DNA of 56,080 nucleotides from an uncultured Nitrososphaerales archaeon (GTDB lineage Archaea; Thermoproteota; Nitrososphaeria; Nitrososphaerales; JACAEJ01), in contig CALLJF010000003.1 of NCBI GenBank assembly GCA_938091495.1, positions 1-56,080 on the forward strand, written 5' to 3'. A program made the translations under genes and the position numbers. This document shows positions 1 through 56,080 of this stretch, one piece after another. The first letter of the stretch is position 1. The number at the start of each line of letters is the position of its first letter. The notes beneath the pieces are model-generated. The model had not been told where the DNA came from. It ran no database searches and saw nothing but the letters and a program-made list of their open reading frames with translations.

Positions 1-881
1 ACACAGACATCAGCGCATTGGTAAAGAAATCTTACGCTCTGCTCGTCTAGAAAACCAGTGAAAAAGATTCTGTGAGCCAACTTCATATTGTTAACTTGGA
101 CCTTGAGGAAGTCTTTCATTCCTCCCTCACCAACGATCACAAGTTTTGCATTTACTCTAGCCAAAACCTTGGGCATGGCGTTGATCAGCACATGAATTCC
201 TTTTTCATTAACAAGGCGTCCTACAAAGAGGATGATCTTTTCATCAGGCTCTGCAAACTTGCTTCTAAACTCTTGCTTGTTGAACTCTTGCTTAAACACA
301 TCTACATTAACACCGTTCGGAATCATCACCACCTTATCTTCCGGCAGTCCAAATGCCCACCTTGTGTGAGAAACCATGTATTGGCTGCAACACACAACCT
401 TCCAAGCCTCATGTGCAAGCCATGCCTCTGTCTCATGGATCATCCTCTCATAATTTGTGTGAAGACCGTTTCTTCTCCCTACTTCAGTGGAATGTATAGT
501 AGCCAATAAAGGAATCCTAAAGATGTGTTTTAGTCCTATTGCAGCATTAGCAACAAGCCAGTCGTGAGCATGAATGAGATCGACTTTTCCATTTAAATTA
601 CTGATAATAGTCGCAGCTTCCTTTTGCATATTCACGTTCATTAGATAGTCCCACGTGGCGAAGTCTGGAGAAGGAGTCTTGTATGAATCCACGCGAATAA
701 CATGGACACCATTCACTTCTTCGTATTCTGGTGCTCCTGGGAAGTCACAAGTGACTACATAAGTATCTACTCCCATATGGGCTAAGTGACTGGACAAATT
801 GTAGACATGAGGAGAAATTCCTCCAACTGTTCGGGGTGGAAACTCCCAAGAAAGCATTACGACTCGAAGTTGACGGTTCAA
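1..881 (-). CDS. Glycosyltransferase family 4, glycogen-synthase-like (partial, C-terminus beyond left edge)
   Basis: Reading the minus strand from a TTG at 881 gives about 290 residues with no stop before the window edge. The N-terminal motif is LSWEFPPRTVGGIS (glycine-rich nucleotide-sugar loop), followed by HAHDWL, then IPNGVNVDVF and VGRLVNEKGIHVLINA, which opens the C-terminal Rossmann half of GT-B enzymes. This is the GT4/GT5 pattern of archaeal glycogen or starch synthases, which add glucose from an activated donor to an alpha-glucan in the cytosol. It closely resembles the gene at 1911-3436, so the two are paralogues facing away from each other. A GGTG-type ribosome site lies just upstream; an in-frame ATG at 857 is an alternative start. 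Donor and acceptor are inferred from the neighbouring GH57, GH15 and phosphorylase genes. Confidence 0.88.
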   Translation of the reverse strand, partial: MNRQLRVVMLSWEFPPRTVGGISPHVYNLSSHLAHMGVDTYVVTCDFPGAPEYEEVNGVHVIRVDSYKTPSPDFATWDYLMNVNMQKEAATIISNLNGKVDLIHAHDWLVANAAIGLKHIFRIPLLATIHSTEVGRRNGLHTNYERMIHETEAWLAHEAWKVVCCSQYMVSHTRWAFGLPEDKVVMIPNGVNVDVFKQEFNKQEFRSKFAEPDEKIILFVGRLVNEKGIHVLINAMPKVLARVNAKLVIVGEGGMKDFLKVQVNNMKLAHRIFFTGFLDEQSVRFLYQCADVC

Positions 882-904
882 CTGAAAATCACCCTAATCC
901 AAGC

Positions 905-1537
905 TTAAGATGCTAGATTTGGGAAGATACCTAGTGCTTTTCTATAGGCTATAAGAATCTCGTCGATCCAGGCTTGCGAATAGGGTGAAACAATATCTAT
1001 CTTTTCAAGGGGCGTTTTATAAATTCGTTTCACCTCTTGTTTCATCCATTCTGATTTGACCAAAACTCTTTCAGCTTCATCGACGCCCAACAGTTCTAGA
1101 CCTTTTATTGAAAGACTCAAAGGAGCACTAGAGCCATGAGATCGATGATCTTCAAGACTGTCTATAGAGAAGACAAACGGGATTCCTAACCCTCTCTTTA
1201 AGCTCACTGCAGCTGAAGTGAAATGCCAATCACATACATCGATAAGATCAACTTCACGTTTGACAAAGTAAAAAATATCGGCAGCAACTCGTTCAACCTC
1301 CTGATTTAGGTTGAGGGCCCATGTGATAATGTTTATCTGGGATTTAACAGGATTTGAAACTCTGTAAGCTTTGACCCCGTCTGCTCCTTGATGATAGCCT
1401 ACCCAAGAGTCATGATATGTAACAACGTATGTGTCAACACTCTTTTTCACGAGGTCAATTGCAAGTTTGTTCACATAATGAGAAAGCTGTCCAACAATTC
1501 TCGGTGGAAACTCCCATGTGAAGATTATGACGCGCAA
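905..1537 (-). CDS. Stand-alone N-terminal half of a GT-B glycosyltransferase, degenerate donor loop
   Basis: This 210-residue protein starts with FTWEFPPRIVGQLSHYV, aligning with LSWEFPPRIVGGISSHV in the neighbouring synthases, and contains DVCDWHF where they have HAHDWL. It stops where the C-terminal nucleotide-sugar-binding domain should begin, so it is only half a GT-B enzyme. The glycine pair of the phosphate-binding loop is replaced by GQ, and the catalytic HAHD histidine is not kept. Catalysis alone is therefore unlikely. A regulatory or scaffolding partner of the adjacent synthases, or a decaying duplicate, both fit. It lies 13 bases after the winged-helix ORF upstream and 23 bases before the synthase at 1-881, all on the minus strand, so co-transcription is likely. 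Confidence 0.75.
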   Translation of the reverse strand: MRVIIFTWEFPPRIVGQLSHYVNKLAIDLVKKSVDTYVVTYHDSWVGYHQGADGVKAYRVSNPVKSQINIITWALNLNQEVERVAADIFYFVKREVDLIDVCDWHFTSAAVSLKRGLGIPFVFSIDSLEDHRSHGSSAPLSLSIKGLELLGVDEAERVLVKSEWMKQEVKRIYKTPLEKIDIVSPYSQAWIDEILIAYRKALGIFPNLAS

Positions 1538-1550
1538 GGTAAAACCTCAA

Positions 1551-1805
1551 TCAGGTGAAAAGTGAGCAAACCCTAATTATTCCATTGCCTGTCAAGTAGT
1601 GTCTTATGTTTCCCTCATTATCAGTGAGGCTTATGGTGTACCCTTCAGACTGATACTTATTCATGATTTGATTGACTTCATTTACGTCGGTTTGAAGAAT
1701 CTGTGCCAATTCGTCAGATTTCTTCGCCTTCTCTCGACTCGTAGCACCTAGATTGTGCAAGATTAGAAGGATTCTCTCAGAAAGCCGATAATCTTTCTCA
1801 CTCAA
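1551..1805 (-). CDS. Small winged-helix protein related to the C-terminal tail of the adjacent glycosyltransferase
   Basis: The 84-residue product (TTG start at 1805) has a helix-turn-helix pattern followed by a beta wing. It aligns along its length with the last 80 or so residues of the glycosyltransferase at 1911-3436: both have a xRILLxL segment, a (D/E)ELxxxL helix, an EGYTI/FGYIE strand and a RxxRYHLT(K/G)xGII-type ending. It is therefore a free-standing copy of a domain that is fused to an enzyme next door. It opens the minus-strand run 1805 to 1 and shares a 105-base divergent intergenic region with the plus-strand synthase. A DNA-binding regulator of the glycogen genes is possible, but a protein-protein role is equally open. 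Confidence 0.65.
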   Translation of the reverse strand: MSEKDYRLSERILLILHNLGATSREKAKKSDELAQILQTDVNEVNQIMNKYQSEGYTISLTDNEGNIRHYLTGNGIIRVCSLFT

Positions 1806-1910
1806 CTCTTTTCATCTCTAGCATCTTTAGTTACAAGGTGTAACAGCCAAATAACTTTTATGGAATAAATATATATTCAAAAGTGTGAATACATTCAAAA
1901 GCTGGTATGA

Positions 1911-3436
1911 ATGGTCAAAGATGACTTTAGCGTTCTGATGCTCTCTTGGGAGTTCCCACCTAGAATCGTAGGCGGAATATCATCTCACGTTAACGATCTA
2001 TCTTTAGCCTTAGCGAAGAAAGGTATAAGCGTACACGTAGTCACTTGTGACTTCCCAGGAGCACCAGAATACGAGGAAATTCAAGGGGTCTTCGTATACC
2101 GTTTTGATTCGTACAAAATCCCTGCCTACAGCTTTCTCTCATGGGTCCTTTCAATGAATCAAAACATGATTCAGAGAGCTATGGAGGTAATAGATGCACA
2201 TTATGGAAAAGTTGATCTCATTCATGCTCACGACTGGCTCGTTGCTATGCAGCGATTAGGTTGAAGGACTTTTATGGAAAACCTTTGGTGTCTACCATGC
2301 ATTCTACAGAGGCTGGTCGAAGAGGTGGAATTCGCAACGGCTACCAAATGACCATAAACGAAGTGGAGAGACACCTTGTCAATGAAAGCTCAAAAGTAAT
2401 CTGCTGTAGCAACTATATGGCGAATCAGATTTCTGAAACATTTAACTTTCCAAGAGAAAAAATCTCCGTGATTCCAAATGGAGTAAACGTTTCTAAATTT
2501 GACATTAAAATAATTGATGTCCAAACTGTTAAGAGGCGATATGCAGAGCCTAATGAAAAGATGGTTGTATATGTTGGAAGGCTGGTTCACGAGAAGGGAG
2601 TTCATGTACTGATTGGCGCAGTTCCGAAGGTGTTAGATGTATTGCCAAACGTGAAGTTTGTGATCGTTGGTGAGGGAGGGATGAAAGAGTATCTGTTAAA
2701 AGAGGCTTGGGACTTCGGTGTTTCTGATCACGTTTTCTTCACTGGTTTTGTAGACGAGAGCATGCTGGTATCGCTTTACAAAGTGAGTGACGTTGCAGTT
2801 TTTCCTTCTCTTTATGAGCCCTTTGGAATAGTAGCGTTAGAAGCCATGGCAGCGAAGGTTCCAGTAGTAGTATCAGACACAGGAGGTTTATCTGAAATCG
2901 TTGAGCATGATAAGACAGGAGTAAAAGTATATCCAAATAATGTAGAGTCATTGGCATGGGGGATTCTAAGGGTGCTTAGAGATCAAGCCTTCGCAAACAA
3001 GATTCGAGAAAATGCCTATCAAAATGTTGTTGAAAACTATAATTGGGACAAAATCGCAGAGGAAACAATAAAAGTGTATCGTGAAGGTGTAACTTTGGTT
3101 CAACCGAGAATAGTTGCAAAGTATAAGGTAGAGTTTCCTTCTTCTAAATTTGATAGTTATCCCAATGAGTTTAGAATTCTCCTTTCCCTATACACCTTTG
3201 GAGCCATTGATAGCGAACATGCAAGGTTGGCTGAGGAACTGTCTAGCATGCTGAGAATAAAGGTTAAGGAAATCCTAAGACTACTTCAAAAACTAATAAG
3301 CTTTGGATATATCGAGACTTCTATAGATCACTTGAAAAGACTGAGGTATCACCTTACCAAATCTGGGATAATAAAAGCATTCACTTTTTTCTTGATAGTC
3401 AAAAACATTGCATTACTGTTTGAGCTAACTTTTTAA
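1911..3436 (+). pseudogene. Glycosyltransferase family 4 (glycogen-synthase-like) with C-terminal winged helix, split by one frameshift
   Basis: Two overlapping frames (1911-2264 and 2261-3436) together make one enzyme of about 508 residues. The first half has LSWEFPPRIVGGISSHV and HAHDWLVA; the second has STMHSTEAGRRGG, IPNGVNVSKF, VGRLVHEKGVHVLIGA and the donor-binding YEPFGIVALEAMA. Comparison with the intact paralogue at 1-881 shows that one base is missing near 2250: with it restored, HDWLVA continues as AAIRLKD. There is no long homopolymer there, so either real mutation or sequencing error is possible. After the GT-B fold, roughly the last 80 residues form a winged helix. A fusion of a glucan synthase with such a domain is unusual. 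The 3' end overlaps the convergent amylase gene by 38 bases. Confidence 0.82.
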
Positions 3437-4955
3437 TCTCTGTAAAACGATGATTGGAAACCTGAAACAGATCTTGTCTAAGTTTCTCTCCTTGAACCCC
3501 TGAAACTTGAACCTCCTTAAACTTCTGAGCTAACTTTTCATCTCTTAGTGAGAAAGCTGCCCACTTTTCAAAGTCTCCCCTTCGATTGTGAAACTCGATA
3601 GACTTTATGTTAACCCTTTGAAGAGCATCGCACATTCCTGCAAGACTCCAGACCTTAACTCCAGTGAAGTCTTCCTCCTCCGAGCCCGTGTAAAAGAGGA
3701 AAGGCTCATTCGCAGCAATAATATATGATCTTACCCTTGACTCGAAGTCGAGGATGGCGCCTTGGGCAGTGACAAAAGCATCTATTGGAGAGTCGTAAGG
3801 GTTAAAATAGGTATGAACTTCGCCTGGCGCCCCACCAGCCGTAAACATATAGTAAAGATGATCACTGGCTAGAAGATATCTCCAGATCTTTAGAAACTCT
3901 TCATCTTTGGATTCCTTGACTAGTGGTTCTAGTTCCTTTGTTACAGTATAGTACGCCCACTGCATTGTATTTCCGAGCCAGCAACTTGTGTCTCGTTCAA
4001 TGTCAGCCCAAGAGACTGTGCCACCGAGTTCAGGGACATCGACTTCTCCAACAGCCTTATACTTGCTCAGAACCTCTGAGGGTGTTGCCATTTGGAGATT
4101 TTCCCACTTCAGAATTTCCCTCGGCAAGTATCTTAAGAAATCAAGTATCCCAGTTTCTGGCCAATGATGTTCACCAAAGGTTTCGTAGTCTGGAAAGATG
4201 TTGATGCACTGACCTTGAGTTGCTGCCAACCAAGTAGCATATTTTTCAGCCGTCAGCGGCCACTCACTCCACTGTCTATCCGAGAATCTAAAACCGATGT
4301 CATCTGTAAGTTTATAGTTTCTTAAGAGAACCTTGATCTTCTCACAATTCTTTGCCTTATACACGTAGTTCGGTGACCTGCCCTTTAGGACTCTCTCAAC
4401 TCCCTCGGTGAAGATTCCAATGTAGCCCATTTTCTCCACGACTTTGGCTATAGCGTTATTGTAAAGGAGTTCCGTATTCTCAAAAGTTAGTGGTTCAGCG
4501 TTAAGAAGATCTTTCATTACTTGTCTGTGCATCTTGATCTGCTCGACGAATTCATCTCTGACTGGGTATAATCCAGTTAGAGAATGGTAGTAGGTCTGGT
4601 CTAGAAACTCAACACATCTTGTTTCGCTCAGTTGTTTAAACGACTCTAAAAGATCTGGACTGTACGCTTCACACTGTTCAAGAAAAATTCCAGATATACT
4701 GAAGGAAATCTTAACCTTTTTCTTTTCTCTTTTGAACTCATCGATAAGTTGAAGCAATATGTTGTTGGATGGGAAGTAGCATTTCTTGCAAGCCCGTTCA
4801 AATATCTCCCTATTCTTAGCTTTGTCAAAATAAAAATCAGACAATTCTCCTTTGCGCAATCGGCGGAACATGTTCCTCTCCCAGAAGAAACCTTTCTTGA
4901 TTCTAATGGGCTGGTGAACCTCGAATACAAAAACCACGTCAGTCAATCCTAGCAC
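3399..4955 (-). CDS. GH57 family alpha-amylase / glucanohydrolase
   Basis: The 518-residue protein carries the GH57 hallmarks: an N-terminal VFEVHQP (residues about 11-16), a TEG triplet near residue 184 in the position of the nucleophile region, and FPDYETFGEHHW near 254-264, matching the acid/base region of the DYETFGEH type. GH57 enzymes hydrolyse or rearrange alpha-1,4-glucans by a retaining mechanism in a (beta/alpha)7 barrel. No signal peptide is visible, so it should act in the cytosol on glycogen or imported dextrins. The start is taken as GTG at 4955; a TTG at 4946 is also possible. It follows the GH15 gene on the same strand after 141 bases, consistent with a degradation pair. Confidence 0.9.
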   Translation of the reverse strand: MLGLTDVVFVFEVHQPIRIKKGFFWERNMFRRLRKGELSDFYFDKAKNREIFERACKKCYFPSNNILLQLIDEFKREKKKVKISFSISGIFLEQCEAYSPDLLESFKQLSETRCVEFLDQTYYHSLTGLYPVRDEFVEQIKMHRQVMKDLLNAEPLTFENTELLYNNAIAKVVEKMGYIGIFTEGVERVLKGRSPNYVYKAKNCEKIKVLLRNYKLTDDIGFRFSDRQWSEWPLTAEKYATWLAATQGQCINIFPDYETFGEHHWPETGILDFLRYLPREILKWENLQMATPSEVLSKYKAVGEVDVPELGGTVSWADIERDTSCWLGNTMQWAYYTVTKELEPLVKESKDEEFLKIWRYLLASDHLYYMFTAGGAPGEVHTYFNPYDSPIDAFVTAQGAILDFESRVRSYIIAANEPFLFYTGSEEEDFTGVKVWSLAGMCDALQRVNIKSIEFHNRRGDFEKWAAFSLRDEKLAQKFKEVQVSGVQGEKLRQDLFQVSNHRFTEIKKLAQTVMQCF

Positions 4956-5096
4956 CTACTTTACTATATTTAGTGAGTAGAGTTTCTTTAAGCTTTAGGG
5001 TCATTATAACAAATAATGCATGAGTAATCGCTGAGCAGAAGTTTCAGAACTTCAACCATTCCACGAATAGTTTCTTAGATCCATCTAAGCTCAATC

Positions 5097-6173
5097 CTAA
5101 AGGTATCCAAGCTCCTTTGTGGCTATTACAAACATAGAATGGCTCCAACAAAGAGGGCTGACTGAAACTTGGAGATCATTCTCAAATATTTGTTCTGGAA
5201 TGAATTTTTGTACTCTGTCTAACACCCAGTTGTAGTATTCAAGAGCTTTCTCCTTGTAACCTAATCTTGCATAGTATATGCTTAGCCAAAAGTTGAGGAG
5301 GGGCCAGGCTCCAGCACCCTTCTTTCGGTGCATGGTTTTGTAAATCCAACCATCATACTCATCATGTTCGTATCTATGAAGCCCTCCGTTCACTACAAGC
5401 TTCCTCTCCATCTCCTCTACACTTGCAACGACTCTTTTATCATTGGGCGGAAACACCTCAAAGGGATAGACTAGCCCCAGCGTTGAAGCGTCTATTCTCT
5501 TGTCACTGAGCTTTCCATAACTCCTAAAGAAATAACCTTCACAGTGCTTCTCAAGTCTTTCCCGCATCTGCTTGGCTACATTCATCCATTTTTTATTAGG
5601 CATAAAAACATTCGCGCATTCTAGTCCCTTTATACATGCAGCGAGGGAATAAGTGAAGTTTTCTTCTAAGTCGGGAAAGGCGAACCTTTCTTCCCAGAGG
5701 TCATTGGTAACCTCATCGAAACAGTTTCCTTTCCACTTTTTACATATCCCATCAGCCGCAATGCGAATGATTTTCTCATATTTAGATGCCTTTTTTAAGC
5801 CATCTCTGAAGTGGTGCCAAATGGCCCACAAAAAAGACCCTGTCTGATCCGGCTGAAAACTTCCAGATGCCTTCAAACCATTAACAAAATAATTCTGATA
5901 AAACACTCCATTATCTTGAAAATCCTCTGCCCTATTAATGCACCAATCAAAAAACCTCTCTTGAATGTTCTTGATTCTAAGGATGTCTGCAGCTACACAG
6001 GCAAAGGAGGCATCCCTAGGCCAAACGTAAGTATAGTATTTCGCGTCTTTTGCGAAATATTCTTTGGAGCAGTTAGCAGCTACAATAGCGCCATTTTCCA
6101 AGGCACAGTCCAAGATTACTTGTCTACTGGTTTCTATCATCCTCCTAACTTTCATATTCAAGTTATCGCTCAC
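5097..6173 (-). CDS. GH15 family glucoamylase-like glucosidase
   Basis: The 358-residue protein shows the (alpha/alpha)6-barrel GH15 motifs: YTYVWPRD (residues 47-54), LWEER with the probable general acid near 161-162, and IPEQIFE with the probable general base at about E327. GH15 enzymes release glucose from the non-reducing ends of alpha-glucans with inversion. At about 360 residues it is the catalytic core only; the N-terminal beta-sandwich domain of longer prokaryotic GH15 proteins is absent. No signal peptide is seen. The start is a GTG at 6173 preceded by a GGTAAG-type site. It probably acts with the GH57 enzyme downstream; trehalose or dextran activity cannot be excluded from sequence alone. 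Confidence 0.88.
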   Translation of the reverse strand: MSDNLNMKVRRMIETSRQVILDCALENGAIVAANCSKEYFAKDAKYYTYVWPRDASFACVAADILRIKNIQERFFDWCINRAEDFQDNGVFYQNYFVNGLKASGSFQPDQTGSFLWAIWHHFRDGLKKASKYEKIIRIAADGICKKWKGNCFDEVTNDLWEERFAFPDLEENFTYSLAACIKGLECANVFMPNKKWMNVAKQMRERLEKHCEGYFFRSYGKLSDKRIDASTLGLVYPFEVFPPNDKRVVASVEEMERKLVVNGGLHRYEHDEYDGWIYKTMHRKKGAGAWPLLNFWLSIYYARLGYKEKALEYYNWVLDRVQKFIPEQIFENDLQVSVSPLCWSHSMFVIATKELGYL

Positions 6174-6327
6174 CTTACCATTTTTACTTCATGAAAATCT
6201 TCGTTCAAAAATAACTGATAAATCTATCGCAATTATTTCCCTATCTTTTGATGAGACGGCAGTTAATATCTTGTTAAAATTCTTGTATGTTCTTTATTAT
6301 ATTAGCATAAAAAAATTTGGAGATAAC

Positions 6328-6337
6328 TTTATAAATT
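6328..6337 (+). promoter_or_regulatory. Archaeal TATA box upstream of the phosphorylase remnant
   Basis: The sequence TTTATAAATT lies about 25 bases upstream of a GTG at 6358 that opens the phosphorylase frame. This spacing suits a transcript starting at or very near the GTG (leaderless). Its survival suggests the downstream gene was functional recently or is broken only by sequence errors. Confidence 0.5.
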
Positions 6338-6357
6338 TTTCAACGAGAAATTTTCTT

Positions 6358-7919
6358 GTGAAAGAAAGTACTGTTGTTTACGTTACACTTGAGACAGACT
6401 TAATAGATGGGGGGAGGTATTGGTGGGCTAGGCATTTTAACTTCTGACGTTTTTCATGAGGCAAGAAGGAGAAACTCACCTTTTTACCTATTTTCACCTC
6501 TCTACCCAGTAAAATTACATCAAAAAATTAATAATGGCTCTGTAGAAATGGAAAGAATAAAATCAATAATAATTCTTTGAAGAAAATTGATAGCTTCAAC
6601 GGGATACCAAATGGTATTCCGTTGAAGTGTCTGTTTATCTGCACGAGCTTAGCATAGAAAATACTAGAAGTTATTTTATTGAAATGACTCCAACTGAAGG
6701 AAATGGTTGGTTAAAAGATTAGAACTTTATAATGAAAAGGATGAAGGACAGCAAGTATTTGTTAGATATACATTCGCAAGGTCTATAGCAAGATTCTTGA
6801 GGAAGAATGGCATATCACCAAAATTGTATCACTTGAACGAAAGCGATACAGCCTTTCTAATTCTAGCAGTCGATGAAGAAGATATGAAGGGTAGATTCAT
6901 CAGGAATACACATACACCTCAACTACACGGTCACAAAAGATTCAGAAAAGAAACTTGTGAATGTCTGATGGAAGACAAATCTTTAGAGAAGCTAAAAGTA
7001 GGAGAAGAGGAGTATGGAGATATGAAACTCATAAACTTTGGGAGAATACTGGCATATTACAGCGAGAAATTATGTTGTGTTTCAGAACTACATGAAAGAG
7101 TGACAAAAGAATGCCTTTATCCTGAATTCAAAGAAAAGATAACTTCGGTAACAAATGGCATCAGCCTTGACTGGATTAGCCCTCATCTACAAAACCTGTT
7201 CAACCAATATATTGCAGGTTGGGAAAATAATAGTGAGCTATTGAAGAATCTAGATGTGATTCCTGACAGTAAACTTCTCGAAGCTCACCACCTCAATAAG
7301 AGAGAACTCTCTGAACGATTTCTTGAATGGAAGAGGAAACAGGAAGTTGTTTCTAATTTTGATGAAATTAACATTAATAATACCGTATTTACATGCGCCA
7401 AAAAGGTTAACTGAGTACAAGAGGCTAGACCATTTTCTAAAGCTCATCGATTTTTTTCCTGAAGCGACTTTTATTTTTGCTGGTGGACCGATAAGGGAAT
7501 GGGGAGATAAATTCCTCAAAAGTTTGATCAATACTATAAAAAATTCTGAAACATCCATAGTTTATGTTTTAAATCATAATAGAGAAAAAGCGAGATATAT
7601 GGTGGCTGGTTCAGATGTAGGAGTAAACATACCAGTATCGACCAGTGAGGCAAGCGGTACGAGTTGGATGAAGACGATTGTCAATGGGAATATTTTAGTC
7701 TCCACACCATCTGGAAGTGTGCCTGAAGTAATAACCGATGGCAAGAACGGACTCATAGTACGTGACGACTTGTCTAATTTAAGAGAGAAATTAGAAGAGG
7801 CTGTAAGTTTTACAAGAAATGGTGAATACGCTGAGTGGATTAGAAACTCAATTTCTTCTTCTTGCTTTGTCTTAGCCCCTCGAATGTTCGATGATTATAT
7901 ATCAAAACTTTACTGTTAA
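6358..7919 (+). pseudogene. Alpha-glucan phosphorylase (GT35-like), broken by at least four frameshifts
   Basis: Read across frames, this region spells one phosphorylase of about 520 residues: VVYVTLETDLIDGG then GGIGGLGILTSDVF (GGLGVLAGD motif), VEVSVYLHEL, RLELYNEKDEGQQVFVRYTF, HTPQLHGHKRF, SVTNGISLDWISPHLQ, APKRLTEYKRLDHF and SEASGTSWMKTIVNGN (pyridoxal-phosphate region). The family cleaves glycogen to glucose 1-phosphate. Frame changes occur at G6 (6409-6414), between about 6560 and 6605, at A4 (6713-6716) and at A5 (7400-7404). Three of the four lie in homopolymers, and each is repaired by one base. No in-frame stops other than those created by the shifts were noticed, which favours sequencing indels over long-term decay. 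Two stretches, 6707-7414 and 7323-7919, look like separate ORFs. Confidence 0.82.
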
Positions 7920-7924
7920 AATCC

Positions 7925-8030
7925 TTAAAAATGGGGTGGGGAATGGCTTAACCCACCCCGACCGAGGCTGCTGAGGCACTTCTCTTGAACCAAAGTTTGG
8001 CTGTATGGATGGATAATCCATCCTACTATA
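7925..8030 (+). other. Hairpin-rich non-coding stretch, candidate structured RNA or terminator
   Basis: Between the phosphorylase remnant and the next gene lie perfect inverted repeats: GGGGTGGG (7933-7940) with CCCACCCC (7952-7959) around an 11-base loop, and GGATGGA (8007-8013) with TCCATCC (8017-8023) around three bases. CCAAA-G-TTTGG (about 7990-8000) lies between them. The first stem is much more GC-rich than the surroundings. A TATA-like TTATATAT at 7894-7901 is about 30 bases upstream of the first stem. I do not recognise an RNA family: no P4 of RNase P and no C/D box pair was seen. The first stem could instead be a transcription terminator of the phosphorylase gene. Confidence 0.4.
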
Positions 8031-8186
8031 TAAATATTACTAATCAGATAGAAAAAGTTGACCTTTCAAAGACCTTCAACTTTAAATCTATTCCCTCAAA
8101 CCCTAAAAAGATTAACATCAATGCTTTAATCAAGAATAAAGCCTATTTTTATTAAAGTTCGATTTCTTTTTAATAGGTGCGTTAAG

Positions 8187-8921
8187 ATGCAAAGAAGATG
8201 TTCAGAAGAGTTCGATCTTGAGCAGATAGACATAGCCCCTACTATCTCTAAAATAATGAATATAACTTTCCAGTCTGATGGAAAGCCAATAGAAGAAATT
8301 GTTACTCATGGAAAAAATTATAATAAAATATTGTTGCTCATCATAGACGCTTTTGGATACTCACATTATATAAAATCAAAAAACTTCTTTCAAAACATAA
8401 GCAAGATGAGTAATAATGGAAGATTCTATAGGTGCAAAGCAAACGCTGACAGGACTACGCCTGCAATAGCCTCAATTCTCTGCGGAAGAAAGCCTGAAGT
8501 GCATAGGATTTACAGTACAGGAGACGTCTACAAAAGCCACTTTAAATCGATACTTGAGACTGCATCTGAACAAGGCATCAAGTCCGCTATAATCATGGAA
8601 GAAAAAGGCGCTTTAACTTTTGAAAAACGCATAGATGCAGTCAAATTTGTGAAGGAAAGAGATAATATTATAGAGTTCGACGATATTGCTAAGGAAGCTA
8701 CTATAGAGGCGATAAAAGAAGGATGCAAGCTAACTGTTACGCATTTAAGGTCTCTTGATAAATTGGGCTACACTCTTAAAGCTATTAGGTATGTTGATAA
8801 GAATGTATTAGAGATTGCCAAGGCTTATGGCACTAATGGCTTGATAATGCTCTGTGGAGACCATCCACCTCACGAATCGAAGGAGTATCTAGTGCCTTTT
8901 ATAGTAAGTAAAGTTGTTTAA
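8187..8921 (+). CDS. Alkaline-phosphatase-superfamily hydrolase (phosphodiesterase/pyrophosphatase type)
   Basis: The 244-residue protein has the metal-site order of this superfamily: LLLIIDAFGYSH near residue 50 (first metal-binding aspartate), DRTTPAIASILCGRKPEVH with the probable threonine nucleophile near 90, and CGDHPPHE near the C-terminus (Asp-His metal ligands). It resembles the compact type I phosphodiesterase / nucleotide pyrophosphatase branch. The substrate is not evident. It has no membrane segment, so the catalytic domain appears cytosolic. The gene stands alone between an RNA-like locus and a convergent hemerythrin gene. The start is the ATG at 8187; a GGTGCG sequence precedes it. 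Confidence 0.75.
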   Translation: MQRRCSEEFDLEQIDIAPTISKIMNITFQSDGKPIEEIVTHGKNYNKILLLIIDAFGYSHYIKSKNFFQNISKMSNNGRFYRCKANADRTTPAIASILCGRKPEVHRIYSTGDVYKSHFKSILETASEQGIKSAIIMEEKGALTFEKRIDAVKFVKERDNIIEFDDIAKEATIEAIKEGCKLTVTHLRSLDKLGYTLKAIRYVDKNVLEIAKAYGTNGLIMLCGDHPPHESKEYLVPFIVSKVV

Positions 8922-8981
8922 ATTATGGATAATTGCTTCAGTTAATTTCTTCCATCAAGAATGGAAAAGCATTTAATTTTG

Positions 8982-9722
8982 CTATTTGATCTTTTCGAAT
9001 TCTTTTTTTGCAGCATTACAAATCGGGCAAACCCAATTTTCAGGCAGATCTTCGAAGGGAATCCCAGGCGGTATTCCGTTCTCAGGGTCGCCTCTCTCAG
9101 GATCGTATATGTAGCCACAAACAACGCATTTCCATTTTGAAAAACTTTTGCACTGAACCTTCTCAATTTCATCAACTATCTTTTCATATTTTTCGTGTAT
9201 CATTCTTCTATCAAAATCTAAAAATTCTTGAACCATGCTTTCTTGCTCTTGCTTTGTGAAATATTCCATACATGGGAAAAAGAATCTCTTGTCTTCTTTC
9301 TCGATATGCTTGGAATAAAGTTCAACCAAATCTTTCATTAGCTTCAGTATGTCGCTCAATGCTTCAACGTCACCTTTGCTATGATTCTCTTTAGCCTTCT
9401 CAAGGTTGCCTACAGTCTTCCTTGCATAAACATGCTCTTGAATCAATTCTTGCATTATCTTATTATGATCAACAGACATATTCTTTTTTGCAAGATCCCT
9501 GAAAAGAATATCCTCTTCCTTACCATGATGGCGTCTGTCAGCATACGTTCTGAGAAAGTCTATTGCAACATCGATGAAGTTTGAATCCACCCCTTTCTTT
9601 TCGCCTATTCTATCCAATTCTACCTTCATCAGTTTGATTACGCGTTCAATAAGCCTGTGTTCTTTCATCAAAAGACCAATGGGTAGCAAGTTCACACCCT
9701 CGAAGATGCCTTCAAAGATCAA
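8982..9722 (-). CDS. Hemerythrin-like domain fused to C-terminal rubredoxin
   Basis: Residues 15-180 form a hemerythrin/HHE four-helix bundle with probable di-iron ligands H22 (KEH), H65-H66 with E69/E70 (RRHHGKEE), H97 (EH) and H139 with E143 (KHIEKED). Residues 196-240 form a rubredoxin with C199-x2-C202 and C232-x2-C235 (KCVVCGYIY and WVCPIC). The pairing suggests a di-iron centre reduced directly by rubredoxin, acting on oxygen, peroxide or nitric oxide in an anaerobe. The listed start is TTG at 9722. A GTG at 9695 has a better GAGGGTG ribosome site and sits downstream of a TATA-like AATAATATAT, so the true N-terminus may be nine residues shorter. Confidence 0.87.
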
Positions 9723-9795
9723 ACATATATTATTTTAGTATGCAGAAGAGTCACATGACTTAAGTAGAGTAAGAGGAAAACTGATTAAAAATGCT

Positions 9796-10170
9796 TTAGA
9801 GAAGCTTACATGAAACTCTGTTGTATGCCTCGATAAAATCTCGTGCAAACTTGTCAGCATACTTCTCAGTACCTCTATGCTCATTATCGAAGTTTCTGAG
9901 ATGGTGGTAAAATTCATGCAGAATTGTAAAGGGGTCGTAAAGATACTCTCTCTTAGCAGCTAAAATTTCTTTTCTTTTTCCTGAATAAGCCGCTCTGACC
10001 CTTTTCGAGCGACCTTTGAACACCCCTATCCCTATCTTAGGCTCATCAACATGAAAATGTCTACTAAGAAGCGCTATAGCTTTCTCAGGCTGATAATTCA
10101 GTATAGTCGCTACGATCATTGCTTTAAAATAGTCGTTGAATTCTGAGGTCATGGGAAATGACAACTGCAT
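9796..10170 (-). CDS. Putative HExxH metallopeptidase-like protein
   Basis: The 124-residue product contains ILHEFYHHLR (HExxH zinc motif near residue 85) followed about 20 residues later by EKYADKFARDF, whose E-x2-AD pattern supplies a possible third ligand as in small gluzincins of the IrrE/SprT-like type. No substrate or partner can be assigned. It is a single gene with about 175 non-coding bases upstream and 73 downstream. The ATG at 10170 follows an AT-rich stretch with no clear ribosome site, so a leaderless transcript is likely. Confidence 0.6.
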   Translation of the reverse strand: MQLSFPMTSEFNDYFKAMIVATILNYQPEKAIALLSRHFHVDEPKIGIGVFKGRSKRVRAAYSGKRKEILAAKREYLYDPFTILHEFYHHLRNFDNEHRGTEKYADKFARDFIEAYNRVSCKLL

Positions 10171-10344
10171 CCAATATTTTAGTCTATATTGTAAAGTTGA
10201 TGGTTCTTAACTCACAGACTTCCTCTTTGGTTTCATATTCCTTAACAAATCGGAGCAAAATATTCGAGAATAAAGAGAATCATGACTAAGAAGTTTCGTT
10301 AATGATACGAAGATCTTTGAATTTTTAAAGATAATTTTTGATGA

Positions 10345-10575
10345 TTATTCGACTACGATCATGGTCAAGGTGGATCTGACATGAGGCAATCGGCGAATCT
10401 TCCAAGTCAGAACTTCTTTGAGCTTTTCTGTCGATCCAGCCTGAATCTTGACTACTGTATCATAGACACCGTAGACTCGATGGGCTTCTAAGACCCCTTC
10501 TACCTTCTTCAACTCCTTGAGCAAATCTTCTTCGGAGCCAGGCTCAACGTTGATAAGAACGAAAGCTGTTGTCAT
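10345..10575 (-). CDS. Lrp/AsnC-type ligand-binding domain protein without DNA-binding domain
   Basis: The 76 residues match the alpha-beta RAM domain of Lrp/AsnC regulators: TTAFVLINVEPGSEEDLL, then VYGVYDTVVKIQA and a STLTMIVVE final strand. The N-terminal helix-turn-helix is absent. Stand-alone RAM proteins are common in archaea and oligomerise to bind amino acids or partner with full-length regulators. The ATG is preceded by GGTGAGAA. It is divergently transcribed from the flavin-type protein at 10668, with 92 bases between. Confidence 0.85.
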   Translation of the reverse strand: MTTAFVLINVEPGSEEDLLKELKKVEGVLEAHRVYGVYDTVVKIQAGSTEKLKEVLTWKIRRLPHVRSTLTMIVVE

Positions 10576-10667
10576 TTTCTCACCTATTATTATGAAAACA
10601 CGATATTAAAAAATGTTGTCATAAGAAAAGTTTAATTCTTGCCTAACTATTGTTTTTTGGGATAAGT

Positions 10668-11078
10668 TTGGTAAACCTCCCAGAAAATGTGATGAAGGTC
10701 ATAAACGATCCAAAGGCATCAAAAGTCCTTGCAACAAAAACTCCCGAAGGAGTTATACATACAATTCATGTAGGATCTATAATCGCTCCTAACCCTAACA
10801 CAATAGCCTTCGCTGCTGTATTAATGAAGGAAACTAGCAAAAACCTTGAAGAGATGAAGAGGAAAGGTGAGTTAGCATCCATTCTTGTAATCTTAGGAAT
10901 GGAAGCCTATCAGATTAGAGTAAATATAAAGAGTTACGAAACTTCAGGACCCATCTATGAAAAACTAAGCGAAGAAATCGAGAAACTAGGTCTAAAGGTG
11001 AGGGGCGTTTGGATTACAGAACCTGCTGAAATCTGGAATCAGAGCGCATCCTACGAAGCAGGCAAAAGAATCGCATAA
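10668..11078 (+). CDS. Pyridoxamine-phosphate-oxidase-like split-barrel flavin/F420-binding protein
   Basis: About 136 residues with the split-barrel signature: LPENVMKVINDPKASKVLAT near the N-terminus, VIHTIHVGSI, NTIAFAAVLMKETSKNLE and a conserved GPIYEKL helix region. Members bind FMN or F420 and act as oxidoreductases or flavin carriers. The start is set at the TTG 10668 preceded by GGGATAAG rather than at a TTG six codons earlier; the next ATG at 10692 is also possible. Substrate unknown. Confidence 0.7.
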   Translation: MVNLPENVMKVINDPKASKVLATKTPEGVIHTIHVGSIIAPNPNTIAFAAVLMKETSKNLEEMKRKGELASILVILGMEAYQIRVNIKSYETSGPIYEKLSEEIEKLGLKVRGVWITEPAEIWNQSASYEAGKRIA

Positions 11079-11165
11079 AATTGCCTTTGTTGCAAATTAG
11101 AACATATATTACTTAGAGTATCAAATATTTATAGCGTTCACATTTAAATAACTCTCCAAATAAGT

Positions 11166-11249
11166 TATAAAGCCACGAGGAGGCTGAACAGAGGAATCAC
11201 TCCAGAAATACTTGATGAACTAGAAACTTATTACAGTAAAAGGATGTGA
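11166..11249 (+). other. Short unidentified open stretch ending on the kinase start codon
   Basis: In one frame this encodes ATRRLNRGITPEILDEL and a further nine residues, finishing ATGTGA so that its stop overlaps the GTG start of the aspartate kinase. Such overlaps usually indicate translational coupling. A GAGGAGG sequence near 11176-11182 lies inside it. However, no ATG, GTG or TTG opens the frame: only about 30 codons follow an upstream stop. It may be a relic of a longer gene, a leader peptide with an unusual start, or chance. Confidence 0.25.
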
Positions 11250-12715
11250 TTAGTTCTTTGAATACTCAACTATCGTTTAAAGAAAAGAAAGATGCCCTTA
11301 CCATCGTCAAGTTTGGTGGAGGAGTCATAAAGCCCTACGGAGAAGGCATTCCTGATATAGTGAAAAGAGTTAGAGAGATAAGGCAAAAAGATGGCAAAGG
11401 TCCAGTTGTAGTGGTGTCTGCACCGAAGGGGGTTACAGACCTTGCCATAGACATAGGAGAAGACTGCGCCAAAACAGGTTTCATAAGCAACAAATCTTTC
11501 AAGTTAAGAAATCCTTATGAGAGAATTAGAGACTCATACATTAAGGAATTTCATAAAAGCGCTTTCAACGATGAATTGAACAGATGCTTTGAGGAAGTGG
11601 ATGGAGCATTAGAGCAAGTAGCAAGGAATAAGGAGTTTGAGGGCGGGAATAGGGCTATTGTCTTGGCTTATAGCGGTGAACTTTTGATGGCAAAAACCAT
11701 GGACTTTGTTTTAAAGAGTAATGGCATAGACTCTTTGAGTATGCCTTTTGAAGAATGGCCTATTATTACTGATAGGAGTTTCGAGGGAGCCACTTTCTTA
11801 CTTGATGAGTCTAAAAGAGAATCTAGGCATTTGATAGAATACATCAATGAGGGTAAGGTTCCTATCGTTGGTGGTTTTATAGGCAAGACCATCTATGGAA
11901 GAGAGACTACGTATGAAAGGGGAGGCTCTGATAGAACCGCTGTCGATGTTGGGATAGTTTTGTCTCATGTTTATAATGTAATTGTTGACTTCGAGAAAGA
12001 TAGCATGGTCATGAGTGCCAACCCAAAGGTAGAAGGCATAAGTAAAAACGAATTGGACCCTGTTTGGAGTTTATCATATAATGAGGCTACTCTTGGTGCC
12101 CAGTATGGTATGGACATAGTTGACTATGTTGCTTTGATGGACATACAGCATGCAAGTTTGAATCTATTGCTTACAGTAACTGACATAAAAGACCCAAAGA
12201 GATGTACGAAAATCCAAAGAGAAGCATCACATGAAGATAGCAACCCCATCAAAATAGTAACTGGCAAGAAGGATTGTATCATCCTAAAGATAAGAGAAAG
12301 AAATAAACTGTCTCTGAGAGATTATTTGGGGAAGAACAGAAGGTTCGAGGGCTTTACTGAATTAAGACCTTACAAAAAAGATGACGAGTGGGTATCCAAA
12401 CTATTGTTTCTCGATGGGGAATTCTTCAGAAAGAATGAAGAGATAATAAGAAGATACGATGAATCATCTGAAGTTGAGCGTGACTTAGGAGCCATTACAT
12501 TGATAGGGGATGAGATGTATAGAGTGCCAGACGTTTCTGCTGAAGTTCAAAGCGCCATAAAAGGATACGGGATCAACATTGAGAATGCTGACGCTCAAAA
12601 GGAGACTTCTAGCATACTTATCATAGTCAAGGAAGAGCATGTAGAAAAATGTGTAAGTTTGATTCATAAGAGAAGAGTAGAGTTGAACGTAAAAGCGAAC
12701 AAGAACAAATTCTAG
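11246..12715 (+). CDS. Aspartate kinase family protein with C-terminal ACT region
   Basis: The 489-residue protein has an amino-acid-kinase domain (VKFGGGVIKPYGEGI at the N-terminus, YERGGSDRTAVDVG near residue 227) followed by a region resembling ACT domains (ITLIGDEM and SSILIIVKEEH near the end). Aspartate kinase makes aspartyl phosphate for lysine, threonine and methionine synthesis and is often feedback-regulated through ACT domains. The usual KFGGTS motif reads KFGGGV here, and the region after GGSD is divergent, so another amino-acid substrate is possible. GTG at 11246 is used; TTG at 11258 is an alternative. No other pathway genes are adjacent; C1 genes follow after 168 bases. Confidence 0.8.
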   Translation: MISSLNTQLSFKEKKDALTIVKFGGGVIKPYGEGIPDIVKRVREIRQKDGKGPVVVVSAPKGVTDLAIDIGEDCAKTGFISNKSFKLRNPYERIRDSYIKEFHKSAFNDELNRCFEEVDGALEQVARNKEFEGGNRAIVLAYSGELLMAKTMDFVLKSNGIDSLSMPFEEWPIITDRSFEGATFLLDESKRESRHLIEYINEGKVPIVGGFIGKTIYGRETTYERGGSDRTAVDVGIVLSHVYNVIVDFEKDSMVMSANPKVEGISKNELDPVWSLSYNEATLGAQYGMDIVDYVALMDIQHASLNLLLTVTDIKDPKRCTKIQREASHEDSNPIKIVTGKKDCIILKIRERNKLSLRDYLGKNRRFEGFTELRPYKKDDEWVSKLLFLDGEFFRKNEEIIRRYDESSEVERDLGAITLIGDEMYRVPDVSAEVQSAIKGYGINIENADAQKETSSILIIVKEEHVEKCVSLIHKRRVELNVKANKNKF

Positions 12716-12882
12716 ACGATCTTTTAAGATCTCTTTTGCTATTCAATTTTTAAAGTATAGAAATACGATCTCCATTAACCAATTATACATTATAAACAAT
12801 ATATACTTCTCTTACTATTTTTGGTAAAGGATAAAAAGGTGAAATAACTGAAGGTTGAACATGTAATTTAGGTGAAAAATAG

Positions 12883-13710
12883 ATGGGAACAATTTTGTTA
12901 AAACTTAAGACCAAAGTGGAAAGACCTCTTGACGCTTCTGTTATAAGCCCTGATGTCTTCGCAGGAAAGTCTCTAAAAGAAATAGAGAGCTTAGAGCTAT
13001 GGAGAGGAAACAAGAAGGTAAAATTGGGAGAAGTCTTCGAAGTTTCAGGCGAATCAGGTCAAAAACCTGAAGAGATTACGATAACAATAGAAGGCGATCT
13101 ATCAAAGGCTAGGAGAATAGGCAAGCAGATGACTTCTGGCAAGATAATCGTAAATGGAAACGCTGGTTTTTACGTAGGGGATAGCATGAAAGGTGGAGAG
13201 ATTCATGTTCATGGTAATGTTGACTCTTGGCTTGGCTTTGAGATGAAAGGGGGAAATATAGAGGTTGATGGTGATGCAGGAGACTATATAGGCTCAGCTT
13301 ATAGAGGCTCAAAGAATGGAATGAGCGGGGGGACTATCATCGTAAAAGGGAATGCTGGGAGTGAGGTTGGCTGCTTTATGAGGGATGGTCTAATAAGAAT
13401 AGGGGGAGATGTAGGATTATATGCAGGGGTTCATATGCAAGGCGGTACTATCTTCGTCTCTGGAAGCTCTCTCGGTAGGCTTGGTGCTGAAATGACAGGA
13501 GGAAAGGTAATAGTGATGGGAAAGGTTCCTGATGTTCTGCCAAGCTTTATAATAGATGAGATCAGACCGAACATAAAAGTGGGAGCAGATAAGATAACAG
13601 GTTCCTTCTACTCCTTCTCAGGAGATATGACAGAAGGCGGAAACGGAAAGATCTTCATATCAGCCCCAAACAATGAACATTTCAAAAAGAAGGAGGCATA
13701 CATCCTCTAA
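12883..13710 (+). CDS. fwdC: Formylmethanofuran dehydrogenase subunit C
   Basis: The 275 residues consist mainly of repeated G-x-x-G-x-x-x-x-G turns (NAGFYVGDSMKGGEI, GDAGDYIGSAYRG, GNAGSEVGCFMRDG, GDVGLYAGVHMQGG), the right-handed beta-helix shared by FwdC/FmdC and the C-terminal domain of glutamate synthase. In formylmethanofuran dehydrogenase this subunit is structural, in the complex reducing CO2 to formylmethanofuran. It opens the C1 cluster and precedes mch by only four bases, so the two are co-transcribed. The catalytic subunits (FwdA, B, D) are not in this window. A stand-alone GXGXG protein of another oxidoreductase is a weaker alternative given the neighbours. Confidence 0.9.
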   Translation: MGTILLKLKTKVERPLDASVISPDVFAGKSLKEIESLELWRGNKKVKLGEVFEVSGESGQKPEEITITIEGDLSKARRIGKQMTSGKIIVNGNAGFYVGDSMKGGEIHVHGNVDSWLGFEMKGGNIEVDGDAGDYIGSAYRGSKNGMSGGTIIVKGNAGSEVGCFMRDGLIRIGGDVGLYAGVHMQGGTIFVSGSSLGRLGAEMTGGKVIVMGKVPDVLPSFIIDEIRPNIKVGADKITGSFYSFSGDMTEGGNGKIFISAPNNEHFKKKEAYIL

Positions 13711-13714
13711 GGTG

Positions 13715-14677
13715 ATGAAATTGGCTATAAGTGTAAACTTGGGAGCTTTGAATATAGTAAAAGAGATGATAGAAAAGAAGGATGAATTGGCTATAGCAGT
13801 TGCAAAAGCTGAGAATGGATCAACCATCATAGATGCAGGGATAAAGGCCAAAGGAGGTTTCATGGCTGGAAAGTATATCACAGAAATATGCTTAGGAGGT
13901 TATGGTAAAGCATCTTTATGCTACTTTGATCATGATGGGCTATCTTTACCTAAGATCTTTGTCTCGACAGACCATCCAGCTATTTCTCTATTAGGTTCAC
14001 AGTTTGCTGGCTGGAGGATAAGCGTAGAGAAATATTTTGCCATGGGATCTGGTCCTGCTAGAGCCATACCTATGAAGCCCAAGGAACTATATGCAAAGAT
14101 AAAGTATCAAGATTCAGCAGACTCAGCAGTCATAGTTTTAGAAACTTCTGAGGAGCCTCCTGTAGATGCATTAAATTACATTTCAAAAGAATGTAAAGTC
14201 AGTCCAGATAAATTATATGCAATACTCACACCAACATCGAGTGTTGCTGGCTCTACTCAGATTTCAGGAAGAATAGTGGAGACTGGGCTGCATAGATTGG
14301 TGGAGTTAGGGTTTGATCCTCTAAAGGTTCTGTATGGTTGTGGTCAAGCACCTATCGCTCCATCACATCCAAAGGCTACAAAGGCCATGGGAAGGACAAA
14401 TGATATGCTCATGTATGGAGGAGAGACCTTCTTCATGATAGATGATGAGGATGATCAAGAGATTACAAAACTGCTTGAAAAGGCTCCATCATTATCTTCA
14501 CCAGCCTATGGTCAACCTTTTTACGAAATCTTCAAGGCTGCAAACTTTGACTTTTATAAGATAGACCCTGCTCTATTCGCACCAGCATCTATCACTATTA
14601 ATAACATAAGGACTGGCAATACCTTTACTGCAGGAAAGATCAACCCAGATATTGTGAAAAGGTCTGTAGGACTCTGA
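13715..14677 (+). CDS. mch: Methenyl-tetrahydromethanopterin cyclohydrolase
   Basis: The 320-residue protein matches Mch throughout: SVNLGALNIVKEMI, GKYITEICLGGYG, TDHPAISLLGSQFAGW, FAMGSGPARAI, LTPTSSVAGSTQISGRIVET and YGCGQAPIAPSHPKATKAMG. Mch interconverts N5-formyl- and N5,N10-methenyl-tetrahydromethanopterin in the cytosol, the third step of the archaeal methyl branch. The start is ATG 13715 (a GTG at 13712 directly precedes it), with AAGGTG as ribosome site; a longer frame reaching back to 13673 overlaps fwdC and is rejected. Confidence 0.96.
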   Translation: MKLAISVNLGALNIVKEMIEKKDELAIAVAKAENGSTIIDAGIKAKGGFMAGKYITEICLGGYGKASLCYFDHDGLSLPKIFVSTDHPAISLLGSQFAGWRISVEKYFAMGSGPARAIPMKPKELYAKIKYQDSADSAVIVLETSEEPPVDALNYISKECKVSPDKLYAILTPTSSVAGSTQISGRIVETGLHRLVELGFDPLKVLYGCGQAPIAPSHPKATKAMGRTNDMLMYGGETFFMIDDEDDQEITKLLEKAPSLSSPAYGQPFYEIFKAANFDFYKIDPALFAPASITINNIRTGNTFTAGKINPDIVKRSVGL

Positions 14678-14807
14678 ATAGTCTTATCTTACAGTATTTT
14701 TTTACATTTTTATCATGCTCGACACACTTGCACAAAGACTGTTTAAAATATTAACGAAGCGGTATTTTGAGAAAGGATATTAGTTAAGAAAAAATAGATT
14801 TTAATGA

Positions 14808-15701
14808 TTGAACTTGCCCCAAAGGATAGGATTACTTACAAGAGACACTGAATCATGGTGCTCCAATCAATTGCTAAAGTCTATGGTTAAGAAAGGTATC
14901 GATCCTCTATGCTTTAGCCTGCCAGATTTGGTTGCCAGAGTAACCATCAAGCCTTATGTTACAACAAAGGAAGGAATAGACTTGCTCAAGGAATTAAGTG
15001 CTATTCTAGTTCGACCTATAGGTAGAGGATCTTTAGAAGAGATCATCTTTAGATTGGATGTTCTTCGTGGATTAGAGAGAAAAGGTTTAATCATAATTAA
15101 CCCGCCAAGAGCCATAGAAATTTCTGCTGATAAACATCGTTCATTGACTCTAATGGAAGAGCAGGGCATAAAAGTTCCTCCGACTATAGCCACTGAAGAT
15201 ACTGAAGCTGCGATGAGAGCCTTTGAAGAGTTAGGAGGAGATGTAGTAATAAAACCTATCTTCGGCTCTAGAGGAATGGGCATAGGTAGAGTCAACGATC
15301 CAGAGACTGCTTGGAGAATCTTTCATGCCTTGAGCTATACTAGACATGTATTATACATTCAAAAATTCATTCCTCATGGTACTAGAGATATAAGGCTCTT
15401 TGTGATTGGGGATAGAGTTATAGCTGCCATGTATAGAGAAGCTGATAGCTGGAAGACGAATATAGACAGAGGGGCAAGGCCAGTTCCTTTTGAACCATCC
15501 AAAGAGCTTGAAGATCTAGCCATAAAAGTTGCCAAAACAATAGGTTGCAAAGTTGCAGGAGTGGATGTGATGGAGAGCCAAGAAGGATACATAGTGAATG
15601 AGATAAACAGCCAGCCAGGCTTTAGAGGATTACAGCTTGTAACTAAAGTTAATATTGCAGATGAGATTGTAGACTACATCCTTGAGAATATACGACGTTG
15701 A
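14808..15701 (+). CDS. mptN: RimK-like ATP-grasp ligase, probable tetrahydromethanopterin:L-glutamate ligase
   Basis: The 297-residue protein has the RimK-type ATP-grasp layout: EISADKHRSLTLMEEQG, the ATP-binding strand DVVIKPIFGSRGMGIGRV (about 147-165), YIQKFIPHGTRDIRLFVIG, and catalytic magnesium-binding EINSQPGFRGLQ. Archaeal members of this group add glutamate to tetrahydromethanopterin (MptN) or to F420 (CofF). Position between mch and ftr favours MptN, making the sarcinapterin-type cofactor. The TTG at 14808 is the first start of the domain. The 130-base gap after mch contains AT-rich promoter-like sequence. Confidence 0.85.
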   Translation: MNLPQRIGLLTRDTESWCSNQLLKSMVKKGIDPLCFSLPDLVARVTIKPYVTTKEGIDLLKELSAILVRPIGRGSLEEIIFRLDVLRGLERKGLIIINPPRAIEISADKHRSLTLMEEQGIKVPPTIATEDTEAAMRAFEELGGDVVIKPIFGSRGMGIGRVNDPETAWRIFHALSYTRHVLYIQKFIPHGTRDIRLFVIGDRVIAAMYREADSWKTNIDRGARPVPFEPSKELEDLAIKVAKTIGCKVAGVDVMESQEGYIVNEINSQPGFRGLQLVTKVNIADEIVDYILENIRR

Positions 15702-15724
15702 TACTTCTTTTCTGAAAATTAATT

Positions 15725-16013
15725 TTATGGACTAGTTTTCTTTGTTTTTCTCGCTTTTTCCACGAACGTGAAGATCAGCCATGCTATCACTCCATAGATT
15801 ACCCCATTAAACACTGCGAACACCAAGGTTGTTGCAGGTACCCCAAGTACTAAGTACCCAGTTTCTGAGACGCCTAATAAGCCGTAAAGCTGTATTCCCG
15901 GAGGTAGATAAGCATACACCAAGGTGGCTAACAAGAATACTATGAAGACTATTAAGAACACTATTGCCCCCCCTCATCAGTTTGGTCGATGAGCCGGATA
16001 ATAACTTTCCCAT
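15725..16013 (-). CDS. Small membrane protein, frame broken in a G7 run
   Basis: From ATG 16013 (preceded by AAGGAAAA) the minus strand reads MGKLLSGSSTKLMRG. Removing one base of the homopolymer at 15967-15973 then joins it to IVFLIVFIVFLLATLVYAYLPPG and a second hydrophobic segment ending FVEKARKTKKTSP. The joined product of about 95 residues has two or three transmembrane segments and a basic tail. I recognise no family. It converges on mptN and follows ftr by 21 bases on the same strand, so it may be co-transcribed with ftr. The clean join across a homopolymer suggests a sequence error rather than a dead gene. Confidence 0.6.
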
Positions 16014-16034
16014 AAATTTTCCTTATCCCGCTAT

Positions 16035-16931
16035 TTAATACATCTCTAGAGCTTCTTTTAGTTTGATCTGGTACGGACCGAGTTTACCTCCAAAGTTTAC
16101 TGCAGATATCTTGACTACACCAGGCACGTTCATGGCTGCCTTTATTCCTACTGCTGTAGCTTTTTTGACTATATCTTCTGTCAAGCCGTTGAAGACAAGT
16201 TCGTATATGCTGTTCACATTTGGAGGGACTTTTGAGTCAGGAACAACCCCTTTCAATACAGGACAGAAAGGATGATTAGTTGATGCAGGTAGCTTATACT
16301 TTGTAGAGCCTACCTTTGACCCTGAGCGGCAGATTCCACCTGGGAAGGTTAGAACAACCCCCTCTACTTTGCCCATGGCTTCAACAGCATCCTCTGATGC
16401 TTTTAGAGCAGATTTTTGATTTTCAGCCATTATTAGAAAATTTCCACCAGCCACCGCTTTTTTCAATCCGAATCTATCCTCGATTATGAATTCTCCTTCC
16501 ATGACCGGAATTCTCCATACCTTCTTTCCAAAGACCTTGTCTAACTTTTCAAAGCCATCGCCAAACATTCGAATGGATTTGCCCAGTCTTGTGTATTTTT
16601 TAGCATCTGGTATACCATTGAATATTGCTGTAGTTGGGCAGGTTAGGATGCACTGACCTATTCTTGCCAGCATCTGAAACTTTAGCATAGGTAAAGTCCT
16701 ATGATAGATCTGAACGTAAACTCCAGGTCTTCCATCCGGAGTCTTTTCTGGAGGCACTATCGTTCCTTCTACACCTGCCTCTGCTGGGGACATGATTATA
16801 GAAGAGGCAAAGCCTGTGGCAGTCCTACCTGCAGTCAGAGCCCATTTCTCGTTTTCAGCAGTCACTAGCATTCTACCAGCGATCATAGGAAAGGCTTCAG
16901 CAAAAGTATCTTCAACTTCTACTTCAGGCAA
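16035..16931 (-). CDS. ftr: Formylmethanofuran:tetrahydromethanopterin formyltransferase
   Basis: The 298-residue protein is a full-length Ftr: EDTFAEAFPMIAGRMLVTA at the N-terminus, ATGFASSIIMSPAEAGVEG, YVQIYHRTLPMLKFQMLARIGQCILTCPTTAIFNG, and FPGGICRSGSKVGS. Ftr moves the formyl group from methanofuran to N5 of tetrahydromethanopterin in the cytosol. It is transcribed against fwdC-mch-mptN and divergently from the 113-residue gene and mer. A TATA-rich 60-base region separates the two directions and may serve both. Confidence 0.96.
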   Translation of the reverse strand: MPEVEVEDTFAEAFPMIAGRMLVTAENEKWALTAGRTATGFASSIIMSPAEAGVEGTIVPPEKTPDGRPGVYVQIYHRTLPMLKFQMLARIGQCILTCPTTAIFNGIPDAKKYTRLGKSIRMFGDGFEKLDKVFGKKVWRIPVMEGEFIIEDRFGLKKAVAGGNFLIMAENQKSALKASEDAVEAMGKVEGVVLTFPGGICRSGSKVGSTKYKLPASTNHPFCPVLKGVVPDSKVPPNVNSIYELVFNGLTEDIVKKATAVGIKAAMNVPGVVKISAVNFGGKLGPYQIKLKEALEMY

Positions 16932-16991
16932 TTTATTTAAACCTCACCTTTAAGTGACTAATGATGGCATTTAAAATATTTTCTAATAAAT

Positions 16992-17333
16992 ATGAGTAAA
17001 GCAATTAAATACTTTGAAGCTCAAAATAGAAAAATAGTTATAAATGCGATAAGAATGCTTAAGTTGGGGAGAAATTTGGTAGATTTTGATAAAATCGTAA
17101 GAGAAATCCCTCAAGGTTCTCTCGAAAAAGTTTCAGACGAATTGGTCAAAGTTCTTCTTGGTTCTCCAAATACTGACAAGATGCCCGAAAGGTTGGCAAA
17201 GGCTATACTTCGCCATTGGCAGTGTGATGAATTATCATCGCCTGCAGGAGTCAAAGTCCTTTTAGAAGCGTCCATGACTTTGGAGGAAGAGAAGACTAAG
17301 GCTTCTCTTCAAGCCTTGGGAGTTCAATTGTAA
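16992..17333 (+). CDS. Conserved-looking hypothetical protein upstream of mer
   Basis: This 113-residue, mostly helical protein has no motif I recognise; notable stretches are NAIRMLKLGRNLVDF, KMPERLAKAILRHWQCDE and MTLEEEKTKASLQALG. It ends six bases before the mer ribosome site, so the two genes form an operon divergent from ftr. A role tied to the tetrahydromethanopterin pathway is suggested only by this context. An AT-rich divergent promoter region precedes the ATG. Confidence 0.65.
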   Translation: MSKAIKYFEAQNRKIVINAIRMLKLGRNLVDFDKIVREIPQGSLEKVSDELVKVLLGSPNTDKMPERLAKAILRHWQCDELSSPAGVKVLLEASMTLEEEKTKASLQALGVQL

Positions 17334-17345
17334 GGAGGTTTGAAA

Positions 17346-18338
17346 ATGCCAAAATTTGGAATAGAGTTCGTGCCAACAGATGCGTATTGGAAGGTAGTCT
17401 ATCATGCAATACAGGCTGAAAAGGCTGGCTATGATTATGTGTGGATTACAGATCATTTCAACAATCGTAACGTCTACGTTTTGCTAACAAACATAGCCAT
17501 CTATACAGGCAGAATCAAGTTTGGACCTGGTGTCACAAATCCATACATGCTTCATCCCATAATGACTGCTCAATCTATGGCTTCTTTGAACGAAATGGCT
17601 CCAGGGAGAGTAGTATGTGGTCTAGGAACAGGTGATAAGACAACTTTAGATATGGTAGGTATAGAAAGGGCTAAGCCATTATCTGCTGTAAAAGAAGCTG
17701 TCCAGATAATTCGAGAGATAACAGCAGGGAAGACTGTAAAGCTGGCTGGAGAAGTCTTTAAAGTGGCTGGAGCAAGGATGAACTTCAAATCCATAAGTCC
17801 AATTCCTATATTCATTGGAGCTCAAGGACCGAAGATGCTATCTCTTGCCGCTGAAATTGGTGATGGAGTTCTCATTAATGCATCGAATAAGAAGGATTTC
17901 GAAGATGCTATGAAATACATAAAAGAAGGAGTTGAGAAGGCTGGTAAGAAATTACAAGATGTTGAGGTCGTTGCTGCAACTTCCTTTTCTGCCCATGAAG
18001 ACATAGCGAAGGCTCAAAAGGCTGCCATTCCAGTAGTAGCATTCATAGTTGCAGGAAGTCCTGAATTGATCTTGCAGAGGCATGGCATACCTATAGAATC
18101 AGCCAATAAGATAAGAGAAGCAATATCGAAGGGAATGTTCAAGGATGCCTTCGGAAGTGTTACACCAGAGATGATAGAAGCCTTCTCTATATCTGGCACT
18201 CCTAGTATGTGTATAGAGAAGATTGCTGAATTGGCAAAGATAGGTGTAACATTATTCATAACTGGTTCGCCCATAGGTCCTAATGTCAGAAATTCGATAA
18301 ACCTTATTAGCAAAGAGATAATACCACGATTCAAATAG
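17346..18338 (+). CDS. mer: F420-dependent methylene-tetrahydromethanopterin reductase
   Basis: The 330-residue product is a luciferase-fold TIM barrel: KFGIEFVPTDAYW at the start, YVWITDHFNNRNVYVLL, GPGVTNPYMLHPIMTAQ, GRVVCGLGTGDKTTL and PIPIFIGAQGPKML. Mer reduces methylene- to methyl-tetrahydromethanopterin with F420H2, the last step of the methyl branch before carbon monoxide dehydrogenase/acetyl-CoA synthase or methanogenesis. AAGGAGG at 17332-17338 sits eight bases before ATG 17346, which decides the start over a TTG at 17340. No mtd is found in the window. Confidence 0.94.
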   Translation: MPKFGIEFVPTDAYWKVVYHAIQAEKAGYDYVWITDHFNNRNVYVLLTNIAIYTGRIKFGPGVTNPYMLHPIMTAQSMASLNEMAPGRVVCGLGTGDKTTLDMVGIERAKPLSAVKEAVQIIREITAGKTVKLAGEVFKVAGARMNFKSISPIPIFIGAQGPKMLSLAAEIGDGVLINASNKKDFEDAMKYIKEGVEKAGKKLQDVEVVAATSFSAHEDIAKAQKAAIPVVAFIVAGSPELILQRHGIPIESANKIREAISKGMFKDAFGSVTPEMIEAFSISGTPSMCIEKIAELAKIGVTLFITGSPIGPNVRNSINLISKEIIPRFK

Positions 18339-18456
18339 TAAGAATTCATTAATGCTGATAGTATCTCTCAGTCAATCCTATCGGAGGATATCGAAAACTT
18401 CATAATTAAATGGCAATTTTTATGTAGTACTTCCGGTTTAGTTCAACTGAATATAT

Positions 18457-18694
18457 TTGTCGAAAGAAAAGGTCAAAGTGACTAGAAAAGGACAGATAAC
18501 TATACCTGTAGAATATAGAAGAAAGTATTAACATAAGGGAAGGAATGAGAGTAATAGTAAAAGAAGGGGTCGATGGTACCGTCTTAAAGCCAGTAACTCC
18601 GTTAGAAGACCTTGCTGGCATCGATGCTGGTAAGATTAAGCTTGATGAAGCGAAAAGAAGACTTGATGAGATGAGGGAAGAAGATAGGTATTAG
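18457..18694 (+). pseudogene. Decayed AbrB-type VapB antitoxin
   Basis: From TTG 18457 the frame reads SKEKVKVTRKGQITIPVEYRR, the swapped-hairpin AbrB motif, then hits a stop. One base out, the rest continues as NIREGMRVIVKEG and a helical tail LDEAKRRLDEMREEDRY ending TAG 18692-18694. The break near 18527 is not in a homopolymer. The last codons leave two bases before the PIN-domain remnant, the usual vapB-vapC spacing. Confidence 0.72.
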
Positions 18695-18696
18695 AC

Positions 18697-19057
18697 ATGA
18701 CTCTAACCATAGATACTCGCTTTTTCCTCACACATTTCTTGGCCGACTCAGAGGAGCTTAGAAGAAGAACAAAGGAGAGACTCATTCAACTTAAAAAGGT
18801 TGGTGGGATCGTGCCGACAATAGTACTACATGAGGTCTACAACTTTGTTTGTCAGCATGTAGGTAAAGATGTAGCTGAGATGCGGGTGAAATCCATACTA
18901 GGAGAAGAGTTTAGAATTGTAGAGCTAAATACTAGCATAGCCATAAACTCCGCCCGCCTTAAATGCAGCAACATCTATTGAGCTTAAACTCACACGCATA
19001 ATTTCAGACGATCCACATTTTGAGCAGACCAAGGAAGTTAAGACTGAATGGATATGA
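18697..19057 (+). pseudogene. Decayed VapC PIN-domain toxin with internal deletion
   Basis: ATG 18697 opens MTLTIDTRFFLTHF (first PIN aspartate), then IVPTIVLHEVYNFV (central glutamate), and stops after about 94 residues. Another frame just before that stop continues AATSIELKLTRIISDDPHFEQ to TGA 19055-19057. The segment that normally carries the third acidic residue before the SIIAATSIE-type helix is missing, so this is a deletion plus a frame change and not a simple read error. The toxin should be dead, in keeping with the broken antitoxin. Confidence 0.75.
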
Positions 19058-19128
19058 TAAGAATAAAACACGCTTTAAGTAATGACAGACATCCAGAAAA
19101 ATATAATTCGCTCAATTTTCTCGACGAA

Positions 19129-19662
19129 TCAAAAGATTTCGGGTAGCCTATGCCCTATCTCAGGATGAGAGATTTTACTACCTAATGATACAAAAATCTT
19201 TGAAGGATCGAATACATATGAATATATTTTATGCCCTGTGGGATTATTTTTAACTATCTTTGTTGGCTTCCAGCCCCTTATTTCATAATCATGAGATATA
19301 ACACGAGTACCAGTTCTCAACTCTTTCTCAAGTTTCGGTCTTAACTTTTCATTAGCTGAAGCATTCAGGTATAGCGTGACAATATCGGCATCGGATATAT
19401 TTACATTGAAAAAGTCTTTGTTTATTATATTTATCCTGCTTTCCAAGTTTAACCTCTTTACTTCATCCATGGATCTTTTGAAAAGGTCTTGTCGAATCTC
19501 TATTCCTATACATCTCAACTGAAATTCTTTTGCTGCCATGATGAGTATCCTACCATCCCCCGAACCCATATCGTAGAGAATTTCATCAGGCTTAGGCTCA
19601 GCCAATTGCAACATCTTTCTGACCACATAGGTGGGAGATTCGACAAAAGGCGAAACATTCAT
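19129..19662 (-). CDS. SAM-dependent methyltransferase resembling archaeal protein lysine methyltransferase aKMT
   Basis: The 177-residue protein has the class I motif YDMGSGDGRILIMAAKEF (residues about 30-47), followed by GIEIR, DIVTLYLNASANEKLRPKLEKEL and GTRVISHDYEIRGWKPTK. This is the pattern of crenarchaeal aKMT, a broad-specificity enzyme that methylates lysines of chromatin proteins such as Cren7 and many others. An N-terminal FVESPTYVVRKMLQLA aligns with the substrate-side helix of the family. It is slightly longer than usual owing to a C-terminal extension. Activity on protein lysines is a family-level inference. Confidence 0.82.
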   Translation of the reverse strand: MNVSPFVESPTYVVRKMLQLAEPKPDEILYDMGSGDGRILIMAAKEFQLRCIGIEIRQDLFKRSMDEVKRLNLESRINIINKDFFNVNISDADIVTLYLNASANEKLRPKLEKELRTGTRVISHDYEIRGWKPTKIVKNNPTGHKIYSYVFDPSKIFVSLGSKISHPEIGHRLPEIF

Positions 19663-19741
19663 AGATGAAGCTTTGATGCATCGTATATAAGAATTTTAAT
19701 CTCAAGGCGAAGAACTTCAGGAAGAATTCTTTGTGGTCAAT

Positions 19742-20851
19742 TTAGGTTTGCCTTAAACGCCTGTCCAACTTTTCACAAATTTCGTCAAAGACTGTTAGGA
19801 GAGACCAGCCTTCTGCAGTGACTGCCATCACACTCGAAGGAGCATACGCTCTCGCCTTCACTGTGAATCTCTTTCTCTCTCCCGTTACTGAACTTACCTT
19901 TCCATGCACTGCAATTTCTTGTAGGTCTGGGTGCATCTTCAATCCTCTTCTTGCGACTCTCTCAATCTTTCTTTTGGCTGATTGTATCAGCCCTTCATCT
20001 TGGTCCTTGAACCCAACGATATAGACTGGTATCTGAATTCTGGGTCTGAATTCTAACAAAAGAGATATGATATCTCTTGGAGTTATTATCCCAACAGGCT
20101 TGTGCTTTTCTACAACCAAAGAATAGCTCTTTTTACGATTTATCATTTCATGAACTACATCCAGTACGGATGTCCTTCTTGTCACTTGAAGAGGATTACT
20201 ATCTGCAAGGCCTTTTATTCCCATCTCTAGGAGTTTGATCTTCTTTCCTACCTTTTCTCCAATCTTCATACTCTCACGTGGTTTGACAAAATACCAAACC
20301 AGATCTTTGGCTGTAATCAATCCCTTGAGCTTCCCTTCTTGATCAACTAGAGGGGCGTGACTAATTCCATTTCTTAGCATTATACTTCTTACTACCCCTA
20401 TTGAAGAATCTGGGCTAACAGTAACTAGGTTTTCGACCATCAAATCCTCTGATAAGAATATCTTCAAATCGTCGCAATCCGCCATCTTCTCCAAGATCTT
20501 TGTTTGCCTAACAACTCCCACAACAGATTCATTCTCCACAACTGGCAGTATCCTAATCCTATTGTGCACCAACTTTGATGAAGCATCGTAGACAGGAGTA
20601 CTAGGAGTTATACTAGGAGGCCTGAATGAGATTTTGGAAACAGAAGTTCTTTCAGGATGAGTTACTTTTAACACATCTCTTACAGTTACAAGCTTTGGAG
20701 GATAATTGTTTATGATAAGAGCTTCATAGCTTCCTGAATTCTGAAGGAGGGATATTAGTTTCGATACAATATCAGAATGTGAAATACTTGGATAATCTGT
20801 CTCAAAGATTTCTCTAACAGGGGAATGTGCGAACGCTTTAAGGCCAGGCAT
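19742..20851 (-). CDS. Tandem CBS-domain protein with C-terminal HPF-like ribosome-hibernation domain
   Basis: Residues 1-270 hold four CBS motifs, seen as repeated V-x-D-V or I-T-A-K-D/I-T-P-R-D-I ends (GLITAKDLVWYF, GIITPRDIISLL). Residues 275-369 change character: IPVYIVGF, a long basic helix SAKRKIERVARRG, ERKRFTVKARAYA, then a last helix FDEICEKLDRRLRQ. This beta-alpha-beta-beta-beta-alpha pattern resembles HPF/YfiA ribosome-hibernation factors. CBS pairs sense adenine nucleotides, so the protein could couple energy state to ribosome silencing. The C-terminal assignment rests on motif resemblance. Single gene; the ATG at 20851 is used. Confidence 0.75.
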   Translation of the reverse strand: MPGLKAFAHSPVREIFETDYPSISHSDIVSKLISLLQNSGSYEALIINNYPPKLVTVRDVLKVTHPERTSVSKISFRPPSITPSTPVYDASSKLVHNRIRILPVVENESVVGVVRQTKILEKMADCDDLKIFLSEDLMVENLVTVSPDSSIGVVRSIMLRNGISHAPLVDQEGKLKGLITAKDLVWYFVKPRESMKIGEKVGKKIKLLEMGIKGLADSNPLQVTRRTSVLDVVHEMINRKKSYSLVVEKHKPVGIITPRDIISLLLEFRPRIQIPVYIVGFKDQDEGLIQSAKRKIERVARRGLKMHPDLQEIAVHGKVSSVTGERKRFTVKARAYAPSSVMAVTAEGWSLLTVFDEICEKLDRRLRQT

Positions 20852-21003
20852 GCTTCTTTAACAGACTACTAATCTCATAAATGTATTGCTGATTTTGACG
20901 CTCGCCTCATCTTTGGTCTATGGCTTTGACTATAGGTATGAATTAGCTTAACGAATTACATCAATTTTTTCATATATAAATTGTTAAATTTTTGATGATC
21001 ACT

Positions 21004-22611
21004 TCATGGATGATTTCCAATACGAAAATTTTTTATTTTTTCTACTATTAATCTATAGGCATAGCCATCTATTAGAGCCATGGCACTAGCGTCTATTATG
21101 TTATCAGACACAGCAGTTGTAGCCCATTGAAAACTATTATCCTTGAACTCTATGAAAACTCTAACAGTTGATGCTGTGCCACTGGCGCTATCGACAACTG
21201 TTACTTTATAGTTGATAAGGTTGACACTTTTTAGTTGAGGGAAGCACTTTAAGAGAGCTTTTCTTAAGGCTTGATCCAAAGCATGAACAGGACCGACTCC
21301 TATTGAAGCCTCATATAATACGTCATCATCAACCTTTACCATGACTTCGCCACTAGTGAATTTGAAATTGTTCTTCATAGTAGAAACTCTCCAAAGCTGG
21401 ACTTGGAAGGGATAGAGATTGTAGCCTAGAGCTTTTAAGAAGATCAAATGAACAGTAGCATTGGCATCCTCAAAATGATAGCCTTGGGCTTCCATATTCT
21501 TTATCTCATTTAGAACTTTATCCACTACATCACTTTGCTTATCTAGGTTTATTCCTAATCTTAAAGCCATATTCATCACACCCGCTCTTCCTGATAACTC
21601 TGAAATAGAAAGTTCTCTGCGATTTCCTACTAAAGAAGGTTCTATATGCTCGTAAGCTCTTGGTTGCTTCAATATGGCATCTATGTGCACGCCACCTTTA
21701 TGAGCGAAAGCATTCTTCCCAACATAAGGCTGATAAGGGTTAGGAGGCAAGTTTGTCAATTCGTATACATACTTTGAAAGATCCGATAAATCCTTTAGCT
21801 GCTCATTTATCGGTTTATTATTAACTAAAGCTCTAAGACCCATCTTCAATTGGAGAGTCGGTAATAATTGGCAAAGGTCAGCATTGCCACATCTCTCTCC
21901 AAGACCATTTATCGTAGTTTGGACATGATTCACTCCTTTTAATATAGCTATAAGAGTATTGGCTATTGCAAGCCCAGAATCGTTATGACAATGAATCCCA
22001 ATAGGCGCTTTTAATTCAGCCTTTGTTCTCTCGACTATACTTTGAACATCTGTAATTAAAGCCCCTCCATTTGTATCACAGAGCACTATAACCTTTGCTC
22101 CAGCTTCTTCTGCCTTCTTTACCACCTCCAATGCGTATTCATGATTATCCTTAAAACCATCAAAATAATGCTCAGCATCAAATATAACATTGAGGTTATG
22201 ATTTCTAAGATACTCTATAGAATCTTCGACCATTCTTAAATTTTGATCTAATGTAGTTTGTAATACTTCAATGACATGCAAATCCCAAGCCTTGCCAAAT
22301 ATAACTGCAGTTTTTACTTCTGTCTCAAGAAGAGCATTAAGCATAGAATCCTTGCTAGGTTTGACGTCTTTCTTCCTTGTGCTACCAAAGGCAACTATCT
22401 CTGAATTTTTTAAGGATATATTCTTGATGACTCTGAAGAACTCCATATCCTTAGGATTAGAGCCAGGCCATCCTCCCTCGATGTATCTTACTCCTAATTC
22501 ATCTAGTCTTTGAGCTATGCTTAGTTTATCTTGCAAGGAGAAGCTGACTCCATAGGTTTGAGCTCCATCTCTAAGAGTAGTATCAAGAATCTCTATGTAG
22601 TCTAAATCTAT
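21004..22611 (-). CDS. cimA: Citramalate synthase (isopropylmalate-synthase family) without a canonical start codon
   Basis: The protein has IEILDTTLRDGAQTYG at its N-terminus, RYIEGGWPGSNPKD, a catalytic HCHNDSGLA, NGLGERCGNADL, and a LeuA-type C-terminal dimer domain (YKVTVVDSASGTASTV). It matches the long CimA type making (R)-citramalate from pyruvate and acetyl-CoA for isoleucine synthesis; homocitrate or isopropylmalate synthases are less likely. The DTTLRDG motif lies upstream of the first TTG (22536), so the gene must extend further. In that frame no ATG, GTG or TTG exists before the preceding stop. AAGGAGG at 22614-22620 sits just before ATA at 22611, used here as a provisional start. 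Confidence 0.85.
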   Translation of the reverse strand: MDLDYIEILDTTLRDGAQTYGVSFSLQDKLSIAQRLDELGVRYIEGGWPGSNPKDMEFFRVIKNISLKNSEIVAFGSTRKKDVKPSKDSMLNALLETEVKTAVIFGKAWDLHVIEVLQTTLDQNLRMVEDSIEYLRNHNLNVIFDAEHYFDGFKDNHEYALEVVKKAEEAGAKVIVLCDTNGGALITDVQSIVERTKAELKAPIGIHCHNDSGLAIANTLIAILKGVNHVQTTINGLGERCGNADLCQLLPTLQLKMGLRALVNNKPINEQLKDLSDLSKYVYELTNLPPNPYQPYVGKNAFAHKGGVHIDAILKQPRAYEHIEPSLVGNRRELSISELSGRAGVMNMALRLGINLDKQSDVVDKVLNEIKNMEAQGYHFEDANATVHLIFLKALGYNLYPFQVQLWRVSTMKNNFKFTSGEVMVKVDDDVLYEASIGVGPVHALDQALRKALLKCFPQLKSVNLINYKVTVVDSASGTASTVRVFIEFKDNSFQWATTAVSDNIIDASAMALIDGYAYRLIVEKIKNFRIGNHP

Positions 22612-22689
22612 GACCTCCTTAGCAAGTCTTGAACAACATTATTAATATAAGGATAACTGAATAATAATTAAATATTTTTTCATGCATAC

Positions 22690-24382
22690 TCTTTTTCCAT
22701 TACTTCATCGTTCAGAAATCTATTGATGGTATAGCCGATTTGACGGCTGAGAAAGGTGGTAAGTGTCTTTTTTTGTGTTAGAGGCAAAGTTCAAGAAGAA
22801 GCTTGGTAAGGTCGAGCATGATATAGAACCTCGTGATCCAGATGTAATAAACCAAGCCGTTAATTATGCAGTTCTTGGTGGCTTTCCTTACTACTTAACT
22901 TGCAACGCTAAAAGAATAGTTCTATTTCAATTAAGACCAGGAATTAAAGCCTATGAGAGTGAAATAGCATCGTATGAATATGATGCTCATCCAAATTGGG
23001 CTGAAGAGATTCTAAAAGCAACTCTTGAATTAGTTCCTGTTCGCCTTAAGCCTTTAGATGATACTCTTGTTGATACTCTACATGAGGCATTCAATGATCT
23101 TTATCCTGAATTTTTATTATCATTAAAAGAGAGGTTGAAGGATAAAAGATTCCATGATAAGTATGTCAATTGGCTTGAGAGTCAAGGTATTGAGTTTAAT
23201 GATGAGAATAATAGGCTAATAGCGGAACAATCTACATATCTACAGATTAACAAACTTCTATTCTATCAAGTCATTAGAGTAATTTATCCTGATAGATTAA
23301 GCCCACTCAAGATTAAAGAGGATGAAGATGTTTCTGATGCTTTGAATAGATTCTATGCTGAGGCTCGGGCTATAGATTATGCTCCAATCTATGAGCGCGA
23401 TATCATAAGCGAAATTCCTTTCACAATGAGGGCTAAGGAGCGAATAAGAAACTCCTTGATACATTAAATGAATTTGACTTTTCAAGGATGGAAAGTGACT
23501 TCCTTGGCAGAGTTTATGAAAAACTCATTTCACCTATTGAAAGGAAGAGGCTTGGGCAATTCTACACCCCTCCAGGTATAGTTGATTTTATAATTCAACT
23601 CACATTAAGACAACCTAACACTATAGTGTTAGACCCAGGTTGTGGTTCTGGTTCATTTCTCGTTAGAGCATATCATAAGTTACGTGAACTCAATGGCATA
23701 CCTAAGTATGCTTCTGGAGCCCTTGGAGAAACATTTCATAAGCAATTATTAGAACAAATCTATGGTGTTGACATAAACCAATTTCCAGCCCATCTATCAG
23801 TGATTAATCTTGCTATTCAGAATCCTAAGGCCAAGATTGATAAAGTGAACGTTATCGTAAATGACTTCTTTAACGTTAAACCTGGACAAGCCACTCTATC
23901 GGGCTTTGAGAGTATAACGATAAGAAGGGAAGCATTGCAGATAGAATTAATACTGAAAAGAAAGATGAATTCTCAGAGAGTGTTACAAGCGAAGAAGAGA
24001 AATTCGAAGCCGAAGAAAGTATCGAGGATAAAGAAGAATTATTAGAAACTGATGAAGAGCAGGAAGTTGAGGTAGTAGAAGATGTCAGTAAGATTCAAAA
24101 TATCGAAAGTAAGGCAGAAAATCCTACAATTCAAGAGACTACCGAATAAGCAGAGCCTGTTGACGAAATAGATGAATTACCAGTTGAATCATTTGATCAT
24201 GAAAGAAGCTCACAAACTCTACCAATCCTTCCCAAAAATACTTCAGCTGTTATTGGACTTCCTCTAGCTAAGTTTCTAAGCCAGCGGCTAACCTCGGCAT
24301 CTATAAGAGGAGAATATTTGCAGACCTCTTTCTTCGGCACTTTAGCTCAGGAGAATAAAAAGGTTTCGCACTCAATTAGGAG
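22690..24382 (+). pseudogene. Remnant of an adenine-specific DNA methyltransferase / Type IIG-like restriction enzyme
   Basis: Several frames join into one protein: GIADLTAEKGGK then FFVLEAKFKKK (PD-(D/E)xK nuclease-like), a helical linker, RLGQFYTPPGIVDFI and DPGCGSGSFLVRAYHKL (N6-adenine methyltransferase motif I), IYGVDINQFPAHLS, and an acidic tail rich in Glu. Breaks occur at T7 (22768-22774), near 23450, near 23925, and at an in-frame TAA 24147-24149. The catalytic NPPY motif IV is not found. The frame finally runs into the tRNA 3' fragment at 24383, so the gene is cut there. ORFs 22763-23467 and 23488-24045 are its largest pieces. It looks like decayed mobile defence DNA. Confidence 0.75.
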
Positions 24383-24416
24383 CGGGCCCGGTGGGATTTG
24401 AACCCACGACCGTCAG
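24383..24416 (-). tRNA. tRNA 3'-end fragment (T arm and acceptor 3' strand only)
   Basis: On the minus strand the sequence CTGACGGTC leads into a perfect T arm (GTGGG-TTCAAAT-CCCAC) and a 3' acceptor strand CGGGCCC followed by G. The matching 5' strand GGGCCCG, D arm and anticodon arm are absent: upstream there is only the DUF2283 gene, whose stop lies about nine bases away. The GGGCCCG acceptor and GGTC variable loop resemble archaeal tRNA-Lys. Such 3' fragments are typical attachment-site leftovers of elements integrating into tRNA genes; a split-tRNA 3' half is the alternative. Confidence 0.7.
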
Positions 24417-24424
24417 TTCCTATG

Positions 24425-24637
24425 CTACAGAATGATCTTTTTTACACCTTTTGACCGAATGGCAACCCTCATAGCCTGTATCAGAAATTCACTCGCATCA
24501 AGAATCTCTAGCATTACAGGCTTTGAATCCCTCGTAAAATGAACGATTACAGGACCCATTTCTTCAGCGTAATCAATCTTTTCATCGCTAATTTCGTACA
24601 CAAGTATGTCCTCTTCCCTATCGTACTTAACCTTCAT
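24425..24637 (-). CDS. DUF2283 family protein, probable antitoxin
   Basis: The 70-residue product MKVKYDREEDILVYEIS-type start with a GPVIVHF strand and MLEILDASEFL is characteristic of DUF2283. These small proteins are commonly encoded beside DUF4258 proteins and are regarded as antitoxin-like. Its ATG overlaps the end of the upstream DUF4258 gene by 11 bases, as in toxin-antitoxin operons. A GGGAAAGGT sequence serves as ribosome site. Its stop is nine bases from the tRNA fragment. Confidence 0.82.
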   Translation of the reverse strand: MKVKYDREEDILVYEISDEKIDYAEEMGPVIVHFTRDSKPVMLEILDASEFLIQAMRVAIRSKGVKKIIL

Positions 24638-24880
24638 ACCTTTCCCTCCTAGCTGGATAGAACGTTATCACCTTGATGATATCTTTCTCTTTGCTGTATA
24701 TAACTCTAATTACGTGAGTCTCGTTGAGTCTCCTTTGAGCAATGAACCGACCTTTTATGCTGGGTGTTACGCTTTCCGGAGTGAGTAAGGTCTCTTTCAC
24801 TTGTTCCTTAGTTATCCTAAGCCCGTGAGTTTTTAAAAGTCCAAACTTATTTTTTGAATGCTTTTATAAACGATTCTCAT
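24627..24880 (-). CDS. DUF4258-like probable toxin, frame interrupted near its start
   Basis: On the minus strand, ATG 24880 reads MRIVYKSIQKISLDF. One extra T in the T4 run near 24836 would continue it as LKTHGLRITKEQVKETLLTPESV, then GRFIAQRRLNETHVIRVIYSKEKD and VITFYPARRERYEG to TAA 24627. This is the DUF4258/BrnT-like fold of small RNase-type toxins. Without that base the frame lacks a start codon. It overlaps the DUF2283 antitoxin gene by 11 bases. Either the toxin is inactivated by a one-base deletion or the read is wrong. Confidence 0.6.
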
Positions 24881-24943
24881 GGGACAAGAAGAGAAAAATT
24901 CTGTTAATAGGGTTATCGGTAACTTCTCATAAGTTTTTAGCAG

Positions 24944-25039
24944 TGGGGTCGGTGGGATTTGAACCCACGATCGCCACCGCCCCAGGGTTCTTCAGATTTA
25001 GAATCTTTGGAATCCTAGACCAAGCTAGACGACGACCCC
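24944..25039 (-). tRNA. tRNA-Pro (GGG) with a 20-base non-canonical intron in the anticodon stem
   Basis: The minus strand folds as a full tRNA: acceptor GGGGTCG/CGACCCC, D stem GTCT/GGAT, T arm GTGGG-TTCAAAT-CCCAC, discriminator A, no encoded CCA. The anticodon stem closes only if 20 bases are removed: CC + ACC pairs perfectly with GGTGG around the loop CTGGGGC, giving anticodon GGG. The mature tRNA is 76 bases. The gene follows the CCA-adding enzyme gene on the same strand by 34 bases. Intron removal would need the archaeal splicing endonuclease type that tolerates non-canonical positions. Confidence 0.9.
24989..25008 (-). other. tRNA-Pro intron at position 28/29
   Basis: The 20 bases between C28 and A29 have a small inverted repeat AGATT/AATCT. 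Because A residues flank the junctions, the exact borders could slide by a base. The location on the 5' side of the anticodon stem differs from the canonical 37/38 site. Confidence 0.75.
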
Positions 25040-25073
25040 ATAAAATTCGCTAATATGATCATATAATTTAATC

Positions 25074-26462
25074 TTACTCAGTCAATAATCTGTCTGAACT
25101 TACTACCTTAACTAATTCTCTTGCTAACCATGGAAAAGATGAAGCAATTCTAAAATTGTCCTTTCCAATATAGACTTCATAAGTATTAGTTAGATCATCG
25201 ATAAGCCCTGGTGCTATTCCTGAGCCTCCTTTAGGGGCATGTGTTAAATTGTAAAAGAAATCATTTACGCTCTTAACTTTTCTCTCTACTATAGAGTATA
25301 GCCTTGCATCTTCTCCTAGCCAGATAATTTTAGATGTTCTCATGTTCTTATCCATAAACTTCTTTGAATCATCATATCTGAATACTTTTGGACCTATCTT
25401 TATGTCTATGCTAGGCTGATCGATTCTCTCCATCAAGAAGATAAAGGCACTATTCTCTACTTCATCAGTGGCACAACTGGCTCTTATTACTTTGAAATTA
25501 TTAATGGTTAGTTGCTTTAGAATATGGTTAAGGCTTCTCTTCAACTGGCCCCAAAGTATGTCTATGCTTCTTTTACTATGCTTGAACTTTAATACTACAA
25601 TATTTTCTAACAAATCGCTCTTCTCAAGTTTTTTTAATGAATAATCTTTTTCACTTATGAAATAATCTATGCTTGGCTTTTCTAAGAAAAATCTTGATGC
25701 TAGAATGAACTCTGCAAGCCTCTTTTGTGATATTGCAGTCCCTAAATTTCTTTTACGATCTATAGGGTCAAGGATTATTATTCCAGCCTGAGGGAACAAT
25801 TTCTTGAACTCTTCATCTACTTTATCAAGGCTTATCAACTCTCTCTCTTGCCATTTTGAAGCAGACTTTAACGTTGATAAAAAGGATCCATACTTTATTG
25901 CTAAAACTTCACAGACATATCCGCTAAAGCCTTGTATAGCAATTTCTGCACCATAAACCCCAATTCCCTTCATGAACTTTTTTAAAATTCTCACTTCTCT
26001 TCGGAGATCATCATTCAAAGCTTTTACCATGAATTCAGTATGATATGGCGATCTGTCTGCTGCGCTCTTCCACTCGCCTTTCTTCACATCGTAGCAAGGA
26101 ACGATGTTGATTTTAACATCCTCGATGCAAGCTTCAACGTATGGATGCTCAGAATATCTAAGGATAGGATTGTAATCCTTCATAGATTTCAAAGCTATCT
26201 CTAAACCATGCTTCTCAAGTTCTTCTCTTCCCAATTCTTTTGGAAATTTTACAAATATATCAATATCAGCCTCTCCTTTTAGCCAAGTTCCTTTTGCGTA
26301 TGATCCTCCCAAAATCACGCTCGGTTTAAACTCGCTATCTAATGCTACTTTTGAAACCTTTTCAAAGGCTTTGGATGCTAAAGCTTTGACATGATCTATT
26401 TCTTCCTTTGATGGCTCCACTAACTTTAACGCTTCTTCTATCACCTTGTTCAACTCGTTCAT
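25074..26462 (-). CDS. cca: Archaeal class I CCA-adding enzyme (tRNA nucleotidyltransferase)
   Basis: About 462 residues with the nucleotidyltransferase signature VILGGSYAKGTWLKGEADIDIFVKF (G-G-S...D-x-D, two metal-binding aspartates) and a third acidic strand VKINIVPCYDV, followed by the archaeal central and tail domains (DRSPYHTEFMV, IAIQGFSGYVCEVL). It adds CCA to tRNA 3' ends, needed since the adjacent tRNA-Pro gene lacks encoded CCA. The start is ATG 26462, with GGGATGA overlapping the thpR stop (26464-26466); an upstream in-frame extension lies inside thpR and is rejected. Confidence 0.95.
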   Translation of the reverse strand: MNELNKVIEEALKLVEPSKEEIDHVKALASKAFEKVSKVALDSEFKPSVILGGSYAKGTWLKGEADIDIFVKFPKELGREELEKHGLEIALKSMKDYNPILRYSEHPYVEACIEDVKINIVPCYDVKKGEWKSAADRSPYHTEFMVKALNDDLRREVRILKKFMKGIGVYGAEIAIQGFSGYVCEVLAIKYGSFLSTLKSASKWQERELISLDKVDEEFKKLFPQAGIIILDPIDRKRNLGTAISQKRLAEFILASRFFLEKPSIDYFISEKDYSLKKLEKSDLLENIVVLKFKHSKRSIDILWGQLKRSLNHILKQLTINNFKVIRASCATDEVENSAFIFLMERIDQPSIDIKIGPKVFRYDDSKKFMDKNMRTSKIIWLGEDARLYSIVERKVKSVNDFFYNLTHAPKGGSGIAPGLIDDLTNTYEVYIGKDNFRIASSFPWLARELVKVVSSDRLLTE

Positions 26463-26463
26463 T

Positions 26464-27036
26464 TCATCCCATCTCAAAGGGAAAGGTATAAACATCACTA
26501 TAGATAGGACCCTTTGGTGTAAGATCACTCTTCTTTAACTTCATAGATGTTATCATTTCTTCTCCAAAGTCTTGATTTTCATACTCCTTTATCAAAGCTA
26601 GCAATTTATCCTTGTTCCTCCCACTCTTCACTCTAGATATCGTTAAATGAGGTTGAAAGCCTCTCTCATCTATGCTTGTAATACCTTTTAATCTCTCCTC
26701 CACTCCATTCGCTACTTTGAGCAGATCTTCAATACAACTTCTATCAACTCCAACCCAGATTACAGAAATTCTTTGTGGACTTGGAAAGACTCCCATCCCT
26801 TTGTAGATGACACGCAATGGCTTGAATTTTAAATTCTCCAACGAGCTTTTTATCTTCATGGCTAGAGCATCGTTTATCTCTCCAAAGAACTTTAAAGTGA
26901 AGTGAAGATTATTAATCTCAACAAGCTTCAAATCTGCCCCAGTTTGTATGAGCTTTTTTTGAACGTCTTCGATAAGTCTGATAGCCCTACTATCTTTTAC
27001 ATCCAAAGCAAGGAAAGCCCTCATATTATCCATCAT
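26464..27036 (-). CDS. thpR: RNA 2',3'-cyclic phosphodiesterase (LigT/ThpR)
   Basis: The 190-residue protein has both H-x-T/S motifs of the 2H phosphoesterases, NNLHFTLKFFGE and FQPHLTISRV, and begins MRAFLALDV as usual for the family (this ATG at 27024 is the likelier start; 27036 is the first). It opens 2',3'-cyclic phosphates at RNA ends, and LigT members can also ligate tRNA halves in vitro. It is directly coupled to cca. Together with the intron-bearing tRNA gene next to it, this suggests a tRNA-end-processing unit. Confidence 0.92.
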   Translation of the reverse strand: MMDNMRAFLALDVKDSRAIRLIEDVQKKLIQTGADLKLVEINNLHFTLKFFGEINDALAMKIKSSLENLKFKPLRVIYKGMGVFPSPQRISVIWVGVDRSCIEDLLKVANGVEERLKGITSIDERGFQPHLTISRVKSGRNKDKLLALIKEYENQDFGEEMITSMKLKKSDLTPKGPIYSDVYTFPFEMG

Positions 27037-27091
27037 TATAATGCTGACTTTTTAGCTTTTAGAAATCTTTTAACTAACTTATTTTATTATT

Positions 27092-27505
27092 ATGATCGAA
27101 TTGAAAGCAAAACCCTTCAACATGCCTTTAAAGATCACTGTTGAGGCTCCAGTAAACCCATCAGAAGATGCCAACAAAGTAAAAATTGCTGTTCAAAACA
27201 TTGTCAAATTTATAGAGCCAGATTTCTCACAAAATAAGATAATAGCTTCAACTAATGATGAGAAGAGCCTGTATTTGATTTACGAGCAGATAAGAGACAA
27301 GCAGATATTGGCAGTAGCAAGAAGGTTGCTATTAAAAAACATGGTTTATGATAGCACATACCTATTATTGAACAAGCAGGCAGCCTTTGTGGGGATTTTG
27401 AATATATGTGAAGATGAAAACGAATCTCCGCTAGGCCCTATAAAGATCATAATACAAAGCCCTTATATCAATGAGTTCATAGACTGGTTAGCTCCAGAGT
27501 GGTGA
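27092..27505 (+). CDS. UPF0201 family RNA-binding-fold protein
   Basis: The 137-residue product matches the archaeal UPF0201 family: a beta strand ITVEAPVNPSEDANKVKIAVQNI, then RDKQILAVARRLLLKNM, LLLNKQAAFVGILNI and SPLGPIKIII. The fold resembles a ribosomal L5-like RNA-binding domain; the cellular role is not established. It is divergent from thpR and overlaps the next gene's GTG codons. Confidence 0.85.
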   Translation: MIELKAKPFNMPLKITVEAPVNPSEDANKVKIAVQNIVKFIEPDFSQNKIIASTNDEKSLYLIYEQIRDKQILAVARRLLLKNMVYDSTYLLLNKQAAFVGILNICEDENESPLGPIKIIIQSPYINEFIDWLAPEW

Positions 27506-27507
27506 TT

Positions 27508-28296
27508 ATGGCAATAGTAGGCTTATCAGCCCTTTACATAATAATAAAAGGAGAGCCCTTTGAAGATTTGATAAAAGATATAGCATTTGAGAGGGAAAAG
27601 AAAGAGAATCCCGATGTTTGGGAGTTAGTCGATGAAGCTGATCATTCTTTAACTTATAAAAATCTGAAATTCATTCAAGATTTATCTTCACAAGGTTATC
27701 TATTCACTGTCCATTCTCCTTACAGTGGGATTAACATAGCCGATTTAGAGGCTTCTAGACGCAAAGAATCCATATCAAGAGTAAAGAGATCGATAGACTC
27801 GGCAGCAAGAATCGAAGCCAAAGCCTTGGTTTTACATCCTGGTTTAAGGGGAAAAGATCCAATTATAGCTCAAAGACTGAATGAAGAATCGATTATAAAT
27901 CTCTATGATTATGCTGAATCCTTTGGATTGACGATAGCCCTTGAAAATATGATACCTAGTCCTCTGAACTTTATGACAAAGCCTGTAGAATTTCAAGACT
28001 TCTTAGAAAGAAGTAAAATAAAATTAAAGATAACTTTTGACATAGGTCATGCTCATATAGGAAATTCAGTTAGTGAATTCGTATCGAAGCTTTCGGATAA
28101 ATTCTTCATAATTCATGCTCACGATAACAAAGGCATGAAAGACGAGCATCTTGGAATAGGAGACGGCTCTATAGATTGGAACGGCTTTACGAAGAAATTC
28201 ATGGAGCATGACTTTAGGGGAATCTACATAGTTGAATCTGTTGAGAAGCCTTTTGAATCTGTAGCAAAGTTGAAAGAGATGCTTAACTTAATTTAA
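27508..28296 (+). CDS. Xylose-isomerase-like TIM-barrel protein (AP endonuclease IV superfamily)
   Basis: About 262 residues with the superfamily metal-binding pattern: FTVHSPYSGIN, ALVLHPGLRG, IALENMIPSP, ITFDIGHAHIG and FFIIHAHDNKG, ending with a YIVESVE strand. These His/Glu/Asp positions bind two or three divalent metals in endonuclease IV and sugar isomerases. Whether this is a DNA repair nuclease or a sugar/hydroxypyruvate isomerase cannot be decided. ATG 27508 follows the UPF0201 stop (27503-27505) and a GGTGAT site; it converges on rnz with a four-base overlap. Confidence 0.8.
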   Translation: MAIVGLSALYIIIKGEPFEDLIKDIAFEREKKENPDVWELVDEADHSLTYKNLKFIQDLSSQGYLFTVHSPYSGINIADLEASRRKESISRVKRSIDSAARIEAKALVLHPGLRGKDPIIAQRLNEESIINLYDYAESFGLTIALENMIPSPLNFMTKPVEFQDFLERSKIKLKITFDIGHAHIGNSVSEFVSKLSDKFFIIHAHDNKGMKDEHLGIGDGSIDWNGFTKKFMEHDFRGIYIVESVEKPFESVAKLKEMLNLI

Positions 28297-29210
28297 TCTC
28301 TATAAGGAACATCTATCACTAATTGATCCGATGCTGCTATTACATTTGGATGTATCTTCAACGCTTGAGATACTAAATTATTTACATCTTCATACCTTGC
28401 ACTGAAATGAGTCAAGATCAGCAAATTAGCCCCAGCATCCTTTGCCAATTGAGCTGCTTCTACACTTGTTGAATGCAGGTTCTCTTTGGCTTTATCACTA
28501 TACTCATCGCCATAGGTTGAATCAAAGATTATAACATCAGAATTAGAGAAGAACTTTGTCAATTTAGTATTAGGTCTAGTATCTCCAGATATTCCTATCT
28601 TTCTCCCTGGTCTTCTAGGCCCTAATACTTCGTCTGGAGTTATTATTTTATCCTTTAATTTTATGCTCTCGCCATTTTGCAACTTTGACCATAAGATTCC
28701 CTTTGGTATTCCAAGTTTTAACGCCTTTTCAGGATAGAATACTCCCGGTCTATCGAACTCTTCTAACAAGTATGAGTAAGTTCTTATAGAGTGCTCAGCC
28801 AAGCAGGCTTTAACCACATAATCCTTCTCTTTAGCTACTATCCCTTCCTTCACTTCATTTACATTAATTTCAAATGTAAGACCAAACTTGAGGTATCTTA
28901 TGTTATGCCTTAGAAAGCCTATTATTCCTTTAGGTCCATATATGTCCAAAGATTTATCTCTATTGAGCATAGACATGGTTTGTAGAATGCCCAGTAAGCC
29001 CACTATATGGTCTCCATGAAAATGAGTTATGAAGATCTTCGTCTTTCTGTTGAAACCAAGACCGGATTTCACCATCTGCCTTTGAGTGCCTTCTCCTGCA
29101 TCAAATAATAGCAATTCATTCCCTCTCATTATAGCGATGGATGGCAAGCTTCTCTCAATAGTTGGTACTGATGATGAAGTGCCAAGAAATATAATCCTCA
29201 ATTGGACCAA
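28293..29210 (-). CDS. rnz: Ribonuclease Z
   Basis: The 305-residue metallo-beta-lactamase-fold protein starts RIIFLGTSSSVPT and carries ITHFHGDHIVGL (H63-x-H65-x-D67-H68), SGDTRPN, and a LTHFSARY strand near the C-terminus: the short archaeal tRNase Z form. It removes 3' trailers from pre-tRNAs so the CCA enzyme can act. The flexible-arm region appears at about residues 150-190. It sits 1.2 kb from cca and thpR. Confidence 0.95.
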   Translation of the reverse strand: MVQLRIIFLGTSSSVPTIERSLPSIAIMRGNELLLFDAGEGTQRQMVKSGLGFNRKTKIFITHFHGDHIVGLLGILQTMSMLNRDKSLDIYGPKGIIGFLRHNIRYLKFGLTFEINVNEVKEGIVAKEKDYVVKACLAEHSIRTYSYLLEEFDRPGVFYPEKALKLGIPKGILWSKLQNGESIKLKDKIITPDEVLGPRRPGRKIGISGDTRPNTKLTKFFSNSDVIIFDSTYGDEYSDKAKENLHSTSVEAAQLAKDAGANLLILTHFSARYEDVNNLVSQALKIHPNVIAASDQLVIDVPYRD

Positions 29211-29329
29211 TCATTTACCTCCTTAAGTCTGGGCTAAGTTTTAATTAATAAGTTTATGATAGATTAAATCTTAAAGCAAACATTTTTATGCCATATATCA
29301 GCTATTCAAGAGACGCCCTGAAGTTAACA

Positions 29330-29674
29330 ATGTCTCTTTCTTCAACAAAAAGGCTTGTCTCATTAGATGCCTTCAGAGGACTGGCGATGGTGATTGTTGC
29401 CCTCTCGTACTTTGGTGGACATCTTCCCGAATTTATTCCTGGTCTTACTCACGCTGACTGGCATGGATTGACTTTCCTCGACCTATGGTTTCCTTTCTTC
29501 ATATTCGTAGCTGGGGCCGCTGTATCCTTGTCCATACCCAGAAGACTAGAAGCTGGGCATTCAAGAAAAAGAGTTATGGTGAGAGTAGTCAAAAGGGCTA
29601 CTTTCCTCTTCGCCCTTGGTCTTCTTCTTAGTACTCTCCCACTCTCCTCCTTTGACCCCGAGAATATTCATTAA
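29330..29674 (+). pseudogene. Truncated N-terminus of a COG4299-type (HGSNAT-like) membrane acyltransferase
   Basis: About 114 residues beginning TKRLVSLDAFRGLAMVIVA, then GLTHADWHGLTFLDLWFPFFIFVAGAAVSL and an R-rich segment, the first two or three helices of the heparan-glucosaminide N-acetyltransferase/NagX family. Full-length members have about ten membrane helices and 350 or more residues; here translation stops at 29674 and no continuation was found in the 100 bases before rpl10e. It is a truncated gene. Confidence 0.7.
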
Positions 29675-29775
29675 AGATACATAATATGACCTTTAATGAG
29701 AAGTTTTCAGGTGCTATCAATAATTATAAAGAACTACACTTAATTATAACCTTAAGATAGTATGTGGTGAGGGAA

Positions 29776-30297
29776 ATGAAGGGAAGAAACTACAAAGTGA
29801 TAAGGGGTATGCCTTACGCGAGGAGAGACTTCATACCTGGTGCTCCAAGACCTAAGATTGCAAAATTCTCCACTGGCAATCCTAGTCAAGACTATGACCT
29901 TAAGCTTGAATTGAGAGCTAAAGAGAGGGCTCAGATAAGGCACAACGCTCTCGAAGCTGCAAGGGTTGCTCTAAACAAAAAGCTAGCAGGGATAGGAGAA
30001 GGCAACTACTACCTTCTCATGAAAACTTATCCCCATATAGTGCTTAGAGAGAATAAGATGATAGCTACAGCAGGTGCAGACAGACTTCAAGAGGGTATGA
30101 GAAGGGCTTTCGGGAAGCCTATAGGTCTTGCAGCAAGAGTAGAGGTTGATAATATAATTCTTGAATTGAGCATAAAAAGGGAGAATTTAGAAGTGGCAAA
30201 AGATGCTCTAAAAATGGCATCTAGCAAGCTACCTATTCCTACCTACGTAAAAGAGATTCCCTTAAAGCAAAATATAATAGAAGTCAAAGAGAAATAA
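29776..30297 (+). CDS. rpl10e: Ribosomal protein L10e (uL16)
   Basis: The 173-residue protein contains NYKVIRGMPYARRDFIPGAPRPK-type family start in shortened form (MKGRNYKVIRGMPYARRDF), RAQIRHNALEAARVALNKKL, YPHIVLRENKMIATAGADR and GMRRAFGKPIGLAARV. L10e lies near the peptidyl transferase centre and contacts the tRNA elbow. ATG 29776 preceded by GGTGAGGG is chosen over GTG codons at 29764 and 29767. It leads the operon-like run L10e-dph2-csl4-rpo11-tfs. Confidence 0.96.
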   Translation: MKGRNYKVIRGMPYARRDFIPGAPRPKIAKFSTGNPSQDYDLKLELRAKERAQIRHNALEAARVALNKKLAGIGEGNYYLLMKTYPHIVLRENKMIATAGADRLQEGMRRAFGKPIGLAARVEVDNIILELSIKRENLEVAKDALKMASSKLPIPTYVKEIPLKQNIIEVKEK

Positions 30298-30332
30298 AAT
30301 CTGATTAGAATTTATTTCTTAATCTTATTTAA

Positions 30333-31343
30333 GTGATAAGGATGATCTGGATAGACGAAGAGAAGATATTCTCAGAGATTAGAAAAAGAAATCCAAAGAC
30401 TGTTGTTTTAAATGCACCTGAAGGTCTTATGATGAAGGTGCAGGAACTTGCCTTTAAGATTCAAGAACTATTTAATACTCAAACTATAACCATCGCCGAT
30501 CCTTGTTATGGTGTATGTGATACTGTTGATCAAGAGGTTGAAAGGTTAGAAGCTGATATAGCATTCCATATAGGTCATAATATTGCTTTAGAAAGAATGG
30601 GTAAAAATACAGTTTTAATAGATGCAGTAGACGATGTGGATTTTGATGAAATCTTAAGAGCATCACTACTAACTCTTAAAAGATATGAAATAATAGGAAT
30701 ATGCACAATATCCCCATATATTCACAAGATCAAGAAAGTTAAATCCTTCTTAAAAGAAGAGGGAATTGAAGCAATTATAGGCAAAGGGAAAGGACTCTTG
30801 AAAGACGGTCAAGTATTAGGTTGTGACTTTCATACAGCCTTTGAAATTAGAGAAGATGTCAAAGCTTTTGCCTTTTTAGGTCAGAGCATTTTTCATGCCA
30901 TTGGGATAGCTTTAACAACAAATAAACCAACCTTTATGCTAGACCCATACTATAAAGAGGTTTTAGATGTCACACCAATGGTTTCAGATTTATTAAAGAA
31001 AGCTATACTTTCAATATACAAAGCTTTAGATGCAAATACCTTTGGGATAATAATAGGGTTAAAAGAAGGGCAAAGAAGGTTGGAGAGGGCTTATACGATC
31101 AAGAACGAGTTGGAGAAGCATGGCAAGAAAGTCTTATTCATAGCTTTACATGAGGTCAACAATGAGAGGTTGATGCAGCTACAGAAAATAGACGCCTTTG
31201 TACAGACAGCCTGCCCAAGGATTTCTATGAATGGTGAAAGCTTCAATAAACCTGTTCTATCAACTCTTCAGGCTGAAGCCCTTATCAAGATACTGGATGG
31301 TAAGGATTTTGAGGATTTATTTCAAAGAAGCACTTGGGTTTAA
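30333..31343 (+). CDS. dph2: Diphthamide synthase subunit Dph2 (2-(3-amino-3-carboxypropyl)histidine synthase)
   Basis: The 336-residue protein has the three cysteine positions of archaeal Dph2: DPCYGVCDT (about C58), VLGCDFHTA, and TACPRISMNG, which together hold the non-canonical radical 4Fe-4S cluster. The enzyme transfers the aminocarboxypropyl group of SAM onto a histidine of elongation factor 2. Archaeal Dph2 works as a homodimer. Start GTG 30333 or ATG 30342 (after GATAAGG). Confidence 0.93.
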   Translation: MIRMIWIDEEKIFSEIRKRNPKTVVLNAPEGLMMKVQELAFKIQELFNTQTITIADPCYGVCDTVDQEVERLEADIAFHIGHNIALERMGKNTVLIDAVDDVDFDEILRASLLTLKRYEIIGICTISPYIHKIKKVKSFLKEEGIEAIIGKGKGLLKDGQVLGCDFHTAFEIREDVKAFAFLGQSIFHAIGIALTTNKPTFMLDPYYKEVLDVTPMVSDLLKKAILSIYKALDANTFGIIIGLKEGQRRLERAYTIKNELEKHGKKVLFIALHEVNNERLMQLQKIDAFVQTACPRISMNGESFNKPVLSTLQAEALIKILDGKDFEDLFQRSTWV

Positions 31344-31382
31344 AAACACTTTTATTAATGAGCATTAAATATCCCCACAATC

Positions 31383-31967
31383 TTGTCAAACCATTCTTTG
31401 ATTGCAGAAAAATCGAAAAGAGTAGTCCCAGGGGACATGCTTGCCGTAATAGAAGAGTTCAGTTCTAGCGAAGGGACTTATATAAATGGGAGTTCAATTA
31501 GAGCGTCAAAGCTAGGAATAGCAAACTATAACCTGAAGAAAAAAGAAATCAAGATAGAGCCTTTGAAAAAGATCAAGGTGCCGATGGTTGGCGATAGTGT
31601 AATAGGGCAAGTAGAAGCTGTACAAAGCAATATTGCCAACATAAGAATCTATTACATCAATAATGAAAGAAGTCTTAGTAATTTTGTAGGGATGCTCGTT
31701 CTAAAGCCCGAAAGCCCGGTGAGAAAAGGTAGAGAAAAAGCTATCATTTGTAAGCTTGGCGACATAATTAGAGCAAAGGTTACGAGTTATAAGAATGCTA
31801 TAGTTCATCTTTCTATAAACGGGGATGAAAATGGAGTTGTATATGCAAAATGTAGCCTCTGTGGTGGAAGTATGAACAAGATCGGTCAAAGAGTGAGATG
31901 TGTTGACTGTGGTTTCATCGAAGATAGAAAGCTCGCGTTTGACTTTGGCGAAGCTTACTTAAAATGA
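31383..31967 (+). CDS. csl4: Exosome RNA-binding subunit Csl4
   Basis: The 194-residue protein shows KRVVPGDMLAVIEEF (N-terminal domain), an S1 domain VGDSVIGQVEAVQSNIANIRI, and a C-terminal zinc ribbon CSLCGG...VRCVDCG. Csl4 caps the archaeal RNA-degrading exosome and recruits DnaG and RNA substrates. It starts with TTG 31383 and lies 40 bases after dph2 and 36 bases before rpo11, a conserved archaeal order. Confidence 0.93.
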   Translation: MSNHSLIAEKSKRVVPGDMLAVIEEFSSSEGTYINGSSIRASKLGIANYNLKKKEIKIEPLKKIKVPMVGDSVIGQVEAVQSNIANIRIYYINNERSLSNFVGMLVLKPESPVRKGREKAIICKLGDIIRAKVTSYKNAIVHLSINGDENGVVYAKCSLCGGSMNKIGQRVRCVDCGFIEDRKLAFDFGEAYLK

Positions 31968-32003
31968 TCAAAATTCTTATTAATTGCTTTATGATAGAAG
32001 CTA

Positions 32004-32294
32004 ATGATGGAAATCAAAGTTATCTTAAGCAATGAAAATACTCTAATCATCGATGTAGAGAATGAAGACATATCTGTACCAGAGATAATTCGCCGAGAAA
32101 TCCTTAAAGATGGTCATGTAACGTTTGCTGGTGTAACTGAACAGCATCCTTTACTAAAGAAGCTTACAATGAGGGTACAGACTAAAGGTGTAGAGCCCTT
32201 AGATGCTTTAATTTCTGGTTGCTCAAAGGCTATTGAAAAAGCATCTGACTTGCTTTTAGAAGTGAAGAATACTCTTACTAAAGAAGGGACATGA
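32004..32294 (+). CDS. rpo11: DNA-directed RNA polymerase subunit Rpo11 (RpoL)
   Basis: The 96 residues contain IIDVENEDISVPEIIRREIL and VTFAGVTEQHPLLKKLTMRVQTKG, the alpha-like assembly motif of Rpo11, followed by a C-terminal helix. Rpo11 pairs with Rpo3 to start polymerase assembly. ATG 32004 or 32007 can serve as start. Three bases separate its stop from the tfs start. Confidence 0.95.
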   Translation: MMEIKVILSNENTLIIDVENEDISVPEIIRREILKDGHVTFAGVTEQHPLLKKLTMRVQTKGVEPLDALISGCSKAIEKASDLLLEVKNTLTKEGT

Positions 32295-32297
32295 TAA

Positions 32298-32639
32298 ATG
32301 CAGTTCTGCGAAAAATGTGGAATGAGGCTCAAGTTCAAACAGATAAAGACAGAAGATAAATCCTTCCAAGGCTTGGCGTGTGATAACTGTGGCTATTACA
32401 TAAGGATCGAGAAGATTACTGGTAAGTTAGAGAAATCATCATCCAACTATATTAAAATTCTTGGAGATGAATCAAAAGAGCTAAAATCTTTGCCCATTGT
32501 GACTTTAGAATGCCCAAAATGTGGCAATACAACAGCTTATTGGTGGTTGTTACAGACTAGAGGTGGAGACGAACCTCCTACTCAGTTCTATAGATGCACT
32601 AATGAAAAATGTAGTCATACATGGAGGCTATACACCTAA
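32298..32639 (+). CDS. tfs: Transcription factor S (TFIIS/Rpb9-like)
   Basis: The 113-residue protein has an N-terminal zinc ribbon (FCEKCGMRL...CDNCGYY) and a C-terminal one (CPKCGNTTAYWW...CTNEKCSHTW) with the acidic loop QTRGGDEPP that enters the polymerase secondary channel to stimulate transcript cleavage. The DE pair is intact, so it should be an active TFS. It ends the L10e-dph2-csl4-rpo11-tfs run and converges on the SMC operon. Confidence 0.95.
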   Translation: MQFCEKCGMRLKFKQIKTEDKSFQGLACDNCGYYIRIEKITGKLEKSSSNYIKILGDESKELKSLPIVTLECPKCGNTTAYWWLLQTRGGDEPPTQFYRCTNEKCSHTWRLYT

Positions 32640-32768
32640 GACCGCATTAGAAGAGAATTTAGCAATTTATGAATCTCTATAGCAACCTTTTAAAAGTAAC
32701 AGGAGACTCAATGGATACCTTGCACGAAATTCCTAATTTATCTCTCATTCATCTGTGTCGTCGAATCA

Positions 32769-33323
32769 TCATTTAGCCAGTAATAGTTCCATGAGAATCT
32801 TCTGGTCTATTTCAGCCCTTGCTCTCCATCCTATGTATAGCATGTCATTCTCATCCTTTGAAAGATAGCCAGTTCTGATGAATCTATCCAAGTTCATGTC
32901 AACTCTCCATTTTGGGAACTTCTCTCTTAAGATTTGTTCAACATCACTTTTTGGGGCTTTGCCTTGCCTTGATATTATCAAAGCTATCGTTGCTGCTAAA
33001 GCAGCTATGTCATCTATTCTCCATCCAGATGCCATTATGTCGCTAACTGCCAAAGGATTCTTTATTGTTATGAAGAACCTTGCTCTATCAAGTTGCTCTT
33101 CAGTGGGATTATCGGTTACTTCAACATCCTCGAATACTACTTTTACTTGAAGGTTTAACTTATCTAGCTCTGAATTCAATAAGTCTATTATGCTCATGAA
33201 GTCCTTGCCCAAAGCTTTCTTTAATTCCCATCCTCTCAATCCGGGTTTCCTATGCCTTTGAAAGAAGAGCAGTTGAGACGCTCTCTTCAGTTTTCTGCTC
33301 ATCTCTGCTTCTTTCTCGCTCAA
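32769..33323 (-). CDS. Tandem winged-helix protein, candidate KITE subunit of an SMC complex (Nse1/Nse3-like)
   Basis: The 184-residue protein begins with a basic coiled segment, then LRGWELKKALG, IIDLLNSELDKLNLQVKVVFEDV, DDIAALAATIALIISRQGKAP and a second domain VEQILREKFPKWRVDMNLDRFIRTGYLSKD ending YIGWRARAEIDQKILMELL. Tandem winged helices with a terminal G-x-R-A-x-x-E-I-D motif recall ScpB and, more closely, Nse3/MAGE and Nse1. Its TTG start overlaps the stop of the kleisin candidate by four bases. With the SMC ATPase upstream this completes the usual three-part set. The assignment is an inference from motif, length and gene order. Confidence 0.6.
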   Translation of the reverse strand: MSEKEAEMSRKLKRASQLLFFQRHRKPGLRGWELKKALGKDFMSIIDLLNSELDKLNLQVKVVFEDVEVTDNPTEEQLDRARFFITIKNPLAVSDIMASGWRIDDIAALAATIALIISRQGKAPKSDVEQILREKFPKWRVDMNLDRFIRTGYLSKDENDMLYIGWRARAEIDQKILMELLLAK

Positions 33324-34123
33324 TTCTTTCCCTCCTTAAGATTCTTCCAATTCTCATAGTTCAGAGTTATGGGTAAAGAGTGAGCCATCTTTTTACTGGA
33401 TAGTTTTCTTGGTTCTTTTAGAGGCATTATGAAGATTCTTTCCTCCAATGGGTCTATTACAAGAGTTGCATAACCTTCTGTCAAGATGAAGCTCACAACA
33501 TAGGCTCTCTCTAAAGTCTCTTCAAAGGTATCTGCATAGACAAAATCCCAATAGTCCGTCTTATCATTAACACTCAATTTACTCATCAATTCTTTTAACA
33601 ATTCCTTCATTTTTTCATCAAAATCCTTTAAAGAGACAATTTTAAGCTTGATCAGATCATCTATCTCAAAAGTTCCAATAGGAGAGCTTGGACCAAAATC
33701 CTCTCTCCATCTCTCACTTAATGGTAAAAGGTTGTTCCAGTAATCTATAGCCTCTTTCAGCCTTTGAGAGAAGATCTGATCTATCCCAACTATAGGGTGC
33801 CAAGCATTAAGAAAGGCTTCAGCTATATTCTTTGAATCTAGCATTCTTATCTTCAGCTCAACGAAGATAGGGTCTATGTAAAGGGATGATGAACGATGCT
33901 TTATCCAATCGCTCTGCAGTTTTATGATAGATGAAATAGCATTAATGGCCTCTATATCTAAGAGCAATTCATCCAACAGCTTCCAATGAGGGAGATACTT
34001 CTTCAGCTTTTCAAGAGAAGCCTTCACATTAACTTCAAAAGGATCGACTCCCCTTCTCTCTACTGTTTTACACATTTCAACGATTCTTATCAGATCCTCT
34101 AGGCTAACTTTGCTTTTTTGCAA
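33320..34123 (-). CDS. Kleisin candidate of an SMC-like complex
   Basis: The 267-residue protein lies between the SMC ATPase, which it overlaps by 20 bases, and the KITE candidate, which it overlaps by four. Its N-terminal half (RGVDPFEVNVKASLEKLKKYL, LLLDIEAINAISSIIKLQSDW, HRSSSLYIDPIFVELKIRM) resembles the ScpA N-terminal region in length and helical pattern. The middle is a linker with SSPIGTFEIDDLIKLKI and the C-terminus has a beta-rich YATLVIDPLEERIFIMPL. No definite family motif identifies it; context carries most of the weight. TTG 34123 is the start. Confidence 0.5.
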   Translation of the reverse strand: MQKSKVSLEDLIRIVEMCKTVERRGVDPFEVNVKASLEKLKKYLPHWKLLDELLLDIEAINAISSIIKLQSDWIKHRSSSLYIDPIFVELKIRMLDSKNIAEAFLNAWHPIVGIDQIFSQRLKEAIDYWNNLLPLSERWREDFGPSSPIGTFEIDDLIKLKIVSLKDFDEKMKELLKELMSKLSVNDKTDYWDFVYADTFEETLERAYVVSFILTEGYATLVIDPLEERIFIMPLKEPRKLSSKKMAHSLPITLNYENWKNLKEGKN

Positions 34124-36035
34124 ATTCTTTCACCACCTTTGCTTCAGACTTTCCTTGCACATTTTGGACTACTATGACATGAACATCATGCTCTGTAACA
34201 GCGATCTGGCTAGGAGTAATCATTAGATATTGAACATCTCTACTTTCTTTGATGGTCGAGACCAAAACTTTGAAGATGGCTTCACGGTTCCTTGGGTCCA
34301 TATGAACGTCAAACTCATCAACCGCTCTAAAAGGAGACATTATGTGTTGCTGTAAGGATAGCAAGAAAGCCATTATAGAGACTGTTCTTTCACCACCACT
34401 TTGAGTGTAAGCATCTAGAACAGATGGCATCCCTCCCCTGAAACTAACTAGAAGTTCTAAACCTGCTGTCTCTAAATCCTCTAAATCGTTGAGCCTCACA
34501 ATACCTGAGGCGTTCATCTTTGATAGTATGCTCTGATATGAAGGATTGACTTCATCTATGAGCTTTTGTAAAACCTTTCTCCAGACTTTTTTCCTTTCCT
34601 CTAACTCTAATGAGGCTCTTTTCCTGTTTTCAGAGACTATGCCTGCCTTTTCCTTCAATTCGTTAAAGGTCTTTGAATAAGCGTTATACATTTCCTCTGC
34701 TTCTTCAGGTATGGCTCCAAGGGATTGAATTCGAGCATCTACTATCTTAATTTCGGCATCTATCTCCATCAAGTTTCTCTCAGTCTCTATTCTTTCACCA
34801 GCTTTTTCCATTAAAGGAGCTAGCTCATCGAGTCTCTTCTCACCATCTTTTATCTCTCTGTTTATATCTTCTATCTCATCTTCTATGCTCTTCTTTCTAA
34901 AGCTTAGTATAGCGTCATTAATCCTGTAGTTGACATACTTCTCTAAACTTGATACTATCTCCTTCTCCAACTTGCCCAGCCCGATCTGAGTCTTAGAGAT
35001 TTTATCTTCAATCTGTTTTTTATTGTCGTCAAAGTTCTTGACTTTCTCAGCCAGTTTGCCTACAGGCTCTGCATTTAATTGGCTTAAAATCCTCTCTGTG
35101 ACCTGAATTTCTGTTATTGCCTTCTCAAGCTCTAGCAAAGAATAGTAAAGTTTCCTTTGTTCCATCTGTTGAAAAGTTAGTTTCTCATAAGATTTTTTTA
35201 TGAATCCCTTCGTCTGATCTATTCTTGATATAATATTCTCTAAAGTATTAGTTTTGTTCTTAAGCCTCTCTTTTAGAGATGCTATTATCCTTTCTTGCCT
35301 TATTATCTGAGCCCATATAACTTCTCTCTCCAAGAATCCTCTTTTCGCTATGAGCTCCTTTCTAAGAAGGCTCTTCTCATATATATCTTTCCAATAATTC
35401 AGAGTTTGCTCAGCACCTTTAAGAGCCTTTAGCGTTGATTCTTCTTCACTTATCAAGCCTGAAAGTTTTTCCTCAGCTTCCATTATTCTTCTTCTGTAAT
35501 CTTGAAAGCCGACAGCCTCTTCTACCATCTTCAGCTTCTCTTGTGGTGAGATGATACTGAACTCTTCCACCATATTCTGGTGCATTATTATGAGCATGTT
35601 ATCAGGATTTATGCCAAAATCTCTAAAGATTCTCGTGACTTGGCTCTTATCTATCTCACGATAATCTGCCTCATACCAGTATGAACCATCCTTTCTCAAG
35701 TAGCGAGAAAGCATAAAGGTATCAGATTTGAAGAAGGGTATAGGTCTCTTACCATTTCTTGGCTTATTGTCAAACATCAGAGTAGCCCTTGCTATATCTT
35801 TTCCATGCCTTATCAGATCACTTAACTTTCTGCTTCTCTCAGTATATGCCTGACCTAAAACCACAGATATAGCAATGAGTATCGAGGATTTGCCAGCCCC
35901 ATTAGGACCACAGATTATGTTCAATCCAGGCTTTAATGGAATCCTTGCATGCTCATAAGACATGAAGTTCTCTAAAATTATCTCGTTTATGGTCACAGGA
36001 ACCTTAGCCTTTCTTTCTGATAACATGCTCATCAT
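34104..36035 (-). CDS. Compact Smc5/6-like SMC ATPase without a recognisable hinge
   Basis: The product of about 643 residues has an ABC/SMC head: ENFMSYEHARIPLKPGLNIICGPNGAGKSS reduced here to its core GPNGAGKSS (Walker A, about 43-51), YTQSGGERTVSIMAFL (signature, about 546-550) and FRAVDEFDVHMD (Walker B). The strings LGQAYTERSRKLSDLI after Walker A and PFRAVDEFDVHMDPRNR resemble eukaryotic Smc6 more than bacterial SMC or Rad50. Between lie about 300 residues of heptad-rich coiled coil. It is about half the usual SMC length, lacks a zinc hook CxxC, and I see no globular hinge. ATG 36035 is preferred over a frame extending into the MBL gene. Confidence 0.85.
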   Translation of the reverse strand: MMSMLSERKAKVPVTINEIILENFMSYEHARIPLKPGLNIICGPNGAGKSSILIAISVVLGQAYTERSRKLSDLIRHGKDIARATLMFDNKPRNGKRPIPFFKSDTFMLSRYLRKDGSYWYEADYREIDKSQVTRIFRDFGINPDNMLIIMHQNMVEEFSIISPQEKLKMVEEAVGFQDYRRRIMEAEEKLSGLISEEESTLKALKGAEQTLNYWKDIYEKSLLRKELIAKRGFLEREVIWAQIIRQERIIASLKERLKNKTNTLENIISRIDQTKGFIKKSYEKLTFQQMEQRKLYYSLLELEKAITEIQVTERILSQLNAEPVGKLAEKVKNFDDNKKQIEDKISKTQIGLGKLEKEIVSSLEKYVNYRINDAILSFRKKSIEDEIEDINREIKDGEKRLDELAPLMEKAGERIETERNLMEIDAEIKIVDARIQSLGAIPEEAEEMYNAYSKTFNELKEKAGIVSENRKRASLELEERKKVWRKVLQKLIDEVNPSYQSILSKMNASGIVRLNDLEDLETAGLELLVSFRGGMPSVLDAYTQSGGERTVSIMAFLLSLQQHIMSPFRAVDEFDVHMDPRNREAIFKVLVSTIKESRDVQYLMITPSQIAVTEHDVHVIVVQNVQGKSEAKVVKEFAKKQS

Positions 36036-36060
36036 CTTTTTACCATTATTGCTTAAATTC

Positions 36061-36675
36061 TTAAAGGAAACCTCCCATAAATCTGATGAAACCATCTTTC
36101 GTCCTAAAACTTAAGGCATGGTTATGATCTTTTTCATAACCTATCGTTGAATAAGGTCTTTTACCATAATCGTGCCCAGGATAAATCCTAACATCATCAT
36201 CCAACTCCATTAACCTTAGTAAGCTATCATATAATTCCCCAGGATTTCCTCCTGGTAGATCTGTCCTGCCACAACTTCCTACGAAAAGAGTGTCTCCAGT
36301 TAACAGCTTTTTGTCTATCAAAAGGCATATGCTTTCAGGGGAGTGGCCAGGTGTATGAATGACTCTCATCCTTAATTCTCCTATCTTTATTATATCATCA
36401 TCTCCCACAGATATGTCTTTCATGGCTTTTGCTTTCTCATGCATTACTATCTTGGCTTTTGTCTTTGATGCTAAATCTTCATTCGCCTTTATATGATCAA
36501 AGTGAGCATGAGTGTTTATTATGTATGCTATTCTTAGATTATGCTTATCAGCCTCTTTTAGTATTCTATCAGCATCATCTGCTGGGTCTACAACCGCAGC
36601 AAGACCAGAATCTTCATCCCCTATCAAATAGGTGAAGTTCATCATTTCTCCAATAAGCATCTGGACAAAGATCAT
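36061..36675 (-). CDS. MBL-fold hydrolase, glyoxalase II / persulfide dioxygenase-like
   Basis: The 204-residue protein has the metal-binding motif NTHAHFDHIKA, HTPGHSPESICLL, TGDTLFVGSCGRTDLPGGN and YPGHDYGKRPYSTIG. The GRTD motif after the second-metal aspartate is typical of ETHE1-type persulfide dioxygenases and related glyoxalase II proteins. It ends 25 bases before the SMC gene start on the same strand. The likely start is one of the ATGs near 36642-36675 (MLIGEMMNFTYLI). Sulfur or thioester substrate undetermined. Confidence 0.85.
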   Translation of the reverse strand: MIFVQMLIGEMMNFTYLIGDEDSGLAAVVDPADDADRILKEADKHNLRIAYIINTHAHFDHIKANEDLASKTKAKIVMHEKAKAMKDISVGDDDIIKIGELRMRVIHTPGHSPESICLLIDKKLLTGDTLFVGSCGRTDLPGGNPGELYDSLLRLMELDDDVRIYPGHDYGKRPYSTIGYEKDHNHALSFRTKDGFIRFMGGFL

Positions 36676-36747
36676 TTAGTAATATCACTTTAATTATCAC
36701 ATTTCTAAAATTTAAAGGATTTAAACTAATTCACCAACGATCATGCT

Positions 36748-37431
36748 ATGGTAACTGCAGGAAAGGTCTTTGTCGTTAAGGAAGAGATTGATATTGATAC
36801 AATAGCATCTAAACTCAAGGACTTTAAGACTGAAGAAATCCAAAAAATCGATGATCGTGAACTAAAGCTGATAACAGAGATAAGCGATATGAAGATGGTC
36901 ACAGATGCCCTTCAAGGAAGGTATTCGCAAGACCAGGTCATTACAATATATCATAGAGGAGAAAGCATACCAACAGTCAAAACCATAGAAGCTCCCTTCA
37001 TCTTTTCTGAATATGAGGGTAGAGTATTGCTAACTGTATTGGAGAAGAAGATGCAAGCGAATAGCATTGCGAATCAGATCAGCAAGATATTGTTCTTGAC
37101 TACCGGGCATATAGTAGAGGCAAGAATTGCTCCAGATGTAATGAGGAGATTTCATGAGCAGAACTTTGAGGATACAAAAGTAGTATTCTTCGATGATGTT
37201 GATATTCCTAACGTTAACAAATTGTCTCTTTATGGATCGGGCTTGGCAGACACAACATTATACAACGACTATTGCAGTCATGGTAATGTATGGTACATTG
37301 TGATAAAGCCAAAAAAGTATGGTTTTATAGTAGGAGTAACAAGAGATGGAGTGGTTACAATATTCAGCAGAGTAGAGAAGGATGATTTCATAAACTACGT
37401 AATAAACGAGATATATCCTTTGATCTCTTAA
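36748..37431 (+). CDS. Conserved-looking archaeal protein of unknown function
   Basis: This 227-residue protein shows two similar-sized halves: KLKDFKTEEIQKIDDRELKLITEIS with a beta-alpha pattern, then EGRVLLTVLEKKMQANSIANQIS, and a late VWYIVIKPKKYGFIVGVTRDGVV. No catalytic motif or membrane segment is evident. It is divergent from the MBL/SMC operon with a 72-base gap and converges with the following membrane-protein gene, overlapping it by four bases. Confidence 0.75.
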   Translation: MVTAGKVFVVKEEIDIDTIASKLKDFKTEEIQKIDDRELKLITEISDMKMVTDALQGRYSQDQVITIYHRGESIPTVKTIEAPFIFSEYEGRVLLTVLEKKMQANSIANQISKILFLTTGHIVEARIAPDVMRRFHEQNFEDTKVVFFDDVDIPNVNKLSLYGSGLADTTLYNDYCSHGNVWYIVIKPKKYGFIVGVTRDGVVTIFSRVEKDDFINYVINEIYPLIS

Positions 37432-38273
37432 CTCTTTTCCTTTTGTGATTTCAATTCATCTAAAATCTTCTTTAAGTAAGGTGCTTCTTCGTATCCATGA
37501 ATATGCTTTGAGATTATCTCATAAACTTCGTCTGGCTTACGAACCCCGAATAGAACGTAAGAGCTTCTCCCTCTGGGGATAGAGACAGTTCTTCCTCCAC
37601 TCACTGCAACGCCTCCACCAACTCCTTTCTTTGAAGCAACGCCCATACCAGCAGTAACAGCTGCCAAGTCTTGTCCCAAGCCAAAACCTGAAGCAGTTAT
37701 CGGAAATATAGTGCCATAGTTGAAGATACGACCGAGAACCCCTTTTATAAGAGCAAGATCGTTAATTTTGCCATAAGTCAATTCACGCCTCTTGTATGAT
37801 AAGAATCTCAGTTCAGATATTATTCGCTGATTGGTAACATAGAAATAATGCCCTCTTCGATAGAATTCTGTTAAGATTAAACCGATGATGCTTGCAATAA
37901 TAGATGGAATTTGTATGTAATACGATGGCACATCATAGAATAAGACTATGGCTACTCCTGTAATGACCAAGATCAAAGCAAAAAAGAACCATCTCCATGT
38001 GATTTTTAATATTGCTATGGCAAGAAAAGGTACTACAATGAGAGCACTCCAAAGCAGTGTGAAAAGTTGATCTTTTAATAGACCAAGTAGAGAGATGCTT
38101 TCTAGCCATGCTAGTATCTGTTCTCTATAAAAAACGAAGATTAAGCTTACGATCAACAAATATGAGAATATTGCAAAAAAGTCCACGAATGCAAGGGGAT
38201 GAGGTCTTAGAAATTTTACAAGTTCTTCATCCTCATTAAGTTTTAGAGTTTTAGATTTGTCCATCTTAATCAA
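37428..38273 (-). CDS. Membrane protein with bacterial-type PH domain (bPH2-like)
   Basis: The 281-residue protein has about four hydrophobic segments (residues 28-50, 65-85, 88-112, 115-140) followed by FYVTNQRIISELRFLSYKRRELTYGKINDLALIKGVLGR, the YxVTnxRii...I.di pattern of bPH domains. A glycine-rich insert (GMGVASKKGVGGGVAV) interrupts the domain before VLFGVRKPDEVYEII. The domain faces the cytosol and may bind membrane or protein partners; no specific role is known. Confidence 0.78.
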   Translation of the reverse strand: MIKMDKSKTLKLNEDEELVKFLRPHPLAFVDFFAIFSYLLIVSLIFVFYREQILAWLESISLLGLLKDQLFTLLWSALIVVPFLAIAILKITWRWFFFALILVITGVAIVLFYDVPSYYIQIPSIIASIIGLILTEFYRRGHYFYVTNQRIISELRFLSYKRRELTYGKINDLALIKGVLGRIFNYGTIFPITASGFGLGQDLAAVTAGMGVASKKGVGGGVAVSGGRTVSIPRGRSSYVLFGVRKPDEVYEIISKHIHGYEEAPYLKKILDELKSQKEKS

Positions 38274-38311
38274 AGAGCATTTACATCGATTTAAATCTTT
38301 ATTCTTTATAG

Positions 38312-39163
38312 CTAGCTACGCACTACTTCGTAATCCTCTTCACTCTTAACTCCCAGACCGAGTTCTATGGCTCTTCTTATCTGTGCATAATCCCAAGGCT
38401 CTCTCTTCAGGTTATTGCCCTCAAAGCTCTTTATGATCTTTATACCCTCTACATCTATGGCAATTCTATCGCCACTAGCAAGAATCAATCCTGGCTCTCT
38501 AACATCTCCGTTGAAAGGACCTCCAGTTATGAAGCACTTTCTCCCGTCCATTATTATCAAATCTGGGTGGAATAGGCTTGCAAGCTCTGCTATTTTGTTC
38601 TCTCTCTTCCCCATGTGTATCCAAGGGCGTTGGGTCTTTTTTATGGCTCCCATGGTCAGCTTTATGCTCATGGTGAACTTTGCCAAGAAATGAGTTTTGA
38701 GGCAAGGTAGGAAGATCAATCTGTCTACCTCATTTATGATCTTTGGTATGCTTGCTTTCTTTAGGTACTTACCATTCGGCACATCAACTTCTATCCATTC
38801 ATGATCATCAAAGGAGTATACTTCAGCATTAGTCTCCTTTGCAACATCCATCAATCCTCTAGCCTTAAGAGTGCTTATTGTATTCAAGGTCATCATCGAT
38901 GACTCTCCTACTATTACTTTATCTGCTCCTTTTTCATACACTAACTCAATTACTGCCTTGACAAACTCTGAGTCTGATGATGCTGGATATTCATCTGCTG
39001 AGTTATAATTAGGTTTTAAAAGAACTTTTTTACCCTTTAAATCTAATCTATCCCAGCCACCTATCAACTCTACAGCCCTTTCTATGCTATCTCTAAGATT
39101 ATCCTCTGCTTTCACTATGCTCACAAGAACCTTATCATTCTTTGTAAACACGTTCCTACTCAT
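38312..39163 (-). CDS. DUF362 domain protein
   Basis: The 283-residue protein matches DUF362: VSIVKAEDNLRDSIERAVELIGG, GKKVLLKPNYNSADEYPAS, KVIVGESSMM, LIFLPCLKTHFLAKFTMSIKLTMGAIKKTQR and IMDGRKCFITGGPF. Cysteines C154 region (LPCLK) and the later RKC are present but no ferredoxin-type cluster motif. The biochemical function of the family is not established. Ends 38 bases upstream of the bPH gene on the same strand. Confidence 0.85.
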   Translation of the reverse strand: MSRNVFTKNDKVLVSIVKAEDNLRDSIERAVELIGGWDRLDLKGKKVLLKPNYNSADEYPASSDSEFVKAVIELVYEKGADKVIVGESSMMTLNTISTLKARGLMDVAKETNAEVYSFDDHEWIEVDVPNGKYLKKASIPKIINEVDRLIFLPCLKTHFLAKFTMSIKLTMGAIKKTQRPWIHMGKRENKIAELASLFHPDLIIMDGRKCFITGGPFNGDVREPGLILASGDRIAIDVEGIKIIKSFEGNNLKREPWDYAQIRRAIELGLGVKSEEDYEVVRS

Positions 39164-39240
39164 GAATATTCATACTCAAAACTCGATTTTAAGGTTGACT
39201 ACTTTTTAAAATGGCACTCTTTTTATACATATTTTCTTGC

Positions 39241-39471
39241 CTATCCATGAGCCTTATCATAAATCAGAGCTATCCTAAATCTCTTCAGAAGGAATTCTAT
39301 TAAGCCCATACATCCTAGCTTATTCTCTATGCTCACCACGATGGGCAAGAGTACAAAAAGGGCTTTGAAGGGATCTATGTCTTTGCTCTCTAAAAAATCC
39401 ATTATTTGATTTCCTGTTTCTCTGAACTCTTCTGCATTCTTCCTTATCTCCTCAATAGTAACCTCATCCAT
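39241..39471 (-). CDS. Small hypothetical helical protein
   Basis: A 76-residue, probably all-helical protein (TIEEIRKNAEEFRETGNQIMDFL, then a moderately hydrophobic FKALFVLLPIVVSIENKLG). No family recognised. It lies upstream of the DUF362 gene on the same strand with a 77-base gap. The ATG at 39471 is the only start. Confidence 0.5.
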   Translation of the reverse strand: MDEVTIEEIRKNAEEFRETGNQIMDFLESKDIDPFKALFVLLPIVVSIENKLGCMGLIEFLLKRFRIALIYDKAHG

Positions 39472-39531
39472 AATCCTAGCCTAGGGAATTATTCCTTTAC
39501 TATGATAAAAGCGTTCCGCCCTCAAAAATCT

Positions 39532-39638
39532 ACGCTAAGTATCTTCATATAATATGGTTGGATCTCAACATGTATCTCTGTCTTTATAGAATACTCAAGC
39601 CTCTTCCTAAACGCTGGGTCTGGAAATTCTTTTTCAGG
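39532..39638 (-). other. Coding-like relic without a start codon
   Basis: The minus strand reads EKEFPDPAFRKRLEYSIK and then a further 17 residues ending SVDF before TGA 39532. The frame opens directly after a stop and contains no usable start. The amino-acid composition looks protein-like, so this may be the 3' end of a lost gene. Nothing further identifies it. Confidence 0.25.
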
Positions 39639-39718
39639 TTATGTGTTAAATCCTTTATTGAGTACTATTTTCCTAAAACTTGAGAATCTTTTTACCTATC
39701 TTATATTATAATGTGATT

Positions 39719-40546
39719 ATGCTAAAGATAGTCCCTGACGAGCCTGCATTGATATTAGAAACTCCTTCAGATAAGACTCTAATAATATCTGATCTACACT
39801 TGGGATTTGAGAAAGCGTTATCATCGAAAGGGATAAACATACCGTCTCAGACTCAAAAGATCCTTGATAAGCTAAAATCTATAATTGAAAAATTCTCACC
39901 TGATAGGATAATAATCTTAGGTGATGTAAAGCATGGAACTCTGAAGATAGTGCCTCAAGAATGGTTTGATGTTCCTCGATTCTTCTACAAAATCAAGGAC
40001 TTGGTCAAATCTGTTGAAATAATTAGGGGAAATCATGATGGGGGCTTGAAAGCGCTATTACCTAGGGGAATAAAAATTCATCCTTCAAGAGGCACATCCA
40101 TCTCCGATGGTAAAGAAACCTATGCCCTTATGCACGGTCATGCATGGCCCTATCCTAATCTCTTTAATTGTGATGTATTGATAATGGGTCATAATCACCT
40201 TATCATAGAGTTTAGAGAGCATGGTTTCAGGATGGTGGAGCCTGTCTGGGTCATGGCAAGATGGGATAGGGAAAAAGTTGCTAAATCCTTTCTTAAGTAT
40301 TCAGGTTTAAAGATTAATGATGATCCTATTGCATCATTTAAAGATGCTTTTGGTTTTAGCATCGGAAATCCGAAGATAATAATCATGCCCAATTTCAATC
40401 CCTTGCTAGGAGGGAATGCCATAAACGTAAATGATGCTACTCTTCTAGGACCTTTACTCTGTTCAAGATGCATAAAATTAGATGAATCAAAAATTTATCT
40501 ATTAGATGGTAGCTACCTTGGCCATCTATCTAATTTGATCTCATAA
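39719..40546 (+). CDS. Calcineurin-like metallophosphoesterase
   Basis: About 275 residues with the five metal-binding blocks in order: LIISDLHLGFEKAL, IIILGDVKHG, IIRGNHDGG, YALMHGHAWP and LIMGHNHL. It resembles archaeal putative phosphoesterases (COG1407 type). ATG 39719 is used because the motif-bearing region begins right after it; the frame upstream to 39680 is unneeded. Convergent with the radical SAM gene (six bases apart). Substrate unknown. Confidence 0.88.
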   Translation: MLKIVPDEPALILETPSDKTLIISDLHLGFEKALSSKGINIPSQTQKILDKLKSIIEKFSPDRIIILGDVKHGTLKIVPQEWFDVPRFFYKIKDLVKSVEIIRGNHDGGLKALLPRGIKIHPSRGTSISDGKETYALMHGHAWPYPNLFNCDVLIMGHNHLIIEFREHGFRMVEPVWVMARWDREKVAKSFLKYSGLKINDDPIASFKDAFGFSIGNPKIIIMPNFNPLLGGNAINVNDATLLGPLLCSRCIKLDESKIYLLDGSYLGHLSNLIS

Positions 40547-40552
40547 ATTTAA

Positions 40553-41617
40553 TTATCCTAAATAACTGCCAACTATAGGTATTTTTTCTCTACACTTAGA
40601 GCATCTTTTATCAGAATTTATAGAATACTTGACTATGGATAATCCATACCTCTTTATCAAAAGTTCATTACAGTTGTGGCAATAAGTGTTCTCAAATCTA
40701 TGACCAGGGACATTTCCTATATATACATACTGTAATCCTTCTTTCTTAGCAATCTCATGAGCCCTTTCTAAAGTGCTCATGGACGTCGATGCTCTATCTA
40801 CCATCTTATAAGCTGGATAGAAACGAGTAAAGTGTAATGGAGTGCTCTCACCTGCTTCTTTTATATGATTTTGAACCAGTTCTCTTATGTTAAATTCATC
40901 ATCATTAACTCCAGGTATTATCAAATTCACTACCTCTACATGCAAGCCCATCTTCTTAGCCTCGCTCACATTTCTCCACACTATTTCAACTCTTGCTGCA
41001 CAGAATTTCCTTACAGCATCAGAATTGCCCTTCACATCGAATTTTATGGCATCCATCCCAGCCTCTTTCAAAGCCTTCAGTGCTTCTAATGTCATGTAAC
41101 CGTTTGAGACATAATTAGTATACATATTCAATCTTCTTGCTAATGGAAATACATCTATAGCATACTCAAATAATAGAGTAGGCTCGTTGAAAGAGAAGGA
41201 TACTCCTTGGCATCCCTCTGATACTGCTAAATTTACAAAATCATCAGGACTGATGTAATTGGCTTTGTATGGTTCAGGATGATACTTGCTTATGTCATAA
41301 TTCTGACACCATGGACATGTAAAATTACAACTCCACGTTCCTATCGTTAAAGCATAGCTACCAGGATAATAGTGAAAAAAAGGCTTCTTCTCTATAGGGT
41401 TTGAGGATATGGATGATATATCTCCATAAACTAATGTGTATAGTTTGCCATCTATGTTAGCTCTAGTCTTACAAAAGCCCAATCCACTCAAAGGGATATG
41501 ACATCTTCTCTCACAAAGATCACAACGAATTCTGTCCCCTATCTTAGTGTATAATGAACTCTCTCTTACGCATCTATACTTCAAAAATTCTCTGTCTATC
41601 TTGATTTCAGTTTTCAT
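40553..41617 (-). CDS. amrS: AmmeMemoRadiSam-system radical SAM enzyme (AmrS-like)
   Basis: The 354-residue protein has cysteines in the N-terminal region (CDLCERRCH, GFCK), the radical SAM motif CNFTCPWC (C97, C101, C104), FSFNEPTLLFEYA and KFDVKG, and a C-terminal cysteine-rich ribbon (YCHNCNELL, CSKCREKIP). This is the pyruvate-formate-lyase-activase-like family that occurs with MEMO1 and AMMECR1 homologues. Those partner genes are not in this window. Substrate not established. Confidence 0.9.
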   Translation of the reverse strand: MKTEIKIDREFLKYRCVRESSLYTKIGDRIRCDLCERRCHIPLSGLGFCKTRANIDGKLYTLVYGDISSISSNPIEKKPFFHYYPGSYALTIGTWSCNFTCPWCQNYDISKYHPEPYKANYISPDDFVNLAVSEGCQGVSFSFNEPTLLFEYAIDVFPLARRLNMYTNYVSNGYMTLEALKALKEAGMDAIKFDVKGNSDAVRKFCAARVEIVWRNVSEAKKMGLHVEVVNLIIPGVNDDEFNIRELVQNHIKEAGESTPLHFTRFYPAYKMVDRASTSMSTLERAHEIAKKEGLQYVYIGNVPGHRFENTYCHNCNELLIKRYGLSIVKYSINSDKRCSKCREKIPIVGSYLG

Positions 41618-41701
41618 TTTTTAAAATGATTAATTAAAATTCCTAATCGTTGTATTTATCATTTATGAGCGAACTTTAAAATAGTTACTCTAAGTCTTCT
41701 A

Positions 41702-42508
41702 ATGTATATGGCTTTATCAAGACAAAATAGCACCCTTAAAGTCATATTAACACATGACGTAGACTGGCCTCCTAGTGGGCCTGGTATTGAGCATATTCTT
41801 GCAAGAAAAGAAAGGTTTGATGAAAAATTGATTTCAAAGGTAGTCAAAGAAGGGCACAATCCATACTATAACATACCTGATTTAATGGAGATAGAAGAGA
41901 AATATGGTGTAAAATCTACTTTTTTCTTCAGACCTAAGTACGATGATGGTACTTCCATTGGTGCCTATAAGGAAATCATGAAAGATCTTGTTAAGAATAG
42001 ATGGGAAATAAGCGTCCATATTAACGATGCAAGAACTTTAAATTCAATAAAAACGGAGAAAAATGCTGTTGAGAATATTACTGGGAGGACTATACACGGT
42101 TCTCGCGTGCATTACCTTAACATCAAATTAGATAAATTGTCACTTATTGAAGAAGCTGGACTTAGATACGATTCATCAATAACTTTTAACAAGAAGGCCA
42201 TAGACATTAAAAACACCGGCTACTTTAAAGTTGGAAAATTGGTAGCATTCCCGATAACGATAATGGGTGCCTATCTTTTCACATATATGAATATTACAGA
42301 AGAAAGAATCATTGAGGTTATAAACAAAGCTGTTAATATAGCCATTGGAAGAGGGTTTATGACAATACTTTGGCATGACAGTTCCTTGAAAATGAGAGGA
42401 GGAAGAGTGTATCCATCAATACTTGAGTTTCTTACATCAAAGGATAATGTAGAGATTGTAAGAGGGATAGATGCCTATAATCATGTAACTAGGAGAATAA
42501 AAAGTTGA
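41702..42508 (+). CDS. Polysaccharide-deacetylase-like (NodB fold) protein
   Basis: The 268-residue protein has LTHDVDWPPSGPG (D-V-D catalytic start), KSTFFFRPKYDD, WEISVHINDARTL and ILWHDSSLKMRG, matching the metal-dependent carbohydrate-esterase-4-like fold. No signal peptide is visible, so it probably acts on a cytosolic precursor. Its TGA overlaps the TTG of the ATP-grasp gene by four bases, and a HAD gene follows: a coupled three-gene operon for making or modifying a glycan or nucleotide-linked compound. Confidence 0.85.
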   Translation: MYMALSRQNSTLKVILTHDVDWPPSGPGIEHILARKERFDEKLISKVVKEGHNPYYNIPDLMEIEEKYGVKSTFFFRPKYDDGTSIGAYKEIMKDLVKNRWEISVHINDARTLNSIKTEKNAVENITGRTIHGSRVHYLNIKLDKLSLIEEAGLRYDSSITFNKKAIDIKNTGYFKVGKLVAFPITIMGAYLFTYMNITEERIIEVINKAVNIAIGRGFMTILWHDSSLKMRGGRVYPSILEFLTSKDNVEIVRGIDAYNHVTRRIKS

Positions 42509-43599
42509 AAGTAAGAAGAATTCTTTTGACTGGAGCAGGAGGCATTGGAGGAACCAACTTTATAAGAAGTCTTCATCTTGCAGAAGATCAAAATAATGAA
42601 AGACTCTTTATAGTTGGTACAGACTATAACATCTACTACATCGAATTTCCTGATACAAATCTAAAATTCAGAACTCCAAAGCATAGCGATCCAAAGTTCA
42701 TTCCTACTTTAATAAAGTTCATAAAAGAGAATAAGCTAGAATTTTTGCATCCCCATCCCAGCTCCGAAGCGAAAGTTGTATCAGAGAATAGAAAGCAATT
42801 AAAAAGTTTGGGAGTAATGTTGTATCTCCCTAGGCATGAAGATATAATGCCAGATAAGCTTTACATTCATCAAAAACTTAATTCATCAGGAGTTCCTTTA
42901 CCTAAAACCATGCTTGTTAAATCAATACAAGATGTTGATGATGCTTTTATGGAATTGAATTCTCCTCTTTGGATTAGATCGATAAAAGGAGCTGGAGGGA
43001 GGCTAAGCTTGAAGGTTAATTCTTCAAAAGAAGCAAAACTATGGATAAAACTTAATGTAATGCAAGGCAGAGCAAAATTAAATGAGTTCATACTGCAAGA
43101 ATATCTGCCAAGAAAAGATTTAGCCTTTGACTCTTTATGGTTTAGAGGAAAACTGATAACTTCTTACGCAAGAGAAAGGCTTGAATATCCATTCAAGCAT
43201 ATCTCTCTATCAGGAATAACTGGGACTCCATCAGTGGCAAAAATATTACATAATGACAGAGTTAACTCTGTTGGCATATCAGCCGTTAAAGCGTTGAACC
43301 CAAAGCCCCACGGTTTTTACTCAGTAGATCTAAAAGAAGATGTTAATGGCAATCCTAAAGTAACGGAAGTCGATGGAAAATGGCATACAACAGCTCCTCT
43401 TTGGGGCTATGCTTTCGCAAAAGCCTACAATAAAACCTCATATAATATCGCTTACTCTTATTTGACGCTGGGCTATGGCGAAAATCTAGTTGAAGAACTT
43501 CCTAAAACAGATCTTTTCCCAGAAGAGCACTACTTAATCAGGCAGATGGATTCAGGTATTATATTGAAAAGCAAAGAGAATTTTTGGAGGATTGCTTGA
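42505..43599 (+). CDS. ATP-grasp ligase, carbamoyl-phosphate-synthase-large-subunit-like
   Basis: The 364-residue protein starts VRRILLTGAGGIGGTNFIRSL (Rossmann-like pre-ATP-grasp domain), then DKLYIHQKLNSSGVPLPKT, WIRSIKGAGGRLSLKV (ATP-binding loop), ILQEYLPRKDLAFDSLW and VTEVDGKWHTTAP (metal site region, with D rather than the usual N). It should ligate a carboxylate to an amine or thiol at the cost of ATP. The coupling to a deacetylase and a HAD phosphatase suggests a small biosynthetic pathway. Substrate unknown. Confidence 0.85.
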   Translation: MKVRRILLTGAGGIGGTNFIRSLHLAEDQNNERLFIVGTDYNIYYIEFPDTNLKFRTPKHSDPKFIPTLIKFIKENKLEFLHPHPSSEAKVVSENRKQLKSLGVMLYLPRHEDIMPDKLYIHQKLNSSGVPLPKTMLVKSIQDVDDAFMELNSPLWIRSIKGAGGRLSLKVNSSKEAKLWIKLNVMQGRAKLNEFILQEYLPRKDLAFDSLWFRGKLITSYARERLEYPFKHISLSGITGTPSVAKILHNDRVNSVGISAVKALNPKPHGFYSVDLKEDVNGNPKVTEVDGKWHTTAPLWGYAFAKAYNKTSYNIAYSYLTLGYGENLVEELPKTDLFPEEHYLIRQMDSGIILKSKENFWRIA

Positions 43600-44144
43600 T
43601 GAAGACATGCGTTTTAGTTTTAGATTTTGATGGCGTAATTACGAATTTGAACATCGATTGGAGCGAAGTGCGTGAAGAGGTCTCAAGGAAAGTTGGATTC
43701 AGGGTTGATAGCATGCTCGCCTTTTGGGAAAACCATTTTGGCACTAAGTTATCTGATCTAGCCAATTATATTGTGGAAAGGTACGAGCTAGAGGCAGTTT
43801 TGAATTCTAAACCCTACGACGATGTTAAACCAGCCCTTGATTCTTTCAAAGGAGTAGTTTATCTAGCATCAATGCAGTCTGAGAAGGCCATAAATTTCTT
43901 TCTAGATAAGTATAATCTCAAAAAATACTTTAAGGAAATAATCAGCAGAAACCGTTTTGGAAATAAGATAAAACAAATCCAATACATAATGGATAAGGAA
44001 AGAGGATGTGAAAAAATTGTGCTTGTAGATGACTCTGAAAGGAACATAAAAAGTTGTCAAAGATGGAGTTTGAGTTGCATTCTTTTTAACAGAAAGGGCG
44101 GAGACAATTTGATTGATGTAATCAAAAATATGATTGAGCCATAG
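43599..44144 (+). CDS. HAD-superfamily hydrolase
   Basis: About 181 residues: VLVLDFDGVITNLNIDW (motif I, D-F-D), VVYLASMQSEKAINFF (motif II position, with S), and KIVLVDDSERNIKSCQ (motif IV). The cap is small and helical. ATG 43599 overlaps the ATP-grasp stop (TGATG), deciding the start. Likely a phosphatase for a sugar or nucleotide phosphate made by the preceding genes. Confidence 0.87.
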   Translation: MKTCVLVLDFDGVITNLNIDWSEVREEVSRKVGFRVDSMLAFWENHFGTKLSDLANYIVERYELEAVLNSKPYDDVKPALDSFKGVVYLASMQSEKAINFFLDKYNLKKYFKEIISRNRFGNKIKQIQYIMDKERGCEKIVLVDDSERNIKSCQRWSLSCILFNRKGGDNLIDVIKNMIEP

Positions 44145-44280
44145 TTCTAAAAATTCTTAGTGAATAAATTGGTTTTGATTGGTTCGAGAAATTATTTTAA
44201 TTCATATCTTGAAGTTTTAAAATATTATTGCTTCATAAGGATGCTTCACTTTCTATCAAAATTGTAAGTGATTTTTAAGG

Positions 44281-44727
44281 TTGAGCGATAAAAGTAAGGA
44301 AAAAAGCCTCGATAAATTAGAGGCTGAGTTAAAAAGCAAGACTCTTCTTGTCTATTGGTACATGATAAAGCAAAATACTCCTGTTGGGATTAGAGAGATT
44401 CAAAGAGCATTAAAGTTTTCAAGCCCAAGCATTGCCCATCATCATCTTGAGAAATTGATCTCATTGGGGCTTGTGAAAAAAGATGAGTATGGTCGATATT
44501 TGTTAAAAGAGTATGTGGAAGTTGGAACTCTTCAATTCTTCACAAAGATTGGCAGATTTATGCTACCTCGCTTTTCATTTTATGCATCGTTTTTCTCAAC
44601 TTTGCTCATTGCTTATGTCTATCAGTATGCTAGAGCTTTGAACATCTTCGCTTTGGCTTCTATGATCATTGCTACCATAATCTTTTGGTATGAAACTATA
44701 AGGGTTTGGAGGAGAAAGCCCTACTAA
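44281..44727 (+). CDS. Membrane-anchored winged-helix regulator
   Basis: The 148-residue protein has an ArsR-like helix-turn-helix (GIREIQRALKFSSPSIAHHHLEKLISLGLVKKDEYGRYLL, residues about 35-75) and two C-terminal membrane segments (FSFYASFFSTLLIAYVYQYA and FALASMIIATIIFWYE). The HTH should face the cytosol. TTG 44281 is used. Such one-component membrane regulators are common in archaea; its target is unknown. Confidence 0.8.
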   Translation: MSDKSKEKSLDKLEAELKSKTLLVYWYMIKQNTPVGIREIQRALKFSSPSIAHHHLEKLISLGLVKKDEYGRYLLKEYVEVGTLQFFTKIGRFMLPRFSFYASFFSTLLIAYVYQYARALNIFALASMIIATIIFWYETIRVWRRKPY

Positions 44728-44803
44728 TATTTGCATAAGAACGATTGAATTTTCTATAATTACTTCCTCTCTGTTTTAAATGTAATTTTTGAAAGAGCAA
44801 TAG

Positions 44804-44832
44804 GTTTATAATCTACGACTGTATCGTAGATT
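44804..44832 (+). promoter_or_regulatory. TATA box and palindromic DtxR-type operator upstream of dtxR-feoAB
   Basis: GTTTATAA at 44804-44811 is a TATA box. It runs into a perfect inverted repeat AATCTACGA (44810-44818), five-base spacer, TCGTAGATT (44824-44832). Expected transcription start is near 44834, so a bound regulator would block polymerase recruitment. The repeat is 14 bases before the dtxR ATG, suggesting iron-dependent autoregulation of dtxR and control of feoAB. Confidence 0.75.
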
Positions 44833-44845
44833 TACGGACAGGGTT

Positions 44846-45508
44846 ATGGATAGAAAGTTATCACAAATGCAAGAAGAATACCTCGAATTGATCTATAAAT
44901 TAGAAGAAAGGGAAGGGGTTGCCAAGACTGGACAGATAGCTCGAGAGTTAAAGGTAGCTCTTGGAACTGTTACTAACACGGTAGCAAACCTTGAAAAGAA
45001 GGGTTTTCTTGTTCATAGACCTTACGCTGGAATAAAGCTGACTGAAAAAGGTCGCAAGATAGCTTTGAATATTCTTAGAAAGCATAGACTCTCAGAAAGG
45101 CTACTTGCAGACACTCTTAAGATTCCGTGGAGTGCAATTCACGATATAGCATGCAAGCTTGAACATATTATTGACGGAGATGTAACTGAAGCCATAGAGA
45201 AATCCCTTCAATATCCTAAGACCTGTCCCCATGGAAACCCTGTGCCGGACAAAGACGGCAGAATCTCGATAGACAATTATGAACCTTTGGTGAATCTACC
45301 AGTGAAGACGAAAGGAAAGGTAATGAAAATCATCGACGAAAAAGAGGATGTTCTGAAGTATCTTGCAACTCTTGGTCTGCTGCCAGGAGTGGAGATCGAG
45401 GTTGAGGAGAAGGCTTCTTTTGGAGGACCGATTCTTGTTAAAGTCTCTGAAGCCAGATACGCTCTAGGAAGAGAGATTTCATCATCAATATACGTTAAAA
45501 GGGATTGA
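44846..45508 (+). CDS. DtxR/MntR-family metal-dependent repressor with FeoA-like C-terminal domain
   Basis: The 220-residue protein has a winged helix (TGQIARELKVALGTVTNTVANLEKKGFLVH), dimerisation helices with HRLSERLL and HDIACKLEHII, the metal-site motif TCPHGNPVP, and a C-terminal SH3-like/FeoA domain (LPVKTKGKVMKIIDE...GLLPGVEIEVEE). Such repressors sense Fe2+ or Mn2+. Location directly upstream of feoA and feoB and a palindrome in its promoter indicate iron control. Confidence 0.92.
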   Translation: MDRKLSQMQEEYLELIYKLEEREGVAKTGQIARELKVALGTVTNTVANLEKKGFLVHRPYAGIKLTEKGRKIALNILRKHRLSERLLADTLKIPWSAIHDIACKLEHIIDGDVTEAIEKSLQYPKTCPHGNPVPDKDGRISIDNYEPLVNLPVKTKGKVMKIIDEKEDVLKYLATLGLLPGVEIEVEEKASFGGPILVKVSEARYALGREISSSIYVKRD

Positions 45509-45539
45509 GTTATCGAAATCAAGAGAAGGCGATCGTTGT

Positions 45540-45827
45540 ATGGGAGAGCAAGAAAAGATGGAGAAATCAGACATGCCTTTAACTGCATTAAGAGAAGGAG
45601 AGACTGGAATCGTAACTTCTATAAAATCAGGCCCCGGGAGAGGATATGGAAGAGGCATAGGATTTGAAAGACGGCTTATGGATATGGGTCTAACACCGGG
45701 CACTGAGGTAGTTGTTATAAAATCAGCTCTTTTTCATGGTCCCATAGAAATTTCTGTTAGAGGTTCAAGACTTGCTCTCGGTCGAGGTATAGCAGAGAGA
45801 ATTTTCGTAGTGAAGAAAAGTGCCTAA
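45540..45827 (+). CDS. feoA: Ferrous iron transport protein FeoA
   Basis: The 95-residue protein is one SH3-like FeoA domain: LTALREGETGIVTSI, RRLMDMGLTPGTEVVVIK, GPIEISVRGSRLALGRGIAERIFV. A glycine-arginine-rich loop (GPGRGYGRGIG) is inserted early in the domain. FeoA binds FeoB in the cytosol. The feoB GTG lies inside its last codons, so the two are translationally coupled. Confidence 0.93.
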   Translation: MGEQEKMEKSDMPLTALREGETGIVTSIKSGPGRGYGRGIGFERRLMDMGLTPGTEVVVIKSALFHGPIEISVRGSRLALGRGIAERIFVVKKSA

Positions 45828-47757
45828 GAGAAAAATAACCATTGCGCTAGCTGGAAACGCGAATGTTGGAAAATCTGTTATATTTAACCATTTGACTGGC
45901 TTACATCAACATATCGGAAACTGGCCTGGAAAAACCGTTGAAAGAGCAGAGGGAACTCTTCATTTTAGAGGCCACACAATAGACATAGTTGATTTACCGG
46001 GAATATATTCGCTTTCCACTTATTCCCTAGAGGAAATGATCTCAAGAAAATATATCGTAGTCGAGAGACCAGATCTAGTGATAAACGTTGTAGACGCTTC
46101 TGTCCTTGAGAGAAATCTGTTCTTTACGTTACAGTTAATAGAACTCAGGACTCCCATGGTTATAGCTCTAAATCAAATAGATGTGGCAAAGAAAAAAGGC
46201 ATTAAGATCGATGTAGAAAAATTAGAAAAGTTGCTAGGAGTGCCTGTTGTACCAACCGTAGCGATAAAAGGAATTGGTATCTTCCAGCTTTTGGAAAAAG
46301 CCATCGAAATAATCGAGAAAGGACAGGAAACGAAACGAATCGAAGTGAGATATGAGGAAGAAGTCGAAGAAAGGATTGCCAAGCTCGCTAAGATGATTGA
46401 AGGTATCCAATTTTGGTATCCACCTAGGTATGCAGCAATTAAGCTTCTAGAAGGAGACGAAGAAATTGAGAGAATAATCCATAGAATAAATCCTCAGATA
46501 ACATACACTGCAAAAAAACTTGCTAATGAACTTGAGAACATCTATGGTCATTCTTGCGCAACCATAATAACTTCTGAGCGATACGGGATTGCTGGCTGTA
46601 TTGCCAGAGAAGTTCAAAAACTTGTACCACCGATAAAGCCAACTAAAGAAGAGAGGTTTCACACCCTCACGACACACAAAATTTTGGGATATCCAATTAT
46701 GGTTTTTTTGTTACTCTTAGTGTTCCATTCCATTTTTACCTTTGGAAACTACGCCTCAGAACTTTTACGTAACTTCTTTTACAACTGGGAATTCCTTTTT
46801 ACAGATTTTTTTGGAATAGGAGTCATAGGAAAATTGGTTTGGGGAGGCATTATCGAGGGTATCATATCAGGCATCACTATAGCCATCCCATACATTGTCC
46901 CTTTTTATTTCATATTGTATTTTTTAGAAGACTCAGGCTACCTTAGTCGAATAGCATTTTTGATGGACAACGCTATGCATAAGATAGGACTACACGGAAA
47001 GGCCTTCATCCCTTTACTACTTGGCTATGGTTGTAACGTTCCTGCCTGCTTAGGGTGTAGAATAATGGAGACAGAGAGGGAGAGACTACTTGCAGCTTTT
47101 GTAACAACATTAGTGCCTTGTGCAGCAAGGACGGTTATCATACTTGGTTTAGTAGGCCAATTTATGGGCATACAATGGGCTTTGATGCTCTATGTCTTTA
47201 ACCTAGTAGTCATTTTCATCCTTGGAAGGCTTGCATTTAAAATGCTTCCAGGTGAGCCAACTGCTCTAATTATGGAAATGAGTGATTACAGGCTACCCCA
47301 TCTGAAGACTGTTGTAAAGCAAACATGGTCAAGATTAGTCGAATTCATAAAAATAGCCTTCCCCTTGATAATAGTTGGAAGTTTTGTGATAAAGCTCACT
47401 GAAGTTTTAGGATTATTAGAACCAATCGCGACCTCATTCAGTTTCATAACAGTTATGTGGTTAGGACTGCCTGCTGCAACTGGTATAGCGCTAATATTTG
47501 GGATACTGAGAAAGGAGTTGACACTAATCATGCTTGCTGTCCTTCTAGGAACAACGAATTTTGCACAGGTTTTGACACCGATCCAGATGATCGTGTTCAC
47601 TCTAGTAATAATGTTTTACATACCTTGTATAGCGACTATCGCCGCTCTAGTTAAAGAGTTTGGCTGGAAGAAAGCACTTCTAATGACAGTGTTCGAGATA
47701 GCCTTTGCAATAATCTTGGGGGGAGTTGCATTAAGAGTATTGACATTGATTGTCTAA
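45820..47757 (+). CDS. feoB: Ferrous iron transporter FeoB
   Basis: The 645-residue protein has an N-terminal G domain ([12 protein letters not shown]1, [13 protein letters not shown]3, ALNQID G4), the GDI-like helical spacer, and a polytopic membrane domain with the conserved [13 protein letters not shown] and a later [15 protein letters not shown]. FeoB imports Fe2+ across the cytoplasmic membrane. Length is typical of short FeoB proteins. GTG 45820 overlaps feoA by eight bases. Confidence 0.96.
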
Positions 47758-47893
47758 TGGAATAATCAGTTCTAGTAAATTATGATGGGAGGCTTAGCGA
47801 TAGAATAAATTAATAAAAAGATGCTTCTATGAATTCCGAAATAATAAAAGGCTATGCTGCATATCAGGTTAAAGATAGCATAGGTGTGAGTGT

Positions 47894-48523
47894 ATGTTCA
47901 AAGACCGCACAGAAGCAGGAAAGACTCTTGCCGAGGCTCTATCAGAATACAAGGATAAGAATACAATAGTTCTAGCAATTCCAAGGGGAGGGGTTGTAGT
48001 AGCATATGAAGTGGCTAAGGCATTAAACGCGCCTCTCGATCTGATAATACCAAGAAAGATAGGTGCACCAAGCCAGCCTGAACTTGCTATTGGTGCTGTT
48101 ACAGAAGATGGCACGACGATTCTAAATCAGGATATAATCCAATACTTAAGAGTGCCAGATGACTATATAAAAACTGAAGTAAAACGCCAGGTAGAAGAGA
48201 TTAAGAGAAGAATTCAAAGGTATCTTGGAGATAAGCCCAGACTTTCTATAGAAGGAAAAGTTGTAATACTAATAGACGATGGTGTAGCCACTGGTGCTAC
48301 GACAAGAGCGGCCATAGCATCCATCAGAAAAAGAAAACCAGCCTCGATAGTTTTAGCTATACCTGTAGGACCACCAGATACTGTGAAAGAGTTAAGAGAA
48401 GATGCCGACAAAGTAATTTGCTTGATGACCCCTGAGCCTTTCTTTGCTATTGGGCAGTTCTACGAAAACTTTGAGCAAACTAGTGATGAAGAAGTTATTC
48501 AAATCTTAAACAAATTGAAGTGA
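47894..48523 (+). CDS. Phosphoribosyltransferase-like protein (COG1926 type)
   Basis: The 209-residue protein starts MFKDRTEAGKTLAEAL, then VLAIPRGGVVVAYEVAKAL, LIIPRKIGAPSQPELAIGAV and the PRPP-binding loop VILIDDGVATGATTRAAI. Members of this group are predicted PRTases of unknown specificity, often next to phosphatase or stress genes. It stands alone 137 bases after feoB. Confidence 0.88.
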   Translation: MFKDRTEAGKTLAEALSEYKDKNTIVLAIPRGGVVVAYEVAKALNAPLDLIIPRKIGAPSQPELAIGAVTEDGTTILNQDIIQYLRVPDDYIKTEVKRQVEEIKRRIQRYLGDKPRLSIEGKVVILIDDGVATGATTRAAIASIRKRKPASIVLAIPVGPPDTVKELREDADKVICLMTPEPFFAIGQFYENFEQTSDEEVIQILNKLK

Positions 48524-48525
48524 GT

Positions 48526-48687
48526 TTATTTGAACTCCTCATACGCTTCTTTTAACCTTTCTGATATAACTTCTGCTTTTTTTCTTGTCTTGTTTGCATT
48601 ACAAGTTTCTAAATGCTTCTCATAATCAGCTATTGTGGAGAAAGTTGCACCACATTGAACACATTTCTTCCTAAAACCTGCTACCAT
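48526..48687 (-). CDS. Small zinc-finger protein (53 residues)
   Basis: From ATG 48687 the minus strand encodes KKCVQCGATFSTIADYEKHLETCN, a C-x2-C...H-x4-C zinc finger, followed by a basic, helical tail to TAA 48526. The stop is two bases from the end of the convergent PRTase gene. Archaeal mini zinc fingers of this C2HC kind are frequent and may bind nucleic acid. Too short for ordinary ORF cut-offs. Confidence 0.7.
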   Translation of the reverse strand: MVAGFRKKCVQCGATFSTIADYEKHLETCNANKTRKKAEVISERLKEAYEEFK

Positions 48688-48739
48688 AGGCCCACTAATA
48701 ATTTAATCGACATAATAGTATATATGAGTTATTTTAGAA

Positions 48740-49156
48740 TCATTCACCAATTATCTGTAAGACAAGCTCTCTCGATCTGCTACGAATGTCTAACTCTATG
48801 AAGACTATTTGCTGCCACGTTCCAAGAATCGGTCTTTTATCTTTAAAGGGTATTGTTATACTTGGTCCTATTAGAGAAGCTCTCACATGAGAATGACCGT
48901 TGTGATCGTGCCACCTTTTCTCATGCTCATAATCTATGTCCTTTGGGATTATTCTCTCCAGCATGTTTTTGAAATCCTCTAACAGTCCTGGTTCATATTC
49001 TATAGTTGTTAAAGCTCCTGTAGAACCAGGGACGAATATTGTCACTATTCCACTTCTAATGTTTGATTCACTAACAACATCAGATACAGCATTTGTTATA
49101 TCTATCATGTCGAGTTCTCCTTTTGTTCTTAAACTGAGGTATTTTGTTAAAATCAT
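48740..49156 (-). CDS. YjbQ/UPF0047 family protein
   Basis: About 138 residues with the family signature: DITNAVSDVVSES, IVTIFVPGSTGALTTIEYEPG, RWHDHNGHSHVRASLIGPSITIPF and GTWQQIVFIELDIRSRSR. The H-x-H-N-x-H-S-H block lines an active-site pocket; some members show thiamine-phosphate-synthase-like activity in vitro but the main role is open. ATG 49156 follows GGTGTTGGT and is preferred to TTG 49171. Confidence 0.9.
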   Translation of the reverse strand: MILTKYLSLRTKGELDMIDITNAVSDVVSESNIRSGIVTIFVPGSTGALTTIEYEPGLLEDFKNMLERIIPKDIDYEHEKRWHDHNGHSHVRASLIGPSITIPFKDKRPILGTWQQIVFIELDIRSRSRELVLQIIGE

Positions 49157-49238
49157 ACCAACACCTATCAATATTAAATCCTAAAAAATTTGTTTTTTAC
49201 TCTTACTTACTTTACAGGATTCCATACGCTCAAAGAGT

Positions 49239-49371
49239 ATGCAGCAGGCACCACAAAGGCAGCAATCTGGTGCTACTTGTTTCGTTAAGTACTCTGATTA
49301 TAATTGCTTGTTATTACATTTTTCAAAAACCTAAAGGGTTAGCAGAACCGAAAACCCCTCAGTCTTTATAA
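49239..49371 (+). other. Possible small membrane-protein remnant
   Basis: ATG 49239 begins MQQAPQRQQSGA. In another frame the same stretch continues LVLLVSLSTLIIIACYYIFQKP and ends KTPQSL at 49371: one membrane helix with a polar tail. One base change near 49275 would join them. Without that the stretch is non-coding. The rest of 49172-49420 shows nothing I can name. Confidence 0.25.
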
Positions 49372-49420
49372 TAGGAACTGGTTTGGATGATAAGTAATCA
49401 TAAAGGTTGCATAAAAATTT

Positions 49421-51214
49421 TTAAAGGAGCTCGTTCTCTTTTATGAACGACAAGTCTTCTAAACTGTTCATCTTTACTATCTTATTTGATACTGTGTAAA
49501 GTGTATCATCGATGTATAGTGTCCTTTTAACTTGTAGATTGTATTCGAATTCGTTACTTTGGTGAGTTATACTACCTTTAAGAGTAAACCCTTGCTCTAG
49601 TGATAGATTGAAGATAAATGCACCTTGCCGAGTGCCTTTGTATTCATACCCATTAGTATTTGACCAGATCGAAACTGGAAGGGCTAACAACTCTTTTGAT
49701 CTATCGAAAAGAAACGCCTTATGATCATATAGAACTTCGGTATTGGACCAATCCCCTAGCACAGTGAACTTTGCCTTCTCAATAGGCATGCTAACATTTG
49801 TGACATCAAAGAGCGACAACTTCACTTTATTCTGCTCCATACCAACGCCTATTACATGCTCTTCATCGTAAGGATGAAGGTATCCTGAGAAGCCAGGTAT
49901 CTCCAGATAGCCTAAAACCATTGGTTCTAATGGATTACTCAAGTCTATCACGAAGAAGGGATCTATTTGCCTAAAGGTTACTAGATAGCATCTATCACCC
50001 ATAAACCTTGCTGAGTATATTTTCTCATCAGGAGCTAAGCCTTCGATCTTTCCAACAACATTCATATTCATATCCAATACGTATAGATTGTTCACCTGTT
50101 CAATACTTGCCCACTTTGTAGTCGCTATTCTAAAGAAGCCGTTGTACTCATCCATGCTAAATTGATTTAATACATAGCCTGAAACCGAGCCTTGAGCCTC
50201 GAAGTTTATCTTTTCTTCATCTAATCTTATCCTGTAGATCAGAGTTTCTTCGCTCGCTCCTTCACTTATGCTTAAGATCAAGAACTTTGTGTTAGGAATT
50301 ACTAGGTATATGTTATTCAGTGAAACATAAATGCTCGATGTCGCTCCTGCTAGAATTGGCTCATAAGTAGGCTCTCGGGCATCATCTTGAACATTAACGG
50401 CTACGATAGTTATGAAATAATAGGAATAGTTCGGAACATCGACATAGCTTATCTCATTTACTTGCACCTCTATGATGGTGCTATTGTCAACTAACTTTGG
50501 CAGATTGACTTCAAAATCTGTTCCATCATTGATTGGAATCGTTGCTGGCTGATTGAACACAATGTAAACATAATTTCCTATCATTCTTGAGCCTAAAATG
50601 GTCCCATTCAAGCTTATAGTTCTCTTTAGAACAGGGTTCTCTCTGTTTGAGATATCATAGACCTTGATAAAGGATTCCTCTACATAAGGATAAAGAATCA
50701 TTGGTAATGAGTAATAATAGTGATGATGTCTTCCTAAAACAACCAATCTATCTTCATTCAAGTAAATTTCTAGACTGTAAGTCTCATTCAAAGATATCTT
50801 TGAGAGGATTTGTGCTTGTTCAGGAGGATAAGCCCTTAAAATGTAAATGTTAGAGCTGGAAACCACATACAAGAATTCTCCATCAGTTTTCACTATATCA
50901 GATTCATCTACCCCTGAAACTTGAATGTTAGTTGTAGAATAACCAGGTGCACCTGAATACTCGGGCGCAAACTTATCGTTGTTCGTTAGAGTGGAATATA
51001 CCTTAAATCCTTGAGAGGATCTTGCCTGTTCCATGTTTGTTTTGAGAAAATATTTTAGTTCAAAGTAGCTTGAGAAGGTTCTAAGCTCTGGCGGTTTTAA
51101 TTCAAAACTAGGTAGAAAGTTAGGACTATAGTATACGCTCGTAGCAAGTAGAACGGCTAAGAGTACTGCTACAACGCTGTAGCTTAACGCCTTTCTATTG
51201 ATCTCCCTCTCCAT
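49421..51214 (-). CDS. Secreted or membrane-anchored beta-propeller protein
   Basis: The 597-residue protein has an N-terminal signal anchor (SYSVVAVLLAVLLATSVYY), a linker, then TTNIQVSGVDESDIVKTDGEFLYVVSSSNIYILRAYPP, the hallmark of the archaeal/bacterial beta-propeller family PF09826. Repeated blocks end in 'YDISNRENP', 'FVIDLSNPLEP' and 'SLFDVTNVSMP'. It should be displayed outside the cell. Function is not established; binding or adhesion is likely. The gene is isolated: the 297 bases upstream (51215-51511) show no gene or clear signal beyond AT-rich sequence. Confidence 0.88.
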   Translation of the reverse strand: MEREINRKALSYSVVAVLLAVLLATSVYYSPNFLPSFELKPPELRTFSSYFELKYFLKTNMEQARSSQGFKVYSTLTNNDKFAPEYSGAPGYSTTNIQVSGVDESDIVKTDGEFLYVVSSSNIYILRAYPPEQAQILSKISLNETYSLEIYLNEDRLVVLGRHHHYYYSLPMILYPYVEESFIKVYDISNRENPVLKRTISLNGTILGSRMIGNYVYIVFNQPATIPINDGTDFEVNLPKLVDNSTIIEVQVNEISYVDVPNYSYYFITIVAVNVQDDAREPTYEPILAGATSSIYVSLNNIYLVIPNTKFLILSISEGASEETLIYRIRLDEEKINFEAQGSVSGYVLNQFSMDEYNGFFRIATTKWASIEQVNNLYVLDMNMNVVGKIEGLAPDEKIYSARFMGDRCYLVTFRQIDPFFVIDLSNPLEPMVLGYLEIPGFSGYLHPYDEEHVIGVGMEQNKVKLSLFDVTNVSMPIEKAKFTVLGDWSNTEVLYDHKAFLFDRSKELLALPVSIWSNTNGYEYKGTRQGAFIFNLSLEQGFTLKGSITHQSNEFEYNLQVKRTLYIDDTLYTVSNKIVKMNSLEDLSFIKENELL

Positions 51215-51511
51215 TCTGGCATCACTTTCCTGATTATATTGAAGATGCAGTGTATTTTATCCTAAGTTTTGATACTCCTTGTCCAGAAATTGGACAGCAT
51301 TAATTAGATAGCAATGGGAAAAATCATATCTTTTCTTGAAGAAAACTGTAGAGAATGAAGTAAGCGTCTATGCATAGCACTGGCATGGGTTTATATTCTT
51401 TTTCATATTAGTATCAATAATAGCATATTTTGCTTTCTATCTAATAGGAAAAAGGTCTTCTTAATTCTATTAAGGTTTCAACAGAGTAGCCATAAAACAA
51501 GGATTGGGATG

Positions 51512-51919
51512 TTATCGCCAGAGTCGAACCTTGAGGTCTTCTATCTTAAAGAAGTCCTTGTTGTTAGATATCAATTCCTCCCCTCTCTTGATGGATATTG
51601 CCGCTATTAAAATGTCAAATTCTCCTATCATCTCCCCCTTTCTCCTTAGCTTTTGATAGATCGTAGATGCCAATTCCACGGATGGCGAATCTAGTTCTAA
51701 TATGGCTATGTTTGAGAGAAGGTCCTTTACTAGTCTGACATTTGCATCTGATTTTACCGAAATCACAGCACCTTTTAATAGTTCATAAGCAGTTATGACG
51801 GTCGATCTAATCTCCTCGCCCTTCCTTTCTAAAGTATCGATAAAAGACACTGCCTTTGGATCGCCCTTGATAAGGGATACAAGAATATCAGTATCTAAGC
51901 AGGCCAATTTATACCGCAA
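51512..51919 (-). CDS. vapC: VapC-type PIN-domain toxin
   Basis: The 135-residue protein has all PIN acidic positions: CLDTDILVSL (D9), AYELLKGA (E46), GEFDILIAAIS (D102) and SNNKDF (N119/D122). It is predicted to cleave RNA, commonly tRNA or rRNA, when freed from the antitoxin. It overlaps vapB by 11 bases. Unlike the pair at 18.5-19.1 kb this one is intact. Confidence 0.9.
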   Translation of the reverse strand: MRYKLACLDTDILVSLIKGDPKAVSFIDTLERKGEEIRSTVITAYELLKGAVISVKSDANVRLVKDLLSNIAILELDSPSVELASTIYQKLRRKGEMIGEFDILIAAISIKRGEELISNNKDFFKIEDLKVRLWR

Positions 51920-52133
51920 TCTCTCTTGTAGCTGATAGCATCCTTTCTTTCTTGATCATGTCAAAGACTTTATCGATATCATCTCCACTCCATTTGCCTG
52001 CGAACGTGGTCAACGATACTCTTTTCTTCCCTTCTATCAATTTCATGATTACCTCCGAAAAGGATTCTCCCTCTTCCTTCCTCTCTTTAAGCATTTTATA
52101 GGCTTTATTTGAAAGTGATACAACTTTTGTCAT
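51909..52133 (-). CDS. vapB: VapB-type antitoxin (DUF217 family)
   Basis: About 74 residues: TKVVSLSNKAYKMLKERKEEGESFSEVIMKLI, a ribbon-helix-helix-like N-terminus typical of archaeal DUF217 antitoxins, and a tail TTFAGKWSGDDIDKVFDMIKKER that wraps the toxin. ATG 52133 is chosen over an upstream in-frame start because a TATA box lies about 24 bases before it. Confidence 0.88.
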   Translation of the reverse strand: MTKVVSLSNKAYKMLKERKEEGESFSEVIMKLIEGKKRVSLTTFAGKWSGDDIDKVFDMIKKERMLSATREIAV

Positions 52134-52154
52134 ATATATGCATATACATAAGCG

Positions 52155-52164
52155 CATATATAAG
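52155..52164 (-). promoter_or_regulatory. TATA box of the vapBC operon
   Basis: On the minus strand CTTATATATG lies 22-31 bases upstream of the vapB ATG, consistent with a leaderless transcript. The surrounding ATATG/CATAT repeats (52134-52164) could also bind the antitoxin for autoregulation. Confidence 0.5.
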
Positions 52165-52309
52165 CATTATTTTAAGTTTATCTTCTAGCACTTTATTGAA
52201 ATTGATAAATTAAGCGTGATATTGCTTTATTTAAGTCCCTTTAGTAAACTGCCTCACTGCTTCACTGCAGACACTCTTTAAATTAAATCAATTCTCTAAT
52301 AATAAAGAA

Positions 52310-52591
52310 TTGAGCGAAGATAAAATCGAAAAGAATGCCGTAGATATGATTCGTGAAGTATCTGAACTTATTAACAAGATAAACAAGATCGTAAAAAGAA
52401 CGAAAAACGAGAAGAAGTTGGTTAAATATGCAAGAATCCTTGCCACTCTTTATAGCACTCTGTTAAAAATTCTCAAAGAAGTAGGGATAGAAACCTCATC
52501 TAAAAGTTTGGATGAACTATTGTCTGAATTAGAAATTCCTGAGAAGCAAGCCAAGAAATTATCAAAAATCTTGGAGGTTTATGATAGATGA
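52310..52591 (+). CDS. Small helical hypothetical protein
   Basis: The 93 residues are Lys- and Glu-rich and predicted all-helical (MIREVSELINKINKIVKRT, ILATLYSTLLKILKEVG). TTG 52310 is the start. No family recognised. It is convergent with the nuclease-like fragment 52602-52868. A DNA-binding or antitoxin-like role is conceivable but unsupported. Confidence 0.45.
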   Translation: MSEDKIEKNAVDMIREVSELINKINKIVKRTKNEKKLVKYARILATLYSTLLKILKEVGIETSSKSLDELLSELEIPEKQAKKLSKILEVYDR

Positions 52592-52601
52592 GAAATTCAG
52601 T

Positions 52602-52868
52602 TCAAGATAAACTGTCAGAATTGAAGAAAGGATGTCTTATTTTCTCAGGATGCTTTATAGTTGGTGGATCGCCCTTAACTTCAACGACAAAGTAACTGTA
52701 ACTTTTCGTCTTTCTAACTTTTATATCGACTCCGTGCTCAGAGATTGTCTTAACTCTTGATATTATTCCATAGCCTTGCTTGCTTAACCATTCTAACACT
52801 CTATTGCGAACAAATTCTTCAGTAAGTCTGGTCAAATTCTGCTCGTATGGTTTCCAAACACTTGCCAA
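52602..52868 (-). CDS. Truncated restriction-endonuclease-fold protein
   Basis: The 88-residue product reads TEEFVRNRVLEWLSKQGYG, SEHGVDIKVRK and YFVVEVKGDPP, the D-x(n)-E-x-K core of PD-(D/E)xK nucleases. It ends soon after, whereas family members continue for another 60 or more residues. The last dozen residues (HPFFNSDSLS) look unrelated, so the gene seems truncated. Confidence 0.6.
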   Translation of the reverse strand: MASVWKPYEQNLTRLTEEFVRNRVLEWLSKQGYGIISRVKTISEHGVDIKVRKTKSYSYFVVEVKGDPPTIKHPEKIRHPFFNSDSLS

Positions 52869-52970
52869 GTTAAAATGTTATCTAGACATTTTCAAGAATA
52901 AATCTCTTGTCCTACACTTTTAATACTTAACACTGCAAAATTGCACGTATAAACACTGCGGGAGAGTTGA

Positions 52971-53705
52971 ATGATAGTCTGGCTTTATTGGATAATAAGT
53001 CTAACAATAGTAACTTATGCTAGCAGTTATATAGTTAGGAAATATGAGAATTATGGGTTCGCTGCTTTAACTGCTTTTTATACAATATACTTAGGTGCAT
53101 CACAGATAATTGCTAGTAGAATAATAAACTTCGATCTAGGATTTTATCAATTCTTTGCACCTGCTGCAGTATTCATCTATCCATTTGTTGCTCAAGCCAT
53201 AGATATGATAAACGAAGCATATGGCAAAGCTAAAGCTCATCTAGCAATATTCATAGCATTCATAACTCAAGTATTGTTAATTACATTCATTGCTATGGTA
53301 AACTCATTGAGTCCAGCACCATTCTTTCAATTTGAAGAAGCTTGGCAGAATCTGTTTGGCTTATCAATAAGAATAACTGCAGCGTCATGGATAGCGTTTC
53401 TAATTTGTCAGAATTTAGATGCCCATGTATTTGCATTTTTAAAGAAGAGGCATGAGAAAAGAGTAGTTTTGAGAAGCCTCACAAGCGATGTATTGGATTT
53501 AACTTTGGATAGCATAATATTCGTTACTATAGCTTTCTATGGAGAATATGCAATACTACCTTTGATTATTGGGCAGATAATAAGTAAGAATATAATCGGA
53601 TTTTTAGATACTCCATGGTTCGTATGGTATAAGAAGATGCTAACATGGAAAGAGATATCATTCATACCAAAATTTTTACAGAGAACAAAGGAAAAGTTGG
53701 AGTGA
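52971..53705 (+). CDS. VUT-family (YhhQ-like) transporter, probable queuosine/archaeosine precursor importer
   Basis: The 244-residue protein has about six membrane helices. Family marks are YPFVAQAIDMINEAYGKAKAH, ASWIAFLICQNLDAHVFAFLKKR and LDLTLDSIIFVTIAFYGEYA. YhhQ-type transporters import preQ0/preQ1; archaea need preQ0 for archaeosine in tRNA. Substrate is inferred from family. A TATA-like stretch near 52915 precedes it; I see no preQ1 riboswitch fold. Confidence 0.85.
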   Translation: MIVWLYWIISLTIVTYASSYIVRKYENYGFAALTAFYTIYLGASQIIASRIINFDLGFYQFFAPAAVFIYPFVAQAIDMINEAYGKAKAHLAIFIAFITQVLLITFIAMVNSLSPAPFFQFEEAWQNLFGLSIRITAASWIAFLICQNLDAHVFAFLKKRHEKRVVLRSLTSDVLDLTLDSIIFVTIAFYGEYAILPLIIGQIISKNIIGFLDTPWFVWYKKMLTWKEISFIPKFLQRTKEKLE

Positions 53706-53724
53706 TTAAATCTTACAAAAACCA

Positions 53725-54355
53725 TTAAATGAACTGATCTCTGAACTTTGCACCAACTCCAGTTAAGACTACTCTGAAGTAGAAGACACCTGCTCTATCT
53801 GGCGTGTAAGTTATAGAGTAATAACACCAGTCGTAGTTATCGCCTGTGCCACTCGTGTCCAAGTAGCATTGTCTGGGCTGGTCTCCAGTAAGACCACTAT
53901 GCCGCCTTCTTCTATGCTTTTGACTGCATCTATGCTGAAGGTTCCAGTAAAGACTATCGATAGGTCCCTGTTCCAATAGGTCCATAGAAGGTCTGGCCAT
54001 TAGATTCGTATGAACCGACTGCAGTATTGAAGGTGTGTCTTCCAATCAGCAAAAGGCATTGACTCCAATACATGCATTGGTATTATATACAAGGACCTGC
54101 AGTATCAGCCTTAGGATGGAATACTACAGCTGGTTCGCCTGTATCACCAAAGTCTGCTATCGTGACTCTAATCATATATTGATCGACAGCCTCTATAGTT
54201 GCAGTTCTTGGGTTGGTTATCTCTGGAGGTGCAGGGTAGTATGAAAGATTGTTTTCGAGGTCTAATGCAAGCCTTTTGACGAGGAAAAGCATGGTAGATA
54301 CGATTTCTTGACCATTCTTGAGATATTGATAGCTCTTAAGATGAATGGAAAGCAT
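53725..54355 (-). pseudogene. Frameshifted remnant of an unidentified beta-rich (surface- or virion-like) protein
   Basis: On the minus strand ATG 54355 reads into EIVSTMLFLVKRLALDLENN, then EAVDQYMIRVTIADFGDTGEPAVVF and stops at 54083. Other frames continue GRHTFNTAVGSYESNGQTFYGP, then IVFTGTFSIDAVKSIEEGGIVVLLE, VAQAITTTGVITL, and TYTPDRAGVFYFRVVLTGVGAKFRDQFI split across frames, to 53725. At least three frame changes are needed. The Thr/Gly-rich beta pattern suggests an extracellular or capsid-like domain. No family recognised. Confidence 0.6.
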
Positions 54356-54388
54356 AGCACCTAATCGCTATCTAGATCTTTATCGTCC

Positions 54389-54556
54389 TTGAGCCATGTA
54401 GCATTGATTACAAAGTATCTGTCCGTATGCCTTCAATTGGGATTGGTTGAGTACGATCAGGCAAAGTATTATCGCTTGAGCAAGAAGGGAGAAGAATTGT
54501 TGGATGTATTCTTGAAGGAGAGGAAAGATCATATTCTAACAGTGAGTAAGCCTTAA
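54389..54556 (+). CDS. Winged-helix C-terminal fragment
   Basis: TTG 54389 opens a 55-residue frame: SHVALITKYLSVCLQLGLVEYDQAKYYRLSKKGEELLDVF and a basic tail. The YYRLSKKGEELL strand-helix is typical of the wing and last helix of PadR/ArsR-like regulators, but the first helices are missing, so this is a fragment of a regulator or a very short one. Confidence 0.4.
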   Translation: MSHVALITKYLSVCLQLGLVEYDQAKYYRLSKKGEELLDVFLKERKDHILTVSKP

Positions 54557-54586
54557 GTATTAAAGACGCTGAGATAAGCGGATATT

Positions 54587-55066
54587 ATGACTGTAAAGGG
54601 GAAAAAACCAATCTCTTGGAAATGGGTAACCATTGCAATTATCGCCTTAGCAGTAGTTTCTGGGACTATCTCAGCTTTGTATCAAGCAAATCCATCAGAA
54701 CCAATTCCTCCTAAAGAAATCACAATAAAATATACCTATACTACCATGGATTCAGTCAGTTTATGGAAAGCCGAAGCTGGAAAGACGCTTCTTGTAGTTA
54801 ATATGACCATTGAGAATCATGGCTACGATAGTTTTTATTTGGACCCATTGAACTTTGAGGCTGTAGTGGACGGCGTGGTATACAAACATTCTATCATTAC
54901 GTATTTTCTTGACGATGTAGGTTACATTCCTATGCAACCTGTTTATTTGCTAGATAAAGGGAAGGTTGTATGTGCAATAGCTTTTGAAATTTCAAAAGAC
55001 TATCAATCAATCTCATTAAGGCATATGTGGGCTTTGCAATACAATATCGAGTGGATAAGTGCTTAA
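54587..55066 (+). CDS. Membrane-anchored extracellular DUF4352-like protein
   Basis: The 159-residue protein has a basic start and one membrane helix (WVTIAIIALAVVSGTISAL), then a beta-sandwich domain: AEAGKTLLVVNMTIENHGYDSFYLDPLNFEAVVDG, the pattern of DUF4352/TelA-like immunoglobulin-fold domains. It should face the outside. The family binds unknown ligands. ATG 54587 follows a weak ribosome site. Confidence 0.75.
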   Translation: MTVKGKKPISWKWVTIAIIALAVVSGTISALYQANPSEPIPPKEITIKYTYTTMDSVSLWKAEAGKTLLVVNMTIENHGYDSFYLDPLNFEAVVDGVVYKHSIITYFLDDVGYIPMQPVYLLDKGKVVCAIAFEISKDYQSISLRHMWALQYNIEWISA

Positions 55067-55233
55067 GCCTGGAAAACCTTTTTTATCCACTATGGTGATG
55101 CTATTCTGAATAATCTGACTTTTTCAATGATTTTTTTCTTCATAGGATGAATCTTAGTAAAATTTAAATCTATTAAAAATTACTAATATTAATATAAAAA
55201 AAGTTAATTTTTCCTAGAGATATTGGGGCAAGC

Positions 55234-56080
55234 TTGCTAAGATGGATAGAAAGAAGAGAAGCCTACGCCATCAAAGGTCCAAGACAAAGTGGTAAAACAA
55301 CTCTTCTAAGAATCTTGGAGGATGATTTAAAGAAAAAAGGAATAAACATAGTTTTTTTGAATTTTGAAGATCCTGATATACTTGAAGCTTTTGAGACTAA
55401 TCCAAAGGAATATATTAGAAGTTTTCTTGTAAAGGAAGGCAAGTATTGCTTCTTAATGGACGAATACCATTACGTAAAAGACCCTGGAAAGAAGCTTAAG
55501 CTTCTTTATGATACTTTCGAAAGCATTAAGTTCATCGTCACTGGAAGCTCATCTTTAGAACTTTCAGGAGCTATGGCGAAATTCTTGGCTGGGAGAGTAT
55601 TCTTCTTTGAGCTATTCCCATTCAATTTTCATGAGTTCTTAGTAGCAAAAGATCCAAGACTGGCAAAAATCTATGAGGAGAAGAACAAGATGGTTAAAGA
55701 GTTTTTGAGTAATGAAGTTGAAGTCGAGAAAGATATTTTCATTAAAGAGCTTGCTCCATTTTTTGATCAATACGTAATCTTTGGAGGCTATCCCGCTGTA
55801 ATAAAAGAAGAAGATTTTGAGACAAAAAGAACTATATTAAAGAATATTTATGATACCTATATTTCGAAGGATGTTGTAGAATTCCTTAAGGTTACTGATG
55901 CTTTCAAATATAGACATGTTGTTAGGGCTTTAGCAGTACTAGTTGGAAATCTAATAAATTACAATGAAATCTGTTCTTCAACTCAGACTTATTATAAAGA
56001 ACTAAAAAGAATGATTTCGATACTATCTGAAACCTACATAATAAACTTGATTCAGCCTTTTTACAGAAACCCGATAACAG
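55234..56080 (+). CDS. AAA ATPase of the AAA_14/DUF4143 family (partial, continues past right edge)
   Basis: From TTG 55234 the frame is open to the window end: AIKGPRQSGKTTLLRIL (Walker A), KYCFLMDEYHYVKDPGKKL (Walker B and sensor region), FIVTGSSSLELS, FELFPFNFHEF, and GGYPAVIKEED leading into the DUF4143 winged helix. This family of stand-alone ATPases is abundant in archaea; its function is unclear. Protein-like sequence FPRDIGAS precedes the TTG in frame back to 55204 without a start codon, so the true start may be lost to an indel in the A7 or T5 run at 55195-55212. Confidence 0.82.
   Translation, partial: MLRWIERREAYAIKGPRQSGKTTLLRILEDDLKKKGINIVFLNFEDPDILEAFETNPKEYIRSFLVKEGKYCFLMDEYHYVKDPGKKLKLLYDTFESIKFIVTGSSSLELSGAMAKFLAGRVFFFELFPFNFHEFLVAKDPRLAKIYEEKNKMVKEFLSNEVEVEKDIFIKELAPFFDQYVIFGGYPAVIKEEDFETKRTILKNIYDTYISKDVVEFLKVTDAFKYRHVVRALAVLVGNLINYNEICSSTQTYYKELKRMISILSETYIINLIQPFYRNPIT

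What the first reader, a model, noticed from the sequence alone, without database searches (positions are those of the whole stretch)
32769..36035. Three-gene operon encoding a compact Smc5/6-like complex (SMC, kleisin candidate, KITE candidate)
Directly seen: three overlapping minus-strand genes. The first has an SMC/ABC head whose Walker-A-following segment and DEFDVHMD Walker B resemble Smc6. The second is a mostly helical 267-residue protein. The third has tandem winged helices ending in a GWRARAEID motif reminiscent of MAGE/Nse. Known: SMC complexes consist of SMC, kleisin and, in Smc5/6 and bacterial condensins, KITE subunits. Inferred: this is an archaeal relative of Smc5/6 with half-length arms and no visible hinge. 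That would mean a different way of dimerising, perhaps through the kleisin/KITE or head only.
Basis: partly seen in the sequence, partly recalled or inferred. Interest (0 to 1): 0.82.

Follow-up and report, generated by a model that had tools for sequence, protein, structure and literature searches.

The report
Hinge-less archaeal Smc5/6-type complex
Many archaea carry a three-gene set for a small DNA-handling machine whose parts match the core of our own Smc5/6 genome-protection complex (motor, connector and connector-binding subunit), but whose motor has half-length arms and lacks the hinge that pairs two motors in known SMC complexes.

Summary
In detail: three overlapping minus-strand genes at 32769-36035.

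Gene 1 is a complete SMC ATPase. In a head tree it groups with eukaryotic Smc5 and Smc6 (UFBoot 100), apart from canonical archaeal SMC, Smc2/3 and Rad50. AlphaFold2 on a relative shows two arm helices joined by a 7-residue turn: no hinge, no zinc hook.

Gene 2 is a kleisin. Its family profile picks Nse4 first out of the whole PDB and carries the Nse4_C domain.

Gene 3 is a tandem winged-helix KITE. Its model (pLDDT 91) matches Nse1 and Nse3 first among all solved structures.

The trio is contiguous in about 72 of 81 loci. In 299 Thermoproteota genomes the three occur together in 121 of 124 carriers. A second group, probably Hadarchaeota, has the KITE gene in 17 of 21 genomes. Eleven of 36 carriers show no canonical SMC. 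An Lhr-type helicase gene often lies next to it.

An archaeal "SMC5/6-related" SMC was already published. The Nse4-like and Nse1/3-like partners and the missing hinge are, in the papers I could search, not described. Complex formation, dimerisation and function are inferred. Asgard archaea could not be tested.

The parts
34104..36035 (-). Compact Smc5/6-type SMC ATPase (about 643 aa; the ORF is open from an ATG at 36095, but the true start is probably about 36035-36026). Walker A 35886-35909, signature SGGER 34386-34400, Walker B 34296-34325. N- and C-terminal arms form a hairpin without hinge or zinc hook.
   Evidence: Pfam SMC_N 9e-35; best PDB hits Smc5 5.6e-30 and Smc6; tree; AF2 model of relative L022; start site and motif positions
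33320..34123 (-). Nse4-like (delta) kleisin, 267 aa: N-terminal helices (third long helix about residues 51-79) and C-terminal winged helix (about residues 169-234)
   Evidence: Pfam Nse4_C 2.1e-4 in the window protein, 21/40 family members, best 5.6e-9; family profile versus PDB: top 4 hits all Nse4, then ScpA; AF2 secondary structure
32769..33323 (-). KITE protein, 184 aa, tandem winged helices, Nse1/Nse3-like, without a RING domain. A Shine-Dalgarno-like AAGGAGGG lies just upstream of its TTG start.
   Evidence: AF2 pLDDT 90.6; Foldseek top 4 = Nse1/Nse3 chains, then MukE, ScpB; Pfam MAGE and SMC_Nse1 are the two families hit by most members; upstream sequence
36748..37431 (+). Divergent gene of unknown function, a conserved neighbour of the trio in relatives (context only, not a proposed subunit)
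   Evidence: homologue within about 4.5 kb of the trio in 30 of 72 loci, 26 of them upstream; no Pfam match reaching the curated cut-off and no NCBIfam hit

Best explanation
The operon encodes an archaeal Smc5/6-type SMC-kleisin-KITE complex in a reduced, probably homo-oligomeric form: one compact SMC (two copies), one Nse4-like kleisin and one KITE (two copies, standing where eukaryotes use Nse1 plus Nse3). Shown: a complete SMC ATPase head of Smc5/6 type, an antiparallel arm hairpin of about 147 residues (roughly 22 nm) without hinge, a kleisin with N-terminal helices and a C-terminal winged helix of Nse4 type, a KITE fold nearest to Nse1/Nse3, and strict co-occurrence of the three genes. 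Inferred: the kleisin's third helix docks on the SMC neck (near invariant R501/W505) and its winged helix on the other head's cap; the KITE dimer binds the kleisin middle; ATP closes the heads so that DNA is clamped between heads and KITE. With no hinge, the two SMC subunits are held together by kleisin, KITE and ATP (perhaps also arm tips), giving a head-centred DNA clamp or short-step translocator rather than a large ring. Likely role: chromosome maintenance, probably DNA repair or fork processing together with the often adjacent Lhr-type helicase; in lineages without canonical SMC it may be the only SMC motor.
For: SMC: best PDB matches are Smc5 and Smc6. In the head tree the split {compact, Smc5, Smc6} versus {canonical, Smc2, Smc3, Rad50} has SH-aLRT 99.9 and UFBoot 100. 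The motifs combine TQSGGER(x)VS of Smc5 with DEFDVxMD of Smc6. The second-best Foldseek hit and most of the top 12 are Smc5/6 chains. No hinge: one helix 165-311, a turn 312-318, then helix 319-411. Kleisin: profile A1 ranks yeast Nse4 (9e-5) and human EID3 (3e-4) first among 177,635 sequences, then ScpA C- and N-terminal domains (0.07); Nse4_C hits 21/40 members and passes the Pfam cut-off in 3 genomes; weak second hits in other genomes fall on the winged-helix region of about 220-260 aa frames, consistent with ScpA. KITE: Foldseek E 1.8e-5 to 9e-5 to Nse1/Nse3; profile hits MAGE/Nse3 and Nse1 at 0.01-0.05. Co-occurrence: 123 SMC, 123 kleisin, 122 KITE genomes of 299, the same genomes. Also in a second group. 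Lhr-type helicase adjacent in 37/72 loci, 17 clusters below 60% SMC identity. Carriers without canonical SMC.
Against: No physical interaction is shown, and the tools return no interface scores or coordinates. KITE sequence evidence alone is weak (E 0.01-0.2); it rests on the fold. The window kleisin's Nse4_C score (21.9 bits) is below Pfam's cut-off (26). The tree has only four Smc5/6 sequences and about 287 columns; the sister relation itself has UFBoot 87, and long-branch attraction is possible. Lack of a hinge removes a defining SMC feature. No direct functional data; Lhr adjacency is correlative and is absent next to the trio in this window.
Confidence: 0.82

Rival explanations
1. A defence system of the Lamassu or Wadjet kind: a short SMC-like sensor with two small partners, acting against plasmids or viruses.
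For: LmuB of Lamassu is also about 650 aa with about 20 nm coils (PMC10586767), and PADLOC LmuB models align nearly full length at 2e-18. Human Smc5/6 itself restricts extrachromosomal DNA (PMC10586767).
Against: No PADLOC hit for the two partners and no nuclease or effector gene. Walker B glutamate intact (DE), whereas LmuB generally carries Q. Partners match Nse4 and Nse1/3, not LmuA/LmuC or JetA/B. The three genes are conserved as a set across whole lineages with constant composition, unlike patchy defence genes. An antiviral side role of a Smc5/6-type complex stays possible.
Confidence: 0.08
2. A Rad50/SbcC or ASRP/ClsN-type zinc-hook protein with unrelated small neighbours.
For: Similar size to some archaeal Rad50 (673 aa in the same genome) and ASRP (593 aa model, 50 bits).
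Against: Tree groups it with Smc5/6, away from Rad50; NCBIfam SMC models outscore Rad50 and ASRP (156 versus 57 and 50 bits); no CxxC in the arm region of any of the SMC sequences checked; the genome has its own Rad50-Mre11-HerA-NurA cluster.
Confidence: 0.03
3. A degenerate duplicate of the canonical archaeal Smc-ScpA-ScpB operon that lost its hinge; the resemblance to Smc5/6 would then be convergence.
For: Same three-part logic and gene order as the canonical smc-scpA-scpB set in the same genome.
Against: The head does not branch inside canonical archaeal SMC; the kleisin profile prefers Nse4 to ScpA by about three orders of magnitude in E; KITE Foldseek E is better for Nse1/3 than for ScpB (1.8e-5 versus 5.8e-3); many genomes have only the compact set.
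Confidence: 0.05
4. The trio is a Smc5/6-type complex, but two SMC subunits dimerise through a cryptic arm-tip contact, so it is still a closed ring with half-size lumen and acts as a normal loop-extruding SMC. (A variant of the best explanation, not exclusive of it.)
For: All other SMC-kleisin motors known to me dimerise at the distal end; the tip turn is the low-confidence part of the arms (pLDDT 55).
Against: The tip region is neither conserved nor constant in length: 175-304 residues between W261 and W505.
Confidence: 0.3

Closest known systems
Eukaryotic Smc5/6 core (Smc5, Smc6, Nse4, Nse1, Nse3)
   Same: SMC heads of the same clade; Nse4-type kleisin with C-terminal winged helix; KITE with Nse1/Nse3 as nearest folds; SMC + kleisin + KITE composition
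   Different: One SMC and one KITE gene instead of two each; no hinge; arms of about 147 residues; no RING on the KITE; no Nse2 or Nse5/6 found in the operon
[quoted passage not shown]
   Same: An archaeal SMC branching with eukaryotic SMC5 and SMC6; very probably the same SMC family
   Different: As far as the 2022 paper shows, described only as a tree lineage; its text has no mention of kleisin or Nse partners. I could not read the 2021 paper, so identity of the families is inferred
Canonical archaeal/bacterial Smc-ScpA-ScpB
   Same: Same three-part operon logic; head fold (Foldseek top hit 5xei); distant homology of the kleisin winged helix
   Different: Different head clade, about 1190 aa with hinge, ScpA/ScpB partners; present separately in this genome
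Lamassu LmuB
   Same: Similar length and short coils
   Different: LmuB is Rad50-like, often with zinc hook and Walker B E-to-Q; partners are an effector and LmuC
ASRP family (coalescin ClsN, Sph)
   Same: Archaeal, short SMC-like protein
   Different: Zinc hook, separate clade, no conserved flanking genes (PMC9389158)

Membership tests
Smc5/6 complex | SMC ATPase head of the Smc5/6 clade with intact Walker A, signature and Walker B | tested here: met
   Tree UFBoot 100 for compact + Smc5 + Smc6 versus the rest; motifs; PDB ranking
Smc5/6 complex | Delta-kleisin Nse4 (Nse4_C winged helix, N-terminal helical domain) | tested here: met
   helix layout. The window protein alone is below the Pfam cut-off
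Smc5/6 complex | KITE subunit(s) related to Nse1/Nse3 | tested here: met
   Fold: top four PDB hits are Nse1/Nse3; sequence weak. A single KITE instead of two
Smc5/6 complex | Heterodimer of two different SMC proteins | tested here: not met
   One compact SMC gene in this genome among the SMC_N hits examined; a homodimer is inferred
Smc5/6 complex | SMC hinge domain between the arms | tested here: not met
   7-residue turn instead; no SMC_hinge hit, positive control hit
Smc5/6 complex | Nse2 SUMO ligase, Nse1 RING, Nse5/6 | tested here: not met
   KITE is 184 aa with no RING; no further conserved co-directional subunit gene among neighbours
Smc5/6 complex | Physical complex of SMC, kleisin and KITE | not testable with these tools
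   Only co-occurrence and operon structure
Canonical SMC-ScpAB | Member of NCBIfam SMC_prok_A/B equivalog; hinge; ScpA/ScpB | tested here: not met
   156 bits against a cut-off of 729; no hinge; the window's gene 3 has no ScpB hit while the genome's own ScpB is recognised at 3e-30
Rad50/SbcC or ASRP | Zinc hook CxxC at arm tip; Rad50-type head | tested here: not met
   No CxxC in the arms; tree
Lamassu / Wadjet defence | Effector (LmuA, JetD) and matching partner proteins | tested here: not met
   No PADLOC hit for the partner proteins

The most novel reading that the evidence does not exclude
This is the archaeal homologue of the whole Smc5/6 core (SMC + Nse4 + KITE). It shows that the complex predates eukaryotes as an assembled unit, that Smc5/Smc6 and Nse1/Nse3 arose by duplication of single archaeal genes, and that a SMC-kleisin-KITE machine works without any hinge or large ring, in some lineages as the only SMC motor of the chromosome.
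Probability: 0.4. Interest if true: 0.93.

Novelty: new variant of a known kind. Interest (0 to 1): 0.8.

Why it matters
The origin of Smc5/6 is open: an archaeal SMC relative is known from trees, but its kleisin and KITE partners were, in the papers I could search, not described in prokaryotes. A complete archaeal counterpart would make the duplication history of Smc5/Smc6 and Nse1/Nse3 testable and provide a minimal, thermostable three-protein system for structure and single-molecule work. A hinge-less SMC-kleisin-KITE complex asks directly which SMC activities (DNA clamping, translocation, loop extrusion, entrapment) need a hinge and long arms. Lineages with no canonical SMC show where to test it as sole chromosome organiser.

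Tried and rejected
L086 looked like a kleisin-KITE fusion, but the join runs through masked N bases, so it is no evidence. The second 677-aa SMC_N hit in the genome (C19) was checked as a possible heterodimer partner: it is the Rad50 of a Mre11-Rad50-HerA-NurA cluster. The C54 hit (831 aa) is another Rad50-like protein with CPVC. A stop-readthrough of in-frame SMC-kleisin neighbours (L022) was used only as a modelling device to fold both in one job; no docking could be read, because coordinates are not returned. The phylum of L084 (record titled Halobacteriales) gave 2 of 60 positive: rare there, possibly transfer or misbinning. The TopoIB neighbour (9 loci) falls in one SMC identity cluster only, so it carries little weight.
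Full report
OBSERVATION. The overlaps are 20 and 4 nt. A strong Shine-Dalgarno-like AAGGAGGG precedes gene 3. The ATPase has complete Walker A, signature and Walker B motifs.

GENE 1, HEAD. Pfam gives SMC_N at 9e-35. NCBIfam's canonical prokaryotic SMC models score only 156 bits against a cut-off of 729. phmmer against all PDB sequences ranks yeast Smc5 first (5.6e-30), with Smc6 high. The signature TQSGGERxVS is that of Smc5, and Walker B DEFDVxMD is that of Smc6, as one would expect of a relative that predates their split (inference). A maximum-likelihood tree of the head used 287 columns: four Smc5/6, four Smc2/3, nine canonical archaeal SMC, two Rad50-like and 20 compact sequences. It separates compact + Smc5 + Smc6 from everything else with SH-aLRT 99.9 and UFBoot 100. 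The compact family is monophyletic (96/97), and Smc5+Smc6 is its sister with weaker support (73.5/87). Eukaryotic letters were taken from PDB chains as printed by HMMER. This agrees with the 'SMC5/6-related' archaeal lineage of Yoshinaga and Inagaki, quoted in PMC9389158.

GENE 1, ARMS. Lengths over 77 relatives are 570-692 aa, median 625. AlphaFold2 (pLDDT 85, 70 sequences) of a relative shows one helix 165-311, a 7-residue turn, then helix 319-411 and shorter helices back to the head. So the arms are a plain hairpin of about 147 residues, roughly 22 nm at 1.5 A per residue; Bacillus Smc arms are about 47 nm (PMC5344682 abstract). There is no hinge domain and no CxxC hook. The canonical SMC of the same genome serves as positive control for the hinge model (8e-19). 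The tip region is not conserved; the conserved arm residues lie near the head (W235, W261, R501, W505).

GENE 2. The profile of 40 relatives, run against 177,635 PDB sequences, returns Nse4 in all four top places (yeast 9e-5, human EID3 3e-4), followed by ScpA C- and N-terminal domains at 0.07. Pfam Nse4_C is hit by 21 of 40 members, best 5.6e-9, and exceeds Pfam's cut-off in three genomes. The predicted layout is three N-terminal helices, a middle segment, and a C-terminal H-E-H-H-E-E winged helix, the kleisin plan. In fission yeast the third helix of the Nse4 N-domain binds the Smc6 neck (PMC7297730); the long third helix here and the invariant R501/W505 of the SMC neck are the likely counterparts (inference).

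GENE 3. AlphaFold2 gives a confident tandem winged-helix model (pLDDT 90.6, pTM 0.74). Foldseek against the whole PDB puts Nse1, Nse1, MAGE-G1 (Nse3 family) and Nse3 in the first four places (E 1.8e-5 to 9.3e-5), then MukE (6e-4) and ScpB (6e-3). Sequence profiles give the same names weakly: MAGE/Nse3 0.01, Nse1 0.04; MAGE and SMC_Nse1 are the two Pfam families hit by most members. There is one KITE per operon, so a homodimer in the place of Nse1-Nse3 is inferred.

CONSERVATION. From 80 fetched relatives plus the window, 76 loci have the kleisin and 74 the KITE. Nearly all are in the order SMC-kleisin-KITE with overlaps or tiny gaps; most missing cases run off a contig, L021 has a 2.7 kb insertion, and L051 has its SMC alone but its genome has a KITE. 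In a sample of 299 Thermoproteota genomes SMC, kleisin and KITE are found in 123, 123 and 122 genomes. Comparing the lists by eye, they differ only in G034, G130 and G292, where a piece is cut or fragmented, so all three are in 121 of 124. Family f2 of the window's order, whose 20 listed members were all negative, has canonical SMC only. A disjoint group around L040 (record titled Hadesarchaea) has the KITE in 17 of 21 genomes; another phylum only 2 of 60. In a sub-sample, 36 genomes carry the compact system and 11 of these (families f7, f10, f27) show no canonical SMC at 1e-30 beyond the compact protein itself (read).

CONTEXT. In 37 of 72 loci (17 SMC clusters below 60% identity) a gene for an Lhr-type helicase (WH_Lhr domain) lies just downstream, mostly convergent and often touching. 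In 30 loci, including the window, a 227-aa gene of unknown function lies nearby. The genome also encodes canonical Smc-ScpA-ScpB and Mre11-Rad50-HerA-NurA, so the compact complex is an additional system here.

MECHANISM. Shown: the parts list, folds, ATPase motifs, absence of hinge, co-inheritance. Without a hinge the dimer must be held by kleisin/KITE/ATP or by a cryptic tip contact. A clamp or short-step translocator in repair or fork processing is my best guess. Confidence is about 0.82 that this is a Smc5/6-type SMC-kleisin-KITE complex, about 0.5 for the repair role, and about 0.6 for hinge-free assembly.

RIVALS AND LIMITS. A Lamassu/Wadjet-type defence system is disfavoured by intact Walker B, unmatched partners and lineage-wide conservation. 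Rad50/ASRP and a degenerate canonical operon are disfavoured by the tree and the partner matches. Limits: no interface could be computed, the tree has few eukaryotes, Asgard archaea were out of reach, and the 2021 paper and preprints could not be read, so priority for the partners is not proven.

Noticed in passing
L018 6301-9213 and 36 further loci next to the trio: An Lhr-type helicase gene (WH_Lhr, DEAD_assoc) lies beside the compact SMC trio in 37 of 72 loci, mostly convergent, in 17 divergent SMC clusters; a possible functional partner.
   Followed up: partly
window 36748-37431 (+): 227-aa protein of unknown function whose homologues lie within about 4.5 kb of the trio in 30 loci, mostly divergent upstream; no Pfam match over the cut-off and no NCBIfam match.
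   Followed up: partly
L103 (G014 C17) and L106 (G022 C22): Canonical SMC genes of several archaea appear to carry an intein inside the Walker A motif (reading frame starts '...VVHN|SNLIDA'; Pfam Intein_splicing 4.5e-7 in L106); several sampled genomes match the SMC model only from position 37 on.
   Followed up: partly
L023-L025, L027, L029, L030, L032-L034, upstream of the compact SMC: A eukaryote-type topoisomerase IB gene lies divergently upstream in one clade (Methanomethylicia titles).
   Followed up: partly
L012 2986-5481 (G000 contig C54): A further 831-aa Rad50-like protein with a CPVC hook and degenerate signature, next to two small co-directional genes, one with CxxC pairs.
   Followed up: no
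G000 contig C27 (L011 2821-7598): Canonical smc-scpA-scpB operon in which ScpA (220 aa) has no Pfam hit at 1e-3 although ScpB is clear.
   Followed up: no
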